DNA of 64,000 nucleotides. It comes from Peptococcaceae bacterium (GTDB lineage Bacteria > Bacillota > Desulfitobacteriia > Desulfitobacteriales > Syntrophobotulaceae). The notes below the pieces were generated by a model. It was given only the letters and a program-made list of their open reading frames with translations, searched no databases and was not told where the DNA came from. Positions 1 through 64,000 of this stretch are shown here, piece by piece (position 1 is the first letter of the stretch; every line of letters begins with the position of its first letter). Position numbers and translations under genes: made by a program. The stretch lies in assembly GCA_012517475.1 (NCBI GenBank), contig JAAYUV010000063.1, positions 1 through 64,000 of the forward strand. The letters run 5' to 3'.

Positions 1-298
1 AGGCTGTTCAAGGCGGTGGTGAACCTGTCTTCGCGGTTGGTTTTCCCACTGTTTGGAGTACCGGAGGGTTTCAGGGCATTGAGAACCGCTTCTTCCTGGG
101 CTTGAGTAATGGTACCGGCGGTTACCAGGCTTTCAAGGACACTGGTGAATCCACCGTTATTATTTTTCCCGGAATCGTTTTGAACTTGAGAGGGGGGGCT
201 TTATGTTCGGTTGATGTTGCCGCAAAAGCAGTAGAGGAACTTAAGAGGGTGATAAGCGTCAATGCACTTACCATTACCAATTTTTTTGATTTTTTCAT
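1..298 (-). pseudogene. Secreted protein, frameshifted in a C7 tract, runs off the left edge
   Basis: Reading leftward from ATG at 298, with a ribosome binding site AAAGGCGG about 8 nt upstream, gives a signal peptide (MKKSKKLVMVSALT, then a hydrophobic stretch ending TAFAA). That frame stops at 122 after 58 codons. From a run of seven C (192-198 on the plus strand as G) a second frame is open to position 1 and reads like secreted protein: SQVQNDSGKNNNG, then SVLESLVTAGTITQAQEEAV. A stop just before the tract closes that frame upstream, so the two halves join only if the run were 8 (or 5) long. The TAGTITQAQ-type helix is common in surface proteins of Desulfitobacterium-like bacteria (from memory). 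It may be phase-variable, decayed or a homopolymer sequencing error. Function unknown. Confidence 0.6.
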
Positions 299-497
299 TT
301 GACTAACCGCCTTTCAGTTGTAACTTGATTCGTTCATTCAAATTAGATAAATTTTCCTGAACACAATCTAATTTTATGGCGGTTAGCTGAAATGTACCTG
401 AAATCAAACTTAAAACTAACTGTAAATTGGCTGAAAATTAATTGAAATGCGGGGAATAGATTTTTTCTGGAAAGCTTATTAACAAAATAGTTATTTC

Positions 498-540
498 CGG
501 GAAAAAATGTAGGGGGGGACTATCCCCCCTACATGATTGT
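498..540 (-). terminator. Intrinsic terminator after the DUF5667 gene
   Basis: An inverted repeat with arms ATGTAGGGGGG and CCCCCCTACAT is followed on the minus strand by a run of six T. It lies about 25 nt past the stop codon of the minus-strand gene ending at 565. Confidence 0.85.
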
Positions 541-564
541 TTAACTTATTCCTGTTTATTCCGT

Positions 565-1809
565 TTAGTCTTCCTTATTTCTGTCAGACCAAGCCGGGCG
601 TTTATTAAGTTGTTGTTTATCGTTAGTTTTGCTGCTGCGGATATCTTTACTATGCTCTTCGGACCTGTCGTCAGTAGCATCAATTTCTTTTGTCTTACTA
701 TTTTCTTCAGTTATTTTTTTATTAATATTTCCGGATTCATGATCTTCGTCTTCGTCTTTGTCTTTAGCATTGGCAATTTCTTTCTTATCTTCTCCCATTG
801 CCTTTCTTTGTTCTTTCAGAATTTCAAGTTGTTCTTTCTTAACATCGCGCCGGAGTTCCTGGACGTCTTTCTTCAATTGTGCCATCTGATCTCTATACTG
901 CTCTGTTTCCTGAAGCTTGGCCTGTGCGGCCGCAATTGCAGCCTGGTCACCGCTTTGAATAGCCGCTTCAAGTTGCTTTTTCGCTTCGGCAACATTGTGC
1001 ACGGAGTTAACAAATTCTTTTTTGACAGTTACGTAAGCCTTGCTTGCTAAAGTAATCTTAACCTGTGCTTTTATGGAATCAATAATAGCCTGAGACTGTT
1101 CCTGCGGCATGGATCCTGTAATTTTGATTGCTACCTTTTCACCGTCGTTTTGCAAGACTTCAATTTTATCCAAAATAGCGCCGACATTATCGCTGGTTTG
1201 TTCTTGTTCAACTGCTGTTTTACAAATGGTGTTCGCCTTTTCTACCGTACTGATGTAGGCGTGCAGGACCCTGTCCACCAGCTGGCTCTGATTTTTTTCA
1301 TTGATAACCTGAGCCTCAGCCAATCTTTCATTGGCAAATTCAATCAGCAATTCTGCTTTTCCCTCTTGATTAAACGTCAGGGCCAGCTGTACACTTTCGA
1401 TCATTTGTTCAAGGGAGTACAAAAAGCTGTCCGGTGTAATCCCGGCCTCATTTTTTACCTCTTCAGAAACGGGGGTAGTACTGTTTCCGGATGTGTTAGT
1501 AGGATCTGTACCGACAGTGCTACCTGTTGTTGTAGAGGTTGTAGTGTTAGTAGTGTCTGCAGTGGTGTTTGAGGAAGTATCGGTGGTGTTGGTGCTAGTA
1601 TCTGTGGAAGTATTTGTGGAAGTGCCGGTAGAAGTGCTTCCTGTTGAAGTATCTGCAGTGCCTGTGGTGTTTGTTGTACCCGTAGTATCAGTAGTTGTCA
1701 CCGTACCGGATTGATTTGCTTCTGTAGAGGTTTCAGCAAACCCGATTTTGGGAGAAACTGAAAATACTAATAAAGCACAAAACATAATAACAAATATTTT
1801 TTTAATCAT
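565..1809 (-). CDS. Secreted Thr/Ser-rich protein with a DUF5667-like domain
   Basis: The 414-residue protein starts with a Sec signal peptide (MIKKIFVIMFCALLVFS, cleavage near GFAET). Residues about 27-112 are a low-complexity linker of Thr, Ser, Asn, Asp and Gly. Residues about 120-200 (DSFLYSLEQMIESVQLAL and AELLIEFANERLAEAQVI) match the helical DUF5667 pattern of surface proteins. A long coiled-coil-like helix follows, and the C-terminus is highly charged (Lys/Asp/Glu). No catalytic motif is visible. The role is probably structural or at the cell envelope, but this is not known. It has its own terminator, and the neighbour on the left is another exported protein. The start is the first Met before the signal peptide, preceded by GAGTGG. 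Confidence 0.8.
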   Translation of the reverse strand: MIKKIFVIMFCALLVFSVSPKIGFAETSTEANQSGTVTTTDTTGTTNTTGTADTSTGSTSTGTSTNTSTDTSTNTTDTSSNTTADTTNTTTSTTTGSTVGTDPTNTSGNSTTPVSEEVKNEAGITPDSFLYSLEQMIESVQLALTFNQEGKAELLIEFANERLAEAQVINEKNQSQLVDRVLHAYISTVEKANTICKTAVEQEQTSDNVGAILDKIEVLQNDGEKVAIKITGSMPQEQSQAIIDSIKAQVKITLASKAYVTVKKEFVNSVHNVAEAKKQLEAAIQSGDQAAIAAAQAKLQETEQYRDQMAQLKKDVQELRRDVKKEQLEILKEQRKAMGEDKKEIANAKDKDEDEDHESGNINKKITEENSKTKEIDATDDRSEEHSKDIRSSKTNDKQQLNKRPAWSDRNKED

Positions 1810-1827
1810 TTTTCCACTCGCTTTCTT

Positions 1828-1873
1828 AATTTAATTACTACAGAATTCGCAATTTAATTATTACAGAATTCGC
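1828..1873. repeat. Two tandem 23-bp direct repeats
   Basis: Two adjacent 23-bp copies, each starting AATTTAATTA and ending CAGAATTCGC, differ at one base. They lie just upstream of the minus-strand DUF5667 gene, in its probable promoter region. The rest of 1810-2019 shows nothing else recognisable. Confidence 0.85.
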
Positions 1874-2019
1874 AGGCGAATATTTTTTTAGGGTCTAAAG
1901 CTTATGTTCTTACAAAATATTACAATTTGATCCCGCATTAGAGGTTTTTTCTGATTGTATTCAAACAATAAAGACATAAAATTGTGTTACAGGTAATGAT
2001 TTGCTGGTTAAATTTGGAC

Positions 2020-2048
2020 TTGACTATCCTGGATAAATAGGATACATT
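2020..2048 (+). promoter_or_regulatory. Sigma-A promoter with operator-like palindrome for the thi operon
   Basis: The -35 TTGACT (2020-2025) and -10 TACATT (2043-2048) are 17 nt apart. Between and across them is an inverted repeat, TATCCT at 2025-2030 and AGGATA at 2039-2044, separated by 8 nt. The placement suits a repressor that blocks RNA polymerase. The regulator is not identifiable. Confidence 0.6.
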
Positions 2049-2065
2049 TTTGCTAGGTTCATATC

Positions 2066-2119
2066 AGCACAAAATGGGGTACACCACCGAAAGGGTGTAA
2101 TTCTGTTTTGTGCTTTTTT
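2066..2119 (+). terminator. Leader terminator/attenuator hairpin before thiS
   Basis: The outer stem AGCACAAAA (2066-2074) pairs perfectly with TTTTGTGCT (2106-2114) and is followed by six T. Inside its loop a second stem forms, TACACC with GGTGTA. It sits between the promoter and the first gene, so it is either an attenuator or the end of a short leader RNA. The CTGAGA and ACCTGATC elements of a TPP riboswitch are absent. Confidence 0.65.
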
Positions 2120-2139
2120 GTTTGGAAAGGAAGATGAGA

Positions 2140-2334
2140 ATGAAAGTAAACGGCAAATTGATCGTTTTAGAGGAGAAGCAGAGTTTGTCGGATTTTTTGC
2201 AAGCCAACCGCTATGATATCAGGATTATCGCGGTTGAACGCAATGGAGAAATTGTTCCCAAGTCAACTTACAAAGATATTATGCTGACGGATGAGGATAC
2301 GCTGGAAATTGTAAACTTCGTCGGAGGAGGTTGA
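2140..2334 (+). CDS. thiS: Sulfur carrier protein ThiS
   Basis: A small ubiquitin-like protein of 64 residues ending in the Gly-Gly tail (NFVGGG) that is adenylated by ThiF, thiocarboxylated and used by ThiG as sulfur donor for the thiazole ring. The sequence MKVNGKLIV and the internal NGEIVP follow the family pattern. ATG 2140 is preferred to ATG 2134 because GGAAAGG (2124-2130) is then 9 nt away rather than 3. The next gene begins 2 nt after the stop, so translation is probably coupled. It is first in a five-gene thiazole operon. Confidence 0.92.
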   Translation: MKVNGKLIVLEEKQSLSDFLQANRYDIRIIAVERNGEIVPKSTYKDIMLTDEDTLEIVNFVGGG

Positions 2335-2336
2335 TC

Positions 2337-3140
2337 ATGAATTTATGCGTAAATGGGCAAAACAAGGAATTAGATTGTCAGACTGCCTTTGAGGTAAGGA
2401 AACAGATTGGAAACCCGACCGACATTGTTATTCTAAACGGCTTTCAGATCGATGAGGATTGCCCTGTAACCCAAAATGATACGGTAAACATCATACCCAA
2501 GGGGATCATGCCAAAAAGAGAAGACCTTGAAAGCATGATGATGGCCAGGCATACCCCTCATGTTCATGAAAAGGTGAAAAAGGGCAGGGTGGCAATTGCC
2601 GGGCTTGGCGGGCTCGGATCCAATATCGCTGTTATGCTGGCCAGAATCGGTGTGGGACAGCTGCTTTTAGTGGATTTTGATATGGTTGAACCGAGTAACT
2701 TAAACCGCCAGAGTTATTCCATAATCCATCTGGGGATGCCGAAAACTGCCGCTTTAAAAAAACAGATCGAAGAAATAAACCCCTTTATCAAGGTGAAAGT
2801 TCAGACTATCCGCGTAACGGAAAAAAATATTCGGGAACTCTTTAGCGGGTATGACATTATTTGTGAAGCATTTGACAAACCTGAAGCAAAATCCATGCTG
2901 GTGAATACCGCCTTAACGCAGCTGCCTGAGACGAAGATTGTTGCAGCTTCCGGGATGGCCGGGTTTGACAGCTCCAACCGGATTAAGACAGTAAACCCAA
3001 TGAAGAATTTATATCTGTGCGGGGATTTGGAGACCGGGGCTGGAGTTGGAAGGGGTCTTATGGCACCAAGAGTTCAGATTTGTGCCGGACATCAGGCCAA
3101 CATGGTTTTGCGTTTATTAATTGGAATGGAAGAAGTATGA
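2337..3140 (+). CDS. thiF: ThiS adenylyltransferase ThiF with N-terminal ThiS-like domain
   Basis: Residues 1 to about 60 form a ThiS-like beta-grasp module without the Gly-Gly tail. The remainder is an E1-like Rossmann domain with GLGGLGSN for [18 protein letters not shown] (acidic and Arg contacts of the MoeB/ThiF family) and a conserved Cys near the end in VQICAGHQ. The enzyme adenylates the C-terminal Gly of ThiS. This short two-domain form (267 aa) matches the clostridial ThiF family 2. The zinc CxxC pairs of MoeB are absent. GGAGGAGG at 2323-2330 serves ATG 2337; a TTG six bases earlier overlaps the thiS stop and is less likely. Confidence 0.9.
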
Positions 3141-3154
3141 GAGGAGATAAAACA

Positions 3155-3922
3155 ATGAATGATCCATTAATGATTGGCGGGCATACGTTTCAATCAAGAT
3201 TTATCTTAGGCTCGGGAAAGTTTACACTGGAAATCGTGAAAGCGGTTGTTGAAAATGGTGGGGCAGAAATGGTAACTTTGGCACTGAGACGTGCGAACCT
3301 GGGCGGAGAAGAGAATATCCTCGATTATATTCCCAAGGGCATTACCTTATTGCCGAATACTTCCGGAGCAAGAAATGCTGAGGAAGCGGTAAGAATTGCC
3401 CGGTTGGCGAGGGAAATGGAATGCGGCGATTTTGTAAAAGTAGAGGTCATTCGTGATTCCAAGTATCTTTTGCCGGATAATGATGAAACCATTAAAGCAA
3501 CGGAAATCCTGGCCAAAGAAGGCTTTATTGTAATGCCTTATATGTATCCGGATCTATATACAGCCAGAGCCTTGGTTGACGCCGGAGCAGCTGCGGTTAT
3601 GCCCTTGGCTGCTCCCATCGGGAGTAACAAGGGTCTAAGTACAAGGGATTTTATTCAAATCCTGGTGGACGAGATCGACTTGCCAATCATTGTCGATGCC
3701 GGCATAGGACGTCCCTCTCAAGCCTGTGAAGCCATGGAAATGGGCGTCGATGCTATTATGTGCAATACCGCAGTCGCTACGGCAGGAAATGTAGCCCTTA
3801 TGGCCAAATCATTTAAACAGGCCATTGAGGCAGGCCGCGGAGCCTATCTGGCAGGGCCCGGAAGAGTGCTACAAAACCGGGCTGAGGCCTCCAGTCCTTT
3901 GACCGGCTTTTTGGAGGATTAA
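3155..3922 (+). CDS. thiG: Thiazole synthase ThiG
   Basis: A TIM-barrel enzyme of 255 residues that builds the thiazole phosphate ring from deoxyxylulose 5-phosphate, dehydroglycine (from ThiH) and ThiS thiocarboxylate in the cytoplasm. The start FILGSGKF, the Schiff-base Lys region (DFVKVEVI), the phosphate loops ([12 protein letters not shown] and [12 protein letters not shown]) and the tail ASSPLTGFL are typical. ATG 3155 is chosen because GAGGAGA at 3141-3147 is correctly spaced; an in-frame extension upstream overlaps thiF and lacks family similarity. thiH starts 2 nt after the stop. Confidence 0.95.
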
Positions 3923-3924
3923 TC

Positions 3925-5079
3925 ATGGCAATCAATAAACTCAACCACATGGATTATATGGATGGTATGGAAGCGATTGATTCCAATATCATGGACAAAG
4001 TGTTGTATTACGCAGAGGCTTTTGATTACCGGCGGTATACCCGTCAGGATGTGATTGGAGCACTGGCAAAGGATCTGCTTTCCATAGAAGATTATGCCGC
4101 GATTTTATCTCCTGCGGCAATCCCTTTCCTTGAAGAGATGGCCCGCAAGGCGAAACTGGAAACAGCAAAGCATTTTGGCAATTCGGTTTGTTTGTTTACC
4201 CCTTTATATATTGCTAATTATTGTGAAAACCATTGTGTCTACTGCGGTTTTAACTGTACCAATCAAATTCGGAGGGGAAAACTGACTCTGCAGGAAATTG
4301 AAGAAGAGCTTCAGGCGATCGCGTCCACAGGGTTGAAAGAAATTTTGCTTTTAACGGGGGAATCCCGCAAAAAGTCAGGGGTAGAGTATATCGGGGAAGC
4401 AGTCAAGTTAGCAGCGAAATATTTTTCAACCGTCGGTATTGAGATCTATCCGCTTAATACACAGGAATATGCTTATTTGCATGACTGCGGGGCAGACTTT
4501 GTTTCTGTTTATCAGGAAACATATAACCCCAACAAATATGAACAAGTCCATGTAAGAGGTCCCAAAAGGATTTATCCCTACCGTTTCAATGCCCAGGAAC
4601 GCGCTCTCCTTGGGGGAATGCGGGGTGTTGCTTTCGGGGCCCTGTTGGGATTGGATGATTATCGTAAAGACGCGTTTGCAGCCGGTTTGCATGCGTATCT
4701 GATCCAAAAGAAGTACCCGCATGCCGAAATTTCTTTTTCCACCCCGCGCTTAAGACCTTACATTAACAATGCGGAGAATAATCCTCATGATGTTCATGAA
4801 AAACAGCTTTTGCAGGTTATGCTTGCGTATCGTTTATTCATGCCTTATGCAGGGATTACGATTTCAACCAGGGAAAGAGCCGGCTTCCGTGATCATGTGA
4901 TCGGTATGGCAGCCACCAAAATTTCTGCCGGAGTTCGGGTTGGGGTTGGAGGACATAATGAAGAAGAAAAAGGGGATGAGCAATTTCAAATCTCCGACCC
5001 CCGAAGTGTGCAGGAAGTGCATCAAATGATTGTAAACAGGGGGTTGCAGCCTGTCTATACCGATTATATCCGGGTTTAG
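3925..5079 (+). CDS. thiH: 2-iminoacetate synthase ThiH (radical SAM)
   Basis: A radical SAM tyrosine lyase that cleaves tyrosine to 2-iminoacetate (dehydroglycine) and p-cresol for ThiG. The CxxxCxxC motif reads CENHCVYC, after NSVCLFTPLYIANY, as in ThiH. The 384-residue length is near the family norm, with a slightly long N-terminus (MAINKLNHMDYM). Using ThiH rather than the oxygen-dependent ThiO fits an anaerobe. GGAGG at 3914-3918, inside the end of thiG, is the ribosome binding site. Confidence 0.95.
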   Translation: MAINKLNHMDYMDGMEAIDSNIMDKVLYYAEAFDYRRYTRQDVIGALAKDLLSIEDYAAILSPAAIPFLEEMARKAKLETAKHFGNSVCLFTPLYIANYCENHCVYCGFNCTNQIRRGKLTLQEIEEELQAIASTGLKEILLLTGESRKKSGVEYIGEAVKLAAKYFSTVGIEIYPLNTQEYAYLHDCGADFVSVYQETYNPNKYEQVHVRGPKRIYPYRFNAQERALLGGMRGVAFGALLGLDDYRKDAFAAGLHAYLIQKKYPHAEISFSTPRLRPYINNAENNPHDVHEKQLLQVMLAYRLFMPYAGITISTRERAGFRDHVIGMAATKISAGVRVGVGGHNEEEKGDEQFQISDPRSVQEVHQMIVNRGLQPVYTDYIRV

Positions 5080-5089
5080 GAGAACGAAG

Positions 5090-5677
5090 ATGCTGATCTG
5101 CGTAACGAACCGAAAGTTATGTAAAGATGATTTTATCAACCGGATCAATGAAATAGCCAAAGGAAAACCTCATGCTATCCTGTTAAGGGAAAAAGATTTA
5201 GATATATCCCAATACGAAAACTTAGCGAAAAAAGTAAACGAAATCTGTGTCAAAAATCAGGTATTGCTTATTCTTAACCAAAACATTCAAACCGCCGCAA
5301 AGCTGGAGCTTCCATTAATCCATTTATCTATGCCGGATTTACGGAAATACAAAAAGGAAATAAAAATGTTTTCCGGGATAGGCGCTTCGGTTCATTCCGT
5401 TCATGAAGCGAAAGAAGCCCACGAATTGGGAGCTACCTATTTAATAGCCGGACACGTCTTTTCAACGGAATGTAAAAAAGGAGTCCCGCCAAGGGGACTC
5501 ACTTTTATCCAGGAAGTATCTAAAGCAGTTACTGTTCCCGTATTCGGGATTGGCGGAATAACAAAGCATAACTTTCGGGATGTTCTAGATTCCGGGGCCA
5601 GGGGAGTCTGTACCATGAGTGAAGCAATGACTTGTATGAAACCGGCGGAACTTGCAGACAGTTTTATCAGGCGCTGA
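5090..5677 (+). CDS. tenI: Thiazole tautomerase TenI (ThiE/TenI family)
   Basis: A 195-residue barrel of the thiamine phosphate synthase superfamily. It keeps family landmarks such as LREKDL and FGIGGI. At the pyrophosphate-loop position it reads AGHVFSTECKKG, which resembles Bacillus subtilis TenI (GHVFETDCKKG) including its active-site His, rather than the GPVFxTxTK pattern of true ThiE. TenI aromatises the thiazole product of ThiG. Generic annotation would call it thiamine phosphate synthase, and dual activity cannot be excluded. It is last in the operon, 10 nt after thiH, with AGGAGA upstream of the ATG. No thiC, thiD or second thiE lies in this window. Confidence 0.75.
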   Translation: MLICVTNRKLCKDDFINRINEIAKGKPHAILLREKDLDISQYENLAKKVNEICVKNQVLLILNQNIQTAAKLELPLIHLSMPDLRKYKKEIKMFSGIGASVHSVHEAKEAHELGATYLIAGHVFSTECKKGVPPRGLTFIQEVSKAVTVPVFGIGGITKHNFRDVLDSGARGVCTMSEAMTCMKPAELADSFIRR

Positions 5678-5751
5678 ACCCTACTGCAAAACCTTCATCT
5701 ATGACCTCCTTAAAACAGTCATTAAAAAAAATCTGCTAAATATCAATTCAT

Positions 5752-7743
5752 TTATGAATCGATTTTACTTAACTTTCTATAAAGCGTACTTCTGGCCATC
5801 CCTAATTCTTCAGCTACCAAGCTTTTATTCCCCTTATATTTGAACATAAGATATTTAATCATGTCCTTTTCTTGTTGTTCATAACTGTCGTAAAAGTTAA
5901 TGTCCTGAACAATCGGCATGTTGTTCTGTGGACTTTTATGGAATGTGTCGCCGGAATAATTTAACCGAATGTCCTTAGGTAAATCTTCAATGGTTATAAC
6001 CCCGGACTTTGCAAGATTGACGCTAAATTCTATTACGTTGCGCAGTTCTCTGACATTACCGGGCCAGGAATACTGCTCCAGCAGCCGTAAGGCCTCGGGA
6101 GAAACGGCATAAACATCTTTGTTAAATGATCTGGAAAAAGAACTTAAAAAATAATTAATCAATATTGGAATATCATCTTTGCGATTTCTTAAGGAAAGGA
6201 GTTCCAGTTTTATGACATTTAATCTGTAATAGAGGTCAAGTCTAAATTTCTTTTCCTGCACATATTCAGATAAATTACGATTTGTAGCAGCAATGATACG
6301 AACATCGCACTCAGTTGTTTTTGTGCTTCCTAAACGGGTAACCTTATGCTCTTCTAAAACCCTTAAAAGAACAGACTGCATATCTAAGGGCATTTCGGCA
6401 ATCTCATCAAGAAAAAGCGTTCCGCAGTTAGCAAGTTCAAACTTTCCGGCAGAACCGCCTTTTTTCGCGCCCGTGAAAGCGCCTTCAACATAACCGAAAA
6501 GTTCACTTCCGATTAATTCTTTGGGAATAGCAGCACAGTTCAGTGCAATAAAAGGATACTTTCTTCGTGGACTTTCATTATGGATTGCCTGAGCGAAAAG
6601 CTCCTTGCCTGTGCCGCTTTCACCGAAAAGCAATATGTTGCTTGGACTTTGCGCTGCTTGTTTGGCCAGAGCTTTGAGTGACAGAAAATCAGGACTATTT
6701 CCAATTAAATCATCAAAAGAATAGTGTGCATTATCATTTACGAGATTACCGAGATATTTGGTAATTCTTTTTTTGTTAACCAGTGTAATGACCATTCCAA
6801 TACAACTATTATTCTTGATAATAGGGGTAGAGTCCATGAGATAATCTTTTGGTCCTGAAGTCGGACGCTGAAAACTTATGTCTACCATAGATAATGGTTT
6901 CTGAGTTTTTAATGAAGATAAAGACATTTTAAGTTCAGGAAAAACGTTGCTAAGCGATTTTCCAAGACAATGCTGAGAATTAACATTTAATGTATTTGTT
7001 AAAGCTTCATTGATGTCCAGGATTATTCCATTCGCATCAACAATGAGAAACAGCGATTGATTATTTTGGATGTTCAGGTTTATAATTTCGTTTTTAATAG
7101 AGATGTCTTCCGGATCAACATAACTCATATGAAATAACTCTGAAGAATATATATAATCTAAAACAGAAATGGTTAAAGCATGATAATTGCTTAGAGGAAG
7201 GATAAAAACCTGGATAAGTTCAGTATTCAGGTATCTGATTTCAGCTGAGAAGGCAACGCTGACATATTCCGTCAAAGCTTCGCAATAGTGTTCTTCTCCT
7301 ATTACACATTCAAGACCCTGTTGTTGACTTGCTAATACTGCAGCGTTTGTTCCCATTAATGATTCTGAAAAGGTAGTTCCGAATTTTATGCCTTTGCTTT
7401 TCAATTCCTTTAATAATCTTTGGTTCCCGGCCTTATTAAAAACCGACATATTCGTATCGAGATAAAAAATGGCTGCTCCGATTTGATCTATCAGATCATT
7501 TTTTTTATTATAATAATTAAGATTCCTTTCTAACCGGTAACGGGTGATATCATTAATCCGGTCTAAAGTTTTACGGTCAATACATTCGGATGGGAAGCTT
7601 TTGATGTTAATATTTATATTATTATTTCGAGAACGAAGCCAAGAATCTAAAACAGGTTTATATATTTCTTTATCATTAATTTGATCTCCGCAGATTAAAG
7701 CCTGTTTATACTTATTAATGGTTTCCTGGTTGCATACTCTCAT
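5752..7743 (-). CDS. Sigma-54-dependent activator, AcoR type (GAF-PAS-AAA+-Fis)
   Basis: A 663-residue enhancer-binding protein. Residues about 1-200 match the AcoR-like sensor with a GAF core (FGTTFSESLMGTNAA). A PAS-like segment covers about 228-330 (LFLIVDANGIILDINEA). The AAA+ domain spans about 340-570 with Walker A GESGTGKE (374-381), the sigma-54 contact loop GAFTGA (421-426), and FLDEIAEM. A Fis-type helix-turn-helix ends the protein (GNKSLVAEELGMARSTLYRK). It is divergent from the hydrolase gene at 7958, which has a sigma-54 promoter, so that gene is the likely target. The ligand sensed by GAF/PAS is unknown. Confidence 0.93.
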   Translation of the reverse strand: MRVCNQETINKYKQALICGDQINDKEIYKPVLDSWLRSRNNNININIKSFPSECIDRKTLDRINDITRYRLERNLNYYNKKNDLIDQIGAAIFYLDTNMSVFNKAGNQRLLKELKSKGIKFGTTFSESLMGTNAAVLASQQQGLECVIGEEHYCEALTEYVSVAFSAEIRYLNTELIQVFILPLSNYHALTISVLDYIYSSELFHMSYVDPEDISIKNEIINLNIQNNQSLFLIVDANGIILDINEALTNTLNVNSQHCLGKSLSNVFPELKMSLSSLKTQKPLSMVDISFQRPTSGPKDYLMDSTPIIKNNSCIGMVITLVNKKRITKYLGNLVNDNAHYSFDDLIGNSPDFLSLKALAKQAAQSPSNILLFGESGTGKELFAQAIHNESPRRKYPFIALNCAAIPKELIGSELFGYVEGAFTGAKKGGSAGKFELANCGTLFLDEIAEMPLDMQSVLLRVLEEHKVTRLGSTKTTECDVRIIAATNRNLSEYVQEKKFRLDLYYRLNVIKLELLSLRNRKDDIPILINYFLSSFSRSFNKDVYAVSPEALRLLEQYSWPGNVRELRNVIEFSVNLAKSGVITIEDLPKDIRLNYSGDTFHKSPQNNMPIVQDINFYDSYEQQEKDMIKYLMFKYKGNKSLVAEELGMARSTLYRKLSKIDS

Positions 7744-7793
7744 AAAGATCAGCCTCTTTTCAGAAATATGTAGCGTTCTGTTGCATTCTGTGT

Positions 7794-7807
7794 TAATGTT
7801 TACATTA
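7794..7807. promoter_or_regulatory. Candidate upstream activator palindrome
   Basis: The perfect palindrome TAATGTTTACATTA lies about 80 nt upstream of the -24/-12 promoter at 7889, a normal place for an enhancer site. It is also close to the start of the activator gene and could serve autoregulation. It is AT-rich, so chance is possible. Confidence 0.4.
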
Positions 7808-7888
7808 TTGTAGCATAGTGAAAAATTTTTTTATATAAGATTATTAATCATGATATCATTAGACTCATACCGTACATGTTTTATACGT

Positions 7889-7904
7889 TGGCATGAATAT
7901 TGCT
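7889..7904 (+). promoter_or_regulatory. Sigma-54 (-24/-12) promoter
   Basis: TGGCAT-N5-TTGCT places GG at 7890-7891 and GC at 7902-7903 with exactly 10 nt between, matching the RpoN consensus. It lies 54 nt before the ATG of the metallo-hydrolase and beside a divergent sigma-54 activator gene. Confidence 0.88.
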
Positions 7905-7957
7905 AAGAATCATTTATAGAAAAGTCTATTCAAGGAATTTCTGTTCAGGAGGATTGT

Positions 7958-8968
7958 ATGATTCAACAATTGTTACCAGACCTTTATCGTATTCCTGTTC
8001 CACTGCCTAAGAATCCGTTAAAAGAAATAAATACTTATTTAATTCGTGGCGAAAGAGATTTTCTGATTGATACAGGTTTTGACTTAGATATTTGTGAACA
8101 GGCCTTACTGGAAGCCTTTGAACAATTAGGCGTAAATAAGGATAAACTGGATATTTGTCTTACCCATTTTCATTCAGATCATATTGGTCTTGTTAGAAGA
8201 TTAGCAAAGGAAGAAACTGTAATATGGAGCGGGAAAATACCTTGGGAAACCTTAACCGGATGGGAAGATAGAGAAAAAGACTGGATAAAAGAAGAGAAAA
8301 GATTTGCTGTATATGGATTGAATGCGAATGAAGAAGAATGGAGATTCTCACAGCGGCCGGAATTTAACTTGGGCTGGAAAAAATTGCACGAACGTTTTCA
8401 AATACTTCAAGAAGGACAATTTTTGCATGTTGGTGACTATGCCCTACAATGTGTAGAAACCGACGGACACTGCAAGGGGCATATCTGTCTGTATGAGCCA
8501 TCCAAAAAAATATTGTTTTCAGGAGATCATATTTTAGGCAATATTTCTCCCAATATCACTTGTTATCATCTTGGGGAGATGAGCTCCCTAAACCAGTTTT
8601 TAAAAAGTTTGGACAAGATAGCAGGTATGGATGTGGAACTGGTTTTGCCCGGACATCGTCAAATACTTACAAATTGTGCGGAAAGGATAAAAGAATTAAA
8701 GCTTCATCACCAAAATCGATTGATTGAAGTCATGTCAATTCTAAAGGAAGGACCTCGAACAGGTGTAGAGATTGCGGGTCAAATGTCCTGGGCAATGTCA
8801 TATACGGTTTGGGATGAAATTTCCCCTGTACAAAAATTCTTCTCATTAGGGGAAGCCTTGGCCCATGTGAATTATCTTGTTGAAAAAGGATTTGTGAAAA
8901 CAAAAAATATTAATGAAGTAATCTATTTCTATTATGAGAAGGATTTTGACTGTATAATCCAGAACTAA
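7958..8968 (+). CDS. Metallo-beta-lactamase-fold hydrolase
   Basis: A 336-residue protein with the zinc motif HFHSDH (His70, His72, Asp74, His75), a later metal His in DGHCKGH, Asp in FSGDH and a final His in LPGHRQ. It therefore carries a full binuclear site. The C-terminal 80 residues look like the winged-helix extension of LACTB2-like hydrolases. The substrate cannot be deduced; thioesters or glutathione-like conjugates are possible. It stands alone between a sigma-54 promoter and a strong terminator. The GGAGG before ATG 7958 is well spaced. Confidence 0.85.
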   Translation: MIQQLLPDLYRIPVPLPKNPLKEINTYLIRGERDFLIDTGFDLDICEQALLEAFEQLGVNKDKLDICLTHFHSDHIGLVRRLAKEETVIWSGKIPWETLTGWEDREKDWIKEEKRFAVYGLNANEEEWRFSQRPEFNLGWKKLHERFQILQEGQFLHVGDYALQCVETDGHCKGHICLYEPSKKILFSGDHILGNISPNITCYHLGEMSSLNQFLKSLDKIAGMDVELVLPGHRQILTNCAERIKELKLHHQNRLIEVMSILKEGPRTGVEIAGQMSWAMSYTVWDEISPVQKFFSLGEALAHVNYLVEKGFVKTKNINEVIYFYYEKDFDCIIQN

Positions 8969-9047
8969 AAAAATAAAAAAGATAAGATATATTGCAGGGT
9001 TGCCTGCGGCGAAAATGGCGGTTTTTTAAAATACAATATTTTTTCCG

Positions 9048-9077
9048 AAGCAGCAGGCTTCTGCTGCTTGTTTTTTT
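9048..9077 (+). terminator. Intrinsic terminator after the metallo-hydrolase
   Basis: Perfect stem AAGCAGCAG with CTGCTGCTT, loop GCTT, followed by G and seven T. Confidence 0.92.
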
Positions 9078-9114
9078 ATCATCTTTTATTTTTTAGATGG
9101 TGATACGAAAAGAT

Positions 9115-9155
9115 AAAACCAATGTTTTTGGCCTATCTTCAAAAACATTGGTTTT
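9115..9155 (-). terminator. Terminator for the NlpC/P60 gene, possibly bidirectional
   Basis: Sixteen-base perfect arms (9115-9130 and 9140-9155) enclose a 9-nt loop. The T-rich ends suit termination from the minus-strand gene ending at 9183. Confidence 0.85.
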
Positions 9156-9182
9156 AAAAATTGATTTCACAGATTGGTAAGA

Positions 9183-9860
9183 TTAAAATACCCGTTTTGC
9201 GCCCAAATAGATTGATTTCCAGTAAGGACCAAAGGTATAAATTGTTACTCCTTTGGAACTCGACGCATTGATAAACTGGCTATTTCCAATATAAATGCCG
9301 TCGTGGTCAACAATTCCGTTATTCGCTATAGAGAAGAAGACTACATCGCCAGGCTGTAAATCCGTGAAGTTTACCGGTGTTCCGAAGGCGTATTGATCAC
9401 GGGAAATCCTGGGCAGGGTGATGCCGTTTTGGGCAAAAACATACTGAACAAAACCTGAGCAGTCGAATCCGGTAGCAGGGGAATTTCCGCCCCAGTGATA
9501 AGGAACCCCGATGTATTTTTCTGCTGTGGCAATAATCGCATTGGCTTTGTCGGTATGCAGCTTCGTTGTGTAAGCGTTGGTTAAGGCATTGGCGGTAATG
9601 GGGCCGACTATGCCATCTGCCTTAAGGGATTTTGCAGTTTGAAAATTAATAACCCCCGCTTGTGTCTTAGTCCCGAAGATACCGTCTGCGGCACCAACAT
9701 TATACCCGAGATAATTTAATTCAGTTTGTAACTGGACAACGTCCGGACCTGTCGATCCTAATTTCAGCAAAGTGTCTCCAAGTGCGGCCTGGGCAGTTTG
9801 AGCTAAACCAAAAACAAAAAAGACGGAAAGCACGAACAGGACAGTAAGTTTTTTCTGCAT
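9183..9860 (-). CDS. Secreted peptidoglycan-binding NlpC/P60 endopeptidase
   Basis: The 225-residue protein has a Sec signal peptide (to about AQAAL). A peptidoglycan-binding domain 1 covers about residues 35-90 (GPDVVQLQTELNYLGY and DGIFGTKTQ), and an NlpC/P60 peptidase domain covers about 105-225. The catalytic Cys is C134 in GFDCSGF and the His is H186 in VDHDGIYIG; the third polar residue is probably the Asn of FINAS. It likely cuts D-glutamyl-diaminopimelate bonds of wall peptides. The gene is monocistronic with its own terminator, and no riboswitch lies upstream. Confidence 0.93.
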   Translation of the reverse strand: MQKKLTVLFVLSVFFVFGLAQTAQAALGDTLLKLGSTGPDVVQLQTELNYLGYNVGAADGIFGTKTQAGVINFQTAKSLKADGIVGPITANALTNAYTTKLHTDKANAIIATAEKYIGVPYHWGGNSPATGFDCSGFVQYVFAQNGITLPRISRDQYAFGTPVNFTDLQPGDVVFFSIANNGIVDHDGIYIGNSQFINASSSKGVTIYTFGPYWKSIYLGAKRVF

Positions 9861-10023
9861 TGAACTCTCCTTTCAAAAAAACAAAAATTTTTATTGTTTA
9901 TGAATAACTTATTATATAGAGATGAATTATAGCTCGTCTAGAGATAAAATTATTCCAATCTTGCAGGAAGAATATAACCTAAACAGCACTAAATACAAAA
10001 CATTTAATAAATTTGATAATTTT

Positions 10024-10068
10024 ACTAAAAAAATTCCCTTACTTAGTTACTAATAAGTAAGGGAATTT
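10024..10068 (-). terminator. Intrinsic terminator after the LysM-NlpC/P60 gene
   Basis: Arms AAATTCCCTTACTTA (10031-10045) and TAAGTAAGGGAATTT (10054-10068) are perfect. The minus strand continues into a run of T. Confidence 0.88.
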
Positions 10069-10126
10069 AGAAATTGATATTTAATCAGTTATATCCTGCG
10101 TAAACCTTTAAGGTTATTAGACAAAA

Positions 10127-11395
10127 CTAATTATATCGCCGCGCGCCAAGATAGCGGGAAGAGTAATAACCGTCGCTAAGACTGGTTATGGTAACATCCA
10201 AACGGGGGTTATCGGCATGAACAAAACGTCCTCCGCCAATATAAATGCCTACATGGGATGCGCCTTTGGCATACGTTGTGAAGAATACCAAATCCCCGGG
10301 CCGGAGCTCACTCCTGCTTACAGCTGTTCCTGAAGCGAATTGGGCGAAGGATGTCCGGGGAAGGGTTATACCTGAATGAGCAAAGACATACTTGGTATAC
10401 CCTGAACAATCAAACCCGGTTTTGGACATTCCTCCAAAAACGTAAGGGGTTCCCACTAAACTTTTGGCGAATTCGACCAGGCTTGAAGAATCCGCGCTTC
10501 CCTGAGAGCTTTCACTGCCGCTGTCCGCGCTTGATCCCCTTGAAGCCACTTCAATTGTTCTTGAGGGGCCTTTGGCAATGACTTGCGTAACAGCCGCGGT
10601 GAGAATCTGCTCGTTTACAACCTGTTTTTTTACGTCAACGCCATTTTTTTGCTCGTAAGAGTAATTTACTAATTTTGAACCGTTACTTCCTTCGGTGACC
10701 ACTTTTTTCTGACCGGCTCCCAGACCGGAATCAACGCGGGTGACCGTGTCATAGGGGATGGTTTCTGTTTGAGAAAATGTTCCCGAACTGATTACAGTCA
10801 GATATGGGGTTACACTGACCAGTTTAATTATTTGTCCTGGTTCCAGTTTTGAATCTTCTGTGGCTCCCGGATTACCTGCCAATACTTCCTTTGTCTGCAT
10901 GTCCGATTTACGGGCAATCAGCCACCAGGAGTCATTGGCTTGGACAGTGTAATCCTTGGAAGTTGTCTTTCCGGCAATGAGCATTTGTAAGACTTGCTCC
11001 GGCTGTTGAATTTGAGAAAGCGGAACTTCAGTTTTTTGACTGGTAACTTTTTCGGAAAAAGCAACGGAAGCAACTTGATTTTGTTCACTCGGTTTGGTGT
11101 AATAATCCTGATACTCTTTAAGGATTTGGTCTACAGCCTCTTGTGTGGGCAGATAAGCTATAATTGAGCCGTCAATTTCTAACGTATAGGCTTCTTTGAC
11201 GCTTCCTCCCGCCATAGGAGAATTCGCTGTGTTGACCGCTTTGGCAGGGCTTGAAGAAAAAGCGTAAATTGTTCCTGATAGTAATAACATCAATACCAGT
11301 AAACAACCGAGAACCGGCGGTGAACTCCAGGATATCTTTTTAAGGCAGCCCTGGATAAACAAGCCGGTTCGTTTTAGTTTTTGAGGCAGATTCAT
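10127..11395 (-). CDS. LysM-G5-NlpC/P60 cell-wall hydrolase under c-di-AMP control
   Basis: A 422-residue envelope protein with an N-terminal membrane segment (about 28-47). An extracellular segment follows that resembles the region before LysM in YabE/SpoIID-like wall enzymes. Then come a LysM domain (about 148-192, YTVQANDSWWLIARK), a G5 domain (about 205-275), a Ser-rich linker and an NlpC/P60 domain with C330 in FDCSGY and His in ASHVGIYIG. It is expected to bind glycan and cleave stem peptides during wall growth. The gene follows a c-di-AMP riboswitch directly; the ribosome binding site AGGTG lies only a few bases past the aptamer. Confidence 0.93.
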   Translation of the reverse strand: MNLPQKLKRTGLFIQGCLKKISWSSPPVLGCLLVLMLLLSGTIYAFSSSPAKAVNTANSPMAGGSVKEAYTLEIDGSIIAYLPTQEAVDQILKEYQDYYTKPSEQNQVASVAFSEKVTSQKTEVPLSQIQQPEQVLQMLIAGKTTSKDYTVQANDSWWLIARKSDMQTKEVLAGNPGATEDSKLEPGQIIKLVSVTPYLTVISSGTFSQTETIPYDTVTRVDSGLGAGQKKVVTEGSNGSKLVNYSYEQKNGVDVKKQVVNEQILTAAVTQVIAKGPSRTIEVASRGSSADSGSESSQGSADSSSLVEFAKSLVGTPYVFGGMSKTGFDCSGYTKYVFAHSGITLPRTSFAQFASGTAVSRSELRPGDLVFFTTYAKGASHVGIYIGGGRFVHADNPRLDVTITSLSDGYYSSRYLGARRYN

Positions 11396-11411
11396 ATTCT
11401 TTTCACCTTTC

Positions 11412-11532
11412 TTAAGCTTACGAGGTTAGTTGACGGATTCGGGCAAAAAGGTTAAGCCCTACGCGAAAGAATCGCGATTCACCCCATAAAAAAGAGTCCC
11501 CCGCTCTAGATAACACTAGATTCAGCTTTATT
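11412..11532 (-). ncRNA. Cyclic di-AMP riboswitch (ydaO-yuaA class)
   Basis: On the minus strand the segment contains the class landmarks in order: GCTGAATCTAG, GAGCGGGGGACTC, GGGGTGAATCGCG, GTAGGGCTTAACC, CCGAATCCGTCAACTAACC and TCGTAAGCTT, with P1 formed by AAGC and GCTT. It sits in the leader of a LysM-NlpC/P60 hydrolase, a known target type. No terminator stem is seen between P1 and the start codon, which is about 16 nt away, so control may act on ribosome access. Confidence 0.95.
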
Positions 11533-11591
11533 TTGTGTCTTATATCTTATTCGACGGCGAGTCTAAATGTCCTGTTACATGGAAATGGAAA

Positions 11592-12473
11592 TTAATCCTT
11601 TAAGGTAATTTCACCGTCATAAGTTGTGATGATTTTATATAAATCCGGCCGGCGATCCCTGAAGATCCCCCACCCAAGTCTCTGTTTTTCCAGTTCGTCC
11701 AGCTCAAATTCCGCTACGAGAACGGTTTCTTCCGTACGAGCGGCCTCGGCAACTTTATTGCCTAATGGACCGGCAATGAAGGACGAACCGTAGAAAGTGA
11801 TTCTGGAATCTTCATCTTCCTCAATTCCTACCCGGTTGGAAGCCACGACCGGAATCAAGTTGGCCGCCGCATGTCCCAACATGCATGTCTGCCAGTGATC
11901 TTTGGAATCAACGGATTGGTCTTGCGGCTCAGAGCCTATGGCCGTAGGGTAAAAGAGGATTTCCGCACCCATTAAAGCCATACATCTGGCGGCTTCCGGA
12001 TACCATTGGTCCCAGCAGACCCCAACACCGATTTTGGCATAACGGGTATTCCAGACCCGAAACCCCGTATCCCCAGGGTTAAAATAAAATTTTTCTTCAT
12101 AGCCGGGGCCGTCGGGAATGTGGCTTTTCCGGTATTTCCCCAAGACTTCTCCATTTGCATCGATCACGGCAATCGAATTATAACGGGCATTATTCTTTTT
12201 TTCGTAAAAACTGATCGGGAGTACTACTTGAAGCTCTTTAGCCACATTTTTAAAATGATTGACCGCTTTATTATGTTCAAGCTCGGTGGCATAAACGTAA
12301 AAATCAGGTTTTTCCTTTTGACAGAAATACGGCGTCTCAAAAAGTTCCTGCAAAAGAATAATCTGAGCTCCTTTGCCTGCAGCTTCTCTTACCAGGGAAT
12401 CCGCTTTGGCAATATTTTCTTTGATGCTGCAAGAACAGCTCATTTGAGTTGCCGCTACTTTAATCTTTCTCAT
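11592..12473 (-). CDS. aguB: N-carbamoylputrescine amidase
   Basis: A nitrilase-superfamily amidohydrolase of 293 residues with the triad Glu43 (LLQELFE), Lys116 (KYRKSHIPDGPGY) and Cys153 (GVCWDQWYPEAAR). The WDQWYPE context and the full-length match identify the carbamoylputrescine branch. It converts N-carbamoylputrescine to putrescine, CO2 and ammonia in the cytoplasm. The agmatine deiminase gene lies 59 nt upstream on the same strand, completing agmatine to putrescine. No speA-type arginine decarboxylase is in the window. Confidence 0.95.
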   Translation of the reverse strand: MRKIKVAATQMSCSCSIKENIAKADSLVREAAGKGAQIILLQELFETPYFCQKEKPDFYVYATELEHNKAVNHFKNVAKELQVVLPISFYEKKNNARYNSIAVIDANGEVLGKYRKSHIPDGPGYEEKFYFNPGDTGFRVWNTRYAKIGVGVCWDQWYPEAARCMALMGAEILFYPTAIGSEPQDQSVDSKDHWQTCMLGHAAANLIPVVASNRVGIEEDEDSRITFYGSSFIAGPLGNKVAEAARTEETVLVAEFELDELEKQRLGWGIFRDRRPDLYKIITTYDGEITLKD

Positions 12474-12532
12474 TTTTACCTCCCGCTTTTTTTAATGGTT
12501 AGGGAATGAAAGACCAATGGATTTTTTTGCCC

Positions 12533-13570
12533 TTAAAGGCTGGGAGCAGCCGCCGGCATCTGTTGAGTGGTGCAGTGAACATTGCCGCCTTCCCGGATAA
12601 TTGCCATCCCATTCACGGTACGGATCCGCCTGTCAGGGAAAGTCTTATGTAAAACCTCTATGGCTAAATGGTCCGTTTCTGCAGCCTTGCCGCCGAAAAC
12701 CGGCAAAATAATTCCCCTGTTAACAAAATAAAAGTTAAGATAGCTTAGCGTCAGTCGTTTGCCCTGATAGTGATTTTTTGGAGGCTGCTTAATGGGGATG
12801 ATCTCTAATTTTCTGCCTGAAGCGTCAGTTGCATGCTGTAAAATCTCTACATTTTTACGGGTTATCCGATAATTCTCATCATCGGGATCATCACAAACCT
12901 GAAGCAGGATTTTGCCCGGGGCCGCGAAACAAGCGATATTATCCACATGCCCGTCTGTTTCATCCCCGTACAAACCGTTTTCCAGCCAGACAATTTTTTT
13001 TATATTAATATACTTTTTTAATTCATCTTCAATTTGTTCTCTCGTCAGCTGCCGGTTGCGGTTAGGGTTTAACAGGCACTCTTCCGTGGTAATCATTGTG
13101 CCTTCCCCGTCTACATGGATGGAACCTCCTTCCATGATCAAGGGAGCGTCAAACCGTTTAAGTCCGAAATCTTTTAGGATTTCAGAAGCAACCCGATCGT
13201 CCAAATCCCAAGGAGTGTATTTTCCCCCCCAAGCATTAAAACGCCAATTGATTCCCGCAACCTCCCCTTGATCATTAATCACAAAGGTTGGTCCGTTATC
13301 CCTAAGCCAGGCATCATTGTGCTCAATAGCAAGCAGTTGTATTTGAGGCTCCTTGGACAAAGCAGAAAGCTTTTTCAAATCCGCTGAATTGGCAATCACG
13401 GTAACCGGTTCAAATTCAGCGATGGCCTGAATGATCTCGGTATATCCGCTGCAAACAGCGTCGTAGTCTTCCGGATAACACATGGATGCCTGAACAGGCC
13501 AGGAAATAAAGGTTCTCGAATGCGGTCCCCATTCCGCCGGCATTTTATAACTTAAATCTCTGGGATACAT
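12533..13570 (-). CDS. aguA: Agmatine deiminase
   Basis: A 345-residue member of the peptidyl-arginine-deiminase fold that turns agmatine into N-carbamoylputrescine and ammonia. Seen are the N-terminal MPAEWGPHSRTFISWP, AWLRDNGPTF, EGGSIHVDGEGT, DGHVDNIACF and the catalytic Cys (about 333) in GGNVHCTTQQMP. It is first in a two-gene operon with aguB. The pathway is typical of putrescine supply or agmatine catabolism. Confidence 0.96.
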   Translation of the reverse strand: MYPRDLSYKMPAEWGPHSRTFISWPVQASMCYPEDYDAVCSGYTEIIQAIAEFEPVTVIANSADLKKLSALSKEPQIQLLAIEHNDAWLRDNGPTFVINDQGEVAGINWRFNAWGGKYTPWDLDDRVASEILKDFGLKRFDAPLIMEGGSIHVDGEGTMITTEECLLNPNRNRQLTREQIEDELKKYINIKKIVWLENGLYGDETDGHVDNIACFAAPGKILLQVCDDPDDENYRITRKNVEILQHATDASGRKLEIIPIKQPPKNHYQGKRLTLSYLNFYFVNRGIILPVFGGKAAETDHLAIEVLHKTFPDRRIRTVNGMAIIREGGNVHCTTQQMPAAAPSL

Positions 13571-13708
13571 ATTTTCTTTCCTTCCCTAACAAAATCGGTT
13601 AAATAGAATAAAAGATGATTTATATTTTATGGTAACTCACATGATTTTACAAGTTAAGATCCAAACAATGGAAATAATCCAAGCATTTTTTGTTTTTGAA
13701 GAATCATG

Positions 13709-13736
13709 TTGCGTTCATTATTATTAGTGCTATACT
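13709..13736 (+). promoter_or_regulatory. Candidate promoter for the MFS gene
   Basis: TTGCGT (13709-13714) and TATACT (13731-13736) are 16 nt apart, about 70 nt before the preferred ATG at 13808. The region also has to hold the divergent aguA promoter, which was not resolved. Confidence 0.45.
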
Positions 13737-13807
13737 TTTATAGTATTTGTCTGTTAAAAAGATCTAAAGGCTTAAACCACACAATTTGGAAAGAAAAGAG
13801 ATGTCAG

Positions 13808-15469
13808 ATGCAAAATTCTAGATATAAATGGATTGCTTTATCAAACACCTCATTAGGCGTTTTTATGGCAACATTAAATGCTAACATTGTGATGATCTCT
13901 CTTCCCGCTATTTTCAGGGGGATAGAGATCAATCCAATGGAACCGGGCAGTTCTGTATATCTGCTTTGGCTTTTGATGGGCTACACCGTGGTGACCGCGA
14001 CACTTTTGGTTTCATTTGGCCGGATATCAGATATTTTTGGTCGGGCGAGATTGTATAACCTGGGTTTTGCAATCTTCACAGTTACCTCCATTTTGCTGGT
14101 TTTTACCCCGGGAAAAGGAAATGCCGGGGCAGTTGAACTGGTCATATTAAGACTTTTACAGGGAATTGGGGCCGGATTCCTGTTTTCCAACAGTACGGCT
14201 ATCCTTACCGATGCTTTTCCTCCCGCCCAGCGGGGTATGGCCATGGGCCTTAACCAAATCTTTGCAATTGGGGGTTCTCTCGTTGGATTGATTGCCGGGG
14301 GACTGCTGGCCGATTTGCATTGGCGTCTCGTTTTTCTGGTCAGTGTACCGGTAGGTTTGGTCGGTACGATTTGGGCTTACCTGAAATTGCGAGAGACCGG
14401 TACTCTCCTGAAAAATGAAAAAATAGACTGGTTGGGTAATTGTACGTTTGCAGTAGGATTAACCGTTCTTCTTTTAGCGCTGACCTCTGGAATTATGCCC
14501 TACGGCCAGGCGAAAATGGGTTGGGGCAACCCGATGGTAATTGCGGGTATTATCACGGGAATTATTTTGTTAGGGTCGTTTATTCATGTCGAACTTCGTA
14601 CGGAAATGCCAATGTTTCGACTTGAATTGTTTAAGATTAGAGCTTTTGCAGCAGGAAATCTCAGCTTGTTTTTATCATCGATTGCCCGCGGCGGGCTGCA
14701 ATTCACGTTGATAATCTGGCTGCAAGGCATTTGGCTGCCGCTTCATGGCTATAGTTTTGAAGAAACCCCTTTGTGGGCGGGAATCTATATGCTGCCCATG
14801 ATGCTAGGATTCTTTTTAATGGGTCCCATAAGCGGATATTTATCGGACCGTTTCGGAGCTCGCGGGTTTGCGACTGTAGGGATGCTCCTGTCGGCTTTAT
14901 CTTTTGTACTTTTCACTTTTCTGCCGGCCGATTTTAGTTATCTCCCGTTTGTTATTATTTTACTGATAGCCGGAATTGGAATGGGGATGTTTGCAGCACC
15001 CAATACTACGGCTATTATGAACTCCGTCCCGCCAGAGCACCGAGGGGCTTCTTCCGGGATGAGGGCAACCCTGCAAAATACGGGTACAGCCTTTAGTATG
15101 ACATTATATTTTAGCATTTTGATTATTGGGTTGACCCAACATTTACCGACTGCAATGTATCAAGGACTTGTCAATGCCGGTGTACCTTCCGCAGTAGCTC
15201 ATCAGGTGGCCAATTTACCTCCGACAGGGGCTTTGTTTGCCGCCTTCTTAGGCTATAATCCAATGGCGCAGCTTTTACCGGCTGCAGTTCTTCAACAGTT
15301 GCCTCCGGCAAGCCAGCAGCTCATTCTGGGAAAGGTATTTTTTCCGGAATTAATCGCGCCGGCTGTGATGTCCAGTTTGCACATTGCTTTTTACATTTCA
15401 GTGGTGTTGTCACTCATTGCGGCAATTGCATCATTTTTGCGGGGCAAGAAAACTTTACCTCTCCACTGA
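13808..15469 (+). CDS. MFS drug exporter, DHA2-like, 14 helices
   Basis: A multi-spanning permease of about 553 residues. It opens with the DHA2 pattern [21 protein letters not shown] and carries motif A-like [15 protein letters not shown] after helix 2 and motif C-like [11 protein letters not shown]. The length and about 14 hydrophobic segments fit the proton-driven DHA2 family. A longer hydrophobic loop (about residues 440-510) lies before the last helix. The substrate cannot be predicted. ATG 13808 is used because the 34 codons before it are not family-like and [12 protein letters not shown] is a normal start. It is monocistronic with a terminator behind it. Confidence 0.88.
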
Positions 15470-15520
15470 TATTATGTTAACAACTCATACATTATAAATG
15501 AATTGTATTATAAACCTCAC

Positions 15521-15550
15521 AAAAGCCTTGAATCTAAGGCTTTTTCTTTT
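15521..15550 (+). terminator. Intrinsic terminator after the MFS gene
   Basis: Stem AAAGCCTT with AAGGCTTT, loop GAATCT, then TTTTTC-TTTT. Confidence 0.88.
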
Positions 15551-15753
15551 ATTTTTGGAACATGGAATCATATTTTTTTTGAATTATATTTTTCAACTTT
15601 TTTTCAGGTCTGAATAAGAAAACATTCAGTTAACACTAAGGGATGATTCAGCTAATAACGTTATACTGATAATAAATTTCAAAGTAAAGTTTCATAGTCA
15701 TAAGAAAAAAAGCTTTTTCCAAGACTCGCCTTATACATTGCAAAGGAGATGAA

Positions 15754-17832
15754 GTGAAAGAGATGAAGAAGATACGAGAAAACATAGCTCTTGCTGCGAT
15801 TATGATCTTATCCGCAGTCTTAAACTTTACCAACTTATATATAGAAGGTTATTCCAATCAGTATTACGCAGCCGGTGTCAAGAGCATGACTCAAAGTTTC
15901 AAAAACTTCTTTTTCGTAGCGTTGGATCCAGCCGGCTTTGTCACGGTTGACAAACCTCCTTTGGGTTTTTGGATGCAGGCCATTTCGGCTAAAATTTTCG
16001 GTTTCAGCGGCTGGAGTATTCTTTTCCCTCAAGCCTTAGCCGGAGTAGTATCGGTTGGATTACTCTTTTTTCTCGTCAAAAGGTCATTTGGAAGTAAAGC
16101 AGGACTGTTATCGGCTTTATTCCTAGCGATAACCCCTGTGTTTGTAGCGGTCAGCAGAAACAACACGGTGGATAACCAGTTGGTTCTGGCACTTCTGCTG
16201 GCGTGTTGGGCGCTTCTCATTGCGGCAGAAAAGGGCAAACTCAGATACCTTATCCTTTGTATGGTTTTTATCGGATTGGGCTTTAATATTAAGATGCTGC
16301 AGGCGTATATGATTTTGCCTGCGGTATATATCTTATATTTGTTTTCCAGTTCCATTTCATTCAGAAAAAGAATGATTCATTTGATTGCCGGTACGATGAT
16401 TTTACTCCTGGTTTCTTTTTCATGGGCAATTGTTGTAGATTCCATCCCCTCAACCGACCGCCCCTATGTAGGGAGCAGCAATGATAATACGGTTATGGGG
16501 CTGATCTTAGGGCATAATGGAGCGGAAAGGCTGGGAGGCATATTCGGTATTTTTAAAACCGGTGTACCCCAAAATCGTGTTGATGACAGAAACAATAGGC
16601 CATCCGAAACGGATAATACAGGAATAAATAATCCAACCGAATCAGGGATGCAGCCGGGTTTTCCAAATGATTACGGGCGGGGGCAAAATCCTCCCGGAAA
16701 CACGATGCAGCCGCCCTCCGGCGGGGGACCTGGCGGAGGGTTTGGTGGCGGAGACGGGGGAGGATTATCCGGAACGTTCGGAAACCAGACTCCGGCCGGA
16801 ATTACCAGACTGTTTTCCAAGAATGTTCTTTCCGATCAGATCGTCTGGTTTATTCCTCTGGCAGTGTTAGGATTCATAGCTGCTGCACTCAGAGAAAAAT
16901 TAAGATTTCGTTTGGATAACAAGAGAAAGCAGGCATTGATCTTATGGCTGATGTGGTTTTTACCCGAATTTGTTTATTTCAGTTTTAATACCGGTTTGTT
17001 TCATTCTTATTATTTGACAATGATGGCGCCGCCCATTTCGGCCTTAGCCGGAATCGGATTAATATCCATGTGGGAAATGTACAAAGAAGGCGGGTGGGAA
17101 TCTTGGCTGCTGCCGCTGGCTCTTATAGCCAATGGCGCTGTTCAAATGCTGATGCTGACGTATTTCTATAATTCATCCTATATCGTAAAAATGTTAATGG
17201 TTTTGCTTGTTGTGTTCTGTTTTGGTTCTGCTATTGCATTGTCCTTCTTACAAGGGAGACCAAAGGAAAGATCACTCTATAATCTAAAAAATGAAGACAT
17301 TCTGCCGGGCAGGCTGAGGATGAAAAAGATCTTTATTTCTCTGGCCTTAGCAGGACTGATGGCCGCCCCTGCAGCCGGTTCTGCGGCAGCGATGTTCACG
17401 GCGGTGAGTTCTACCTTCCCAGGTGCCGGTCTGGAATTGTTATCTGCCCAACAAGGCGGGAAGCAGGGACAGAATATGCCTCAGGATAACAACAGAAGCA
17501 GCAGTACCTCAGACCTGATTTCTTTTCTGAATAACAATCCGGTCGACGGAAAAGGTCAGATTGTTGTAAGTTCTGCGAATACTGCTGAAAGTCTGATCTT
17601 GCAATCCGATATTTACGTAGGATCACTCAGCGGCTTTATGGGAAACGAAAAGGTGATGAGCCTGGAACAATTCCAAAAGAAGGTCCAAAGCGGGGAAATC
17701 CGTTATGTATTAGCTGAAGGAGGGAATAACAGGGGTGGTTCCGGCAGTGAGATCATGTCTTGGGTAAAAGAAAACGGGCAGCTTGTTTTGTCCGGTCAGG
17801 TATACGACCTGATCAGTTATACAAAGAATTAA
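15754..17832 (+). CDS. GT39-like polyprenyl-phosphate glycosyltransferase
   Basis: A membrane protein of 692 residues resembling ArnT/YkcB-type dolichyl-phosphate-mannose-like transferases. It has the first-loop motif VTVDKPPLGFWMQ with the catalytic Asp region, the second acidic site near SRNNTVDNQLV, and about 10-12 helices. Residues about 272-345 form an extracellular low-complexity insert rich in Pro, Gly and Asn. The soluble C-terminal domain (about 560-690) is typical of YkcB homologues. It probably moves a sugar from a lipid carrier to an envelope glycan. AAAGGAG at 15742-15748 fits the GTG at 15754 (5 nt); the ATG at 15763 is 14 nt away. Confidence 0.85.
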   Translation: MKEMKKIRENIALAAIMILSAVLNFTNLYIEGYSNQYYAAGVKSMTQSFKNFFFVALDPAGFVTVDKPPLGFWMQAISAKIFGFSGWSILFPQALAGVVSVGLLFFLVKRSFGSKAGLLSALFLAITPVFVAVSRNNTVDNQLVLALLLACWALLIAAEKGKLRYLILCMVFIGLGFNIKMLQAYMILPAVYILYLFSSSISFRKRMIHLIAGTMILLLVSFSWAIVVDSIPSTDRPYVGSSNDNTVMGLILGHNGAERLGGIFGIFKTGVPQNRVDDRNNRPSETDNTGINNPTESGMQPGFPNDYGRGQNPPGNTMQPPSGGGPGGGFGGGDGGGLSGTFGNQTPAGITRLFSKNVLSDQIVWFIPLAVLGFIAAALREKLRFRLDNKRKQALILWLMWFLPEFVYFSFNTGLFHSYYLTMMAPPISALAGIGLISMWEMYKEGGWESWLLPLALIANGAVQMLMLTYFYNSSYIVKMLMVLLVVFCFGSAIALSFLQGRPKERSLYNLKNEDILPGRLRMKKIFISLALAGLMAAPAAGSAAAMFTAVSSTFPGAGLELLSAQQGGKQGQNMPQDNNRSSSTSDLISFLNNNPVDGKGQIVVSSANTAESLILQSDIYVGSLSGFMGNEKVMSLEQFQKKVQSGEIRYVLAEGGNNRGGSGSEIMSWVKENGQLVLSGQVYDLISYTKN

Positions 17833-17836
17833 CATT

Positions 17837-18361
17837 TTAAATCCACCGCATGTTAATATTTACTGTTGGATGTTCCTCAAGACTATCGTTCAGTATTTTA
17901 TTCTTCCGGGATGAGTTATTTTTAAGATGTCCGGCATAATGCTGCAGCCATAGCATTTGAAATTCTTTATCAAGCTGAAAGTCAATTAATATTTCTAAAA
18001 GGTCTGAATCCACATGATTATTTTCTATTAAATCATAATAAGCGTTCAGTGCTTTTCCTTCCAGGGCAACCCCTATTCTGCAGATATTTATGGGGCCGGT
18101 TAATTCAACAGACTCACCGATAATACTCCCTGCAAGATTCGCTATGGTAGTCGAGATTTTAGAAATATCTATTCCGGCTTCGGTAAACCTTTGAGTAAAG
18201 AAATCAATATGTTTTTTTTCAGTTTCTATAATTTTAATTAAAGCTTTGTTTAAGACCGTATCTTCAGTGGTAGATAATTGAGACATGTAATAGTTTATCT
18301 GAAATCTTTCCAATTCATAAATTTGTTTTAATTGACTAATCATTTGTCCGGTCAATTGCAA
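17837..18361 (-). CDS. Ferritin-like diiron-fold protein
   Basis: A four-helix protein of 174 residues. Possible iron ligands are Glu in YELERFQINYY, ExxH in IETEKKHIDFF, Glu in ALEGKALNAYY and Glu/His in LDKEFQMLWLQHY. This is the spacing of rubrerythrin/ferritin-like proteins, without a rubredoxin CxxC tail. It may be a peroxide or iron-handling protein, but no specific activity can be assigned. Its stop lies 4 nt from that of the convergent glycosyltransferase, with no terminator between them. Confidence 0.7.
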   Translation of the reverse strand: MQLTGQMISQLKQIYELERFQINYYMSQLSTTEDTVLNKALIKIIETEKKHIDFFTQRFTEAGIDISKISTTIANLAGSIIGESVELTGPINICRIGVALEGKALNAYYDLIENNHVDSDLLEILIDFQLDKEFQMLWLQHYAGHLKNNSSRKNKILNDSLEEHPTVNINMRWI

Positions 18362-18438
18362 TTCCTCCTTAAACTAAAGGTTGTGATATCATTATCTTTT
18401 CTATTTTTTCAAGATTTATTTGTTTTATCCCTTTCTTC

Positions 18439-18466
18439 GGTACCGCCAAAGAAGTTTGGCGGTACC
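18439..18466. repeat. Perfect 12-bp inverted repeat in the divergent region
   Basis: GGTACCGCCAAA and TTTGGCGGTACC flank a GAAG loop. It lies between the ferritin-like gene (minus) and the men promoter (plus). A T-rich stretch follows on the plus strand, but no gene ends there on that strand. It could be an operator, a leader hairpin or the terminator of a small RNA. Confidence 0.75.
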
Positions 18467-18540
18467 TGTGTTTTTGATTCGATAAACTCCTCAAAGGAGA
18501 ATGATAAAGCTTATATTTTATTGTGATTGGAAGAATAATA

Positions 18541-18591
18541 TTGAAGGATTATTTCTTGAAAGATTATTATTGAAAGATTATAATTGAAGAA
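18541..18591 (+). repeat. Tandem TTGAARGATTAT repeats upstream of menF
   Basis: Three near-identical 14-15 bp units begin at 18541, 18556 and 18570 (TTGAAGGATTAT, TTGAAAGATTAT, TTGAAAGATTAT), and a partial fourth begins at 18584. Confidence 0.85.
18556..18584 (+). promoter_or_regulatory. Sigma-A promoter of the men operon, formed by the repeats
   Basis: TTGAAA (18556-18561) and TATAAT (18579-18584) are exactly 17 nt apart. The -35 is in the second repeat unit and the -10 at the end of the third. Predicted transcription starts about 18591, roughly 44 nt before menF. Confidence 0.75.
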
Positions 18592-18634
18592 ATGAATTAT
18601 TGTTCATTATTTCGTGATTTTGGAGATGTATAAT

Positions 18635-19777
18635 TTGCAGTATCAGAAAACAGAAATCCTCTTAGATAACCCTCTTTCATTCTGGAAGCATTTTGACAAG
18701 GAAGAACGTGTTTTATTTTATAATCCCTTGAATAAAGAGCTTATGATCGGAGCGAAACGCTTAAAAACATTTCATAAAGGAGAAAACTTTAAAGATTATC
18801 TATTTGTATTTTCTTCAAGGACTTTTTTTCAAACCGTTAAAGATCAAAAGTGGGCAGAGTTTGGCAATGAAACGATCGCTTTTGAATATTACCTTCTTAA
18901 AAAAAATGGCAAGCAGACGCTTTTTTATTTTAAAGATCCGGTCGAGATAGAAAATCTGGAAATCAATGATTGCCGGCATACATATAAAACTTTCACAAAT
19001 GATTATGAAGAGTGGAAAGAATTGTTTGCAAATGTCGCTTATGAAATTTCAGTCGGAAACGTAAATAAAGTCGTAATTTCGAGGGAAGTAAAAATTGAAT
19101 GTGACACTTTGGTAAATGTAGAAAGTATATTAAAGAATCTGTTGGAGAAAAATCCGAATAGTTATGTTTTTGCTTATTGTAAAAACGAAAAGACTTTTTT
19201 AGGCGCGACTCCGGAGGTGTTGGTTCAAAAAGAAAAGGAGAATATTATCAGTTATGCTTTGGCAGGAACGATATCACGAAATGATCAAAATGATGAATAC
19301 CAAAAGACGAAACTGCTGAATGATTGTAAAAATCGTTTCGAACATCAAATTGTGGTGGATTCCATAGCGAATGTAATGAAAAAATTTGCTAGTGAAGTCA
19401 TAGTTGATGAAACCAAAATTCTCACTCTTAAAAATTTGCACCATCTGCAAACAAGGGTTGCGTGCAAGGATAACGCGGTTTTGCCGGAGTGGGTAACACG
19501 GTTACATCCTACTCCCGCCTTGGGTGGAAATCCGGTACATAAAGCTTTGGAAATACTCGCCAAGTATGAAAAACATGAGAGAGGATTGTATGCCGCTCCG
19601 ATTGGCATCATGGATGAAAATGGGGATGGTATTTTTGTTGCCGGAATTCGGTCGGCGCTTGTTCAGGGGAATACCGTATATGCCTACTCAGGCAGTGGAA
19701 TCGTCGGTAAATCGGTGTGTGAGGATGAATACCTGGAGACCAACAATAAACTAAGAACGATCATTGAAAGTCTATAA
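18635..19777 (+). CDS. menF: Isochorismate synthase MenF
   Basis: A chorismate-binding enzyme of about 380 residues that isomerises chorismate to isochorismate, the first menaquinone-specific step. Seen are the C-terminal family signatures VNKVVISREV, LGATPEVLVQ, ALAGTISR, HLQTRV, LHPTPALGG, ERGLYAAPIG and YSGSGIV. The start is uncertain: TTG 18635 has GGAG 9 nt upstream, ATG 18626 directly follows that GGAG, and GTG 18614 has no site. It is first in a seven-gene operon. Confidence 0.9.
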   Translation: MQYQKTEILLDNPLSFWKHFDKEERVLFYNPLNKELMIGAKRLKTFHKGENFKDYLFVFSSRTFFQTVKDQKWAEFGNETIAFEYYLLKKNGKQTLFYFKDPVEIENLEINDCRHTYKTFTNDYEEWKELFANVAYEISVGNVNKVVISREVKIECDTLVNVESILKNLLEKNPNSYVFAYCKNEKTFLGATPEVLVQKEKENIISYALAGTISRNDQNDEYQKTKLLNDCKNRFEHQIVVDSIANVMKKFASEVIVDETKILTLKNLHHLQTRVACKDNAVLPEWVTRLHPTPALGGNPVHKALEILAKYEKHERGLYAAPIGIMDENGDGIFVAGIRSALVQGNTVYAYSGSGIVGKSVCEDEYLETNNKLRTIIESL

Positions 19778-19811
19778 CAGTGTATAAAGATATTGAAAGT
19801 TTATAAAGTAA

Positions 19812-21557
19812 TTGAACTATGAAGATAAAGTTGGTGAAAGATTGACCAATTATATTGCGGCATTAGTCGATGAATTGTATCAATTGGGAGTGCGTGAAGT
19901 TGTCATAAGCCCTGGTTCACGCTCGACTCCCTTATCGGTCTTATTCTGCGAACACTATTTTAAAGTTTACTTAAATATTGATGAACGTTCGGCAGGTTTC
20001 TTTGCACTGGGTATAGCCAAAGAACATCAAAGACCTGTTGTTTTGGTTTGTACTTCAGGTTCTGCTGTTGCCCATTACTTTCCTGGCATAATTGAAGCTA
20101 AATATTCCAGAGTCCCGTTAATTGTATTAACCGCTGACCGTCCCCATGAACTGAGGCATGTCGGAGCGCCTCAGGCTATCGATCAAAATGATATTTATGG
20201 GCATTATGCAAATTACTATGAAGAACTGGCGTTGCCTGAAGAAAGAGAAGAAATGTACCACTATGTTCGGGTGGTCATGCAAAAGGCCTATGCCGGTGCG
20301 ATGTCCAGGGGATATGGTGTTGCTCATATCAATATACCGCTGCGTGAGCCTTTAATTCCTGATTTGAACAAGCTGGATTTTTCCGTTGGACGCGCCAATG
20401 ACCGGTTTGAATTATTGAATACTGAAGGGCATCTCACGATTAATGACTCAATATTTCAAAACAAGAATGGACTCATCATTTGCGGCGGGGATGCCTATGC
20501 GGACTATCACCTGGATGTACTGGAAATGGGAAAACGCTTAAAATCACCGGTATTGGCCGATCCCATCTCAAATTTTCGGAATTACGCCAATGAACTGATC
20601 GTGGATTCTTATGATGCTTTTCTCAAAAAGGATTCTGTAAAGAGAGAATTAAGACCTGAATTTATCATTCATTTCGGTCAAGTCCCGGTATCCAAGCGTT
20701 TACAGCAATTTTTGTCCATGCACCAGGATGTCTTCTATCTTCAAGTGGCGGAAACATTTGAATACCGCAATCTGGCGCTTTCTACGGATCAATTCATTGT
20801 GTCATCGCCAAAACGGTTCGCCAATTCGATTCAGGTAAAAAACAGCAATACGGCATATTTGCAGCAATGGCAATACTACCAAAAACAAATGCGTAAACAT
20901 CTCAAAAAGGCTAGAGATGAAAAGGGATTGTTTGAAGGCAAATTCATTCAAATCCTGCAGGAGATGTTGCCGGAGGGCAGCCGTTTGATTGTTGCCAACA
21001 GCATGGCCATTCGGGACGTAGATTATTTCTTTGAGGCCCGCGCCCAAAATATTAAAATTTTAGGCAACAGAGGGGCAAATGGAATCGATGGTATTGTCTC
21101 CAAGGCTTTAGGGATATCCACATCCAATAAACCTACGGTTTTGTTAACAGGCGACCTGGCGTTTTACCACGATTTAAATGGGTTATTAATTGGTAGTACA
21201 CATCATTTAAATATCGTGATTGTCTTATTCAACAACGAAGGGGGCGGAATTTTTAAGTATTTGCCGCAAAGCAAAGGAAAGCATTTTGATTACTTATTCC
21301 TTACTCCCCATGGGATCAATTTTTCCGGGTTAAAAACGCTCTATGGCCTGACCTATTTTCAACCACAGAATGAGGATGCATTTGTGCATGATTTTGAAGA
21401 AGCGCTCAGCTTAAAAGGAATGAAGCTGATCGAACTCAAAATCGATTTGGAGTTAAGCAAAGCCCTGCATGATCAATATACCATCTTACCGGACGATACA
21501 AAGATCCGGGAAGGCAAACGGGTTTCGGGAGAATTGGATCATGTGGATGGCCATTGA
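19812..21557 (+). CDS. menD: SEPHCHC synthase MenD (thiamine-PP dependent)
   Basis: A 581-residue synthase that adds the succinyl semialdehyde unit from 2-oxoglutarate to isochorismate. The N-terminal [14 protein letters not shown] and [10 protein letters not shown] patterns and the thiamine-PP/Mg motif ([12 protein letters not shown] ending NNEGGGIF) identify it. The start used is TTG 19812; its ribosome binding site is weak, so translation may couple to menF 35 nt upstream. Its last 17 bases overlap the menH start. Confidence 0.95.
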
Positions 21558-22335
21558 AAATGTCAAATATCACCTGGAAATAAAAGGTGAGGGAAAACCG
21601 TTTGTTTGTTTACATGGCTTTTCTGAGAATCTGAGTACCTGGGAGTTCATTAATATCGAGGGCCGTCAAATGATATTAATCGATTTGATCGGCCATGGAG
21701 AAAGCGATAAGCCTTTTTCCGGAAAGGTTTATTACTGGAAAAACGTCATCAGGCATTTGCATCAGCTCATTCAACAATTAGACCTTTATCAATACTCGCT
21801 TTTAGGCTATTCCATGGGGGGACGGATTGCCTTAGCTTACACCTTGGCTTATTCCGGGGAAATAGACAAGCTGATCCTGGAAAGCGCTTCCTATGGAGAA
21901 TGCGGATTGATAAATCGGTTCAAACGACGCAGAAATGATACCATACTGGCGAAAAATATCCGGCAAAACGGGATAGAATGGTTTAACCGTTACTGGTCAG
22001 GATTAGATATTTTTGCGACGCAAACGCAGTCACCCCAGGATGTTATCAGGCAAATTCACGAAAGGCGTTTACAGAACGCGCCTCATGCCTTGGCCAATAC
22101 GCTGTATGGCAGCGGACAAGGAACATTCCCGTGTTTGAAGAATCAAATCTCCGGGCTAACCATGCCCGTCCTGTATATCAACGGGGAATACGACAGGAAA
22201 TACGTGCAAGCAGGTCTGGAGTTCAAAAAATTAAACCCAAATATTCACCATGAAATTATCAAAGGGGTAGGGCATAATACACATATCGAAGATCCACAGG
22301 CTTTTAGCGAGGTTTTAAAAAATTTTTTGGACTAA
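21541..22335 (+). CDS. menH: SHCHC synthase MenH, alpha/beta hydrolase
   Basis: The 264-residue alpha/beta hydrolase has the nucleophile elbow GYSMGG (Ser91), an oxyanion segment near CLHGFSE and the final His in [11 protein letters not shown]. It eliminates pyruvate from SEPHCHC to form 2-succinyl-6-hydroxycyclohexadiene carboxylate. The start ATG 21541 lies inside the end of menD with GGGAG 10 nt upstream. The position between menD and menB supports the name over a general hydrolase. Confidence 0.9.
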
Positions 22336-22408
22336 ATTAAAAAAACTCAACATAACAACTTGAAAATGAAACTTAGTGAGAGCTGCATTTTGAAAGGGGT
22401 TAAATAAA

Positions 22409-23251
22409 ATGACGAAGTTTCCTTGGAAAAAATTAGACCGTCAATATGAAGATGTTATTTATGAAAGCTATGACGGAATTGCCAAAATTACGATGAACCG
22501 TCCTGAAGTCCGCAACGCATTCCGTCCGAAAACGATTATCGAACTCATTGATGCTTTTACGGTAGCGCGGGAAGATGCCAACATCGGTGTCATCATTTTA
22601 ACAGGCGCCAACCACGGACAAGGTCAGGATAAAGAAGCATTTTGTTCAGGTGGGGATCAAAGCGTACGCGGACATGGGGGTTACGTTGGAGACGACCGGA
22701 TTCCCCGGTTAAATGTTTTGGACCTTCAGCATTTAATCCGCATTATTCCCAAACCTGTAATTGCCATGGTCAATGGGTTTGCCATAGGCGGGGGACATGT
22801 GTTGCATGTCGTTTGTGATTTAACCATCGCTTCTGAAAATGCGAAATTCGGCCAGACAGGACCAAAGGTAGGATCGTTTGATGCAGGGTATGGCAGCGGA
22901 TATTTGGCGCGCATCATCGGTCATAAGAAAGCGCGAGAGATTTGGTATCTCTGCCGGCAGTATACGGCGAAGGAAGCTTTGGAAATGGGGCTCGTCAACA
23001 CGGTAGTACCCTTTGAGCAATTGGAAGAAGAGACAGTAAAATGGGCCAAAGAAATTTTACAACATTCCCCTACGGCGCTAAGGTTCCTCAAGGCAGCCAT
23101 GAATGCCGACACGGACGGCTTAGCCGGTTTGCAGCAATTGGCCGGAGATGCTACCTTGTTGTTTTACACAACAGATGAGGCTAAAGAAGGACGGGATGCA
23201 TTTAAAGAGAAGCGCAATCCGGATTTTCAACAGTTTCCTAAATTCCCGTAA
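22409..23251 (+). CDS. menB: 1,4-dihydroxy-2-naphthoyl-CoA synthase MenB
   Basis: A 280-residue crotonase-fold enzyme that closes the second ring from succinylbenzoyl-CoA. It shows [28 protein letters not shown] and [16 protein letters not shown], a nearly invariant MenB signature, and [15 protein letters not shown] 73-nt gap with GAAAGGGG separates it from menH, so this gene may be translated more strongly. Confidence 0.97.
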
Positions 23252-23296
23252 CATCTTTGAACTCTCGCTTACACTGTTTACCCGGAAGTCTAAAAA

Positions 23297-24682
23297 ATGT
23301 ATACAAAAAAGGAAAAAATGAACTGGCTAAAAAAACAGTCTATCGAAAAACCAAACAAAAAATTCATTAATGATCTGACTTTCAACGAAGTATATCAGCG
23401 TGTTGCAGATCTGGCCCTCAGGTTATATCTTTTTGTCAAAAACGAAAAAAGAGTTGCACTTTTCTCAAATAACTCGGAGGATATGGCTTTATTTTTTCTT
23501 GCCTTGCAAGTTTTGCAAAGGGAAGTGCTGATGCTCAATACGCGTTTAACCGACGAAGAGATCGCCAGGCAATTAATCGCTTTAGATATCCAGGTTGTCT
23601 TTTCTCAGGACAAGAAATTTATTTCTTTTCAGGAAGTGCATCAAAGTGAAATCCACAAAGGGCATTCAACAAATAAATACACAGGTAAAAAATTAGCTGA
23701 AGCGTTTCAGCCGGAACAAATCGCCGTCATTATGAATACCAGTGCGACAACCGGTCAATTCAAATCGGTGCCTTTGCGTTGGAAACAGTTTTATGCACAT
23801 GTCCAGGCCTCAAAGAAAAGTCTGGGAGTTGCTGAAAATGATAATTGGCTGATGGTATTGCCTATGTATCATATTAGCGGACTGACTATCTTAATGCGAA
23901 GTCTGTTCAATGGGACAGGAATAACGATTGTGGAAAAATTTGATGAAGAACAGGTTCTAAAGTTAATTCAGGATGCTGCCATCAATATGCTGTCCATCGT
24001 ACCCACCATGTTAAACCGGATCATTGACCGGATAGAGAAGCATGATTTGCGTGTAGTCCTGGTAGGCGGTGAATTGATTCCTCAATCACTGGTTGAAAAG
24101 TCCCTGCTTAAAAGTATACCCATTCATAAAACCTATGGGATGACGGAAACAACAAGCCAGTCTGCAACTTTCTTCGTCCTTTCGTATCCTGAAAAAAAGG
24201 ATTCGGTTGGGGTGCCGCTGGAAGGGGTAACGATTCAAATTCATGATCCTGATGAACAGGGGATCGGGGAAGTCCTCATTCAAAGTCCAATGGTAATGGA
24301 TGGATACCTTGGACAAGAACCAATCTCCGGTTTTTTTAATACGGAAGATGTAGGGTATTTGGATCAGGACGGCTTTTTATACATACTCGACCGGCGCAAA
24401 AATATCATCATTTCCGGGGGAGAAAATATCTATCCCCAGGAAATCGAAAATATTCTCTATGCCCATCCCCAAATATCCGAATGCGCGGTAGTCGGCAGGA
24501 AAGACGCAAGATGGGGAGAAGTTCCTGTCTTATTTGTTGTTTCCTCAATGGCTGAAGAAGAAATCTTACACTATCTTGCCAAAAGAATAGCGAAATATAA
24601 GCTGCCTCAAAAAATTATTTATGTGGACGAACTTCCCAAAAATTCATCAGGCAAAATAGTGAAAAAAGATTTAGGCCAGTAA
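23297..24682 (+). CDS. menE: o-Succinylbenzoate-CoA ligase MenE
   Basis: A 461-residue acyl-adenylating enzyme that activates o-succinylbenzoate to its CoA thioester with ATP. Family motifs are NTSATTGQFKSVPL (P-loop), HKTYGMTETTSQ, VGYLDQDGFLYILDRRKNIIISGGENIYP and the C-terminal catalytic Lys in LPKNSSGKIVKK. It is slightly short, which is usual for MenE. The ribosome binding site GGAAG is modest. Confidence 0.95.
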   Translation: MYTKKEKMNWLKKQSIEKPNKKFINDLTFNEVYQRVADLALRLYLFVKNEKRVALFSNNSEDMALFFLALQVLQREVLMLNTRLTDEEIARQLIALDIQVVFSQDKKFISFQEVHQSEIHKGHSTNKYTGKKLAEAFQPEQIAVIMNTSATTGQFKSVPLRWKQFYAHVQASKKSLGVAENDNWLMVLPMYHISGLTILMRSLFNGTGITIVEKFDEEQVLKLIQDAAINMLSIVPTMLNRIIDRIEKHDLRVVLVGGELIPQSLVEKSLLKSIPIHKTYGMTETTSQSATFFVLSYPEKKDSVGVPLEGVTIQIHDPDEQGIGEVLIQSPMVMDGYLGQEPISGFFNTEDVGYLDQDGFLYILDRRKNIIISGGENIYPQEIENILYAHPQISECAVVGRKDARWGEVPVLFVVSSMAEEEILHYLAKRIAKYKLPQKIIYVDELPKNSSGKIVKKDLGQ

Positions 24683-24750
24683 GAGGCGATGAGAATTAGA
24701 AAAGACATATGAGATGTAAATAAGAAAAGACGATATGATTTGGAGAAAAA

Positions 24751-25860
24751 ATGCGGATTAACAGTATAGAACTGTATCATATTCAAATGCCTTTGCATTT
24801 TACCTTTAAGACAGCTCAAACCAGTTTGAACCACCGGGAGACCATTGTTATCAAAGCGGTGGATGAGCTGGGGAATACGGGTTATGGGGAAGTTGTCGCC
24901 TTTAATGAACCGTTCTATAGCGCCGAAACGCTCATGGATTCCAAATGGGTACTAATAAATGATTATATCCCCAAGCTATTGTCTGAAGAAATTAAGCATC
25001 CGTTTATGGTCCATGAATGGATGGATTTAAGCTATCCAATGGCGATCGCCGGATTGGAAAATGCGTTATTGGACCTGTATGCCAAGCGTCAACAGAAGTC
25101 GATCATGGAAGTTGTATTTTCTGAAGCAACCCATGACAGGATAGCTCCAGGCATGGTCCTGGGAGATTTGGAACCTTCCAACCTTTTGAAACAAATAGAG
25201 CATTATAGGGAAGAAGGGTATATCCGCTTTAAAATTAAAATTAAACCGGAAGATGGATTTCCAAAATTAAAATTGATCAGAGAAAGGTACCCTGACCTGA
25301 AGCTGCTGGCCGATGCCAATAAGAGCTATGAATCGGATCAGATTCATGAATTAAAAAAGTTAGATGAACTGGATTTGCTCTGTATCGAAGAACCACTGGC
25401 CTCAATGGATTTTACAGACTATCAAAAACTTCAGGAAGAAATAAAAATCCCCATCTGTCTGGATGAAAGCATTCAGACAATGGATGATTTAAAGACAGCG
25501 ATTCAGTTGAAAGCTTGCAAAGTCGTCAATATCAAAGTAGGCCGCATTGGCGGAATGTATTATGCAAAGCAAATGATTGAATTGTGCAGAGAGAATCATA
25601 TTCATTACTGGATCGGGAGTATGGTCGAAAGCGGTATTTCCAAGATATTGCACGTTCATTTAGCCAGCCTGAAAGATACCTATATTCCCGGAGATCTATC
25701 ACCATCCCGGCGTTACTTCCCTAGAGATATTATTCATCCTGAAATTACAGTGGAAAACGGCATGATTCAAGTACCAAAAGGTTGGGGTCTGGGGGTCGAA
25801 ATCGATGAAGATGCCTTAAAAGCATATACCATTGACCATGTCAGAATAGGTGGTGAATAG
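24751..25860 (+). CDS. menC: o-Succinylbenzoate synthase MenC
   Basis: An enolase-superfamily dehydratase of 369 residues that makes o-succinylbenzoate from the MenH product. Seen are the KxK general base (FKIKIKP), the metal ligands Asp in LLADANKSY, Glu in CIEEPL and Asp in CLDESI, and the second Lys in VVNIKVGRIGG. The sequence is of the Firmicute MenC type, some of which also racemise N-acylamino acids; the operon makes the menaquinone role the main one. The ATG has GGAG 6 nt upstream. Confidence 0.95.
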   Translation: MRINSIELYHIQMPLHFTFKTAQTSLNHRETIVIKAVDELGNTGYGEVVAFNEPFYSAETLMDSKWVLINDYIPKLLSEEIKHPFMVHEWMDLSYPMAIAGLENALLDLYAKRQQKSIMEVVFSEATHDRIAPGMVLGDLEPSNLLKQIEHYREEGYIRFKIKIKPEDGFPKLKLIRERYPDLKLLADANKSYESDQIHELKKLDELDLLCIEEPLASMDFTDYQKLQEEIKIPICLDESIQTMDDLKTAIQLKACKVVNIKVGRIGGMYYAKQMIELCRENHIHYWIGSMVESGISKILHVHLASLKDTYIPGDLSPSRRYFPRDIIHPEITVENGMIQVPKGWGLGVEIDEDALKAYTIDHVRIGGE

Positions 25861-25861
25861 G

Positions 25862-26239
25862 ATGAACATCATTGAAGGTTTAAATATCGAATATATTCAT
25901 GTGGATGCTGACCGGCTTGAGGCCAAGATGAACTTAACTCCGTTTCATAGCCAAAGGTTCGGTTTTTTGCACGGAGGCGCCGTCATTGCTTTTGGGGAAA
26001 CGGCTGCAGGCTATGCGTCAAATCAAATAGTAGACAAAGGTCAGGCAGCAATGGGTCAGACGATTGTTGCCAATCATATGAAATCCAAAAAGATAGAAGG
26101 CTATATCCTGGCCAAAGGAAAACTCATGCATCAGGGAAAGACATCCCATGTTTGGGGTATAGAAATGCTTGACGAAAAGGATGTCTTAATCTCATACATA
26201 ACGGTCACCAATGCCATCGTTAAGTTAAGTAAAAATTAA
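25862..26239 (+). CDS. menI: Hotdog thioesterase, probable DHNA-CoA thioesterase MenI
   Basis: A PaaI/YdiI-like hotdog protein of 125 residues with the catalytic helix pattern FLHGGAVIAFGETAAGYA. It begins 1 nt after menC stops and is last in the men operon. That makes 1,4-dihydroxy-2-naphthoyl-CoA hydrolysis the likely reaction, the step not covered by the other genes. menA and the methyltransferase are not in the window. Hotdog thioesterases are promiscuous, so the name rests partly on context. Confidence 0.82.
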   Translation: MNIIEGLNIEYIHVDADRLEAKMNLTPFHSQRFGFLHGGAVIAFGETAAGYASNQIVDKGQAAMGQTIVANHMKSKKIEGYILAKGKLMHQGKTSHVWGIEMLDEKDVLISYITVTNAIVKLSKN

Positions 26240-26254
26240 TTGGCAATTGTTGAT

Positions 26255-26698
26255 TTAAGGGCGGATACCCCCCTGACTCTTGAATCTTCTTAGCAGAACC
26301 TGGGTTTCCACTGTCTTGATTCCCTTCAAAGTATAAAGCTTTTCATACAAAAATTTTTTTAGTTCTTCCATATTGGATACAACAAGATGTACGTGCAGTG
26401 TGCTTGGCCCTGTCATTTGATAAATGCTGATGACATCGGGTACAAGTGCAAGTTCCTCTGCGATGGTTTCCAAGTGCGCGGCTTCTACATCAATATTTAA
26501 GAACAAAGATATTTCTTTCCCCAATTTTTCTTGATTAAGTATTATTGTAAACTCTTTAATTACACCTGAATCTTCAAGCGTTTTAATTCTTTCACGGACA
26601 GAAACCCGTGAAATTCCCAGTTCTTTACCCATTTCGACGAAAGAAATACGGCTGTTTTGAAGAAGCATTTCCAGGATTTTGCGATCTATAAGATCCAA
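26255..26698 (-). CDS. Lrp/AsnC family transcriptional regulator
   Basis: A 147-residue regulator with an N-terminal winged helix-turn-helix (MDLIDRKILEMLL, then MGKELGISRVSVRERIKTLE) and a C-terminal RAM ligand-binding domain. It is convergent with the men operon (15-nt gap) and divergent from the chromate transporter pair, whose promoter region it shares. Control of those transporters is plausible but unproven. No terminator separates it from menI. Confidence 0.93.
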   Translation of the reverse strand: MDLIDRKILEMLLQNSRISFVEMGKELGISRVSVRERIKTLEDSGVIKEFTIILNQEKLGKEISLFLNIDVEAAHLETIAEELALVPDVISIYQMTGPSTLHVHLVVSNMEELKKFLYEKLYTLKGIKTVETQVLLRRFKSQGGIRP

Positions 26699-26863
26699 CT
26701 TTCTTCATCTCCTTATCATTAAAAATAAAACCAATGAATTGCGGTTCGTTTTTCATAAGGGAATTAAAATTCCCTATTTTAGTTTCATAAAGAAATAAGA
26801 CAACGATATTGACGTGGACATGCGGAATTAAAAACATAAAATTCATTAAAGTATGTATTCTGT

Positions 26864-26901
26864 TTGTCGAAAGACTTTGATATAATAGCATCTATCGACA
26901 A
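26864..26901 (+). promoter_or_regulatory. Extended -10 promoter flanked by an inverted repeat
   Basis: TTGTCGA (26864-26870) and TCGACAA (26895-26901) are exact inverted copies that bracket TATAAT at 26881-26886, which is preceded by TGA as in an extended -10. Binding here would block the promoter of the chromate transporter pair. Confidence 0.55.
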
Positions 26902-26921
26902 TCATATTGGAGGCTTTTCAG

Positions 26922-27446
26922 ATGCAAAATTTGTGGGATTTGTTCGCTGCTTTTTTCAGGGCGGCTAATCTGGCTTTTGGGGGAGGTCCGGCAATTATTC
27001 CCCTGGTCCAGAATGAAGTCGTCAATCATTTTCATTGGTTAACCTTACCTCAAATGGCCGACGGAATTGCAATTTCCTCAGCGCTGCCCGGTCCGATTGC
27101 AACCTTATTAGCGGGTTTTGTCGGATATCATGTTTCAGGCTGGTGGGGTGTGCTTGTCGCCTTGTTAGGGACTATTGGCCCGACAACACTGGCAGTCATT
27201 TTATTAACAAACGTTTTAATGAAACACATTAATTCCCCTGCCCTTAAAGGAATGCTTAAAGCAGTCAGACCTGTGGTTGTTGTTCTGATTGTCAAAACTT
27301 CTTTAGACATGGGCCTGAGTTCCTTTGTTAATATCTATGCGTGGATCATTGCACTTGTAACTGCAGTTGCAGTCATGAAATATAAGATTCATCCGGCTTT
27401 TCTAATTATGTTTTCAATGGTATTTGGTTTATTCGTTTTTAAATAG
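26922..27446 (+). CDS. Chromate transporter, first half-size subunit (ChrA/CHR family)
   Basis: A 174-residue membrane protein with the CHR-domain motifs NLAFGGGPAIIPL, DGIAISSALPGPIAT and about six helices. Half-size members occur as adjacent pairs that make up a full transporter for chromate, or for sulfate-like anions. The partner begins 10 nt downstream. ATG 26922 follows TTGGAGGC; an upstream TTG in frame overlaps that site and is unlikely. Confidence 0.88.
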   Translation: MQNLWDLFAAFFRAANLAFGGGPAIIPLVQNEVVNHFHWLTLPQMADGIAISSALPGPIATLLAGFVGYHVSGWWGVLVALLGTIGPTTLAVILLTNVLMKHINSPALKGMLKAVRPVVVVLIVKTSLDMGLSSFVNIYAWIIALVTAVAVMKYKIHPAFLIMFSMVFGLFVFK

Positions 27447-27456
27447 GAGACAGATT

Positions 27457-28008
27457 ATGTGGAAAAAACATTTTGATCTATTAATGGCATTTGCAAGGGC
27501 TTCAAACTTGGGTTTTGGCGGGGGACCTGCGGTGGTTCCGCTTATTCAGAAAGAGGCAGTTGACCGGTACGAGTGGATGACCTGTGAAGAGTTCGCAGAT
27601 GCCTTGGCGGTTGGGAATTCCCTTCCAGGACCTATCGCTACGAAATTAGCGAGTTATATCGGTTATAAGGTCGCGGGTTGGACAGGTGCACTCCTGGCAT
27701 TGATCGGTACCATTCTACCTACGCTTCTGATTACTGTTTTCTTAGGTGATATTATCATGAAATACGCCAATACACCAGCGGTTTCGGCTATGCTTCAAGC
27801 GGTACGTCCTGTCGTTGTGGTGCTGATTGCACAATCTGCTTATGATTTGGGTAAAAAGGCTTTTCCGTCGAAAAGTACATGGGTAATTGGCACTGTTGCT
27901 CTTGCGACCATGTATTTACTGAATATTCACCCCGGGGTTCTTATTTTGATTGCAATAATTTTTGGTTATGCCGTCTATGGAAAAGGTTCTAAGGGTCAAA
28001 AGGAATAG
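27457..28008 (+). CDS. Chromate transporter, second half-size subunit (ChrA/CHR family)
   Basis: A 183-residue paralogue of the preceding gene, with FGGGPAVVPLIQKE, LAVGNSLPGPIATKLA and a shared VRPVVVVLI segment. The two halves probably insert in opposite orientation to form one permease, as known for short-chain CHR pairs. ATG 27457 has ATAGGAGA 7 nt upstream. Confidence 0.88.
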   Translation: MWKKHFDLLMAFARASNLGFGGGPAVVPLIQKEAVDRYEWMTCEEFADALAVGNSLPGPIATKLASYIGYKVAGWTGALLALIGTILPTLLITVFLGDIIMKYANTPAVSAMLQAVRPVVVVLIAQSAYDLGKKAFPSKSTWVIGTVALATMYLLNIHPGVLILIAIIFGYAVYGKGSKGQKE

Positions 28009-28039
28009 GAAGGCAAAGATTAAATATAGTTTTAAGTTA

Positions 28040-28076
28040 AAAAAAAGGAAAAGGCCTTAGGATTTGGCCCTTTTCC
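28040..28076 (-). terminator. Terminator of the KimA-like gene
   Basis: Arms GGAAAAGGCC and GGCCCTTTTCC with a short loop; the minus strand continues with eight T. It lies between converging genes. Confidence 0.8.
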
Positions 28077-28114
28077 CTTTGACTTTAGATAAACAATATT
28101 TTATGCCAGTGTTT

Positions 28115-29950
28115 CTAATGCCCGATATGAACGGGGACACTCGCTACGACAATATCTTTTCTTAATAAAAGAATGGTTTTCAAGACAAGTCCGGTTTGGT
28201 TATGCAAGAAATACTGCCACCATTTTCTCGTTACAAATTCAGGGATAAGGACAGTGATCAGTTCACTTTGACCTGTTTGAGCTTCCTGGTCATTAATAAA
28301 CCCTAATAATGGATTGACAATTTCCCTGTAAGGTGACGCCAAAACAACCAGGGGAATATCAGGCTCATATTCCTGCCACTTGATTTTTAATTTTTCAACT
28401 TTTTCCTCATCCACACCTACATGGACAGCAACAATATCCGGAGATAGGGTTTTTGCATAATCAATGGTATGGGCTACAACCCTGGTCAAACTGTCAACGG
28501 GGATAATGATCTTTTGCCAGGTTGGCTTTTCCATGGATTCTCCGTGAAAAGCAAGTTCTTTAGCGATTTCGCGGTAGTGTTTATTGATTTTCATAAACAC
28601 GGCCACCAAAATCGGGATTAGAATGATGACAATCCAGGCCCCGCTGGAAAATTTGGTCACTGCAATTACAACCAGGACGATGCCAGTAACGATCATGCCA
28701 ATTCCATTGATAAGGGCATGATAAAACCAGCCGCTATGCTTTTGCCTGAGCCAGCGGACTACCATCCCAGCCTGGGATAAGGTGAATGATAAAAACACGC
28801 CAACTGCATAAAGGGGAAGTAAGGAGTGGACTTCACCTCTAAAAATAATAATCAATATTGAAGCAACAGTAGCTAAAACTACAATTCCATTGGAGTACAC
28901 CAAACGGTCTCCCCGGGCTGCCATTCGCCTTGGCAGGAATCCATCATGACCTAAAATCGAAGTCAGAAGAGGAAATCCGGCAAAGCTGGTATTGGCTGCA
29001 AGAAACAGAATGGTAGCGGTACTTACCTGAACCAAAAAATAAAAGAAATTACGGCCAAAAACCACAGAAGCAATCTGGGATACAACCGTTTCCTCATGAC
29101 TGGGGATAATATGGTAGAGGTTGGCCAAAACCGTAATTCCCCCGAACAAAATAACGATAATACAGCCCATCAGCATTAACGTAATGGCTGCATTTTTTGA
29201 CTCCGGTGGTTTGAAAGCAGGGACTCCATTGCTGATCGCTTCCACTCCCGTCAACGCTGTACAGCCGGCTGAGAATGCCCTTAACAAAAGAAAAAGAGTG
29301 ACTTGGACAGGTAGCCCTGTATTTGTCACTGATTCAACCGGTGGAGCCCCATACAGGATGTATTTGACAATTCCTGTACCCAGTAAGAAAAACATGCTTG
29401 CTATGAAAATGTAGGTTGGAACAGCAAGGATAGTAGCGGATTCCGTAATTCCTCTTAAGTTTAATACCGTTAAGATAATAATAAAAAGAAGTGCAATCAA
29501 AACCTTATGATTATGCATGGCGGGAAACGCCGAAGTGATAGCGGCTACCCCGGCCGCGGTACTTACAGCAACAGTAAGGATATAATCAATAATTAATGCC
29601 GCCCCGGCGATAAGACCGGTTGGCGTCCCAAGATTATCCTTGGCAACAATATAGGCTCCGCCGCCGGATGGGTAAGCATAAATGGTCTGCCGGTAAGATA
29701 ATACCAATATAGCCAGTAAGGTTAAAATTCCGGCAGCAATAGGAAGAGAATAGAATAATGCCGATGTGCCTGCAAGGATTAATACCAAAATAATTTCTTC
29801 TGTGGCATAAGCAACAGAGGATAAAGCATCGGAAGAAAAAACGGCCAATGCCTTTTTCTTGCTGATACGTTCGTGTTTAAGCTGGGCGGAGTGCATCGGC
29901 TGCCCAATTAATGCGCGTTTTATAAAGCGAAACAAAGAAAAACACCTCAA
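28115..29950 (-). CDS. kimA: KimA-type potassium importer (APC superfamily)
   Basis: A 611-residue permease with 12 helices and a soluble C-terminal domain (about 455-611), matching Bacillus subtilis KimA (formerly YdaO, about 607 aa) in size and build. Seen are KKALAVFSSDALSSVAYATEE at the N-terminus and YPSGGGAYIVAKDNLG in the transport core. KimA brings in K+ with H+ at low external potassium and is shut off by c-di-AMP. A c-di-AMP riboswitch with a terminator lies in the leader, strongly supporting the name over a general amino-acid permease. Confidence 0.9.
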   Translation of the reverse strand: MRCFSLFRFIKRALIGQPMHSAQLKHERISKKKALAVFSSDALSSVAYATEEIILVLILAGTSALFYSLPIAAGILTLLAILVLSYRQTIYAYPSGGGAYIVAKDNLGTPTGLIAGAALIIDYILTVAVSTAAGVAAITSAFPAMHNHKVLIALLFIIILTVLNLRGITESATILAVPTYIFIASMFFLLGTGIVKYILYGAPPVESVTNTGLPVQVTLFLLLRAFSAGCTALTGVEAISNGVPAFKPPESKNAAITLMLMGCIIVILFGGITVLANLYHIIPSHEETVVSQIASVVFGRNFFYFLVQVSTATILFLAANTSFAGFPLLTSILGHDGFLPRRMAARGDRLVYSNGIVVLATVASILIIIFRGEVHSLLPLYAVGVFLSFTLSQAGMVVRWLRQKHSGWFYHALINGIGMIVTGIVLVVIAVTKFSSGAWIVIILIPILVAVFMKINKHYREIAKELAFHGESMEKPTWQKIIIPVDSLTRVVAHTIDYAKTLSPDIVAVHVGVDEEKVEKLKIKWQEYEPDIPLVVLASPYREIVNPLLGFINDQEAQTGQSELITVLIPEFVTRKWWQYFLHNQTGLVLKTILLLRKDIVVASVPVHIGH

Positions 29951-30004
29951 TATAGTTAATAGAATTTACCGGAATAATACTACTAGTGTGCCCCATTTAA
30001 ACAG

Positions 30005-30024
30005 AAAAACCCCGAAGGGGGTTT
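30005..30024 (-). terminator. Expression-platform terminator of the kimA riboswitch
   Basis: On the minus strand AAACCCC and GGGGTTT flank CTTC and are followed by more T. It sits between the aptamer and the kimA start, as expected for c-di-AMP-induced termination. Confidence 0.85.
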
Positions 30025-30069
30025 AAAAAGACACCGTAAACTAAGGCAAGTTCACTTAATTACCTCCTT

Positions 30070-30186
30070 CAACGCTTGCGAGGTTAGCTGGCGGATTCGG
30101 GTCGAATGGATTAACCCTACACTTGCGTGATTCACCCCTGCTTTGTAAAGCAATTGGGTCCCCCGTTCCAAAGATTCAGCGTTTGA
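30070..30186 (-). ncRNA. Cyclic di-AMP riboswitch (ydaO-yuaA class)
   Basis: The minus strand shows CGCTGAATC, GGAACGGGGGACCC, GCAGGGGTGAATCACGC, GTAGGGTTAATCC, CCCGAATCCGCCAGCTAACC and CTCGCAAGCGTT. P1 is AACGC with GCGTT. It precedes the KimA-like gene, the archetypal target of this class. Confidence 0.96.
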
Positions 30187-30440
30187 CTCTATTTGAATAT
30201 ACAAATATTATCCCGATCTTTGCAAAAAGTATAGGCTGATTTTAGGCAATCCATCGGCTAAATAGCTGGATAATATTTTATCTATACGAGAAAAATTGAC
30301 AAGAATCAGCAAAGCTTTTAATTTCTTTCTATATCTTGAAATTGCTCAAATAGAATTAACCTTTTAATTATGAAATAATATATGGCTAAATTCCCAGAAT
30401 ATTAGGAATAATGGCACTTTCGATAGTATGATGTATTCAT

Positions 30441-30481
30441 TGCAAAAACCTGTTGACAGGTTTTGCAGGAAGGTTTATTCT
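30441..30481 (+). promoter_or_regulatory. Sigma-A promoter of amt1 with overlapping operator palindrome
   Basis: TTGACA (30453-30458) and TATTCT (30476-30481) are 17 nt apart. The -35 sits in the centre of a near-perfect palindrome, TGCAAAAACCTG (30441-30452) and CAGGTTTTGCA (30457-30467). The start codon of amt1 is about 250 nt downstream, leaving a long leader. The stretch 30187-30440 shows no gene. Confidence 0.7.
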
Positions 30482-30503
30482 TGGTTCATAATATGAATTG
30501 AGC

Positions 30504-30546
30504 AAAAATGCTCTCAGAAAAATTTATTTTTCTTGAGGGCATTTTT
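30504..30546 (+). terminator. First hairpin in the amt1 leader, terminator-like
   Basis: AAAAATGC and GCATTTTT form the base of a stem whose upper part pairs TCAGAAAAA with TTTTTCTTGA. It ends in a T run. A weaker hairpin (TTACTTTAA with TTAAAGTAA, 30545-30570) follows. Confidence 0.6.
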
Positions 30547-30572
30547 ACTTTAAGTCATATTTTAAAGTAAGC

Positions 30573-30602
30573 AAAGGCGCTGATGATTATCAGCGCCTTT
30601 TT
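30573..30602 (+). terminator. Leader terminator upstream of amt1
   Basis: AAAGGCGCTGAT and ATCAGCGCCTTT are perfect 12-bp arms around GATT, ending in five T. Because promoter and gene lie on either side, this is an attenuator candidate. Confidence 0.85.
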
Positions 30603-30605
30603 GAC

Positions 30606-30640
30606 GTCCATGGAGGGCAAAGAGCGGCAAGTCCATGGAG
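30606..30640 (+). repeat. Two GTCCATGGAG direct repeats in the amt1 leader
   Basis: GTCCATGGAG occurs at 30606-30615 and 30631-30640, each followed by a GC-rich AGCGGC-like tract. It lies just after the leader terminator. Function unknown. Confidence 0.7.
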
Positions 30641-30735
30641 CGGCGAACCATTTAGAAATGTACAAAAGACTAAAACAGAAAGAACTTTAGTTACGATTTC
30701 AATAAATACGATCAATTGTATAGGGGGTAAAAAAG

Positions 30736-32274
30736 ATGTCTGCTCTAACGAAAAAAAGATTACTGTCAATTACTCTTCTGGCCGGACTGTTTATCCTGAT
30801 TTTTGCGGCAGTTGCTTTGGCCGGTGATCCTTCAGGTGCCAATACAGGGGGAGTCGGTGACATCACTGCAGCTACTGCGGGACAGCCAACGATGGACGAG
30901 ATCGCTGCCCAGGTCGGCAAAAACAAAATAGGTATCAACTTTGTCTGGACTTTAATCACAGGATTCATGGTTTTCTTCATGCAAGCAGGGTTTGCCCTGG
31001 TTGAAACAGGGTTTACCAGAGCAAAACATGCTGCTCACACCATGGCGATGAACCTGATGGTCTTCCTGGTAGGAGCTATCGGCTACTATATAGTCGGTTT
31101 TGCCTTACAGTTTGGCGGAGTGGGGGCTTTATCAGCGATTGGAGGGACTGCCCCTCTGAACCAGGAATTTGCGATTAATGGATGGGGGATTTTGGGTCAT
31201 GCCGGTTTCTTCCTAACTTCCAACGGGGCTTACGATGTCGGCGTATTCACACTCTTCCTCTTCCAAATGGTCTTCATGGATACGGCTGTTACCATTCCTA
31301 CCGGAGCTATGGCGGAACGCGTCAAATTTTCCACAGTCGTAATTACCAGCTTCTTTATTGCCATGTTTCTATACCCCATTTTTGGCAACTGGGTCTGGGG
31401 CGGCGGCTGGCTGGCACAATTAGGTTCCAAGCTGGGTTTAGGTCACGGGGTTGTTGACTTCGCCGGTTCCGGTGTGGTTCACTCTATTGGGGGCAGCGTA
31501 GCTTTAGCCGGGGCAATCATTCTTGGGCCAAGACTTGGCAAATACGGCAAAGACGGAAAAGTCAATGCTTTCCCCGGCCATGATATTCCGATGGGGATTC
31601 TTGGAACCATTATTCTCTTCTTTGGTTGGTTTGGTTTTAACCCCGGCAGTACGCTGGCTGGAACTGACCTCCGCATTTCGGTTGTTGCCGTGAACACCAT
31701 GCTGGCAGGGGCTGTCGGCGGATTTGTATCCATGATGATTATGTGGCTAAAATTTAAAAAACCAGATCCGTCCATGATGTGCAACGGTGCGCTTGCCGGT
31801 CTGGTTGCAATTACTGCTCCTTCAGGGTTTGTAAATGTCAACAGTTCCGTCTTCATCGGTGCGGTAGCAGGTGTCCTGGTCGTTATAAGTGTTCTTTTTG
31901 TTGATAGTAAGCTTAAAATCGATGACCCGGTTGGAGCGATTTCTGTTCACTTTGTTAATGGTCTCTGGGGTGTTTTAGCCACCGGAATCTTTGCTGACGG
32001 GACTTACGGGGATGGACTGAATGGCGTTGCCGGCGGAGTAACCGGTTTGCTCTACGGGGATTCAGGCCAGTTTGTAGCACAGTTGATCGATATGGGAGTT
32101 ATTCTGGTCTGGGGTGTTGGTTTATCCTTTATTTTCTTCAAAATACTCAAAGCCACATTGGGAATTAGAGTAAAACCGGAAGATGAACTCGCAGGTCTGG
32201 ATATTCCGGAGATGGGTGTCCTGGCTTATCCGGAAACCACACTTCGCAGCAGCTCACTCGACCGGTCTTTCTAA
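30736..32274 (+). CDS. amt: Ammonium transporter Amt, long form with signal peptide
   Basis: A 512-residue ammonium channel. Residues 1-30 are a signal peptide (KKRLLSITLLAGLF to VALAGD), then a periplasmic-side segment, then 11 helices. Amt signatures include FFMQAGFALVETGFTRAKHAAH, DFAGSGVVHSIGG (pore His) and NPGSTLAGTDLR. It imports ammonium and is gated by the GlnK protein encoded 36 nt downstream. AGGGGG precedes ATG 30736. The leader carries a terminator, so expression is probably conditional on nitrogen status. Confidence 0.95.
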   Translation: MSALTKKRLLSITLLAGLFILIFAAVALAGDPSGANTGGVGDITAATAGQPTMDEIAAQVGKNKIGINFVWTLITGFMVFFMQAGFALVETGFTRAKHAAHTMAMNLMVFLVGAIGYYIVGFALQFGGVGALSAIGGTAPLNQEFAINGWGILGHAGFFLTSNGAYDVGVFTLFLFQMVFMDTAVTIPTGAMAERVKFSTVVITSFFIAMFLYPIFGNWVWGGGWLAQLGSKLGLGHGVVDFAGSGVVHSIGGSVALAGAIILGPRLGKYGKDGKVNAFPGHDIPMGILGTIILFFGWFGFNPGSTLAGTDLRISVVAVNTMLAGAVGGFVSMMIMWLKFKKPDPSMMCNGALAGLVAITAPSGFVNVNSSVFIGAVAGVLVVISVLFVDSKLKIDDPVGAISVHFVNGLWGVLATGIFADGTYGDGLNGVAGGVTGLLYGDSGQFVAQLIDMGVILVWGVGLSFIFFKILKATLGIRVKPEDELAGLDIPEMGVLAYPETTLRSSSLDRSF

Positions 32275-32295
32275 AGACAATTAGAATATAGCTAA

Positions 32296-32649
<354 letters not shown>

Positions 32650-32667
32650 TAGGAAAAAATTTTTGGG

Positions 32668-32712
32668 GGACTGGCTCTTTGCGTTTATTCTCGTAAGAGC
32701 CAGTCCTTTTTT
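32668..32712 (+). terminator. Terminator after glnK1
   Basis: Arms GGACTGGCTCTT and AAGAGCCAGTCC are perfect and followed by six T. Confidence 0.93.
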
Positions 32713-32795
32713 GCTAAAGACAGATATTATCTTCCGTTGCACCCTAACGTATACAGTTCTGCAAAGCATTATACTGTATTATTTAGAAAAAGAAG

Positions 32796-32824
32796 TTGAA
32801 ATAAAAACAAAGGTATGATATAGT
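32796..32824 (+). promoter_or_regulatory. Sigma-A promoter of amt2
   Basis: TTGAAA (32796-32801) and TATAGT (32819-32824) are 17 nt apart. The start site falls about 32831, just before the leader hairpin. Confidence 0.78.
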
Positions 32825-32854
32825 ATAGCCAAATTAAAGCAAGCATATGGCAAC

Positions 32855-32905
32855 GAGGCTATTATCTGCGGTGAAGATCACTGCGAATAATAGCCTCTTT
32901 TCTTT
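32855..32905 (+). terminator. Leader terminator/attenuator of amt2
   Basis: Arms GAGGCTATTAT (32855-32865) and ATAATAGCCTC (32887-32897) are perfect, with an inner stem GCGGTGA/TCACTGC, ending in TTTTCTTT. It is in the 160-nt leader between promoter and gene. Confidence 0.85.
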
Positions 32906-32990
32906 CCAATGTTTGACCGGCCAACAGAAGACAGAGTCATATGATTGTAACATTGAAATATTAGTATATTGTTATTAGGAGGAGAATTTC

Positions 32991-34250
32991 ATGAATGCTA
33001 CCAATTCAGGCGACATATCCTGGATGCTTACATCTTCAGCATTAGTTCTGATCATGACTCCGGCGCTTGCTTTTTTCTATGGAGGACTGGTCAAAAGAAA
33101 AAATACAATCAATACCATGATGTCATCAGCTTTTCTTCTTGGTTTGGCTGCTTTACTGTGGGTACTCGTTGGGTTCACGCTCTCTTTCAGCGGCGGAGCC
33201 GGGGGAATCATAGGGGATCTGAAATGGATCGGCATGCGTTTGACAGAAGGAGTGGATGCGACAGCCTACGCTCCGACTACTGTAACTTTCGCTATCTTTC
33301 AGATGATGTTTGCCATTATTACGCCCGCTCTTATCACCGGGGCGATTGTGGAAAGAATGCGTTTCTCCGCATTGTTCATCTTTATTGCAATATGGTCAGT
33401 CATTGTATACTATCCTTTGGCCCATATGGTTTGGGGGTCCGGCTTCCTGATGAAGTTAGGGGCTATTGATTTTGCCGGCGGTACAGTTGTTCATATCAGT
33501 TCAGGTGTAAGCGCACTGGTCACTGCACTTGTCTTAGGCAAACGTAAAAATTACGGCAGAGTGTCGTACCATCCCCATAACATTCCGTTTGTATTCCTTG
33601 GTGCAGCACTTCTGTGGTTTGGCTGGTTCGGGTTCAATGCCGGAAGCGCCGGCGCTGCTAATTCCCTTGCAGTACATGCCTTTATGACAACAAACACGGC
33701 TGCAGCAGTGGCGATGCTTTCCTGGATGCTCATTGAAAAGATTAAAAGCGGCAAACCGACATTGGTAGGCGCATCAACCGGTATTGTCATCGGCCTTGTT
33801 GCTATCACTCCCGCTGCAGGTTTCGTTCCGATCTGGGCATCAATTATCATCGGCGCACTGGTAAGTCCCATTTGCTACTTCTTCATAACCGTTGTGAAGC
33901 CAAAATTTGGTTATGACGATTCACTTGATGTTTTCGGTTGTCATGGTGTTGGCGGTATCTGGGGCGCAATTGCCACAGGAATATTTGCTATGCAAGGTTT
34001 CAACCCTGATCCCAAACTGGATGCTGTACTGTGGAACGGCCTGGTTTTCGGACAGACTGAGCTCTTTGTACGCCAGTTGGCGGCTGTAGGCATTGCGATT
34101 GTTATTGCAATCGTCGGAACTCTGATTTCTCTTGGCATTACAAAACTCTGTGTGAAAAGTCTCAGAGTATCCGAAAGAGATGAAGATATCGGACTTGATT
34201 ATTCTGAACATGGTGAATCCGCATATCCGTCATTTAACGGAATGGATTGA
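32991..34250 (+). CDS. amt: Ammonium transporter Amt, second copy
   Basis: A 419-residue Amt channel without signal peptide, starting SSALVLIMTPALAFFYGGL. It has WGSGFLMKLGAIDFAGGTVVHIS with the pore His, and FNAGSAGAANSLA. It differs clearly from the first Amt and is paired with its own PII gene. The ATG follows AGGAGGAG. Two divergent Amt-GlnK pairs suggest channels tuned to different ammonium levels. Confidence 0.95.
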   Translation: MNATNSGDISWMLTSSALVLIMTPALAFFYGGLVKRKNTINTMMSSAFLLGLAALLWVLVGFTLSFSGGAGGIIGDLKWIGMRLTEGVDATAYAPTTVTFAIFQMMFAIITPALITGAIVERMRFSALFIFIAIWSVIVYYPLAHMVWGSGFLMKLGAIDFAGGTVVHISSGVSALVTALVLGKRKNYGRVSYHPHNIPFVFLGAALLWFGWFGFNAGSAGAANSLAVHAFMTTNTAAAVAMLSWMLIEKIKSGKPTLVGASTGIVIGLVAITPAAGFVPIWASIIIGALVSPICYFFITVVKPKFGYDDSLDVFGCHGVGGIWGAIATGIFAMQGFNPDPKLDAVLWNGLVFGQTELFVRQLAAVGIAIVIAIVGTLISLGITKLCVKSLRVSERDEDIGLDYSEHGESAYPSFNGMD

Positions 34251-34286
34251 ATACAGAAGGAATAAAAGAACATGGAGGGTAGCCGT

Positions 34287-34628
34287 ATGAAAAAAATTGA
34301 AGCCTTTATAAGGCCGGAAAAACTGGAGGATATTAAGGCAGTTCTCAAATCCCAGAATCTGAACGGTTTGAGCATAAGTCAGATTATGGGGTGCGGAAAC
34401 CAGAAGGGATGGAAAGAGTATGTAAGAGGCTCTGAGGTCGATGTCAATTTTCTTCCAAAAATCAAAATTGAACTCGTGGTTGAGACCAATCAAGTTGAGG
34501 CCATTATTGAAAAAATTGCTCTTGCTGCCAAAACTGGAGAAGTCGGCGACGGGAAAATCTTTATTTCTGATATCACTGATGCGTTGCGTATAAGAACCAA
34601 TGAGAGGGGTGTAGATGCGATTAAATAA
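34287..34628 (+). CDS. glnK: PII protein GlnK, second copy, without T-loop Tyr51
   Basis: A 113-residue PII protein with the B-loop TGEVGDGKIF and C-loop RIRTNE intact. Residue 51 is Val rather than Tyr (VRGSEVDVNFLPKIKIE), so it cannot be uridylylated at the usual site. Small-molecule binding is probably its only signal input. ATG 34287 is chosen because GGAGGG at 34274-34279 is 7 nt away; an in-frame ATG at 34272 overlaps that site. Confidence 0.93.
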   Translation: MKKIEAFIRPEKLEDIKAVLKSQNLNGLSISQIMGCGNQKGWKEYVRGSEVDVNFLPKIKIELVVETNQVEAIIEKIALAAKTGEVGDGKIFISDITDALRIRTNERGVDAIK

Positions 34629-34659
34629 TATAATTTGTTACATCAAATACTAGTCAAAG

Positions 34660-34700
34660 GGAACGTCTCAAAAATGTTTGAGACGTTCCTAATTTTTTTA
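34660..34700 (+). terminator. Terminator after glnK2
   Basis: GGAACGTCTCAAA pairs with TTTGAGACGTTCC around AATG, followed by TAATTTTTTT. Confidence 0.92.
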
Positions 34701-34852
34701 ATTTTTCTTTTTATGGCAAGGAAGTATCTTGTATTAATGATTCATTGTGAAATGATTCAATTTGGTTTAAAATAAGGAAAAATTATAAAAGAGTAATACT
34801 TACTGACCAATCATCCAATCATGTAAATAATAAAGTTTAGGTGGTGGTCTTT

Positions 34853-35151
34853 ATGGATGAAAACCATATCAGGAATTTCTCGGAAAGGATAAACCGTGTA
34901 ATTAATGAATACGACAAGACAATATCCCAACTGCTTAACGAACAGTATTTTCAGAAAACAAAGTGGTCGGACAGGCACCTGTAATTATGATGAGCCAGAA
35001 CAGGCAAGCTGCCCGGGACAGGCAGGAATCGGTTATTGATTTTGCGATCAATTATAAGGCCGAAAGAGAAATTGAAGATATGCAAAGACATCTTCATAAA
35101 ATCGAAACAGAAATAGGTGAAATCAAAGAACTGTTGACAAAATACAAATAA
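34853..35151 (+). pseudogene. DUF1003 membrane protein remnant
   Basis: An ATG at 34853 with a ribosome binding site (AGGTGG) opens a 43-codon frame (MDENHIRNFSERINRVINEY) that stops at 34983. In another frame, about 34963-35151, the sequence QAPVIMMSQNRQAARDRQE and YKAEREIEDMQRHLHKIE is the cytoplasmic tail typical of DUF1003 proteins. The two transmembrane helices that should join these parts are missing. This looks like an internal deletion plus frameshift rather than a small functional gene. Confidence 0.7.
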
Positions 35152-35154
35152 TAC

Positions 35155-35714
35155 TATTGAGAGCTTCAGCCAGATCTTCTTCTACAATTAACTTGCCCCG
35201 GGCGGTATTGATCAGAATTAGAGACTTCTTCATTTTCTCTGTATTTTTTTTTATTAATGATTCCCATTGTCTTATCTGCCAACTCTACTAAAGGATGATT
35301 CCAAAAACACCAGTCTTTACTTGCTGACCATGCTCCTTCACTGACGAGGTCACTATGTTTTTGAACACGATTACAAAATTCCAGAAGAAGGGCAAATACC
35401 ATTTGAGCCACAGAGGCAGTACCATAGGTGGGAATATTAGTTACCACAATACTTTGATCCGATGCGTATTTGACATCGACTACATCATACCCGGTTGCCA
35501 ATACCCCGATAAATTTCAGCTTAGGGAGTCTTTTCAAATCCTCGGCCCTAAGGGGAGTTTTATTGGTATAGATTATTTCGGCATCTTTTGCCCGTTCCCA
35601 TACTAATTCTTTCGGAGTTCTATCATATACGTGGACATTGCCTAGTTTTTCTAATTCCCCCCAGGATAAATCTCCGGGGTTTAGCGTATACCCGTCGAGG
35701 ACTACAATATTCAC
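35155..35714 (-). pseudogene. D-2-hydroxyacid dehydrogenase remnant (SerA-like)
   Basis: The first 150 residues read as the substrate-binding N-terminus of a D-isomer 2-hydroxyacid dehydrogenase (LPKLKFIGVLATGYDVVD, TNIPTYGTASVAQMVFALLL, LADKTMGII). The Rossmann GxGxxG and most of the NAD domain are missing. After a poly-A stretch a second frame gives SLILINTARGKLIVEEDLAE, the motif normally about 80 residues further on. The sequence then ends at the DUF1003 remnant. So there is an internal deletion, a frameshift and a lost C-terminus. It cannot bind NAD as it stands. Confidence 0.82.
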
Positions 35715-35926
35715 TTGCTTTTACCTCCATTCTTCGTACTTCCTATTTTACATTTTATAAGTACATAATACTAATTTCATTAAAAAAATAGAAAATATTT
35801 CTCTGGATAGAAAGGAAATAAAATGTTGATACCGAATTAATATAAACAAGTATTTACAACTATTTAATAAACATTTTTATTTAAACCTAATCTATGTAAA
35901 TCCATGATCTCAAAGGAGGTTTCCCT

Positions 35927-37060
35927 ATGCAGGAAAGCTATTACCAATGGGCTGTAAAGAAAGGAATAACACGCCGCGAATTTTTGCAATTCTGTACGGC
36001 GATGGCTGCTGTACTTGGTTTGGAAGCCAGCGCGGTTCCCAAAATCGTCAATGCTTTGGAAACAAAATCAAGATTGCCGGTTATCTATCTGAATTTGCAG
36101 GAATGTACCTGTTGCAGTGAGTCTTTCCTGAGGTCTGGTCATCCTCTCGCATCCAATTTAATTCTGAACCTAATTTCTCTGGATTATATGGAAGTTCTCC
36201 AGGCGGCCGCGGGGGAACAAGCTGAAGCAGCCAAGCAGAAAACAATGAAGGACTTTAAGAATAATTACCTTTTGGTCGTGGAAGGAAGCGCATCCCTTGG
36301 AGAAGAAGGAGTTTACTGTACGGTTGGCGGAAGGACTACCGTCAGTATTCTGGAAGAAGCGGCTGAAGGGGCAATAGCTGTAATCGCTTATGGAACCTGT
36401 GCCACAGATGGCTGTGTCCAGGGAGCCAATCCAAACCCGACCAAAGCGGTTCCAATTCATCAGGTTGTTAAAAATAAGCCGGTTATTAAAGTTCCCGGGT
36501 GCCCGCCAATAGCGGAAACGATCACAGGAACAATAGTGCATTATTTGACTTTCGGAACCCTTCCTGAACTCACTCCTGATGGAAGGCCCAAGGCGTTTTA
36601 TCAGCATAAAATTCATGAGAATTGCAACCGGAGAGCTTTCTTTGATATGGGATTGTTTGTGGAGGCTTTCGATGATCAAGGCGCGAAAGAAGGCTGGTGT
36701 CTCTTTAAAATGGGATGCAGAGGTCCGATGACCAACAATGCGTGTGCCCTTACAGGATGGAACGAAGGAACGAGTTATCCCATTAAATCGGGGCATCCCT
36801 GTCTGGGTTGTTCTGAAAACAAGTTTTTCGATAAGGGCTCATTCTATGCGCCATTAAGCGGAGATTTGCCGGGAGTCACCAAGGAAGGGGATAACAGTGG
36901 CTTGACGAAAGGTGTCATCGGGGTTGCAGCGGGTGCTGCTGTAGGTGCGGTCGGCGGTGCCGTAGCCAGTGCTTGGGTTCTGACAAACCGGAAAAGCAAA
37001 AAGCAGTATGTTGATGAGGAAAAATTCTACAAGGATAAAGGAATTCCAGAGGAAAAATAA
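35927..37060 (+). CDS. [NiFe] hydrogenase small subunit, Tat-exported (group 1)
   Basis: A 377-residue electron-transfer subunit. TRREFLQF near residue 15 is a Tat signal, folding the enzyme before export. Cluster ligands are seen in QECTCCSESF, GTCATDG and VPGCPP (proximal), HENCNRRAFF and CLFKMGCRG (distal), and HPCLGCSENKFF (medial). A C-terminal hydrophobic segment (about residues 325-350) anchors it in the membrane. It passes electrons from H2 toward the quinone pool. AAAGGAGG precedes ATG 35927. The cluster lacks a cytochrome b gene. Confidence 0.95.
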   Translation: MQESYYQWAVKKGITRREFLQFCTAMAAVLGLEASAVPKIVNALETKSRLPVIYLNLQECTCCSESFLRSGHPLASNLILNLISLDYMEVLQAAAGEQAEAAKQKTMKDFKNNYLLVVEGSASLGEEGVYCTVGGRTTVSILEEAAEGAIAVIAYGTCATDGCVQGANPNPTKAVPIHQVVKNKPVIKVPGCPPIAETITGTIVHYLTFGTLPELTPDGRPKAFYQHKIHENCNRRAFFDMGLFVEAFDDQGAKEGWCLFKMGCRGPMTNNACALTGWNEGTSYPIKSGHPCLGCSENKFFDKGSFYAPLSGDLPGVTKEGDNSGLTKGVIGVAAGAAVGAVGGAVASAWVLTNRKSKKQYVDEEKFYKDKGIPEEK

Positions 37061-37145
37061 AATTCTATCTCGCAGCTTGCTGTAACAAGATTTTAATTAG
37101 TGAAAGTAATCGTATTTCATTTCATTTGTGAAAGGAATGAAAAGA

Positions 37146-38864
37146 ATGGCTACAAAAAGAATTGTTATCGATCCGGTAACGCGTATAGAGGGACACCTCC
37201 GGGTGGAAGCAGTGGTGGATGGTAAAAAGATCACGGACGCCATCAGTTCCGGCACCATATTTCGTGGAATAGAAATCATTGTCAAAAACCGCGATCCCAG
37301 AGATGTTTGGGCTTTTGTGCAAAGGATCTGCGGAGTTTGTACCCATACTCATGCCCTGGCCTCAATCCGGTCGGTTGAAGATGCTTTAAAAATAAAAATT
37401 CCCAAGAATGCCAACATCATTCGCAATATTATGTCTGCTACGCAAGATGTTCAGGACCATGCCATCCATTTCTATCATTTGCATGGTTTTGATTGGATTG
37501 ATGTGGTAAGTGCCCTAAAAGCAGATCCTGCTCAGACCAGTTCTATAGCTCAATCCATTTCCGCCTGGCCCTTGTCCAGTACGAACTACTTCAAAGAAAT
37601 TCAGACCAAGGTAAAAAATCTTGTAGAAAGCGGTCAACTTGGAATTTTCGCCAATGCGTACTGGGGACACCCGGCTTACCGGCTTCCACCCGAAGTCAAC
37701 CTGCTGGGAGTGGCGCATTACATTGAAGCCTTAAACTGGCAGAAAGAAATTATTAAAATTCATGCGGTATTTGGCGGCAAAAACCCTCATCCTAACTATG
37801 CAGTAGGCGGAGTGCCGGCTTCTATTAACATCCAGGATAACAGTGTCATTAATATTGATCGTTTGAGTTTCGTGAAGTCCAAAATCGATGAAGCCAAGGT
37901 TTTTGTCGATCAGGTACTCATTCCGGACATTCTGGCGATTGCCGGCTTTTATAAAAATGATCTTTGGGGAGGCGGCTTAAGCAATTACATGTCTTATGGC
38001 GACCTGCCGAAGAATTCGATCAATGAACCGGAAAGCTTCATGGTTCCGCGCGGTATCGTCTTAAACAGGGATCTCACCAAGGTATACGACATCGATCTGA
38101 AAGATCCGAAACAAATTCAGGAATTTGTATCCCACTCCTGGTTCCGTTATGATGAGCCTAATACCGGACTTCATCCTTGGGACGGGAAAACGGAAGCACA
38201 TTACGACGGGCCGAAGCCCCCTTATACTAATCTGGATGAAAGCAAAGGGTACAGCTGGTCTAAGAGTCCCCGCTGGCAGGGCAAATCCATGGAGGTGGGC
38301 CCGCTAGCCAGGTTTGTTGTCGCTTATGCTAAGGGAGATCAGGAAATCAAGCAGCTGGTGGATAGCTCCCTGAAGAAATTAAACCTTCCTCTGGAAGCAC
38401 TTTTCTCCACTTTGGGGAGGACTTTAGCCAGGGCTCTTGAAACGCAGCATCGCGTTAATATTTTGGTAAAACTCTATGATGAACTGATTGCCAACATTAA
38501 ATCCGGAGATACCGCAACATTTAACGGTGAGAAATGGGATCCTAAAACCTGGCCGGCTGAAGCCCAGGGAGTAGGTTTCTGTGAAGCGCCGAGGGGAGCA
38601 CTTGGACACTGGATTAAGATTAAAAACGGGAAAGTCGATAATTATCAGGCTGTTGTGCCGACTACCTGGAACGCTTCTCCAAGAGATGCCGGTAAACAAT
38701 TAGGGGCCTATGAAGCTTCTATGATTGACACTCCTCTGGCCATTCCGGACCAGCCTCTGGAAATCCTGAGAACCATCCATTCCTTTGATCCTTGTGTGGC
38801 CTGTGCTACTCATTTGCTTGATCCGCAGGGACAGGAATTGCTTACAGTCATGACCAAAAAATAA
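37146..38864 (+). CDS. [NiFe] hydrogenase large subunit (group 1)
   Basis: The 572-residue catalytic subunit has the N-terminal nickel motif RICGVCTHTH and the C-terminal DPCVACATH. After that His a 15-residue tail is removed by the protease encoded next. VTRIEGHLRVE at the start is typical. It oxidises H2 on the outer face of the membrane together with the small subunit. ATG 37146 is chosen because AAAGGA is 9 nt upstream; earlier in-frame GTG and ATG codons overlap that site. Confidence 0.96.
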   Translation: MATKRIVIDPVTRIEGHLRVEAVVDGKKITDAISSGTIFRGIEIIVKNRDPRDVWAFVQRICGVCTHTHALASIRSVEDALKIKIPKNANIIRNIMSATQDVQDHAIHFYHLHGFDWIDVVSALKADPAQTSSIAQSISAWPLSSTNYFKEIQTKVKNLVESGQLGIFANAYWGHPAYRLPPEVNLLGVAHYIEALNWQKEIIKIHAVFGGKNPHPNYAVGGVPASINIQDNSVINIDRLSFVKSKIDEAKVFVDQVLIPDILAIAGFYKNDLWGGGLSNYMSYGDLPKNSINEPESFMVPRGIVLNRDLTKVYDIDLKDPKQIQEFVSHSWFRYDEPNTGLHPWDGKTEAHYDGPKPPYTNLDESKGYSWSKSPRWQGKSMEVGPLARFVVAYAKGDQEIKQLVDSSLKKLNLPLEALFSTLGRTLARALETQHRVNILVKLYDELIANIKSGDTATFNGEKWDPKTWPAEAQGVGFCEAPRGALGHWIKIKNGKVDNYQAVVPTTWNASPRDAGKQLGAYEASMIDTPLAIPDQPLEILRTIHSFDPCVACATHLLDPQGQELLTVMTKK

Positions 38865-38879
38865 TAAGGAGCATAACAC

Positions 38880-39365
38880 TTGTTTAAACTTCAAGAGATT
38901 AAGATTTTAGGAATTGGGAACCTGGTCAGACAGGATGAAGGTGTGGGTATTCATCTCTTGCAGTCTTTAGAAGGGATTCTGCCTGATGGGATCGAACTGC
39001 TTGACGGCGGAACCGGGGGGTTAGCTCTTCTGGATTTCGTGGAGAGTGCAGGGAAGCTGATCATTTTGGATGCTGTGGATGCCGCTAAGGAACCGGGGGA
39101 AGTTATAGTCTGGCGTCAGGAACAAGTTCCGTATTTTTTGGCAGCCAAAATGTCTGTTCACCAGGTGAGCTTTGCTGAGGTTTTGAACCTGGCAAAATTC
39201 CGGGGAAATTATCCGGAGGAGATCGCCGTAGTCGGGATCCAGCCCGAGACCCTGGACTGGGGAACGGAATTGAGTGAACCGGTAAAGAATTCTCTCCAAG
39301 CTGCGGTGAAAGCGGTTTTGGGTTTACTCGAAGAATGGGGGATATCAGTTCCTTTCCAAGAATAA
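38880..39365 (+). CDS. Hydrogenase maturation protease (HyaD/HupD type)
   Basis: A 161-residue endopeptidase that trims the large-subunit tail after nickel insertion. Metal-binding positions are present: Glu in RQDEGVG, Asp in ILDAVDA and His in SVHQVSF. The start is TTG with AAGGAG about 9 nt upstream. It is third in the hydrogenase operon, which ends at a terminator. The general hyp maturation genes are not in this window. Confidence 0.93.
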   Translation: MFKLQEIKILGIGNLVRQDEGVGIHLLQSLEGILPDGIELLDGGTGGLALLDFVESAGKLIILDAVDAAKEPGEVIVWRQEQVPYFLAAKMSVHQVSFAEVLNLAKFRGNYPEEIAVVGIQPETLDWGTELSEPVKNSLQAAVKAVLGLLEEWGISVPFQE

Positions 39366-39408
39366 GTGATTGTAGACAGAGCATTAAAATTATTGAGCCG
39401 GTTTCCAT

Positions 39409-39437
39409 AGGGGGTGCTTTAAAGCACCCCCTTTTTA
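39409..39437 (+). terminator. Terminator after hydrogenase cluster 1
   Basis: AGGGGGTGCTTT and AAAGCACCCCCT form a perfect stem followed by TTTTT. Confidence 0.92.
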
Positions 39438-39605
39438 TAGGAAATGCTGTTAATAATCAGAGGAAAATTATGGGGAAATGTAGAATAGCTTGGAGTATCG
39501 TCTAAAAGCCGGTTCCAGTTGCTTAGAGCATCATGAAGGTGTTAAGATGCAGCGGGAAACGGCGAAACGTGACTGTAGCCAGGTGGAAGAGCGAGGAGGG
39601 TTAAT

Positions 39606-39924
39606 GTGGATAATATTTTTAGGTTTTCTGGTGTTTCGGACACTCTTTTTATCCCGTTATACTGTCGTGCTATCGAAACGGAATCTAAAGACTCTATAAT
39701 CAAGGACTTTAAAGCCAGAGATATTATCAGACAGTTAGATGCTGAGTTTGCCAAATCCAATAACAAGTTGCACAGGGCCTTGGCCAGGAAAAAGCTGTCC
39801 AAAAAACTTTCGGTGACAATACAAAATGTAGACCGAATACATACGGGACTAATGCCAGGGGCTTTAATACCGTTAACTGTAATCAATGCAGGCTAGTCTG
39901 TCCAATGAAGTTCGGTAAAGTGTG
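39606..39924 (+). pseudogene. Leucine carboxyl methyltransferase-like SAM enzyme, truncated
   Basis: From GTG 39606, with GAGGAGGG upstream, the first 75 residues (FSGVSDTLFIPLYCRAIETE, FKARDIIRQLD) match the N-terminus of the PF04072-type O-methyltransferases. SAM-binding motifs are absent and the frame ends at 39896. In a second frame the end of this stretch reads NCNQCRLVCPMKFGKV, possibly the remains of a ferredoxin-like domain of another gene. At least one deletion is implied. Confidence 0.65.
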
Positions 39925-39959
39925 AAAAATTTGCTAAAGGGGTAGGTAAAAAATGATTA

Positions 39960-40310
39960 TTAGGAGAGAAAGACCAGAAGTCCCATTAAACGGTTTATCA
40001 GTGTTGATTTACCCACCCCGGAAGATCCGATGAATGCGACGGTTTTCCCGGGGGTAATATATGGGGTCACATCCTTATACCCGTTTTTTTCTAAGCTGGA
40101 GCAGACGACGACATCTGTTCCGACACTGACCGTCGATATTTCCTCAAGCCGCTGGCGCAAATTCCCGCATAAATCGGCTTTGGTCAGAACAATTACCGGG
40201 ATAGCCATACTGTCCCAGGCAATGGTGTTGCCAAAAATAACCCTTCATATAAAGCAGCTTCCTGGACAAAACGTTCTTAATCCATACTCAAATAGCCCAC
40301 TATAGTTCAT
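39960..40310 (-). pseudogene. rsgA: Ribosome biogenesis GTPase RsgA remnant
   Basis: ATG 40310, with GGATG nearby, starts MNYSGLFEYGL. After a frame change, RFVQEAALYEGLFLA continues the RsgA N-terminus. The OB-fold is then missing, and the sequence resumes at AWDSMAIPVIVLTKADLC and runs through TPGKTVAFIGSSGVGKSTL (G1) to NRLMG, where it ends. The G2/G3 region and zinc domain are absent. It is a clear fragment of a normally about 350-residue GTPase, with one internal and one terminal deletion. An intact copy may exist elsewhere. Confidence 0.85.
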
Positions 40311-40407
40311 TTCATCCTCCAAATCGTGTTTTTCATTGGCAGTTAAAAAAACACAATCTAAAATTAGCATGGAGCAAAAGGAAAAATCAAGTAAAGGGGG
40401 GAACGAT

Positions 40408-41619
40408 TTGTCTGGTGAAAACAGTCATCATCTCCATACAAAAAAGAAGCAAACAAAATGGAGAGCACTACTGATCGCCAATCTTGCCCATTTTATTCAT
40501 GATGGTTTTACCGATATGCTCTATGTTTTCTTTCCAATTTGGCAGTCCCAGTGGGCCCTTTCCTTTGGGGAAGTAGGTCTGTTAAAAACCCTTGTTTCAG
40601 GGTCCATGGCGCTTTTTCAGTTGCCTTCGGGCAATATCGCAAATAGGCTGGGGCCTATCAAGCTATTAGTTATTGGGACAAGCATCACGAGTCTGGCCGT
40701 TCTGTTATTTGGCTGGGTTACTACGCCGTTCCTTTTGGGTTGTCTCATCATTATAGGTGGAACAGGATCAAGCGTGCAGCATCCTTTATCATCCTCTATA
40801 GTCTCCGATGCCTTTTCGGATATAAAAGCACGTCGCAGTGCCTTAAGCGCTTTGAATTTTATTGGAGATATTGGTAAGCTTGCATTACCTGCCGCTGCTG
40901 CTTTTCTGATCTCAGCTTTTCATTGGCAATCTGCATGCCGCTTGCTGGCATTATTTGGTCTCATCATTGTATTGATCCTTGCGTTCTTAGCCTCGGGTAT
41001 CGATCTACCTGACTCCAATTTCCCTCATGGCGGGAATAAACCGGTTAAAATGAAACTCTTACTTGGTTGGAACGGATACCAGGCCTTTTGGGCACTGTCG
41101 ATCATAGGAATCATCGATGGGGCGACGAGAATGGCCTTTCTCACCTTTTTTCCTTTTCTTCTATACGAGAAAGGTGCCGGTGTTACGATGGTCGGGATCG
41201 CCTTGACTCTTGTTTTCGCGGGAGGGGCAACAGGAAAGCTTGCCTGCGGAGTGCTGGCCACCAGGGTGGGGATTCTTAGATCAGTAATTCTCACAGAAAG
41301 CTTCACAGCAATTTGTGTTTTGGGGATGATTTTTCTTCCTCTTCCGGGTGCATTTCTGCTTGCCCCAATCCTTGGTATTGCGTTAAACGGTACATCTTCC
41401 GTACTTTATGGCAGTGTACCAGAACTCGTGTCTGAAAAAGAGAGATCCCAGGCTTTCTCGATTTTTTATACGGCTGTCCTGGGTTCCGGAGCTATAGCGC
41501 CTTTTATATATGGTCTGTTAAGTGATCTTGCAGGTTTGAAATCCACTGTGATGATTATTGCTTTTATGGTGTTGTTGGCCATTCCTTTGACCGTTCCCCT
41601 TAGGGGGAAATTTGAGTAA
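40408..41619 (+). CDS. MFS transporter, fosmidomycin-resistance (Fsr) type
   Basis: A 12-helix permease of about 403 residues beginning with a basic cytoplasmic tail and LIANLAHFIHDGFTDMLYVF, the usual Fsr-like first helix (HFxxD). GGTGSSVQHPLSSS also matches. It is probably a proton-driven exporter of small phosphonate- or sugar-like compounds; the substrate is unknown. TTG 40408 follows AGGGGGG by about 6 nt and is preferred to ATG 40369 and TTG 40336, which have no clear site. Confidence 0.85.
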   Translation: MSGENSHHLHTKKKQTKWRALLIANLAHFIHDGFTDMLYVFFPIWQSQWALSFGEVGLLKTLVSGSMALFQLPSGNIANRLGPIKLLVIGTSITSLAVLLFGWVTTPFLLGCLIIIGGTGSSVQHPLSSSIVSDAFSDIKARRSALSALNFIGDIGKLALPAAAAFLISAFHWQSACRLLALFGLIIVLILAFLASGIDLPDSNFPHGGNKPVKMKLLLGWNGYQAFWALSIIGIIDGATRMAFLTFFPFLLYEKGAGVTMVGIALTLVFAGGATGKLACGVLATRVGILRSVILTESFTAICVLGMIFLPLPGAFLLAPILGIALNGTSSVLYGSVPELVSEKERSQAFSIFYTAVLGSGAIAPFIYGLLSDLAGLKSTVMIIAFMVLLAIPLTVPLRGKFE

Positions 41620-41809
41620 TAATACTCAAAACATTCATGATCTCCCATGATCTGGTGATAGTATTCCGCTGTGATTGGCTGCAATAGGGCTCTTTCAGAA
41701 ATGAATGCAGCCCCCCTTGATTACATACTTGTAATTTAAAGCACATTACAGTATAACTAAGACGTCGTCAATTTCGAGACGGACTAAAAGAAAAGAGATT
41801 ATATGTAAA

Positions 41810-42571
41810 ATGGAATTGAAAGTTATTTTATTCGTTTGTTTTTTTGTTTTCTTAGCAGGATTTATTGATTCAATCGCCGGGGGAGGAGGACTGATTTCCT
41901 TGCCGGCTTATATTGCATCGGGTATTCCGGTACATTTGGCGCTGGGATGTAATAAATTTTCATCAGCTTGCGGCAGTACCGTTTCCTCGCTGAGATTTTG
42001 GAAAAATAAAAAAGTGCATATCAAGACCGTAGTGATTTCTGTTGCGTGCGCTTTAGCCGGTTCGGCCGCAGGGGCAAGGACTGTTTTGTACGTTAATGAT
42101 CATCTTTTCAGGATTATTCTCATTATTGTGATCCCTATCGTTGCAGTTTTTGTAACCTTAAAAAAAGACTTCGGGACCACCAATGAAGTGGACAGTTTAA
42201 ATCAACGCAAGGTGATAATCCTTTCAGCTGTGATCGGTTTGGGAATCGGTTTCTATGACGGTTTTATGGGCCCCGGAACCGGAACTTTTTTGATTTTTTG
42301 TTACGCCCTTTTGCTGCATTTTGATTTGGTTACGGCTTCCGGAAATGCCAAACTGGTTAACCTATCATCGAATATCGGTGCGCTCATCATGTTTTTAATT
42401 CATGGTCAGGTTTATTTTGCCTTGGCCGTTCCCGCCGCATTTTTCGGAATAGCAGGTAATTTTATAGGTTCAGGCTTAGCTTTAAAAAATGGCAGCAAAA
42501 TTATTAAACCGGTATTTATCATCGCGTTAGGATTACTTATTCTTAACTTGATCTACAGTCTGATTAAATAA
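41810..42571 (+). CDS. TSUP family permease (TauE/SafE)
   Basis: A 253-residue protein with about eight helices and the duplicated TSUP motif: [18 protein letters not shown] in the first half and [18 protein letters not shown] in the second. The family exports sulfite, sulfoacetate or related organosulfur anions. No neighbour points to a substrate. Its 3' end overlaps the convergent gene by 8 bp. Confidence 0.92.
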
Positions 42572-44216
42572 TTTGAACAAAGGCATCAACCAAATTGGGA
42601 TCGAACTGCGTTCCTGAACACCGGTAGAGTTCTTTTACGGCATCAGCCTTATTCATTGCTTTTTTGTATGGCCTGTCGTGGATCATCACATCATAAGCAT
42701 CAACGATCGCAATAATCCTGGACGACAGCAGGATATCTTCGCCCGATAAACCCTGGGGATATCCGCTCCCATCCCAATGCTCATGATGATAGAGAATTGT
42801 TTCAGCAATACTGGCAAATTCATTGGCGGATAGGGCAAGACGGTACCCCGCTTCCGCGTGCTTTTTCATATATTCCCATTCACCGGAATCGAGAGGTCCT
42901 TGTTTCTTTAATATTCTTTCAGGAATGGTTATTTTACCGATATCATGTAATTTCGCAGCGAGACAATAAAGGTTAATAGAACTTTCGGACAGTTTAAGCC
43001 GAGTCCCCATTTTCCTTACCAAGTCTTCCAGTCTGTCTACATGTTCCTTCGTTTCATAGTCTTTATTGAATAACAATTGCCCTAAGGCGTTGATGATAGC
43101 CAGTTTGTTATTATTTCCTTCCTTAAGCTTATTGGCATACATGTTTTCTTCTGCTTTTCTAAAAACATCATCCATTCTGTTACTGTCTTCTGACAAAGTT
43201 GCAACACCAATGGCCATACTTAAGGGAACAGGCTCAGATGGGCTGGAGTTTAAAACTTCCCTGAAGCGAGAAGTGATTTCATAGGCTTGATGTTTACTGG
43301 CACAGGGGAGTATGACGATAAATTCATCTCCACCCCACCGCACGACAATATCACTTTTTCTGCTGTTATCAATTAAGAGAGCAGCGATTTTTTTTAATAC
43401 CTGGTCACCTTTTTTATGACCAAGGGTATCATTTACTAACTTAAGACCATTGATATCACAAAAAATTAAGGATATGGGGAATTTCTCGGGATTGTTCTCT
43501 AATTGCTTGATAACATCCTCAAAGTAATCCCGGTTAAATGTGCCGGTTAATTTATCGTGAATGTTAAAATACTTTATCTGTTGTTTATCTTGAGTGATAT
43601 TTTCATGAGTTTGTTTTACATAGAGCATTAAAAAACCTACGGCGATGAACAGAGGTATACACTCAAAAAAGAAAAGTGCTATAACCCTGGATATGCCGTT
43701 TAAGTAAAGGAAACTTAGTGCGCCTAAGTTAGAACTGCATAGAAGATATGCCCAGCCTAAACAGTAGAGCAGGGATCCTCTTTGACTGATCTTCAGAAGA
43801 GATATACCGGCCCAAACTCGAATTATTCCAACAAGTACAAGAATACCCAAAATGATTGTATGGATTGAAAAAGAGGGACGGTATATTTGCTCGGCAAATA
43901 GGAGAGCGGTGATTGCAAATAAGCTATAGAATAACCGCAGGGGAGGTTTTTGCCCAACAAACAATTTGGTCCCGATGAAATTACACATGCTGTTTACTAG
44001 GAAAAACAATCCTGAACAAAGAAGCAGAATTACCCGGTGATCGTGAAAATGATCAGCCAAATAACTGAGAAAATTAACCGGTAGATATAGAAGCCAGCCT
44101 ACTGTCCACCATGCGATATAGGGACTGCGGTCTAAAAAGAAAAAAAATAAATAAAAAACAAAAATGACTAATACTGCGCCTAAAGTAGCAAAAACGATTA
44201 TATCATTGCCCGGCAT
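42564..44216 (-). CDS. Membrane GGDEF / HD-GYP cyclic di-GMP protein
   Basis: A 550-residue signalling protein with about 6-7 N-terminal helices (residues 5-200), a GGDEF domain (about 220-375) and an HD-GYP domain (about 385-550). The GGDEF site is intact (RWGGDEF) and preceded by the RKSD inhibitory site, so c-di-GMP synthesis with feedback is expected. The HD-GYP domain has [18 protein letters not shown] and DAYDVM, so it should hydrolyse c-di-GMP. Both halves look active. The sensed signal is unknown. Confidence 0.94.
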
Positions 44217-44351
44217 ATTTTACCTCTTATATTGTTATGGCTAAATACTTTATTCTCCATAAAAGCAAATCTTTCCTGCTTTGTAAGACAATGTATATAA
44301 ATCAAAACAGCGTGCACGAGGAATGATTCCAAAACCTTATATCGATTAATA

Positions 44352-44396
44352 AAAAAAGCTAGGATAAAGCAAATAACTTATCATAGCTTTGTTTTT
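44352..44396 (-). terminator. Terminator of the MarR gene
   Basis: AAAGCTA-G-GATAA pairs with TTATCATAGCTTT; the minus strand continues in a run of T. Confidence 0.75.
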
Positions 44397-44435
44397 ATTT
44401 GTCTGTGAATAACTAAAAACCGTTTGAAAAAAATA

Positions 44436-44879
44436 TTATAAACGTGTGGTAATCTTATATAAACTTTGAATAGCGTAATGAAGCTCGTTTAAATCTTCAA
44501 CAGACAATCTTTCCAATTTCAGAACCATTTTGTCTATAGTATCCTTTTTGAAACTTTCTAAATAGCGTATTCCCTCCTGTGTGATAGATATTTTCACGCA
44601 GCGCCTGTCTTTATCATCAGGAATTCTTTGAACATAATTATTTTCGGCAAGCTTATCCGTCAAAAAGGTTAACTGTTGTTTTAATACATTCATTTCAGCA
44701 GCAAGTTCGGACATGGATCTGGGTTTTTTGTCTTTCAGGAAAAGCAAAACATGAAACTGCAGAGGACTTAGATTTTCAGAGATTTTTTCAAAAGGTTTCA
44801 TAATATTTTTTCTTAACAGGGGAATGATCTGAAACAAATCTTTAGCCACCTGTTCAGTTAGTTCTTTTGATATTTTCAT
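44436..44879 (-). CDS. MarR family transcriptional regulator
   Basis: A 147-residue winged-helix regulator with MSELAAEMNVLKQQLTFLTDKL (recognition helix) and DDKDRRCVKISIT (wing), the normal MarR order. It is divergent from the two-gene ABC exporter and shares a promoter region with repeated ATATAAAC-type boxes. Repression of the exporter and itself, relieved by a drug-like ligand, is the likely mode. Confidence 0.93.
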   Translation of the reverse strand: MKISKELTEQVAKDLFQIIPLLRKNIMKPFEKISENLSPLQFHVLLFLKDKKPRSMSELAAEMNVLKQQLTFLTDKLAENNYVQRIPDDKDRRCVKISITQEGIRYLESFKKDTIDKMVLKLERLSVEDLNELHYAIQSLYKITTRL

Positions 44880-44960
44880 CTACCTTCTTTCTAAGTTTGA
44901 TATTTTTCTTATTGACAGGCAACAAGGAATGCAATACTATAAACAGTAAACATATATTAA

Positions 44961-45031
44961 ATATAAACAAATGTTAAATTTATGTAATTTATAAATATAA
45001 ACTAATGTATAAAGTAAATATTTGTTTATAT
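44961..45031. promoter_or_regulatory. Three MarR-type operator boxes
   Basis: ATATAAACAAATG (44961-44973), ATATAAACTAATG (44995-45007) and the inverted ATTTGTTTATAT (45020-45031). The first and third are exact inverted copies over 12 bp. They fill the divergent region between the MarR gene and the ABC exporter. Confidence 0.7.
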
Positions 45032-45070
45032 TATAGCATGACTACATTAAGATGTCGAGGGAGACGAAAA

Positions 45071-47248
45071 ATGCTAAAGTTAATTAAATACCTAAAACCT
45101 TTTACCCTGACAGTATTAGCAATCGTAATGCTTCTTTTTATTCAGGCTATTTGTGACTTGTCTCTTCCTGATTATACATCCAACATTGTAAATGTCGGTA
45201 TACAGCAAGGAGGAATAGAAAATGCTGTTCCTCAGGCTATTCGCAAAAGTGAAATGGATAAGATTAGATTCTTTATGAGTCAGGCAGATCAAACAAAGGT
45301 TCTGGAACACTATACTTTGCTGGATAGGGACTCCATGTCAAATAATATGTATGAGGAGAATGTGAAGGATTATCCCAAACTTTCAGAAGAACCTATTTAT
45401 AAGCTGAATGTCAGTGAGAAAAGCAAGATATCAGAGCTAAATACCATTATGGGAAAACCAATCCTGATAATATCTGAGATGGAAAAGAACGGTATGGGCA
45501 GTATTGATCCTGCCAAGATTCCAGCGCCTCAAATAGAAGCGGTCAAAAAAATTGCCAATGATAAGTTTGCTCAAATGCCGGAATCAATGATTACCCAGGC
45601 CGCGGTGTCATATGTCAGGAAAGAATACGGGATATTAGGGCTGAATACCGATAAAATCCAAACCAATTATATTCTTTATTCCGGGGCAGTAATGCTCCTC
45701 ATTGCCTTATTAAGCATGGCTTCCACCGTGGTTGTCAGCTTTCTCGGGGCCAGGGTTGCGGCGGGTCTCTCCAAAAAACTCCGGGAAAATGTATTCCGTA
45801 AAGTAGTAAGTTTTTCGAGTTCGGAATTTGACAAGTTTTCCACGGCATCTTTGATCACCCGCAGTACCAATGATATTCAACAGATTCAAATGATGATGGT
45901 TATGCTTCTGAGAATTGTGTTCTATGCGCCGATCCTCGGGACAGGCGGGGTTATTAAAGTTCTGAGCAGTGATTATTCCATGGGATGGATTATTGCGGTT
46001 GCCGTTGCGGCAATTCTTGCGCTGGTGATAGTCTTGTTTAGTGTTGCAATCCCTAAATTTAAAATGATTCAGAAATTGGTTGATCGGTTGAATCTTGTAA
46101 CAAGGGAGATCCTTTCAGGGATTCTGGTCATCCGGGCTTTTAATACCCAAAAGCATGAGGAAAAGAAATTCGAGGCTGCTAACTGGGATTTAACAAAAAC
46201 AAACCTGTTTGTAAGCCGGATTATGTCCCTGATGATGCCGATGATGATGCTGATTATGAACGGAATCACTCTTCTGATCGTTTGGGTAGGTGCGCATCAG
46301 GTTGATCAAGGTGCTATGCAGGTGGGCAACATGATGGCTTTTATCCAGTATGCCATGCAGATTATCATAGCGTTTCTGATGATCTCGATGGTTTCTATCA
46401 TGCTTCCGCGTGCTACAGTGTCCGCAGAACGCATCGGCGAGGTTTTGGATGCTGAAATATCCGTAAAAGATGCTGAAAGATTAAATCATTTCGGTTTAAA
46501 CCAAAAAGGTTATGTTGAGTTTAAAAATGTTTCATTCCGGTATCCGGGTGCTGAGGAAGATGTCCTCTCCGGTATCAGTTTTACTGCTAAGCCCGGGCAA
46601 ACAACTGCTTTTATTGGCAGTACCGGAAGCGGTAAAACAACGCTTATCAATCTGATCCCACGTTTTTATGATGCAACCGGAGGAGAGATTTTGGTCGATG
46701 GTACAGACATCAAAACCGTCTCTCAACAAGAACTTAGGGAAAAGATAGGATATGTCCCGCAAAAAGCAATTCTTTTTTCCGGAACAATCAAAAGCAATTT
46801 GAAATATGGCGTTGAGGATGCTGCTGAATCTGAATTGAACAAAGCGGCAGTCATAGCGCAAGCGATTGACTTTATCAGGTCCAAGGACGAGGGTTTTGGA
46901 GCAAATATTTCCCAGGGAGGAGCAAATGTATCGGGCGGACAAAAACAGAGGCTTTCCATCGCCCGAGCCCTTGTTAAGAAACCGGAAATTTTTATTTTTG
47001 ACGACAGTTTTTCTGCCCTTGATTTTAAAACAGAAGCAGCCTTACGCAAAGCATTGAAGGCAGAGACAACCGATAGTACAATCCTGGTTGTTGCCCAGAG
47101 GATCAGTACCATTATGAATGCAGACCAAATTATCGTACTTGATGAAGGAAAAATCGTTGGCAAAGGCAAACATCAGGAATTGATGGAAAACTGTGAAGTA
47201 TATCAGCAAATCGCTTTGTCCCAGCTGTCAAAGGAGGAACTTGCTTAA
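45071..47248 (+). CDS. ABC exporter subunit A, degenerate catalytic site
   Basis: A 725-residue fused permease-ATPase. It has a large extracytoplasmic loop between helices 1 and 2 (about residues 35-190), five further helices, then the ATPase with Walker A GSTGSGKT and signature VSGGQKQR. Walker B reads FIFDDSF: the catalytic Glu is Asp, as in the inactive half of heterodimeric exporters. ATG 45071 follows GAGGGAG. Its stop shares one base with the start of the partner. It probably exports a drug or peptide under MarR control. Confidence 0.92.
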   Translation: MLKLIKYLKPFTLTVLAIVMLLFIQAICDLSLPDYTSNIVNVGIQQGGIENAVPQAIRKSEMDKIRFFMSQADQTKVLEHYTLLDRDSMSNNMYEENVKDYPKLSEEPIYKLNVSEKSKISELNTIMGKPILIISEMEKNGMGSIDPAKIPAPQIEAVKKIANDKFAQMPESMITQAAVSYVRKEYGILGLNTDKIQTNYILYSGAVMLLIALLSMASTVVVSFLGARVAAGLSKKLRENVFRKVVSFSSSEFDKFSTASLITRSTNDIQQIQMMMVMLLRIVFYAPILGTGGVIKVLSSDYSMGWIIAVAVAAILALVIVLFSVAIPKFKMIQKLVDRLNLVTREILSGILVIRAFNTQKHEEKKFEAANWDLTKTNLFVSRIMSLMMPMMMLIMNGITLLIVWVGAHQVDQGAMQVGNMMAFIQYAMQIIIAFLMISMVSIMLPRATVSAERIGEVLDAEISVKDAERLNHFGLNQKGYVEFKNVSFRYPGAEEDVLSGISFTAKPGQTTAFIGSTGSGKTTLINLIPRFYDATGGEILVDGTDIKTVSQQELREKIGYVPQKAILFSGTIKSNLKYGVEDAAESELNKAAVIAQAIDFIRSKDEGFGANISQGGANVSGGQKQRLSIARALVKKPEIFIFDDSFSALDFKTEAALRKALKAETTDSTILVVAQRISTIMNADQIIVLDEGKIVGKGKHQELMENCEVYQQIALSQLSKEELA

Positions 47249-49155
47249 TGAGCGATACAAACGGAAACAATCAAAGCAACCGTAATCTGAACAGGGTTCC
47301 GGGAAGCAGGGCCGGCGGCAGACCTATGGGCGGAGGGCCTATGGGCGGAGGCCACATGGGTATGGGGGAAAAAGCCAAGGATTTTAAAGGGACGATGAAA
47401 AAGCTGATGGGTTACCTCCAGCCATTTCTGGCAGCGATCAGTTCCGTCATCATCCTGGCCGTAGGAAGTTCTATTTTTTCCATAGCCGGACCAAAAATTC
47501 TCGGGAAAGCTACAACCAAGATATTTGAGGGACTCGTCAGCAAAGTATCGGGAGCTCCCGGAGCAGGCGTGGATTTCACCTATATTGAAAACATCAGTTT
47601 ACTTTTGCTGGGATTATATGTCGTCAGCGCACTGTTTTCTTTTATTCAGGGTTATATTATTTCCGGTGTAGCCCAGAAAGTATCGTTCAATTTAAGAAAA
47701 GATATTTCTGAAAAGATCAATCGTCTCCCCCTCAAGTATTTTGATACGAAGACTCATGGGGAAGTCCTTTCCAGGGTAACCAATGATGTGGATACAGTCA
47801 GTCAGACGTTAAATCAAAGCATGTCTCAAATTATTACATCGGTTGTGACCATTATTGGTGTTTTGGTGATGATGTTCTCTATAAGCTGGATCATGACACT
47901 TGCTGCTTTACTCATCTTGCCAATCTCTATGGTTTTAACGGCTTTTGTCATTAAAAACTCCCAGAAATATTTTAAACAGCAGCAGGCTTTTTTAGGACAA
48001 GTGAATGGCCATGTGGAAGAGATTTTTGGCGGACATCTCATCATGAAAGCTTTTAACGGAGAAAAGAAAGCTGTTGAGGAATTTGACGGGTTAAATGACA
48101 AACTTTATCATTCAGCCTGGAAATCTCAGTTCCTATCCGGGATGATGATGCCGATCATGGTCTTCATCGGCAACCTGGGATTTGTTATGGTGAGTATCCT
48201 CGGTGGCTGGCTGGCGATTAAGAAAACGATTGAAGTGGGAGATATTTTGTCCTTTATTCAGTATGTCCGTCAATTTACACAGCCCATTGCCCAAGTGGCT
48301 CAAATCTCCAATATCATCCAGTCTACGGCGGCTGCGGCGGAACGGGTGTTTGAATTTTTAGAAGAAGAGGAAGAAGTTGCGGATAGAGATAACCCTGTCA
48401 ACACCCAAAATATTAAGGGAGAAGTATTGTTCAAGGATGTGCATTTTGGTTATCACCCGGACAAAATTGTTATCAATGATTTAAATGCAATCGTTAAGCC
48501 CGGTCAGAGAATTGCCATAGTTGGGCCCACCGGTGCCGGTAAGACAACAATTGTTAAGCTTTTGATGAGGTTTTATGATATTAACAGCGGGGGAATATTT
48601 ATTGACGGGAACGATATCCGGAGATTTAAACGGAATGAATTGAGAAGTGTTTTCGGGATGGTTCTGCAGGATACCTGGCTCTTCCATGGAACGATCATGG
48701 AAAACATCCGTTACGGCAGACTGGGAGCTAGCGATGAAGAGGTTAAGAATGCGGCCAAAGCAGCTTATGCCCATCCTTTTATTAAAACGCTGCCTCACGG
48801 ATATGGGATGGAGTTAAATGAAGAAGCCACCAACATTTCACAAGGTCAAAAACAGCTATTAACGATAGCCAGGGCCATCCTGGCCGATCCGAAAATATTA
48901 ATACTGGATGAAGCAACAAGTTCAGTTGATACCCGCACAGAGGTTCTTATTCAAAAAGCAATGGAAAACCTGATGAGGGGTAGAACAAGCTTTATTATTG
49001 CTCACCGGTTGTCTACCATCAGGGATGCGGACTTAATCTTAGTGATGAAAGAGGGAGATATTGTAGAACAGGGAAAACATGAAGAATTACTGGCAGCTAA
49101 TGGTTTCTATGCTTCCCTGTACAGAAGTCAATTTGAAATGAGTGAAGTATCGTAA
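47248..49155 (+). CDS. ABC exporter subunit B, canonical catalytic site
   Basis: A 635-residue partner. It has an N-terminal Gly/Met/Arg-rich cytoplasmic tail (about 1-45), six helices, Walker A GPTGAGKT, signature ISQGQKQL and Walker B ILDEATS with the catalytic Glu. Combined with subunit A it should have one active and one degenerate ATP site, the TM287/288 arrangement. It overlaps the first gene by one base (TAATG), so the pair is made together. Confidence 0.93.
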   Translation: MSDTNGNNQSNRNLNRVPGSRAGGRPMGGGPMGGGHMGMGEKAKDFKGTMKKLMGYLQPFLAAISSVIILAVGSSIFSIAGPKILGKATTKIFEGLVSKVSGAPGAGVDFTYIENISLLLLGLYVVSALFSFIQGYIISGVAQKVSFNLRKDISEKINRLPLKYFDTKTHGEVLSRVTNDVDTVSQTLNQSMSQIITSVVTIIGVLVMMFSISWIMTLAALLILPISMVLTAFVIKNSQKYFKQQQAFLGQVNGHVEEIFGGHLIMKAFNGEKKAVEEFDGLNDKLYHSAWKSQFLSGMMMPIMVFIGNLGFVMVSILGGWLAIKKTIEVGDILSFIQYVRQFTQPIAQVAQISNIIQSTAAAAERVFEFLEEEEEVADRDNPVNTQNIKGEVLFKDVHFGYHPDKIVINDLNAIVKPGQRIAIVGPTGAGKTTIVKLLMRFYDINSGGIFIDGNDIRRFKRNELRSVFGMVLQDTWLFHGTIMENIRYGRLGASDEEVKNAAKAAYAHPFIKTLPHGYGMELNEEATNISQGQKQLLTIARAILADPKILILDEATSSVDTRTEVLIQKAMENLMRGRTSFIIAHRLSTIRDADLILVMKEGDIVEQGKHEELLAANGFYASLYRSQFEMSEVS

Positions 49156-49231
49156 TTGATCTCCTGTTGTTCAATTTTATGAGTCCAATTTAAAAATAGG
49201 CTTTTTACAATTTAAAATAAAATCTCTTTTT

Positions 49232-49290
49232 GGGGCTGTTGCACAACGAATGAAAAATAATAATTCGCAGGCAACGGCTCCTTTTTGTAT
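49232..49290 (+). terminator. Terminator after the ABC exporter
   Basis: GGGGCTGTTGC pairs, with two G-T contacts, to GCAACGGCTCC and is followed by TTTTT. A small inner stem (GAAT/ATTC) lies in the loop. Confidence 0.78.
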
Positions 49291-49414
49291 CAGGAAACAA
49301 ACAAAAGCGGCTTTTTTTACTTTAGTCACAATATTTGCATAAAGAACTCCAGCTGGAATAATGCTATGAAATAGTAAGTTGCGGTTACCTTTAATTGCAT
49401 TTGGAGGGTTATCA

Positions 49415-50245
49415 ATGCATTTCTTAATTTGCCTGAAACAAGTTCCGGATTCCTCAGAGGTTAGGATTGACCCTGCTACAAATACGCTGATACGGGAAGG
49501 AGTTCCTTCCATCATAAACCCCTATGATGCACATGCTTTAGAAGAGGCGATGAGACTGAAAGAAAAATTTGGCGGAAAGGTAACAATTATCAGCATGGGT
49601 CCTCCTCAGGCAAAAGAGGCATTAAGAAAGGCCATGACTTTTGGGGCAGACCGGGCCATTCTGTTAAGTGACAGGATGTTTGCAGGGTCAGATTCTCTGG
49701 CAACAGCCTATATTCTGACGGTTGCTATTCAAACAATAAATGATACCGATCCGGTAGACGTTGTCTTATGCGGCAAGGAAGCTATTGACGGGGACACGGC
49801 ACAAACCGGTCCTGGTATTGCTGAGCGTCTGGGATATGAACAATTAACCTATGTGATAAAAATACGCGATATGGATCAAAGTTCCATTACGGTTGAACGG
49901 AAAATGGAAGACGGCCGCGAAGTCTTAAAGGCAAAACTGCCTGTTCTTATCACCGTGGAGAAAGAATTAAATGATCTCCGGTACGCTTCTTTGCCGAATA
50001 TGATGAAAGCTGCAGCGTATGAGCCTGAAGTTTGGGAAGCAAAGAGGCTGCCTTTTGATCCTTCGCAAATGGGATTAAAAGGATCCCCTACCAGCGTCTC
50101 CCGTATTTTTGCTCCCCCTGCTAAAAGCGGCGGGGAAATCCTGGATGGGCTCCAAGATCCTGTTGGTACTGCGGTCAACGTTGTGGAAAAAATGTTTCAG
50201 CAAAATATTATCATGGTTCACCCTCTGGCTAAAGGAGGAAGGTAA
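49415..50245 (+). CDS. etfB: Electron transfer flavoprotein beta subunit (FixA-like)
   Basis: A 276-residue ETF beta subunit starting LICLKQVPDS, with NPYDAHALEEAMRL, the AMP/FAD-contact stretch DVVLCGKEAIDGDTAQTGPG and LPVLITVEKE. It normally dimerises with EtfA and may bind the bifurcating FAD in FixABCX-type systems. ATG 49415 follows GGAGGG. It is first in the etfB-etfA-fixC-fixX operon. Its partner is broken, so it is probably idle. Confidence 0.94.
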   Translation: MHFLICLKQVPDSSEVRIDPATNTLIREGVPSIINPYDAHALEEAMRLKEKFGGKVTIISMGPPQAKEALRKAMTFGADRAILLSDRMFAGSDSLATAYILTVAIQTINDTDPVDVVLCGKEAIDGDTAQTGPGIAERLGYEQLTYVIKIRDMDQSSITVERKMEDGREVLKAKLPVLITVEKELNDLRYASLPNMMKAAAYEPEVWEAKRLPFDPSQMGLKGSPTSVSRIFAPPAKSGGEILDGLQDPVGTAVNVVEKMFQQNIIMVHPLAKGGR

Positions 50246-50247
50246 AA

Positions 50248-50932
50248 ATGACAGTAAATGTCGATCCGGGCAAATGTATTGGCTGTGGTGCTTGTATAGT
50301 GGAATGCCCGGCAGAGGCGTTAGATTTAATAGATGGGATAGCTGTCGCAGATCCTGCAAAATGCAAGGACAACGGAAGCTGCGTAGAAGTATGTCCAAGT
50401 AATGCTCTCTCCTTACATCGCCCGGATAAAGCGGTTGAGAAAAGTGAGAACCTGGAAGCAGTTCCAAACAAAAACGTGCCTCCCGAAGGCGGTTATAAAA
50501 TGGAATTCACCAAGGATGAGCCAATGCCGGATCCGGTACAGGATTACGCCGGGGATAACCCCCGGAAAATAATAAGTACTGAAGAGGCTAAGACTGCTGA
50601 TCTCAAAGCCTGGAGCGGTGTTTGGGTAGTGATTGAATATAATCACGGTGAAATCGCCCCCGTTTCCTGGGAGCTCATGGGGGAAGGACGCAAACTGGCT
50701 GACGAGGTAGGCTGCGAACTGGCAGGGGTGCTTTGCGGAAGTCAGGTAGAGCATGTTATTCAAGAAGCTTTTGAATTCGGGGCGGAGAAGGTATTTGTCA
50801 TCGATGATCCGGTATTAAAGGATTCTCGTTTTTCGGGTAGCCAATTATGGAATTGTGGGTGATTTAAATCAAGTAGTGCCGGCTATGACCGAAGAATTAA
50901 AAAAACGCCTGCAATATGGTGTGGCCAGATAA
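50248..50932 (+). pseudogene. etfA: Electron transfer flavoprotein alpha subunit with ferredoxin domain, FAD domain deleted
   Basis: Residues 1-70 form a ferredoxin domain: CIGCGACIVECP is complete, while the second cluster (CKDNGSCVEVCP) has three Cys. Residues about 120-190 are the N-terminal ETF alpha domain (WVVIEYNHGEIAPVSWELMGEG, FGAEKVFVIDDP). Near 50825 the frame jumps and stops at 50862. In another frame the next bases encode [21 protein letters not shown] to a stop at 50932, the extreme C-terminus of EtfA. Everything between, including the FAD-binding domain (roughly 170 residues), is gone. The product cannot carry the electron-transferring flavin. Confidence 0.9.
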
Positions 50933-50943
50933 GGAGGGAAGGC

Positions 50944-52236
50944 ATGGAAACATTTGATGTCATTATCGTTGGCGGCGGTCCGGCGGGACTATCCGCTGCG
51001 ATCAGTGCCGCAAAAAGGGGAATGCGAACCTGCGTTATCGAACGTGGAGATTATCCCGGAACCAAGAATGTCATGGGAGGAGTTCTTTATACTTGGGCGA
51101 CGGATAAGGTCGTACCGGAATTTTGGCTGGAAGCACCACTCGAAAGACCCGTAATTGAGCAGCGTTATGGGATCCTAAGCGGTAATGAAATCTTAAGTGT
51201 AGCCTACCGGGACCCCGACTGGGATCATCCTCCCTACAATGCGCATACCGTGCTGCGCGTAAAATTTGACCGGTGGCTTGCCAAACAAGCGGAGAGTGCC
51301 GGAGCAATGATCATCACGGAAACAGTGGTTCATGACCTCTTATACCAGGGCCAGGAGGTTGTGGGCGTCCGTACCGGCCGCCAGGAAGGAGACCTCGGCG
51401 CCAAGATCGTTATCCTGGCAGAGGGGGTAAATAACTTTGTAGCGCAAAAAGCAGGATTAGCCAAGCCCTTGAATGCGGAAAATGTTGCTGTTGTGGTAAA
51501 AGAAATTATTTCATTAACACCTGAAAAGATTGAAGATAGGTTTTGCCTGGAAACCAATCAGGGGGCAACAATTGAACTTTTCGGGGAGTCAACCCAGGGC
51601 ATGCTGGGGACGGCCTTTATCTATACCAATAAAGATTCAATTTCCATAGGTGTGGGAGTACTCCTGCATCCGCTTATCCATACAAAATGGACGCCGCACG
51701 ATCTTTTGGAAGCCTTTAAGGCAAAGCTCTATGTCAAGCGTTTGCTTCAAGGGGGGGAAACTAAAGAATATTTGGCACATCTCATTCCTGAGGGCGGGTA
51801 TAATGCCATGCCCAGGCTTTATCGTCAAGGGGTGATGGTTGTTGGGGATACGGCCATGTTTGTAAATGCGATTCACCGTGAGGGATCGAATCTTGCAATG
51901 ACATCAGGTAAAATAGCTGGGGAGGTAGCAGCTGAAGCAATCCACGCAGGGGATGTCAGTGAAGCAAACCTTCGTCATTATGAGAAACGTGTACGCGACA
52001 GCTTTATCATCAAAGATTTATATAAGTTCCGTAAGACAGGAAACTTCTTTGAAGAAAATCCACACCTCTTAAAACTTTATCCGGAGATCGCCTGTAACGC
52101 TATGAAGGTATTTTTTACAGCGAATGAGACCCCGAAAAAAGAGGTCTATAAAAATATGATGAAGATGACATTTAAAAAACGGTCCAGATCAGAATTAACC
52201 AAGGATATTATTCATGCTTGGAGGGCGTTTCAATGA
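50944..52236 (+). CDS. fixC: FixC-like FAD oxidoreductase (ETF-quinone oxidoreductase family)
   Basis: A 430-residue flavoprotein. It shows the dinucleotide fold VIIVGGGPAGLSAAISA, ERGDYPGTKNVMGG, and GDTAMFVNAIHREGSNLAM for the second FAD contact. With FixX it would move electrons from the ETF to menaquinone at the membrane. The ORF is complete with AAGGAGGG upstream, despite loss of etfA. Its last bases overlap fixX (ATGA). Confidence 0.93.
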   Translation: METFDVIIVGGGPAGLSAAISAAKRGMRTCVIERGDYPGTKNVMGGVLYTWATDKVVPEFWLEAPLERPVIEQRYGILSGNEILSVAYRDPDWDHPPYNAHTVLRVKFDRWLAKQAESAGAMIITETVVHDLLYQGQEVVGVRTGRQEGDLGAKIVILAEGVNNFVAQKAGLAKPLNAENVAVVVKEIISLTPEKIEDRFCLETNQGATIELFGESTQGMLGTAFIYTNKDSISIGVGVLLHPLIHTKWTPHDLLEAFKAKLYVKRLLQGGETKEYLAHLIPEGGYNAMPRLYRQGVMVVGDTAMFVNAIHREGSNLAMTSGKIAGEVAAEAIHAGDVSEANLRHYEKRVRDSFIIKDLYKFRKTGNFFEENPHLLKLYPEIACNAMKVFFTANETPKKEVYKNMMKMTFKKRSRSELTKDIIHAWRAFQ

Positions 52237-52511
52237 AACTTGATGACAAACTTTACCTTGTTCGCTTCAATACCGATAAACAAAGCCATATTAAGATTAC
52301 CGACCCGGAAGTATGCGTCAAGCAATGCAAAGACAGGCCCTGTACCCGAATCTGTCCTGCTCATGTTTATGACTGGGATGAAGAAGAACGAATAGCTGTC
52401 GGTTATGAAGGATGCCTGGAATGCGGAACCTGCAGGGCGGGTTGTCCGCACGGCAATATTGAATGGAACTACCCGCGGGGTGGTTTCGGAGTATCATGGA
52501 AAAACGGTTAA
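52233..52511 (+). CDS. fixX: FixX-like ferredoxin
   Basis: A 92-residue ferredoxin-like protein with CVKQCKDRPCTRICP and CLECGTCRAGCPHGNIEWNYPRGGFGV, the latter closing motif typical of FixX. It acts as the iron-sulfur partner of FixC, matching the C-terminal domain of ETF-QO. ATG 52233 overlaps the fixC stop and has GGAGGG upstream. It is last in the operon; the next gene starts 15 nt later and may be co-transcribed. Confidence 0.93.
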   Translation: MKLDDKLYLVRFNTDKQSHIKITDPEVCVKQCKDRPCTRICPAHVYDWDEEERIAVGYEGCLECGTCRAGCPHGNIEWNYPRGGFGVSWKNG

Positions 52512-52526
52512 AGAGGTTAGGATGAG

Positions 52527-53819
52527 TTGAATACTCTCACTGAATTATTCAATCATTACGGATATATTGTTTTATATGTTGCCTTAACATTAGAGTTAAT
52601 TGCTTTGCCGACTCCGGGGGAAACGTTGATGACCTATTGCGGTTTTCTTGTCTTTCAGGGAAAGCTGAATTGGAGCTTAAGCATAATCATTGCCGCAGCG
52701 GGTGTTATTACCGGAATTACAATTTCATACTTCATTGGAAAGACCCTGGGGCATTCCTTTTTTGAAAAGTATGGCATCCGGATCCATCTGGGGCCGGATA
52801 AATTAGAAAAAGCTTCGGCCTGGTTCGGAAAATATGGAAACAGGCTGCTTTTTGTGGCTTATTTCATCCCGGGGATCCGTCATATTACAGGATATTTTTC
52901 CGGAGTAACAAAAATTCCTTACAAAAATTTTGCTTTAAATGCTTATTTAGGCGCTTTGCTTTGGACCGGTACTTTTATTTCTTTGGGTAAGGTTCTGGGG
53001 CCGGACTGGGAAAAATTCCACGAGACAATTAAAAAATATTTGATCATCGGCAGCGTGATTATGGGAGTTCTATTGATTGGTGTTCATCTGTATAGAAACT
53101 ATAAGAAGCGGATTCTCGTATCTCTCGAGAAGTCCCTGACCAAGTCTTTTCTCGTCTTTCATACCCTTGGGAAAATGAGAATGGCGATTTTGGGTGCCGC
53201 AGTTGCCTTCATTGGATTATCCGTTCTGGTAGTTGGACTCATACAAGATTTTCTGGCACAAGAGTTTAACCAGTTTGATGAGATCGTCTCTTTTTTAATC
53301 AACTTATGTTTTTCACAAGCCTTGTTGCCCATCATGGTACTATTCAAGTTTTTTTTAGGATATCCGATGCTGGCGGCGGCAGTGATTTTGGCCATGTCAT
53401 GGATCTTGTTCAAGGGAAAAAACCGGCTTCTGGAGGTTTGCTTTCTTTTGCTTATTGTCTTGGGCGGAGAAATGTTGGAGGAATCATTAAGGTTGTTATT
53501 TCACAGGATAGGCCCTTTGGGCTTGGCTTTATCCGGTCATACCAGGTACACTTTTCCGAGTGAACAATCCTTTATGGCAACGGCAGTGTACGGTTTTGCC
53601 GCATTTATGGTTTTGCGTCATATGAAAAAGCCGTGGCAGGGGACTCTTGCCATCATTTTTGCTTTCGTGCTATGTGTTTTTACCGGATTAAGTCCTTTGG
53701 TTTTTCACCTCCAATATCCCAGTGATGTATTTGCGGGATATGTTTTTGGAGGGATATGGCTGAGCCTGAATATTATATTACTGGAGCTATACCGGATATT
53801 GCCTGAAATAAAGCATTAA
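52527..53819 (+). CDS. DedA - PAP2-like fusion membrane protein
   Basis: A 430-residue protein. Residues about 1-200 are a DedA/SNARE-associated domain (ELIALPTPGETLM, FGKYGNRLLFVAYFIPGIRH), a family now linked to lipid scrambling or undecaprenyl-phosphate transport. Residues about 215-430 resemble a PAP2 phosphatase: FPSEQSFMATA replaces the usual PSGHxxxA, and FHLQYPSDVFAG replaces SRxxxxxHxxxDV. The catalytic His of PSGH is Gln here, so phosphatase activity is doubtful. The fusion suggests recycling of a polyprenyl phosphate. The start is TTG with AGGATGAG upstream. Confidence 0.85.
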   Translation: MNTLTELFNHYGYIVLYVALTLELIALPTPGETLMTYCGFLVFQGKLNWSLSIIIAAAGVITGITISYFIGKTLGHSFFEKYGIRIHLGPDKLEKASAWFGKYGNRLLFVAYFIPGIRHITGYFSGVTKIPYKNFALNAYLGALLWTGTFISLGKVLGPDWEKFHETIKKYLIIGSVIMGVLLIGVHLYRNYKKRILVSLEKSLTKSFLVFHTLGKMRMAILGAAVAFIGLSVLVVGLIQDFLAQEFNQFDEIVSFLINLCFSQALLPIMVLFKFFLGYPMLAAAVILAMSWILFKGKNRLLEVCFLLLIVLGGEMLEESLRLLFHRIGPLGLALSGHTRYTFPSEQSFMATAVYGFAAFMVLRHMKKPWQGTLAIIFAFVLCVFTGLSPLVFHLQYPSDVFAGYVFGGIWLSLNIILLELYRILPEIKH

Positions 53820-53863
53820 ATGATATTTCATTAAGACCGGAAGGGGATTCCAAAGAGTTTGCG

Positions 53864-53916
53864 ATTGTAATACCTATTACATTAATATATAATTAAAATG
53901 TAATAGGTATTACAAT
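53864..53916. promoter_or_regulatory. Perfect 20-bp inverted repeat over the promoter of the ChrB-N-type regulator
   Basis: The two 20-bp arms (53864-53883 and 53897-53916) are exact inverted copies around a 13-bp spacer; the shared core is GTAATACCTATTAC. A promoter TTGTAA (53865-53870), 17 nt, TATAAT (53888-53893) lies inside, so a bound protein would block transcription of the downstream regulator gene. Confidence 0.85.
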
Positions 53917-53933
53917 TATAAGGAGATGATTAA

Positions 53934-54476
53934 TTGGATCAAGCGGAATGGCTGACAATTAACTTTACTCTCCCCAAAGAGCCTTCGAGAACCAGGGTAA
54001 GCGTATGGAGAAAGCTAAAACGGGCCGGCTCTGTGAATATTGGTCAATCCATCTGGGTACTTCCTCCATCGGATGAGCATTACTCTTTTTTTGAGGAAAT
54101 TGCGGCTGAGGTGGAAGAAAATAACGGTGAAGCTTATATTATGAAAAGTTATTTTACCAGGGAAAAAAACATTAAAATAGTCTGCGAGCTTTTTAATGAA
54201 GCCAGGAACGAAGAATACAAGGAATTCTTGGGTAAGTGCGAAGACTTTTTTCAGGAAATCGAAAAAGAAACCGCAAAAATGAATTTTACCTTTGCCGAGA
54301 TAGAAGAAAATGAACATGAATTGGAAAAATTAAATATCTGGCTGAAAAGAATTATCGAAAGAGATTTTTTTAACGCTTCCCTGCAAAAGGAATCCCGGAA
54401 TATGCTGGATGAGTGTAAAGAACGGTTATCAAATTACAGCAATAAGGTTTATGAGTTAAGCTGCTCAATAGACTAA
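53934..54476 (+). CDS. ChrB N-terminal-domain-like regulator
   Basis: A 180-residue protein. Its first 80 residues (WLTINFTLPKEPSRTRVSVWRKLKRAGSV and QSIWVLP) match the ChrB N-terminal/PaaX-like fold, a winged-helix family associated with chromate response. The rest is helical and probably coiled. The ChrB C-terminal domain is absent. It lies directly behind a perfect 20-bp palindrome, so autorepression is likely, and the P-type ATPase follows 31 nt after it. The start is TTG 53934 with AAGGAGA upstream. The metal or ligand sensed is unknown. Confidence 0.72.
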   Translation: MDQAEWLTINFTLPKEPSRTRVSVWRKLKRAGSVNIGQSIWVLPPSDEHYSFFEEIAAEVEENNGEAYIMKSYFTREKNIKIVCELFNEARNEEYKEFLGKCEDFFQEIEKETAKMNFTFAEIEENEHELEKLNIWLKRIIERDFFNASLQKESRNMLDECKERLSNYSNKVYELSCSID

Positions 54477-54507
54477 TAAAATGAAAATGTTATCAGGAGA
54501 AAAGAAG

Positions 54508-57012
54508 ATGGAAAAGGTTACAAATCCCTGGTCAATTGAAATCAATTCTTTAGAAAAGCTGCTGCAAAGCGATATAGAAAACGGATTAAATTCCGAAGAG
54601 ATTCCGGAACGGATAAAATCTACCGGGGAGAATTTAATTGTTCAATCCAAATCTTTGACTTTTTTGGATATCTTTCTGGAAGAAATCAGGGAACCATTAA
54701 TATTACTGCTTATCCTGGTTGGAGTGGTCTACAGCATTTGGGGAAAGCTGGGAGATGCGATTACCATCTTCAGTATTATTATTGTTTTAGCTTTTGTGGA
54801 AGTATTTACTGAGTATAGAGCCAAGAAAAGCATAGAATCTCTTAAAAAGCTTTCTTTGCCGACATCCTGGGTTCTCAGAGACGGAAGGCCTCTGGAAATC
54901 ATAACGAAAAACATTGTTCCCGGTGACATTCTGATTCTTAGAAGCGGGGAAGTAGTTGCTGCTGATGCCAGGATCATTTCGGGGTTTGGTCTCGAGGTGA
55001 ATGAATCTCAGCTGACTGGAGAAGCCCTGCCGGTATCGAAAGCTGAAACTGCTATTTTTTCAGATATTCCCTTGGCTGAAAGAACCAATATGATTTATAT
55101 GGGGAGCACGATTGTCAGAGGAAGGGGTAAAGCCATTGTAACAGCGACGGGGATGGATACGGAACTGGGAAGAATCGCAGGTCTTTCGGAAAGTGCCAGG
55201 GAGCCTAAAACCCCGCTGCAGAAGGCAATGAAAGAACTGTCCGTCAGTCTTGTCTGGATTGCGGTTTTTTTCAGTATTCTTATCCCTGTCCTCGGATTAC
55301 TCCAAGGAATGCCTGTGAAGGAAATGATCCTGACGGGATTTTCGCTTGCCTTCGCCACGATACCGGAGGAAATGCCTATTATTATTACCATGGTACTCGG
55401 ACTCTCTGCGATGAAGCTTGGCAGGAAGAATGTCCTGATCAGACGGCTCAGAGCTGCCGAAACATTGGGCAGTATAACAGTCATTGCTACCGATAAGACC
55501 GGAACATTGACAGAAAATAAAATGAAAGTGACGAAACTTGTGACTGACGATGAGGCTCTCTTGCTAACAGTGAGTGCCCTGACGGCCGATGTTGTAGAGA
55601 ATAAAGAAAGTTCATGGGGCGACCCCATGGATATAGCTATTCTGGAAAAGGCCGATGCGGCCGGAATAACGAAAAGCGGACTGCTCAAACAATATCGTCT
55701 TATCGAGGATTGCGGTTTTGATCCGGAAAAGAAAATCTTCCGACAAATATACAAGCATGGAGATACCAGCCTTGAGCTGATTAAAGGAGCCCCCGAAAGC
55801 ATGATTGACCTGTCCGGCAGATATGAAAAAATCGATAGTTTAAACGGGTTGCTTGCAGGTGGGAGTAGGGTAACAGGGGTAGCTTATCGGGAATTTACAG
55901 ACAAAACAGAGACAAAATATACTTTGCTGGGATTCATCTGTTTTGAGGATCCGGTAAGAGAAGGTGTAAGGGAAGCTATTCATACCTGTATGGAAGCCGG
56001 TGTCAGGATTGTGATGATAACCGGGGATCACGTAAAAACAGCTGTAAAGGTTGCGGAAGAGGCCGGAATTGCAGTGCGGAATCCTTTAACCGGAAATGAT
56101 GTAACCCAGCGATCTCTGCAAAACCTGACCCATGCAGTCAAAGAGAGCAATATTTTTGCCAGAATCACCCCTGAACAAAAATTAGGAATTGTTCAGGCGT
56201 TGAGAGAAAACGGAGAAGTTATTGCCGTAACAGGGGATGGGATTAATGACGCACCTGCATTGAAATCAGCGGATATAGGTGTGTCCATGGGCAAGAACGG
56301 AACGGATGTCGCGAAAGAAGCTTCTGATATGATTCTTACGGATGACAGCTTTATTTCTATTGTAGAAGGCATCAAAGAAGGACGAAAGCTTTTTGAAAAC
56401 CTGTCCAAGTGTGTCAAGTATTACCTTTCTTGTAAGATTGCCCTGGTACTGTCCTTCCTAATCCCTTTATTCCTGAATATCCCGCTGCCTTTTGCTCCCG
56501 TTCAGATCATTCTTTTGGAATTGTTTATGGATCTTGCAGCTTCCACTTCTTTTGTGAACGAACCGATGGAGGCGGATGTAATGAAGCTGAAGCCGAGAGA
56601 TCCCAGAGAAAAATTTATGAACCGAAAAATGATTTCCGGAATTTTCAGCGGGGGGATCACACTCTCTTCCGCGGTTCTTGCGGTTTATTTATATAGTTGG
56701 TTTAATTCGGGCGATCTTGGCTATTCCCAAACCATGGCTTTTGGTACATGGCTTTTAGGCCATGTTGTCCTCGCACTTCATATGAGGACAAATCGCGTTC
56801 CGCTTTTAAAGGTTGGTTTTTTTACAAACCGTTCGTTTAACTTGTGGATGATTGGAGTTGTCGTTTTTCTTACCACAGCCATAAAGGCCGATTTCCTTCA
56901 GCAGTATTTAAAATTGACTTCCGTGGGATTCACGAACCTTCTTATATCCTTTGTAGCGATTGTCACGCTTATGTCCTGGATAGAAATGAAGAAGATTATT
57001 CAATCCCGTTAA
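54508..57012 (+). CDS. Cation-transporting P-type ATPase with PEEMP motif
   Basis: An 834-residue pump. It has an actuator motif SQLTGEALPVSK, phosphorylation Asp329 in DKTGTLTENK, hinge TGDGINDAPALKSADIGVSMG and about 8-10 helices. There is no N-terminal metal domain and no CPC motif. The ion-path segment in helix 4 reads ATIPEEMPIIITM, unlike the PEGLP of Ca2+ pumps or the PVALP of proton pumps. The exported ion cannot be assigned, though a divalent cation is likely. ATG 54508 follows AGGAGA. It is probably in an operon with the regulator upstream. Confidence 0.9.
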   Translation: MEKVTNPWSIEINSLEKLLQSDIENGLNSEEIPERIKSTGENLIVQSKSLTFLDIFLEEIREPLILLLILVGVVYSIWGKLGDAITIFSIIIVLAFVEVFTEYRAKKSIESLKKLSLPTSWVLRDGRPLEIITKNIVPGDILILRSGEVVAADARIISGFGLEVNESQLTGEALPVSKAETAIFSDIPLAERTNMIYMGSTIVRGRGKAIVTATGMDTELGRIAGLSESAREPKTPLQKAMKELSVSLVWIAVFFSILIPVLGLLQGMPVKEMILTGFSLAFATIPEEMPIIITMVLGLSAMKLGRKNVLIRRLRAAETLGSITVIATDKTGTLTENKMKVTKLVTDDEALLLTVSALTADVVENKESSWGDPMDIAILEKADAAGITKSGLLKQYRLIEDCGFDPEKKIFRQIYKHGDTSLELIKGAPESMIDLSGRYEKIDSLNGLLAGGSRVTGVAYREFTDKTETKYTLLGFICFEDPVREGVREAIHTCMEAGVRIVMITGDHVKTAVKVAEEAGIAVRNPLTGNDVTQRSLQNLTHAVKESNIFARITPEQKLGIVQALRENGEVIAVTGDGINDAPALKSADIGVSMGKNGTDVAKEASDMILTDDSFISIVEGIKEGRKLFENLSKCVKYYLSCKIALVLSFLIPLFLNIPLPFAPVQIILLELFMDLAASTSFVNEPMEADVMKLKPRDPREKFMNRKMISGIFSGGITLSSAVLAVYLYSWFNSGDLGYSQTMAFGTWLLGHVVLALHMRTNRVPLLKVGFFTNRSFNLWMIGVVVFLTTAIKADFLQQYLKLTSVGFTNLLISFVAIVTLMSWIEMKKIIQSR

Positions 57013-57044
57013 AAAAGCATTGTACTAAATATAATCAAATTGCG

Positions 57045-57091
57045 AACGTCTCCTTTTGCATAACCTCTTGCCTAGGAGACGTTTCCTTTTT
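57045..57091 (+). terminator. Terminator after the P-type ATPase
   Basis: AACGTCTCC and GGAGACGTT are perfect 9-bp arms with a 21-nt loop, followed by TCCTTTTT. Confidence 0.8.
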
Positions 57092-57247
57092 GCTGTTTAT
57101 TTCCCAAATTAATGATTTGAAATATTGGCCATGGATATTTCATCAAGTTTAGACAAAAAATAAAGGGAAGATCTTTTGAAAACATTATTCATCCCATTAA
57201 TGGCAGGTTGCGGTAGAACCCCTCTACCTGATAAAGGAGAAGCGAAA

Positions 57248-58131
57248 ATGAATGTTGTAGAAATTAACCATCTAACTAAATATTATGGCAAGGAGCGCGG
57301 AATCATTGATATCAATTTTACTGTTGAGGAAAAAGAAATTTTCGGTTTTATCGGACCCAATGGGGCCGGCAAATCGACGACACTGCGAACGATGCTGGGT
57401 CTTATCTATCCTACCAGCGGAAACGCTAAGATTTTTGGGAAAGACAGCATCAAGGATGGGCCTGAAATAAAAAAGCTTATCGGCTATTTGCCTTCGGAAG
57501 TTTTTTATTATGAAAAAATGAGAGTCATCGATCTTCTGAATTATTCTGCCGGCTTTTATCAAATAGTTCCAAAAAGAGAATCAAAGAGTTAGCTGAAATT
57601 ATGGACCTGGATCTTCATAAAAGGATTGATGATTTGTCCTATGGCAATAAAAAGAAAGTTGGAATTGTCCAGGGCCTGCTCCATGAACCCAAACTGATTA
57701 TCCTTGATGAACCTACCAGCGGTTTAGACCCCCTGATGCAGCAGAAGTTCTTTGAACTCTTGCAGGAAGAGAATAAAAAAGGAGCAACCATCCTTTTTTC
57801 TTCCCATATTTTAGGTGAGGTTCAAAGGCTATGTGACAGGGTGGCTATTATAAAAGAAGGCAAAATTATTGAGCTGCAAAAAATCAGCGCTTTACAAGAG
57901 AATAATTATAAAAAAATCAAAGTTCAAGTTAATGGAGTCCCGAATCACGATTATTTTAATATAAACGGTGTAAGCAATTTGGAGGTTAAGCAAAATATCA
58001 TCAGTTTCATGTTCAGAGGAAACGTTAAGGTAATGTTAAAGAAGATTTCAGAAATTGACATAGCGAATGTTTGGATAGAGGAACCAGACCTGGAAGAAAT
58101 CTTTCTGCATTATTATGAAAAGGGAGCCTAG
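57248..58131 (+). pseudogene. ABC-2 type exporter ATPase, frameshifted at an A5 run
   Basis: ATG 57248, with AAAGGAGA upstream, opens a BcrA-like ATPase with Walker A GPNGAGKST. The frame reaches a stop near 57590 (ending PKRESKS). A second frame continues the protein without a gap in homology: KRIKELAEIMDLDLHKRIDD, signature region SYGNKKKVGIVQGL, Walker B LIILDEPTSGLDP and HILGEV, to 58131. A minus-one shift at CCAAAAAG (near 57563-57571) would restore about 294 residues. The two permeases downstream are intact. It may be a real mutation, a sequencing error or slippage. Confidence 0.78.
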
Positions 58132-58135
58132 AACC

Positions 58136-58933
58136 ATGAATATGTTTCTTCATGAATTAAAGGCCTATCAGAAATCTACAATTACCTGGACACTTTCTTT
58201 AGTAGCAGTGGTCATTCTTTTCTTTTCTATGTTTCCTTCCATTTCCAGAGAGGCAGAGGAATTTACTAAAATTATTCAAGGATATCCAGAAGCTCTTAGA
58301 GTGGCGTTAGGTCTTTCTGTAGAAAATATCGGGTCTATTTTAGGATTCTACTCTTATATCTTTGTCTATGTATTACTGGTCGGGGCTATTCAGGCTATGA
58401 ATATAGGAACGTCCATTTTGTCTAAAGAAATACGGGAGAAAACAGCGGATTTTCTGTTGACAAAACCGGTTACCCGCAGCAGGATAATCACTTCTAAGAT
58501 TCTGGCAGCCCTCACTTCAATAGCTATTACGAATGTGTTCTTTTTAGTCACCGCCATTGCAATGGCCGCATTGGTAGAAACAAAACAGTTTAACTTTACA
58601 ATATTTTTGCTTCTTTCGTTCACCTTGTTCTACGTTCAGCTTGTTTTTCTGGCTTTGGGAATCTTAATATCCGTCATGTTTTCCAGAATCAGGTTCGTAC
58701 TTCCGATTTCACTGGGAACTGTTTTTGCTTTATTTTTTGTTGGAGCTTTGGCAGCTAACACAAAAGATGATATTTTACGTTTTTTCTCTCCCTTTAAATA
58801 CTTTGATTTTGCTTATATCATACAAAATTCAAGATATGAGTTTCCTTTTATTCTGGTTGAAATCGGTTTTATTATCGTAGCAATTACAGTCAGTTACATC
58901 ATTTACGCCAGGAAGGATATTCACACTGTATAA
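58136..58933 (+). CDS. ABC-2 type permease, first subunit
   Basis: A 265-residue membrane protein with about six helices. It starts MNMFLHELKAYQKSTITWT and contains the conserved segment ILSKEIREKTADFLLTKPVTR found in ABC-2 permeases of BcrAB-like exporters. It forms a pore with the next gene, powered by the upstream ATPase. AGGGAG lies 10 nt before ATG 58136, overlapping the end of the ATPase gene. The substrate is unknown; antibiotic or lipid export is common for the family. Confidence 0.88.
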   Translation: MNMFLHELKAYQKSTITWTLSLVAVVILFFSMFPSISREAEEFTKIIQGYPEALRVALGLSVENIGSILGFYSYIFVYVLLVGAIQAMNIGTSILSKEIREKTADFLLTKPVTRSRIITSKILAALTSIAITNVFFLVTAIAMAALVETKQFNFTIFLLLSFTLFYVQLVFLALGILISVMFSRIRFVLPISLGTVFALFFVGALAANTKDDILRFFSPFKYFDFAYIIQNSRYEFPFILVEIGFIIVAITVSYIIYARKDIHTV

Positions 58934-58949
58934 ATAGGAGGGCAAAAAC

Positions 58950-59747
58950 ATGAATGTGTTTTGGAGAGAAATAAAAGCGAACAGAAAAGCTCTGCTGATA
59001 TGGTGTATCGGGATTGTTTTATTTATGATCAGCGGTATGGCTAAGTATGAAGGGTATACAACTTCAGCACAATCCATCAATGAGATGATGGCAAAAATGC
59101 CCTCATCATTAAAAGCCATTTTTGGTATGGGAACCTTTGATTTAACGACAGTTACCGGTTATTTCGGATTACTCTTCTTTTACCTGGCATTGATGGCTGC
59201 GATCCATGCATCCATGCTGGGGGCAAGTATCATTTCTAAAGAGGAACGGGATAAAACCGCAGAATTTTTGTTTATCAAGCCTGTTTCCAGAAACAAAGTC
59301 ATAACCTCTAAGCTTCTGGCATCTGTTGTTAATATCGTGATTTTTAACCTTGTAACCCTGGCTTCCTCCCTTGTAATGGTCCGGCATTACAGCAAGGGGG
59401 AAGAGATCGTCGGGGAGATAACCAGATTAATGTTGGGAATGTTTATCCTTCAATTAATTTTTTTGTTTATCGGGTCAGCCATTGCAGCTGTCAGCAATCA
59501 CCCAAGAACAGCACCTTCCTTAGCTACAGGGATTCTTCTCCTGACCTTTATTTTGTCCATTGTTATTGATATGAACAGCAGGATAGAAAGTCTTAAATAT
59601 TTTACACCTTTTAAATACTTTGATGCGAAAAACCTGATGTATGGACCCGGCTTTCAAACTGTTTATCTGATTTTATCTTTCGCACTGATTGCCGTATTAT
59701 CCGGGGCCACTTATGCCTTTTATAAAAACAGGGATTTACATATATAA
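58950..59747 (+). CDS. ABC-2 type permease, second subunit
   Basis: A 265-residue paralogue of the preceding gene with SIISKEERDKTAEFLFIKPVSRN and about six helices. Both share FTPFKYFD-like and FSPFKYFD-like segments, showing duplication. GGAGGG precedes ATG 58950. The second hydrogenase begins only 13 nt after its stop, so both systems may be on one transcript. Confidence 0.88.
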   Translation: MNVFWREIKANRKALLIWCIGIVLFMISGMAKYEGYTTSAQSINEMMAKMPSSLKAIFGMGTFDLTTVTGYFGLLFFYLALMAAIHASMLGASIISKEERDKTAEFLFIKPVSRNKVITSKLLASVVNIVIFNLVTLASSLVMVRHYSKGEEIVGEITRLMLGMFILQLIFLFIGSAIAAVSNHPRTAPSLATGILLLTFILSIVIDMNSRIESLKYFTPFKYFDAKNLMYGPGFQTVYLILSFALIAVLSGATYAFYKNRDLHI

Positions 59748-59760
59748 AGGAACAATCGTG

Positions 59761-60789
59761 ATGAAACAGTTTAGTAAAAAGTCCAGACCCCCGGTAATCT
59801 GGCTGGGAACCAACACCTGTGCCGGCGATATGCTTTCCCTCCTGAATTCCCTCGAACCAGGTTATCAAAGCTTAATTACCGATTTAATCGACTTTCGTTT
59901 TAATTACCTTCTTGGGTCAGCCGAAGGAGATACGGCAACCGGAGTCCTGAAAGCGGTGACCGAAGAGCAAAGAGGTAAATATATCCTGGTGATTGAAGGG
60001 ACTATCCCTACGCGAACGAATGGGCTTTACTGTGTTGTGGGAAATAGAGATGGAAAACCTTTAACGGCCTTACAGGCAGTTCGGGAACTGGGGGGAGGAG
60101 CCAGGCATGTAGTAGCGGCGGGCACCTGCGCTTCTTTTGGGGGGCCGTATGCAGCGGCTCCTAACCCTTCGGAATCAGTACCGGTGCAGGCGGTTCTTGA
60201 CAGAAAGGTCATTAATGTACCCGGCTGTCCAATCAACCCTGATTGGATGATGGGGACGCTGGTGCACCTTGTTCAGTATGGGGAACCTGAATTGGACGGG
60301 TTTAACCGTCCTAAGATTTTCTACGGCGATACCATTCACGACATCTGCCAGCGACGTGCCTATTTTGAAGACGGCATTTTTGCCGAAAAGCCGGGTGACC
60401 CTTGGTGCATGTATAAAATCGGCTGCAAAGGACCGGTAACCTATGCGGATTGTCCAAACCGCCAGTGGAGCGGTGAACACCTGAGCTGGCCTGTAAAAGC
60501 GAATACTCCCTGTATCGGCTGTACCAGCCCGGAATTTCCGGATGGCGATGCTCCTTTCTTTGAACACCTTCCCGATATCAATCTCCCGGGAATAAAAATA
60601 TCTGCAAATCGGTTCGCTCGGCTGGCAGGGGCTGCAACGGCCTTTGGTATCAGCATCCATCTGATCGGAAGTATATTGACCGGAAGGGTGGCTGACACGA
60701 TAAAAAAAGATTTCTCAGGCGGAATTTCACGGAAACTTCTTTCAATTATAAAAAACACCGACGGTAAGCGGTATGGAGGAAAAAATTAG
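59761..60789 (+). CDS. [NiFe] hydrogenase small subunit, CxxD variant without Tat signal
   Basis: A 342-residue small subunit that starts directly with the flavodoxin-like domain (PPVIWLGTNTCAGDMLSLL). The first proximal-cluster motif is Cys20-x-x-Asp23 instead of CxxC. Other ligands are normal: GTCASFGG, VPGCPINPDW, His in DTIHDICQRRAYF, CMYKIGCKG, and TPCIGCTSPEFPD. No Tat signal precedes it, so the enzyme should face the cytoplasm. A weak C-terminal hydrophobic helix (about 283-305) may anchor it. AAAGGA lies before ATG 59761. It is in an operon with the large subunit, cytochrome b and protease. Confidence 0.92.
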   Translation: MKQFSKKSRPPVIWLGTNTCAGDMLSLLNSLEPGYQSLITDLIDFRFNYLLGSAEGDTATGVLKAVTEEQRGKYILVIEGTIPTRTNGLYCVVGNRDGKPLTALQAVRELGGGARHVVAAGTCASFGGPYAAAPNPSESVPVQAVLDRKVINVPGCPINPDWMMGTLVHLVQYGEPELDGFNRPKIFYGDTIHDICQRRAYFEDGIFAEKPGDPWCMYKIGCKGPVTYADCPNRQWSGEHLSWPVKANTPCIGCTSPEFPDGDAPFFEHLPDINLPGIKISANRFARLAGAATAFGISIHLIGSILTGRVADTIKKDFSGGISRKLLSIIKNTDGKRYGGKN

Positions 60790-60842
60790 CCTGAATGTTT
60801 CTTTAATTAATTATAGTTATTATAGTGAGAGAAGGGATAAAA

Positions 60843-62252
60843 GTGTTGAAAAAGATTGTAGTAGGTCCCTTAACACGGGCCAACAACTCTTGTTTTGTAG
60901 AAGTGTTAGTTGAAAATAAAAAAGTTGTGGATGCCAGGTGCAGCGGAATATTTTTCAGGGGATTTGAGCTGATTATGGAAGGCAGAGATCCCCGGGATGC
61001 CAGCTATCTGACTCAACGAATTTGCGGTATTTGCTCTTCAGCCCACGGTATCACGGCGTCTCTTGCCCTGGAAAACGCTGCAGGGGTAAGGCCTCCTAAA
61101 AATGGCAATATACTGCGAAATCTCATTTTTGGAGCCGATTTCCTGCAAAATCATATCCGTCACTTATATCTCTTCTCACTTTCCGATTATATTACAGGTC
61201 CTGAGGTTGCCCCATTTATTCCGGGATATTCGACAGATAAACGCCTGAAAGAAGAAACCAACAACTCTATGATCCAGCATATATTTGAGTCCATTGAAAT
61301 CAGCCGCTTGGCTCACGATCTGGTTACTCTTTTGGGAGGGAAGGCTCCTTTCCCGCATGGGATTCTCTCCGGCGGCAGCACCGTTTTCCCTACTGCAGAT
61401 GTGATGATGGCTTTCAAGTCAAAACTAAGGAGGGTTAATGATTTTATCAAAAACGCAATGCTTTCGGATGTGTTCACGCTGGCCGAGGTTTACTCGGATT
61501 ACTACCAGATAGGTTGCAGAGCCCCGAATATGCTGGAGTACGGTATCTTTCCCCGAAATGAGGAAGAAGGGGACAGGTATTTCCCGGGTGGGGCGGTAAT
61601 TAATGGTATGCTCCAAAAAGTTGACCCCTCGGTGATTCAGGAACATGTAAGCAAATCCTGGTATTCGGCGGATTCTGAATCCCGGCATCCCTTTCAGGGG
61701 AAGACCGTCCCGGATCGGGAAAAAGAGGGGGCTTATTCCTGGGTGAAAGCCCCCCGCTATATGGAAACACCGATGGAAGGGGGGCCGCTTGCCCAGCTCT
61801 GGATCAAGGGAGATTACCGAAAGGGAATATCTACTATGGACCGGATTGTTGCTCGTGCTCTGGTGGCAGAGAAAATTGGGGCTTTAATGGAAAGCTGGGT
61901 GGATGAACTTGAGCCGGGCCAACCTATTTTCACTCCTTTTGAAGTGCCCCGGGAAGCGTCGGGGATCGGCCTGACCGGTGCGATGCGCGGACCTCTGGGG
62001 CACTGGATATATATTAAAAATGGACGTATCGTTCATTACCAAATTATCACTCCCACAGCGTGGAATTTTTCGCCTCGGGATGATTCGGACAGGAAGGGAC
62101 CCGTAGAAGAAGCCTTGATTGGTACACCGATTGCCGACGAGAGCCAGCCAATAGAAATTGGCAGGGTAGTCCGGGCTTTTTACGTTTGCTCTTCCTGTTC
62201 TGCCCAGGTGATGATCCCGGGATCACCAGTCAGGGAGATTATTTTGCAATGA
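60843..62252 (+). CDS. [NiFe] hydrogenase large subunit, divergent C-terminal motif
   Basis: A 469-residue large subunit, much shorter than that of cluster 1. The N-terminal nickel motif is normal (RICGICSSAH, Cys61 and Cys64). The C-terminal motif reads YVCSSCSAQ (Cys449, Cys452): both nickel Cys are kept, but the usual Asp-Pro before them and the His at the cleavage site are replaced by Tyr-Val and Gln455. A 14-residue tail follows. GTG 60843 is chosen because AGAAGGGA is 6 nt upstream. Its stop overlaps the cytochrome b start (ATGA). Confidence 0.92.
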   Translation: MLKKIVVGPLTRANNSCFVEVLVENKKVVDARCSGIFFRGFELIMEGRDPRDASYLTQRICGICSSAHGITASLALENAAGVRPPKNGNILRNLIFGADFLQNHIRHLYLFSLSDYITGPEVAPFIPGYSTDKRLKEETNNSMIQHIFESIEISRLAHDLVTLLGGKAPFPHGILSGGSTVFPTADVMMAFKSKLRRVNDFIKNAMLSDVFTLAEVYSDYYQIGCRAPNMLEYGIFPRNEEEGDRYFPGGAVINGMLQKVDPSVIQEHVSKSWYSADSESRHPFQGKTVPDREKEGAYSWVKAPRYMETPMEGGPLAQLWIKGDYRKGISTMDRIVARALVAEKIGALMESWVDELEPGQPIFTPFEVPREASGIGLTGAMRGPLGHWIYIKNGRIVHYQIITPTAWNFSPRDDSDRKGPVEEALIGTPIADESQPIEIGRVVRAFYVCSSCSAQVMIPGSPVREIILQ

Positions 62253-62854
62253 AATTAAGACAAAGAGTTTCGTTATTAATCAGAGGAAAAAAGCCCCGCC
62301 ATTCCGGAACCGCCAGGCTGCTCCACTGGCTCTACGCTCCTGCGGTATTAGGTTCCGCCCTTAGTGGCTTTTATATTCACTGGCCCGGTAGTTCTTTGGG
62401 TTTTCGGAAGATGAACACTGCCCGGGAAACTCACTTTTTTGCCCAATTTACTCTGCTTTTTACCTATATTGCCAGGGTCATGTATGGGTTAAAAGGCAAA
62501 AATTACAGAGAAATTCTTCCCAATCGCAAAACCCTGTCAGATATGGCAAAGTTTTTAAAGTACGAATTCTATCTCACCGATAAGGAGCCGAAATTTCCAA
62601 AGTATAACCCCGGACAAAAAGTACTTTTTACAGGAATGGTCCTGTTCGTTCTAATCCAAATTATTACCGGATTGTCACTTTACTTCCCGAAATCATGGCA
62701 GAAGACGGCGAAGCTGGTTGGGGGGTTAAATCCTTTGCGAAAATTGCATTTTTTATCGGCCTTAACCATTTCAATCCTGGTCACCGGGCATCTCTATTTT
62801 GTTTTTACACATGAATATAAAAAGATGAAGTCGATTTTTACCGGCTATGAATAA
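62249..62854 (+). CDS. Hydrogenase cytochrome b subunit (HyaC-like)
   Basis: A 201-residue di-haem cytochrome b with four helices. Probable haem ligands are His in ARLLHWLY, ARETHFFAQF, LRKLHFLSA and VTGHLYFVF. It links the hydrogenase to menaquinone. ATG 62249 overlaps the large-subunit stop and has AGGGAGA upstream. It is the only hydrogenase cytochrome b in the window, while the other cluster has none. Confidence 0.9.
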   Translation: MKLRQRVSLLIRGKKPRHSGTARLLHWLYAPAVLGSALSGFYIHWPGSSLGFRKMNTARETHFFAQFTLLFTYIARVMYGLKGKNYREILPNRKTLSDMAKFLKYEFYLTDKEPKFPKYNPGQKVLFTGMVLFVLIQIITGLSLYFPKSWQKTAKLVGGLNPLRKLHFLSALTISILVTGHLYFVFTHEYKKMKSIFTGYE

Positions 62855-63317
62855 ACAAATTACTATTCTTGGTCTGGGCAACCCCCTGCTTAAAGATGAC
62901 GGTATCGGTCTCCGCGTAATCGAAGAACTGCACAAGGCAGGCCTTCCTAACGGCATTCATGCCGCTGCTGCGGGGGGATCTTTTTATCATTTATGGGATA
63001 TAATGTCCGAAAGCAAACAGGTTATCGTCGTAGATGCTCTTCAGGCGGGCGGTCTCCCCGGAACAGTTTATTTGCTGAGGCCGGATGAAATTGTTTGGGA
63101 GGAAGAATCCGCAATATTTCGGCACGAGGACGATTTTTTTGGTGTGCTGGATTTTATGTCGTATTACGGCATCAGGCCTGAGGTAATCATTGTGGGAATA
63201 GAGCCGAAAGAAATAACTTATTCCCTGGATCTTTCTCCGGAAATTGAAATGATAATGCCAATGATCATCAACATTGTCCGAAAACTTATCCTTTCGTTTT
63301 CAGTTTCATTTAAATAA
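62847..63317 (+). CDS. Hydrogenase maturation protease (HyaD/HycI type)
   Basis: A 156-residue endopeptidase starting ITILGLGNPLLKDDGIGLR. The first metal position is Asp in place of Glu (DDGIG, as in HycI), the second is Asp in VVDALQ and the third His in FRHEDDFF. It should remove the tail of the adjacent large subunit, whose cleavage site is atypical. It overlaps the cytochrome gene by 8 bp. It is last in the cluster 2 operon. Confidence 0.9.
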   Translation: MNKQITILGLGNPLLKDDGIGLRVIEELHKAGLPNGIHAAAAGGSFYHLWDIMSESKQVIVVDALQAGGLPGTVYLLRPDEIVWEEESAIFRHEDDFFGVLDFMSYYGIRPEVIIVGIEPKEITYSLDLSPEIEMIMPMIINIVRKLILSFSVSFK

Positions 63318-63419
63318 AAGGACTGAAAAAAGGATAAAAAATTAAAATAAAATTTGAGTTTTAGGGAAGATTATATATATCAAACAAAACTTATCAATAA
63401 GTTTAAGGAGGAATATAGG

Positions 63420-63698
63420 ATGGATGCAATGGGTATTATCGGTTGGATTATCTTAGGAGGTCTTGCAGGATGGGTTGCAAGTAAAATAACAGGTAATGAT
63501 GCCAGGATGGGTGCAGGAATGAATATTGTAGTGGGCATCATCGGAGCCTTTATAGGCGGTTGGATCTTAAGTCTTTTCGGAACAATAGGAGTCAGTGGGT
63601 TTAATATCTGGAGTTTCTTAGTTGCTTTGCTTGGCGCCATTGTATTGCTTGTTATTGTCAACGCCGTTACCGGCAGACGTTATCACCCCAATACGTAA
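63420..63698 (+). CDS. GlsB/YeaQ/YmgE family small membrane protein
   Basis: A 92-residue protein with three glycine-rich helices (IIGWIILGGLAGWVASKI, GMNIVVGIIGAFIGGWIL, then a third). The KITGNDARMG loop is typical of the transglycosylase-associated/GlsB family, often induced by envelope or general stress. ATG 63420 follows AAGGAGG. The exact function is not known for the family. It is monocistronic with a terminator. Confidence 0.92.
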   Translation: MDAMGIIGWIILGGLAGWVASKITGNDARMGAGMNIVVGIIGAFIGGWILSLFGTIGVSGFNIWSFLVALLGAIVLLVIVNAVTGRRYHPNT

Positions 63699-63749
63699 GT
63701 GATCAGGTATAATTAATTGGGATAATCACATTTTTATATGACACAAAAT

Positions 63750-63784
63750 AAATGAGGAACCCGAAGGGGATCCTCATTTGTTTT
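63750..63784 (+). terminator. Terminator after the GlsB-like gene
   Basis: AAATGAGGA and TCCTCATTT form the stem with an inner CCC/GGG pair, followed by GTTTTATT. The remaining 216 bases to the window end show no convincing gene. Confidence 0.85.
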
Positions 63785-64000
63785 ATTATTATGCCAAGGC
63801 GGTTTCGTTTTGGCTTTTCATTTTACTGGCTACTTCAATAATTTGATTAATGTTAATTACATGGAATATAATAAGTCTACTGAAACGGCTTAGTTTAAAC
63901 CAATTCCGGATTAAGTGAATGGAGAAAAATGACTTTCAGTAAATGTTCTGCCCAGCCAGGCTGGAATATTAAATATCAGAAGAATAGTAAATCACTTTGT

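Follow-up and report, generated by a model that had tools for sequence, protein, structure and literature searches.

The thiS motif has been described as a terminator located before thiS and provided with a conserved tip (PMC6429828), and was later shown to bind HMP-PP and to work as an ON switch (PMC6478431). As described, the terminator of class members has a strong stem and runs into at least six U; members also carry strictly conserved G24-27 and C35 residues at the tip, and sit upstream of HET-P genes, among which thiS, thiE and thiW. In the second account nucleotides are numbered from the transcription start, termination occurs near 66 nt, and the ON state includes a P1 stem; HMP-PP binding and raised read-through are those published for a Clostridium sp. 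Maddingley RNA (PMC6478431). About 30% of the published cases are in tandem, the TPP riboswitch coming first and the thiS motif second. Guanidine-IV riboswitches and the HRC-8-4 motif are similarly terminator-embedded, with a conserved tip, and accompany other genes (PMC8632094); they are likened to the thiS motif by description only. The TPP riboswitch (RF00059), a larger aptamer for another ligand, also precedes thiamin genes in the genome studied here, but is absent from the leader under discussion.

That leader precedes a thiSFGH-tenI operon (Table 1) in the window, i.e. the whole stretch of 64,000 nucleotides that was analysed. We hold with strong confidence, on the ground of the published description and of a covariance model of our own (R1), that it is an HMP-PP riboswitch of the thiS-motif type, an ON switch standing alone with no TPP riboswitch in front. 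The sensor has very probably been described already, and the leader would be an unremarkable representative of it that was missed by RNA-family search. It shares with the class (PMC6429828, PMC6478431) an aptamer set within an intrinsic terminator, the conserved tip, the four G before P2, a loop C at the published distance from the G residues, the place before thiS and a host belonging to Firmicutes; a length of about 66 nt is shared as well, if transcription starts near 2053. It differs in the lower stem, shorter than that of the published RNA, in lacking AGAGUG, a detectable P1 and a tandem TPP riboswitch, and in the loop (ACCGAAAG, 8 nt), which is 2 nt longer than the common type. Among the 119 matches listed, the variable loop site has two letters, hence a 6-nt loop, in 104, and four letters in 13.

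Table 1. Position of promoter, leader elements and thi genes in the window
Feature	Position	Strand	Details
Sigma-70-type promoter	2020-2048	+	-35 TTGACT 2020-2025, spacer 17, -10 TACATT 2043-2048; 9/12 consensus matches
thiS motif (very probable HMP-PP riboswitch)	2060-2126	+	covariance-model extent; R1, full model 1-64
Lower terminator stem, 5' arm	2066-2075	+	AGCACAAAAU; read from sequence and folding
Conserved GGGG	2076-2079	+	equated with published G24-27; partner is the terminator or, per the published model, the loop (pseudoknot)
P2 hairpin	2080-2099	+	UACACC 2080-2085; loop 2086-2093; GGUGUA 2094-2099; C2087 taken as C35
AUUCUG	2100-2105	+	between P2 and terminator 3' arm
Terminator 3' arm and U-run	2106-2119	+	UUUUGUGCU 2106-2114, then U-run 2114-2119; from sequence and folding
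Purine-rich ribosome binding site	2124-2133	+	GGAAAGGAAG; read from sequence
thiS, sulfur carrier	2140-2334	+	TIGR01683 72.6 bits (cut-off 37.45); start 2134 also possible
thiF, ThiS adenylyltransferase	2337-3140	+	NF006395 301.7 bits (cut-off 159); TIGR02354 287.4 bits (cut-off 152.2)
thiG, thiazole synthase	3155-3922	+	PF05690 339.7 bits
thiH, 2-iminoacetate synthase	3925-5079	+	TIGR02351 516.3 bits (cut-off 380)
tenI-like gene (thiazole tautomerase type)	5090-5677	+	best NCBIfam TenI 125.7 bits (below cut-off 251); thiE 113.2 bits (below cut-off 145.1)

The hairpin, the promoter and the absence of a TPP riboswitch

The terminator-like hairpin spans 2066-2114 and runs into six T, with an inner stem starting at 2080; stem and U6 together occupy 2066-2119, and one A is bulged. 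The fold energy of the segment 2064-2123 is -24.5 kcal/mol, versus -11.3 +/- 2.8 in 200 dinucleotide shuffles (z -4.8), none of which was as stable, and the nested hairpin terminator pointed out ahead of thiS by the earlier note is borne out. Truncated RNAs may adopt an alternative fold pairing GCAC with GUGU, seen in folding only. The distance between GGGG and C2087 equals the published one. If transcription starts at 2053, GGGG corresponds to G24-27, C2087 to C35, and termination near 66 nt to U62-67; these absolute numbers hang on the assumed start. Other published numbers do not match, the stem starting at nt 14 here versus nt 10, and the U46-49 residues being A-U-U-C after the 2-nt longer loop. 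The numbering supports assignment to the HMP-PP class, though the fit was partly chosen through the start at 2053.

Promoter-like sites scoring as the one upstream of the leader number 2 in the interval 1500-3000, versus 3.4 expected, so that the site taken alone is not significant; TTGAC is present within 75 nt upstream of the core in 13 of the 15 long-loop relatives examined. The transcription start was placed at about 2053, 5 nt past the -10 box, in order to fit the published numbering.

A perfect 6-bp inverted repeat, TATCCT-N8-AGGATA, does overlap the promoter at 2025-2044, and the earlier note had envisaged a repressor bound to this dyad, over the spacer and the -10 box, with attenuation taking place downstream. 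The repeat exists, but its role as operator was rejected. The window contains 267 inverted repeats of 6 bp with spacers of 3-12 nt, or one every 239 nt, and 219 of 5000 local shuffles of 2020-2048 hold one. The arms are broken in a congener (L005, genome G056), which retains the hairpin, and half-sites were found within 75 nt upstream of the core in none of the 15 relatives examined out of the 19 other long-loop rows. With a dyad so close to chance expectation and not conserved, we regard control by such a repressor as extremely unlikely.

The leader had also been claimed to lack a TPP riboswitch, and it does: none was detected in the window by a gathering-threshold Rfam scan, nor in 1850-2250 by a permissive covariance-model scan at E<=10. 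Weak Rfam matches of the latter scan, to DUF3800-I, shuA thermoregulator and RMST_10 (E 2.8-8.3), lie far under the gathering scores and were dismissed as due to chance. Any significant Rfam hit in the leader had been named in advance as evidence against a novel control; there is none, but this silence is uninformative, because all of eight motif-bearing loci, Clostridium carboxidivorans (L103) included, also drew no thiS-type match at E<=0.1 in Rfam 15. Release 15 presumably holds no fitting thiS-type model.

Other elements of the window were noted in passing. A sigma-54-dependent regulator (5752-7743, minus strand), whose best NCBIfam models, PrdR and DhaR, both score below cut-off, is convergent to the thi operon. 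A divergent ORF (565-1809, minus strand) features a long threonine/serine-rich stretch and fits no NCBIfam family above cut-off. Two c-di-AMP riboswitches (RF00379) reside on the minus strand at 11400-11537 (102.4 bits) and 30058-30191 (85.8 bits), the former just upstream of an ORF (10127-11395, minus strand) which by reading encodes a putative cell-wall hydrolase.

Distribution and conservation of the motif

The core was gathered from at least 119 contigs in a scan of named contigs, and from relatives. Among the 119 matches listed, 117 are followed by a T-run. In 113 a thi gene starts within 500 nt, and all 113 have the T-run; two more (L078 and L116) precede thiW, while in L096 and L128 the sequence ends 33 and 133 nt beyond the motif, respectively. 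The two matches without T-run, L070 and L134, are probably due to chance and were left out of alignments. In L078 a TPP riboswitch lies upstream of the motif, in the same order as published, and at least five other tandem cases were spotted among the 119 matches listed by a regular expression which misses L078, versus the published share of about 30%. In L078 (4120-4370, minus strand, Clostridium aestuarii) the TPP riboswitch and the motif are followed by a gene for an MTH1187-like thiamine-binding family protein (below cut-off) and by thiW. The association with thiS, thiW and tenI/thiE, as well as the order of TPP riboswitch and motif, agree with the published accounts of the class (PMC6478431, PMC6429828).

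Model R1 is our own and not the published one. It was built from 108 short-loop loci, 104 from the scan and 4 from the order, reduced to 71 sequences by dropping near-copies and loci cut short, and sequences of the window type were left out. Run on the window, R1 gave three matches: the leader ranked first (49.9 bits, E=3.3e-10), and the second-best match had E=0.23. R1 was then applied to 23 further sources; the 14 long-loop loci and the congener locus L005 were recovered with E<=1.5e-5, and the remaining eight sources yielded no match at E<=1. With stricter filters, at which weak matches are lost, R1 matched 12 of the 73 genomes of the order and 16 of the 398 genomes of the phylum. The latter figure falls to 13 once three matches from one genus (L180, L181 and L182; E 6e-5 to 7e-4) are removed as probably false: they are strong, plain terminators with CCCACGAAGGG, devoid of the CACCACC core, and no thi protein was found nearby. 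Among the 398 genomes the exact long-loop core is present only in that of the window, and the R1 scan adds L178 and L179, two long-loop loci whose cores differ from it. Among relatives of the order found by means of the thiF gene, the exact core occurs at 10 loci, window included.

The search pattern did not include the lower stem, for which 86.3% of the cells show pairing. Cells changed on both sides are 136, versus 46.5 +/- 8.2 in shuffles, and the covariation score is 0.385, versus 0.174 in shuffles (none of 500 as high) and up to 0.131 in slid controls, though relatedness can inflate these scores. All eight pairs change on both sides, but the same was reached by 84 of 500 shuffles. In rows selected by pattern P2 is invariant by construction, and conservation of the core in those rows is no evidence. 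In loci found by the model the first P2 pair is U-A, G-C (L167), C-G (L174 and L175) or A-U (L178), and U/C are mispaired in L179. Among the model-found loci, L167, L172, L174, L176, L178 and L179 keep CACCACC while P2 pairs vary; P2 is further changed in L175. In the congener locus L005 (1045-1107) the first P2 pair is G-C rather than U-A, a compensated change.

The strong hairpin with its U6 would fit an ordinary, unregulated terminator before thiS. Yet, the tip has been kept far beyond the needs of termination, as witnessed by the exact core at the 10 loci of the order, and CACCACC survives in model-found loci where P2 pairs vary. That the leader is such a plain terminator is hardly credible.

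The long-loop relatives of the leader

In 20 long-loop rows the sequence of the lower stem itself appears to be kept: 12 of them carry AGCACAAAAT, without any change, as their 10-nt lower arm, and the majority fraction along the arm is 0.88, versus 0.55 in the preceding 20 nt. AGAGTG is missing in all of 18 long-loop rows, and is present in 67 of 103 short-loop rows outside the ThiG group of the window. Its absence marks the ThiG group rather than the long loop, because it is also missing in six of the eight short-loop rows of the same group, and found in two.

The search for P1 covered rows with a T-run and 36 nt of upstream sequence. For the 15 long-loop rows belonging to the ThiG group of the window, the mean length of the best 5' helix is 3.4 bp, versus 3.44 bp in shuffles, and three of the 15 rows, the window among them, reach 5 bp, the window no better than its shuffles. 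In 103 ordinary rows the mean is 5.0 bp, versus 3.92 bp in shuffles; the measure is weak, as 40 of the 103 lack a 5-bp helix and only 17 exceed their respective shuffles at the 5% level. At 2046-2075 the RNA can form a hairpin of 12 pairs and two bulges (-4.8 kcal/mol, z -0.7). It was not relied on as P1: transcription would have to begin earlier than expected, the 5' strand overlaps the -10 box, and L005 has only a 4-bp match at the corresponding place.

A tree of ThiG proteins was drawn from the 112 rows whose ThiG match reached 200 or more, with bootstrap not settled and one genome (G069) appearing twice. In this tree 17 long-loop and nine short-loop rows, two of the nine from a single genome, fall into a supported group of 26 (97/97), whose hosts belong to several families. 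The pattern suggests that operons have moved together with their switch.

The HMP-PP riboswitches may include a separate branch, so far undescribed, of which the window is a member. We advance this tentatively, and rate it as doubtful. Such a branch would lack AGAGUG and a P1 antiterminator, and in most members the loop would be ACCGAAAG and the lower stem (AGCACAAAAU/UUUUGUGCU) would be kept in sequence, and not in pairing alone; the switch would consist of P2 and pseudoknot only, the fixed A-rich arm would be part of the ligand pocket, and operon and switch would have spread between Clostridiaceae, Bacillaceae, Acetobacterium, Desulfosporosinus and the family of the window. No description of a long-loop branch was found in the literature searched, and its members may be among the 400 aligned in one of the published studies (PMC6478431). 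If the branch is truly devoid of P1, it would provide a useful reduced system to learn how an aptamer embedded in a terminator beats its own terminator.

The same traits, namely the loop longer by 2 nt, the missing AGAGUG and the undetectable P1, could be read as signs of a related aptamer, likewise embedded in a terminator but specific for another ligand, or of a thiS-motif variant whose ligand has changed in the long-loop group. The same genes follow, however, thiS being downstream in all of the 19 other long-loop rows; long- and short-loop rows are mixed in one ThiG group, which speaks against a changed ligand; and the guanidine-IV class (PMC8632094) is alike only in architecture, as judged by description. 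A different ligand is very unlikely, and for the window copy we infer HMP-PP as ligand, ON as the direction of switching, and the start site given above.

TPP and HMP-PP as probable separate signals in one genome

The genome carries one copy of the thiS-motif core, and elsewhere two TPP riboswitches above cut-off, one before thiC, the other before thiD-cytX-thiM-thiE. The main thiE (225 bits) thus sits in a TPP-controlled operon. Judging from its sequence, the last gene of the thiS operon looks more like a TenI-type gene than the main thiE: the thiE model yields 112.6 bits for it, versus 225.4 bits for the contig C26 gene.

At low HMP-PP the nascent RNA would fold into the single terminator hairpin followed by U6, and transcription would end before thiS. 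At high HMP-PP the ligand would bind the tip during a pause of RNA polymerase in the U-run; this tip consists of P2, GGGG and the loop CC, probably arranged as a pseudoknot. With HMP-PP bound, GGGG and the lower arm could no longer complete the terminator, and the operon from thiS to tenI would be transcribed. The genes behind the two TPP riboswitches serve in the synthesis, import or use of HMP-PP, so that a fall in TPP should be followed by a rise in HMP-PP. A shortage of TPP would open the pyrimidine arm, and the build-up of HMP-PP would then open the matching thiazole arm.

The earlier note had proposed a different thiamine-responsive control. The terminator in the leader probably does exert control, but is best explained by the published HMP-PP riboswitch, whose ligand is a precursor of thiamin and not thiamin itself; a supposedly new control is replaced by a known one. 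In practical terms, pipelines based on Rfam 15 may leave such leaders unexplained, none of the eight motif loci having drawn a thiS-type match. The arrangement suggests a division in which the pyrimidine arm is gated by TPP and the thiazole arm by HMP-PP, and we infer that the published two-input gate is here split over separate operons. This would be a genome in which TPP and HMP-PP switches probably act apart, one per arm.

Follow-up and report, generated by a model that had tools for sequence, protein, structure and literature searches.

The glutamate of the RxEGH motif in the large subunit (LSU) is usual in the [NiFe] hydrogenase superfamily, without strictly defining it. NiFeSe hydrogenases of the HysAB type, known from Desulfovibrio and Desulfomicrobium, carry this glutamate together with a selenocysteine and a four-Cys proximal site. 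The group 1h or actinobacterial-type enzymes are characterized by a Cys3-Asp proximal cluster, and Huc, of group 2a, has no Tat signal. The glutamate, E28 in E. coli Hyd-1 and E14 in Hyd-2, is a proton-transfer gate beside a Ni-bound cysteine (PMC10430524; its role is also treated in PMC13111528, which cites Dementin 2004). On the basis of point mutants, it is debated which of the two takes up the proton, this glutamate or the canopy arginine (PMC10430524, PMC13111528). The clusters of Huc are of the [3Fe-4S] type, and a quinone scaffold of its own replaces the membrane subunit (PMC10017518). Clostridial [NiFe] hydrogenases without a Tat signal are classed in HydDB group 1a in PMC9431212, and a Hup-type enzyme of Dehalobacter has been classed likewise (PMC12542780).

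The window analyzed here, 64,000 nucleotides of a Peptococcaceae genome, carries on its forward strand an operon of four intact, tightly packed genes. They encode a [NiFe] hydrogenase small subunit (SSU) with a C-terminal anchor helix and no Tat signal (59761..60789; TIGR00391 1.8e-76, PF14720, PF01058), the LSU (60843..62252, with an alternative GTG start at 60825; PF00374 2.6e-106), a cytochrome b subunit of four helices (62249..62854; PF01292 5.4e-30, TIGR02125) and a HycI/HybD-type maturation protease (62847..63317; PF01750, TIGR00072 5.1e-30). The source genome also encodes HypD and the Tat translocase. A sequence-only reading had described SSU Cys20-x-x-Asp23, an LSU ending in YVCSSCSAQ, a cytochrome b and a protease in one operon, and all of these are present. 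To judge from sequence, the operon probably encodes a functional membrane-anchored H2:quinone-type [NiFe] hydrogenase, belonging to a distinct Firmicutes clade in which the proximal-cluster and proton-exit regions have been rebuilt.

In the LSU, the RxEGH motif is replaced by RANNS (60876..60890, forward strand), so that the proton-gate Glu becomes Asn14; the alignment of R12-A-N14-N-S to NiFeSe HysA is gap-free. The glutamate is absent in all 72 clade LSUs and present in all 48 canonical ones. The residue found in its place within the clade is Ser (36%), Asn (32%) or His (24%). This loss, overlooked in the sequence-only reading, is the most unusual feature of the operon. The N-terminal Ni/Fe ligands Cys61 and Cys64 are kept in RICGICSSAH (Arg59 to His68; 61017..61046, forward strand), and with Cys449 and Cys452 they form the four invariant ligands of RxCGxC and CxxC. 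The codon of Cys449 is TGC, and the selenocysteine of DPUxxC is absent. Asp115 is also kept, as is the canopy arginine (Arg382, corresponding to R509/R479) in Met381-Arg382 (61983..61988, forward strand), where the canopy proline before the arginine is replaced, a change that the sequence-only reading also passed over.

The proximal-cluster motif of the SSU is CAGD (59818..59829, forward strand; codons TGT GCC GGC GAT), with Asp23 where group 1 enzymes of the 1a/1b type complete a CxxC. This fourth ligand position is occupied by Asp, Asn or Glu in 67/67 readable partner SSUs of the clade and by Cys in 41/41 canonical SSUs. Asp23 is a candidate fourth ligand of a Cys3-Asp proximal cluster. At a medial-cluster position, Pro244 (60490..60492, forward strand) agrees with 93% of the clade, whereas 84% of the canonical set has Cys; this proline, too, was missed in the sequence-only reading. 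At the distal cluster, His193 and the three cysteine ligands are all retained. Recurring in dozens of homologues, the loss of Glu and the CxxD/N motif are not due to chance.

The best LSU match in both sequence and fold is NiFeSe HysAB, at ~380 bits and 38% identity; the AF2 model of the LSU (pLDDT 84) has a NiFeSe hydrogenase as its nearest PDB fold, with a TM score of 0.91. The two also share a compact LSU of ~470 aa. They differ at the sites described above, HysA having Sec, Glu and a four-Cys proximal site, and the present enzyme Cys, Asn and CxxD. Huc (7UTD) gives a match of only 183 bits and has quinone reduction and unusual clusters in common with it. The Hyd-1 variants E28Q and E28D and the Hyd-2 variant E14Q (5lmm, 5lry, 6gam) are laboratory counterparts of the natural loss of Glu, but their proximal sites are all-Cys. 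The claim of a distinct, Tat-less [NiFe] hydrogenase with a Cys3-Asp motif, anchored with a cytochrome b, is upheld; a kinship to group 1h is not. The likeness to that group lies in the motif. HofGK (5AA5) is far in sequence (118 bits for the SSU) and is the weakest group-1/2 LSU match, at 142 bits versus ~380 bits for D. vulgaris HysA. Group 1h kinship is rejected on match strength, and CxxD/N arose within the Firmicutes clade itself.

The careful tree was built without the trait columns, a 133-row quick tree was also made, and group 1h rows were absent from the trees. The Glu-less clade receives a support of 86/89 in the careful tree, and its union with a sister lineage 100/100; the quick tree gives SH-aLRT values of 98 and 99, respectively. 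The separation of the two has only moderate support (86/89), and one quick tree left it unresolved. In the three sequences of the sister lineage, Glu is kept and the proximal motif is already CxxN, which indicates that the proximal ligand probably changed first, to an Asx residue, followed by a single loss of Glu. Members of the clade are frequent in their phylum and occur in many anaerobes, with 51/83 genomes of the window's class having one. It contains Tat-exported branches and Tat-less ones, the latter with a cytochrome b or a cytochrome-b5-like protein. Organohalide respirers are probably among its hosts, as are, going by sequence motifs, clostridia.

The Tat-less clostridial enzymes, among them C. 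acetobutylicum mbhSL and C. beijerinckii X276_11305, have motifs of the RICGICSTAH and DPCxSCATH style, and some lie beside a cytochrome b5 gene. To judge from the motifs, they very probably correspond to the ISGF branch of the clade, which is soluble with a cytochrome-b5-like partner, unlike the branch of the present operon with its anchor helix and cytochrome b. Clostridial members are catalogued as uptake enzymes of group 1a with a periplasmic location, which is probably mistaken where the Tat-less branches are concerned. The available part of the account in PMC9431212 does not mention a missing Glu or CxxN/D in the clostridial enzymes, and neither feature was found described for this group as natural in the literature searched, which lay outside subscription journals.

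The C-terminal motif of the LSU, RAFYVCSSCSAQ (62172..62207, forward strand), reads RAF-Y447-V-C449-S-S-C452-S-A-Q455 and keeps the Cys ligands; Tyr447 and Gln455 are peculiar to the source genome. Near relatives (L005, L006, L065-L070) have D[VI]CSSCS[ATV]H and share only the change of Pro to Val/Ile, so the altered processing site proposed earlier is mostly an oddity of one genome, not a group property. Gln455 is followed by a 14-residue extension. Such an extension is retained in most clade members, although two of the branch (L115 and L119) terminate right at the His, and a gene for the protease is present at many loci; insertion of the cofactor is therefore likely. The Asp at the first metal site of the protease, within KDDGIG, is present as reported, without being unusual: Asp is ordinary at this site in the family, and HycI uses it.

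With Tyr447 in the place of the canopy Asp and Gln455 in that of the C-terminal metal-ligand His, the present copy may be drifting. Both residues are unique among near relatives and each lies a single base change from the usual residue, as would be expected of a decaying gene that has lost processing or activity. We consider such decay quite unlikely, because the four genes are intact, every residue invariant across 12 aligned relatives is retained, and a Gln at the cleavage position also occurs in the intact sister lineage (DPCN[AD]CAVQ in L153, L156 and L157). The orientation of the enzyme is less clear-cut. The SSU lacks the Tat signal of its 1a/1b-type counterparts but has the anchor helix and the cytochrome b partner; an unannotated export signal was sought in the stop-free reading frame upstream, and no twin-arginine motif was found there. 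Given the missing Tat signal, a position of the dimer at the cytoplasmic face is the simplest reading. The earlier description as inward-facing agrees with this, though some of the charges speak against it. The anchor (a TM-like helix with a mean hydropathy of 1.72) ends in a tail of +6, the branch mean being +8.7, and this strongly positive tail resembles Tat-exported relatives, as do the positive N-terminus and loop 2-3 of the cytochrome b. Loops 1-2 and 3-4 carry 4.4 K+R each in the Tat-less branch versus 1.5-1.8 and 1.7-2.8 elsewhere, yet loop 2-3 is still the most positive, and the charge test of an inverted topology is equivocal. Together with the Tat signals of neighboring lineages in the tree, these charges would suit an ordinary outward-facing uptake hydrogenase, exported by a Tat-independent route or in trans. 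Such export is unlikely, given that no readable SSU of the branch has an RR motif, that the operons have no conserved Tat-bearing partner, and that two other Tat-less branches lost the anchor entirely, like soluble cytoplasmic proteins. An inside enzyme might also run in reverse, a diheme cytochrome b oxidizing menaquinol, electrons crossing the membrane to the hydrogenase at the expense of the proton motive force, and reducing power being released as H2. The Tat-less SSU with its anchor, the conserved candidate heme ligands of the cytochrome b (His26, His62, His167 and His181) and the syntroph-like, probably organohalide-respiring relatives are compatible with this. We give it little credence, as direction is not readable from sequence and loss of Glu is expected to slow the proton supply.

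Glu variants of the studied enzymes are impaired or inactive; the clade enzymes could therefore be very slow or have a function other than H2 turnover. Another proposal makes them a sensor or low-turnover enzyme linked to sporulation or germination instead of a main respiratory enzyme. GerA-type germinant receptor operons lie within ~9 kb in nine clade windows (L222, L225, L226, L251, L264, L265, L266, L001 and L002) and in 0/21 canonical control windows, and in genome G372 the sole gerA adjoins the clade locus. By lineage, a ger neighbor occurs in 5/33 versus 0.85 expected (P about 0.001), or in 3/31 (P about 0.045) without the two lineages where the link was first noticed. Of the clade genomes tested, 58/58 are positive for GerA, versus 343/398 in the phylum. 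Stationary-phase expression is reported for mbhSL and for the C. beijerinckii [NiFe] cluster in PMC2530871 and PMC6362236, respectively; both would belong to the clade by their motifs and missing Tat signal. The C. acetobutylicum plasmid pSOL1, sought as a link to these expression data, was not among the plasmid matches listed. The sensor proposal nevertheless seems improbable: upstream of the SSU no group exceeded shuffles for sigma G, E, K or sigma A/54 promoter signals, most clade loci, including the present one, have no ger neighbor, and the association was spotted after the fact. The adjoining receptor operons, present in several lineages, give a weak hint of a spore link.

In the preferred reading, an H2:quinone-type hydrogenase, H2 would be split at the NiFe site of a dimer placed most simply on the cytoplasmic face. 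Electrons would pass from the Cys3-Asp proximal cluster through the medial cluster, of the [3Fe-4S] type, and the distal one, of the [4Fe-4S] type, to reach cytochrome b and then menaquinone. Protons would leave by a route bypassing the RxEGH Glu, and the enzyme may act in stationary-phase cells or in spores. More tentatively, and rather doubtfully as a whole, Glu-less [NiFe] enzymes may form a widespread class in which the proximal change from Cys to Asp/Asn opened another proton exit, possibly by proton-coupled electron transfer at the cluster, the Tat-less branches serving the cytoplasm of spore formers in stationary phase or germination. The clade is a large, little-studied branch in spore-forming bacteria, with natural counterparts of the mutants that enzymologists dispute. 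Together with the Glu-keeping, Asn-ligand sister lineage, it offers natural enzymes for probing whether the glutamate or the canopy arginine is required and what part the proximal ligand plays. If the bolder proposal is true, [NiFe] hydrogenases that operate without the proton-gate glutamate are widespread in nature as a class of their own.

The operon at 59761-63317 encodes a hydrogenase small subunit (SSU), a large subunit (LSU), a cytochrome b and a protease, each matched by family models, as the sequence-only reading had proposed. The genes are closely packed, those for the LSU, cytochrome b and protease overlapping. The proposed aspartate at the fourth proximal ligand of the SSU is present as C20-A-G-D23, and no twin-arginine motif occurs in the entire open frame upstream, in agreement with the claimed lack of a Tat signal. 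At the LSU N-terminus, a feature overlooked in that reading was found: the RxEGH motif is replaced by R12-A-N14-N-S. In a gap-free PDB alignment, Asn14 aligns with the proton-gate glutamate of NiFeSe HysA, which corresponds to E28 in E. coli Hyd-1 and E14 in Hyd-2. The carboxylate of this residue sits no more than 4 Å from the Ni-bound cysteine and is regarded as relaying the proton (PMC10430524; PMC13111528). The four Cys ligands, the canopy Arg382, Asp115 and His68 are retained, and Arg382 is preceded by Met where Pro is usual.

The altered processing site holds for the window LSU, which reads RAFYVCSSCSAQ followed by 14 more residues, but its Tyr447 and Gln455 occur only here: near relatives carry D[VI]CSSCS[ATV]H, and the LSUs of loci L115 and L119 end immediately after the C-terminal His. 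Each of the two residues is one base from the usual one. They could impair this copy, or mirror an altered protease specificity. Elsewhere in the window, a second [NiFe] hydrogenase (35927-39365) is of canonical group 1, Tat-bearing and equipped with its own protease, and an ABC transporter ATPase (57176-58131) is divided between two ORFs in different frames, perhaps by a frameshift or an assembly error.

According to the table of SSU motifs, some branches of related, glutamate-less enzymes carry Tat signals, namely the RIHNP type, found in genomes of the window's order (probably Desulfosporosinus/Desulfitobacterium), and the RINGFW type, and others do not. Tat signal, anchor helix and cytochrome b are all missing from the ISGF and SGLL branches; near these soluble SSU-LSU pairs, a gene for a cytochrome-b5-like protein (PF00173) was found in 15 windows, including L217 and L247. 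The window's branch is Tat-less, but possesses the anchor helix and cytochrome b. A DUF3243 gene (PF11588) lies immediately 5' of the operon in several near relatives (L005, L214), and also just upstream of the SSU in L001, as read from the upstream DNA.

The absent signal argues for a position on the cytoplasmic side. Yet the SSU tail beyond the anchor helix averages +8.7 in the window's branch, matching the positive charge of clade members exported by Tat (+10.1, +8.4), whereas canonical tails are neutral. In the cytochrome b of this branch, the N-terminus and loop 2-3 are still positive, and loops 1-2 and 3-4 gain positive charge.

Germinant-receptor operons (PF03323, PF03845, PF05504) adjoin the hydrogenase in nine clade windows, in varying order and orientation, and in 0/21 canonical controls. 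Counted by lineage, adjacency was observed in 5/33 against 0.85 expected (P about 0.001), or in 3/31 (P about 0.045) without the two lineages where it was first noticed. In one clade genome, the sole gerA is the hydrogenase's neighbour. Clostridial [NiFe] hydrogenases of the same motif style reach peak expression in, or continue to be expressed through, stationary phase (PMC2530871; PMC6362236). No promoter evidence for a spore link was found, and the link ranks as a lead rather than a result.

Other unusual hydrogenases were encountered. Four loci, L198 (G310), L199 (G209), L200 (G286) and L201 (G262), encode intact LSU homologues of ~450 aa devoid of all four Cys ligands (RTSGLDF, RTNGLDF, RTNGTDF, RCSGIDF; C-termini ..RSF). 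Their canopy Arg is also gone (ASQG, ASHG, SSGG), and each adjoins a Tat-bearing SSU with CxGC. As cofactor-less hydrogenase paralogues they recall NuoD; four further genomes (G092, G176, G333, G356) probably carry such homologues. In eight loci (L162, L169, L009, L176, L178, L180, L182, L028), the codon for the second cysteine of the N-terminal RxCGxC is an in-frame TGA in glutamate-keeping Firmicutes hydrogenases (RICGVU), which suggests selenocysteine as an N-terminal ligand; selB is present in those genomes tested.

The genome scan yielded 55 loci, the closest at 65-70% identity, and motifs were tabulated for 167 LSUs and their SSUs from the loci fetched. Whole-genome searches recovered full-length clade members in 8/25 genomes of the window's family and matches at E < 1e-100 in 51/83 of its class; 106/398 phylum genomes match at E < 1e-90, some carrying canonical enzymes only. 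In the phylum at large, the clade is widespread.

In an LSU tree of 133 rows built without the trait columns, all rows that lack the glutamate but keep their ligands intact, the odd L194 apart, form one group of 72 (SH-aLRT 98). Its sister is L153, L156 and L157 (joint group of 75, SH-aLRT 99), which keep the glutamate and have SSU CxxN, LSU RICGFCP and the C-terminus DPCN[AD]CAVQ, a natural Gln cleavage site; this lineage is likely an intermediate. L194 itself has RVPGQ, APQG replacing the canopy Arg, DLCLACAAH ending at His, and a partner SSU with CxxC. In a careful tree of 73 rows, which omits L194 and from which the columns of RxCGxC and the C-terminus were removed as well, the glutamate state changes once (support 86/89 for the glutamate-less group, 100/100 for the joint group); a quick version did not resolve the base. 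The position is Glu in 48/48 canonical rows and mostly Ser (36%), Asn (32%) or His (24%) in the clade, with no acidic substitute in any clade LSU row. Arg106, Asn103, Ser65, Thr403, His172 and Asp333 are newly conserved there. The fourth proximal ligand is Asp in 37, Asn in 29 and Glu in one of the 67 readable clade rows, and Cys in 41/41 canonical ones; at the medial site, 93% of clade rows have Pro and 84% of canonical rows have Cys. Judged from these sequences, this is a real, widespread hydrogenase clade with an apparently rebuilt proton-exit and proximal-cluster region.
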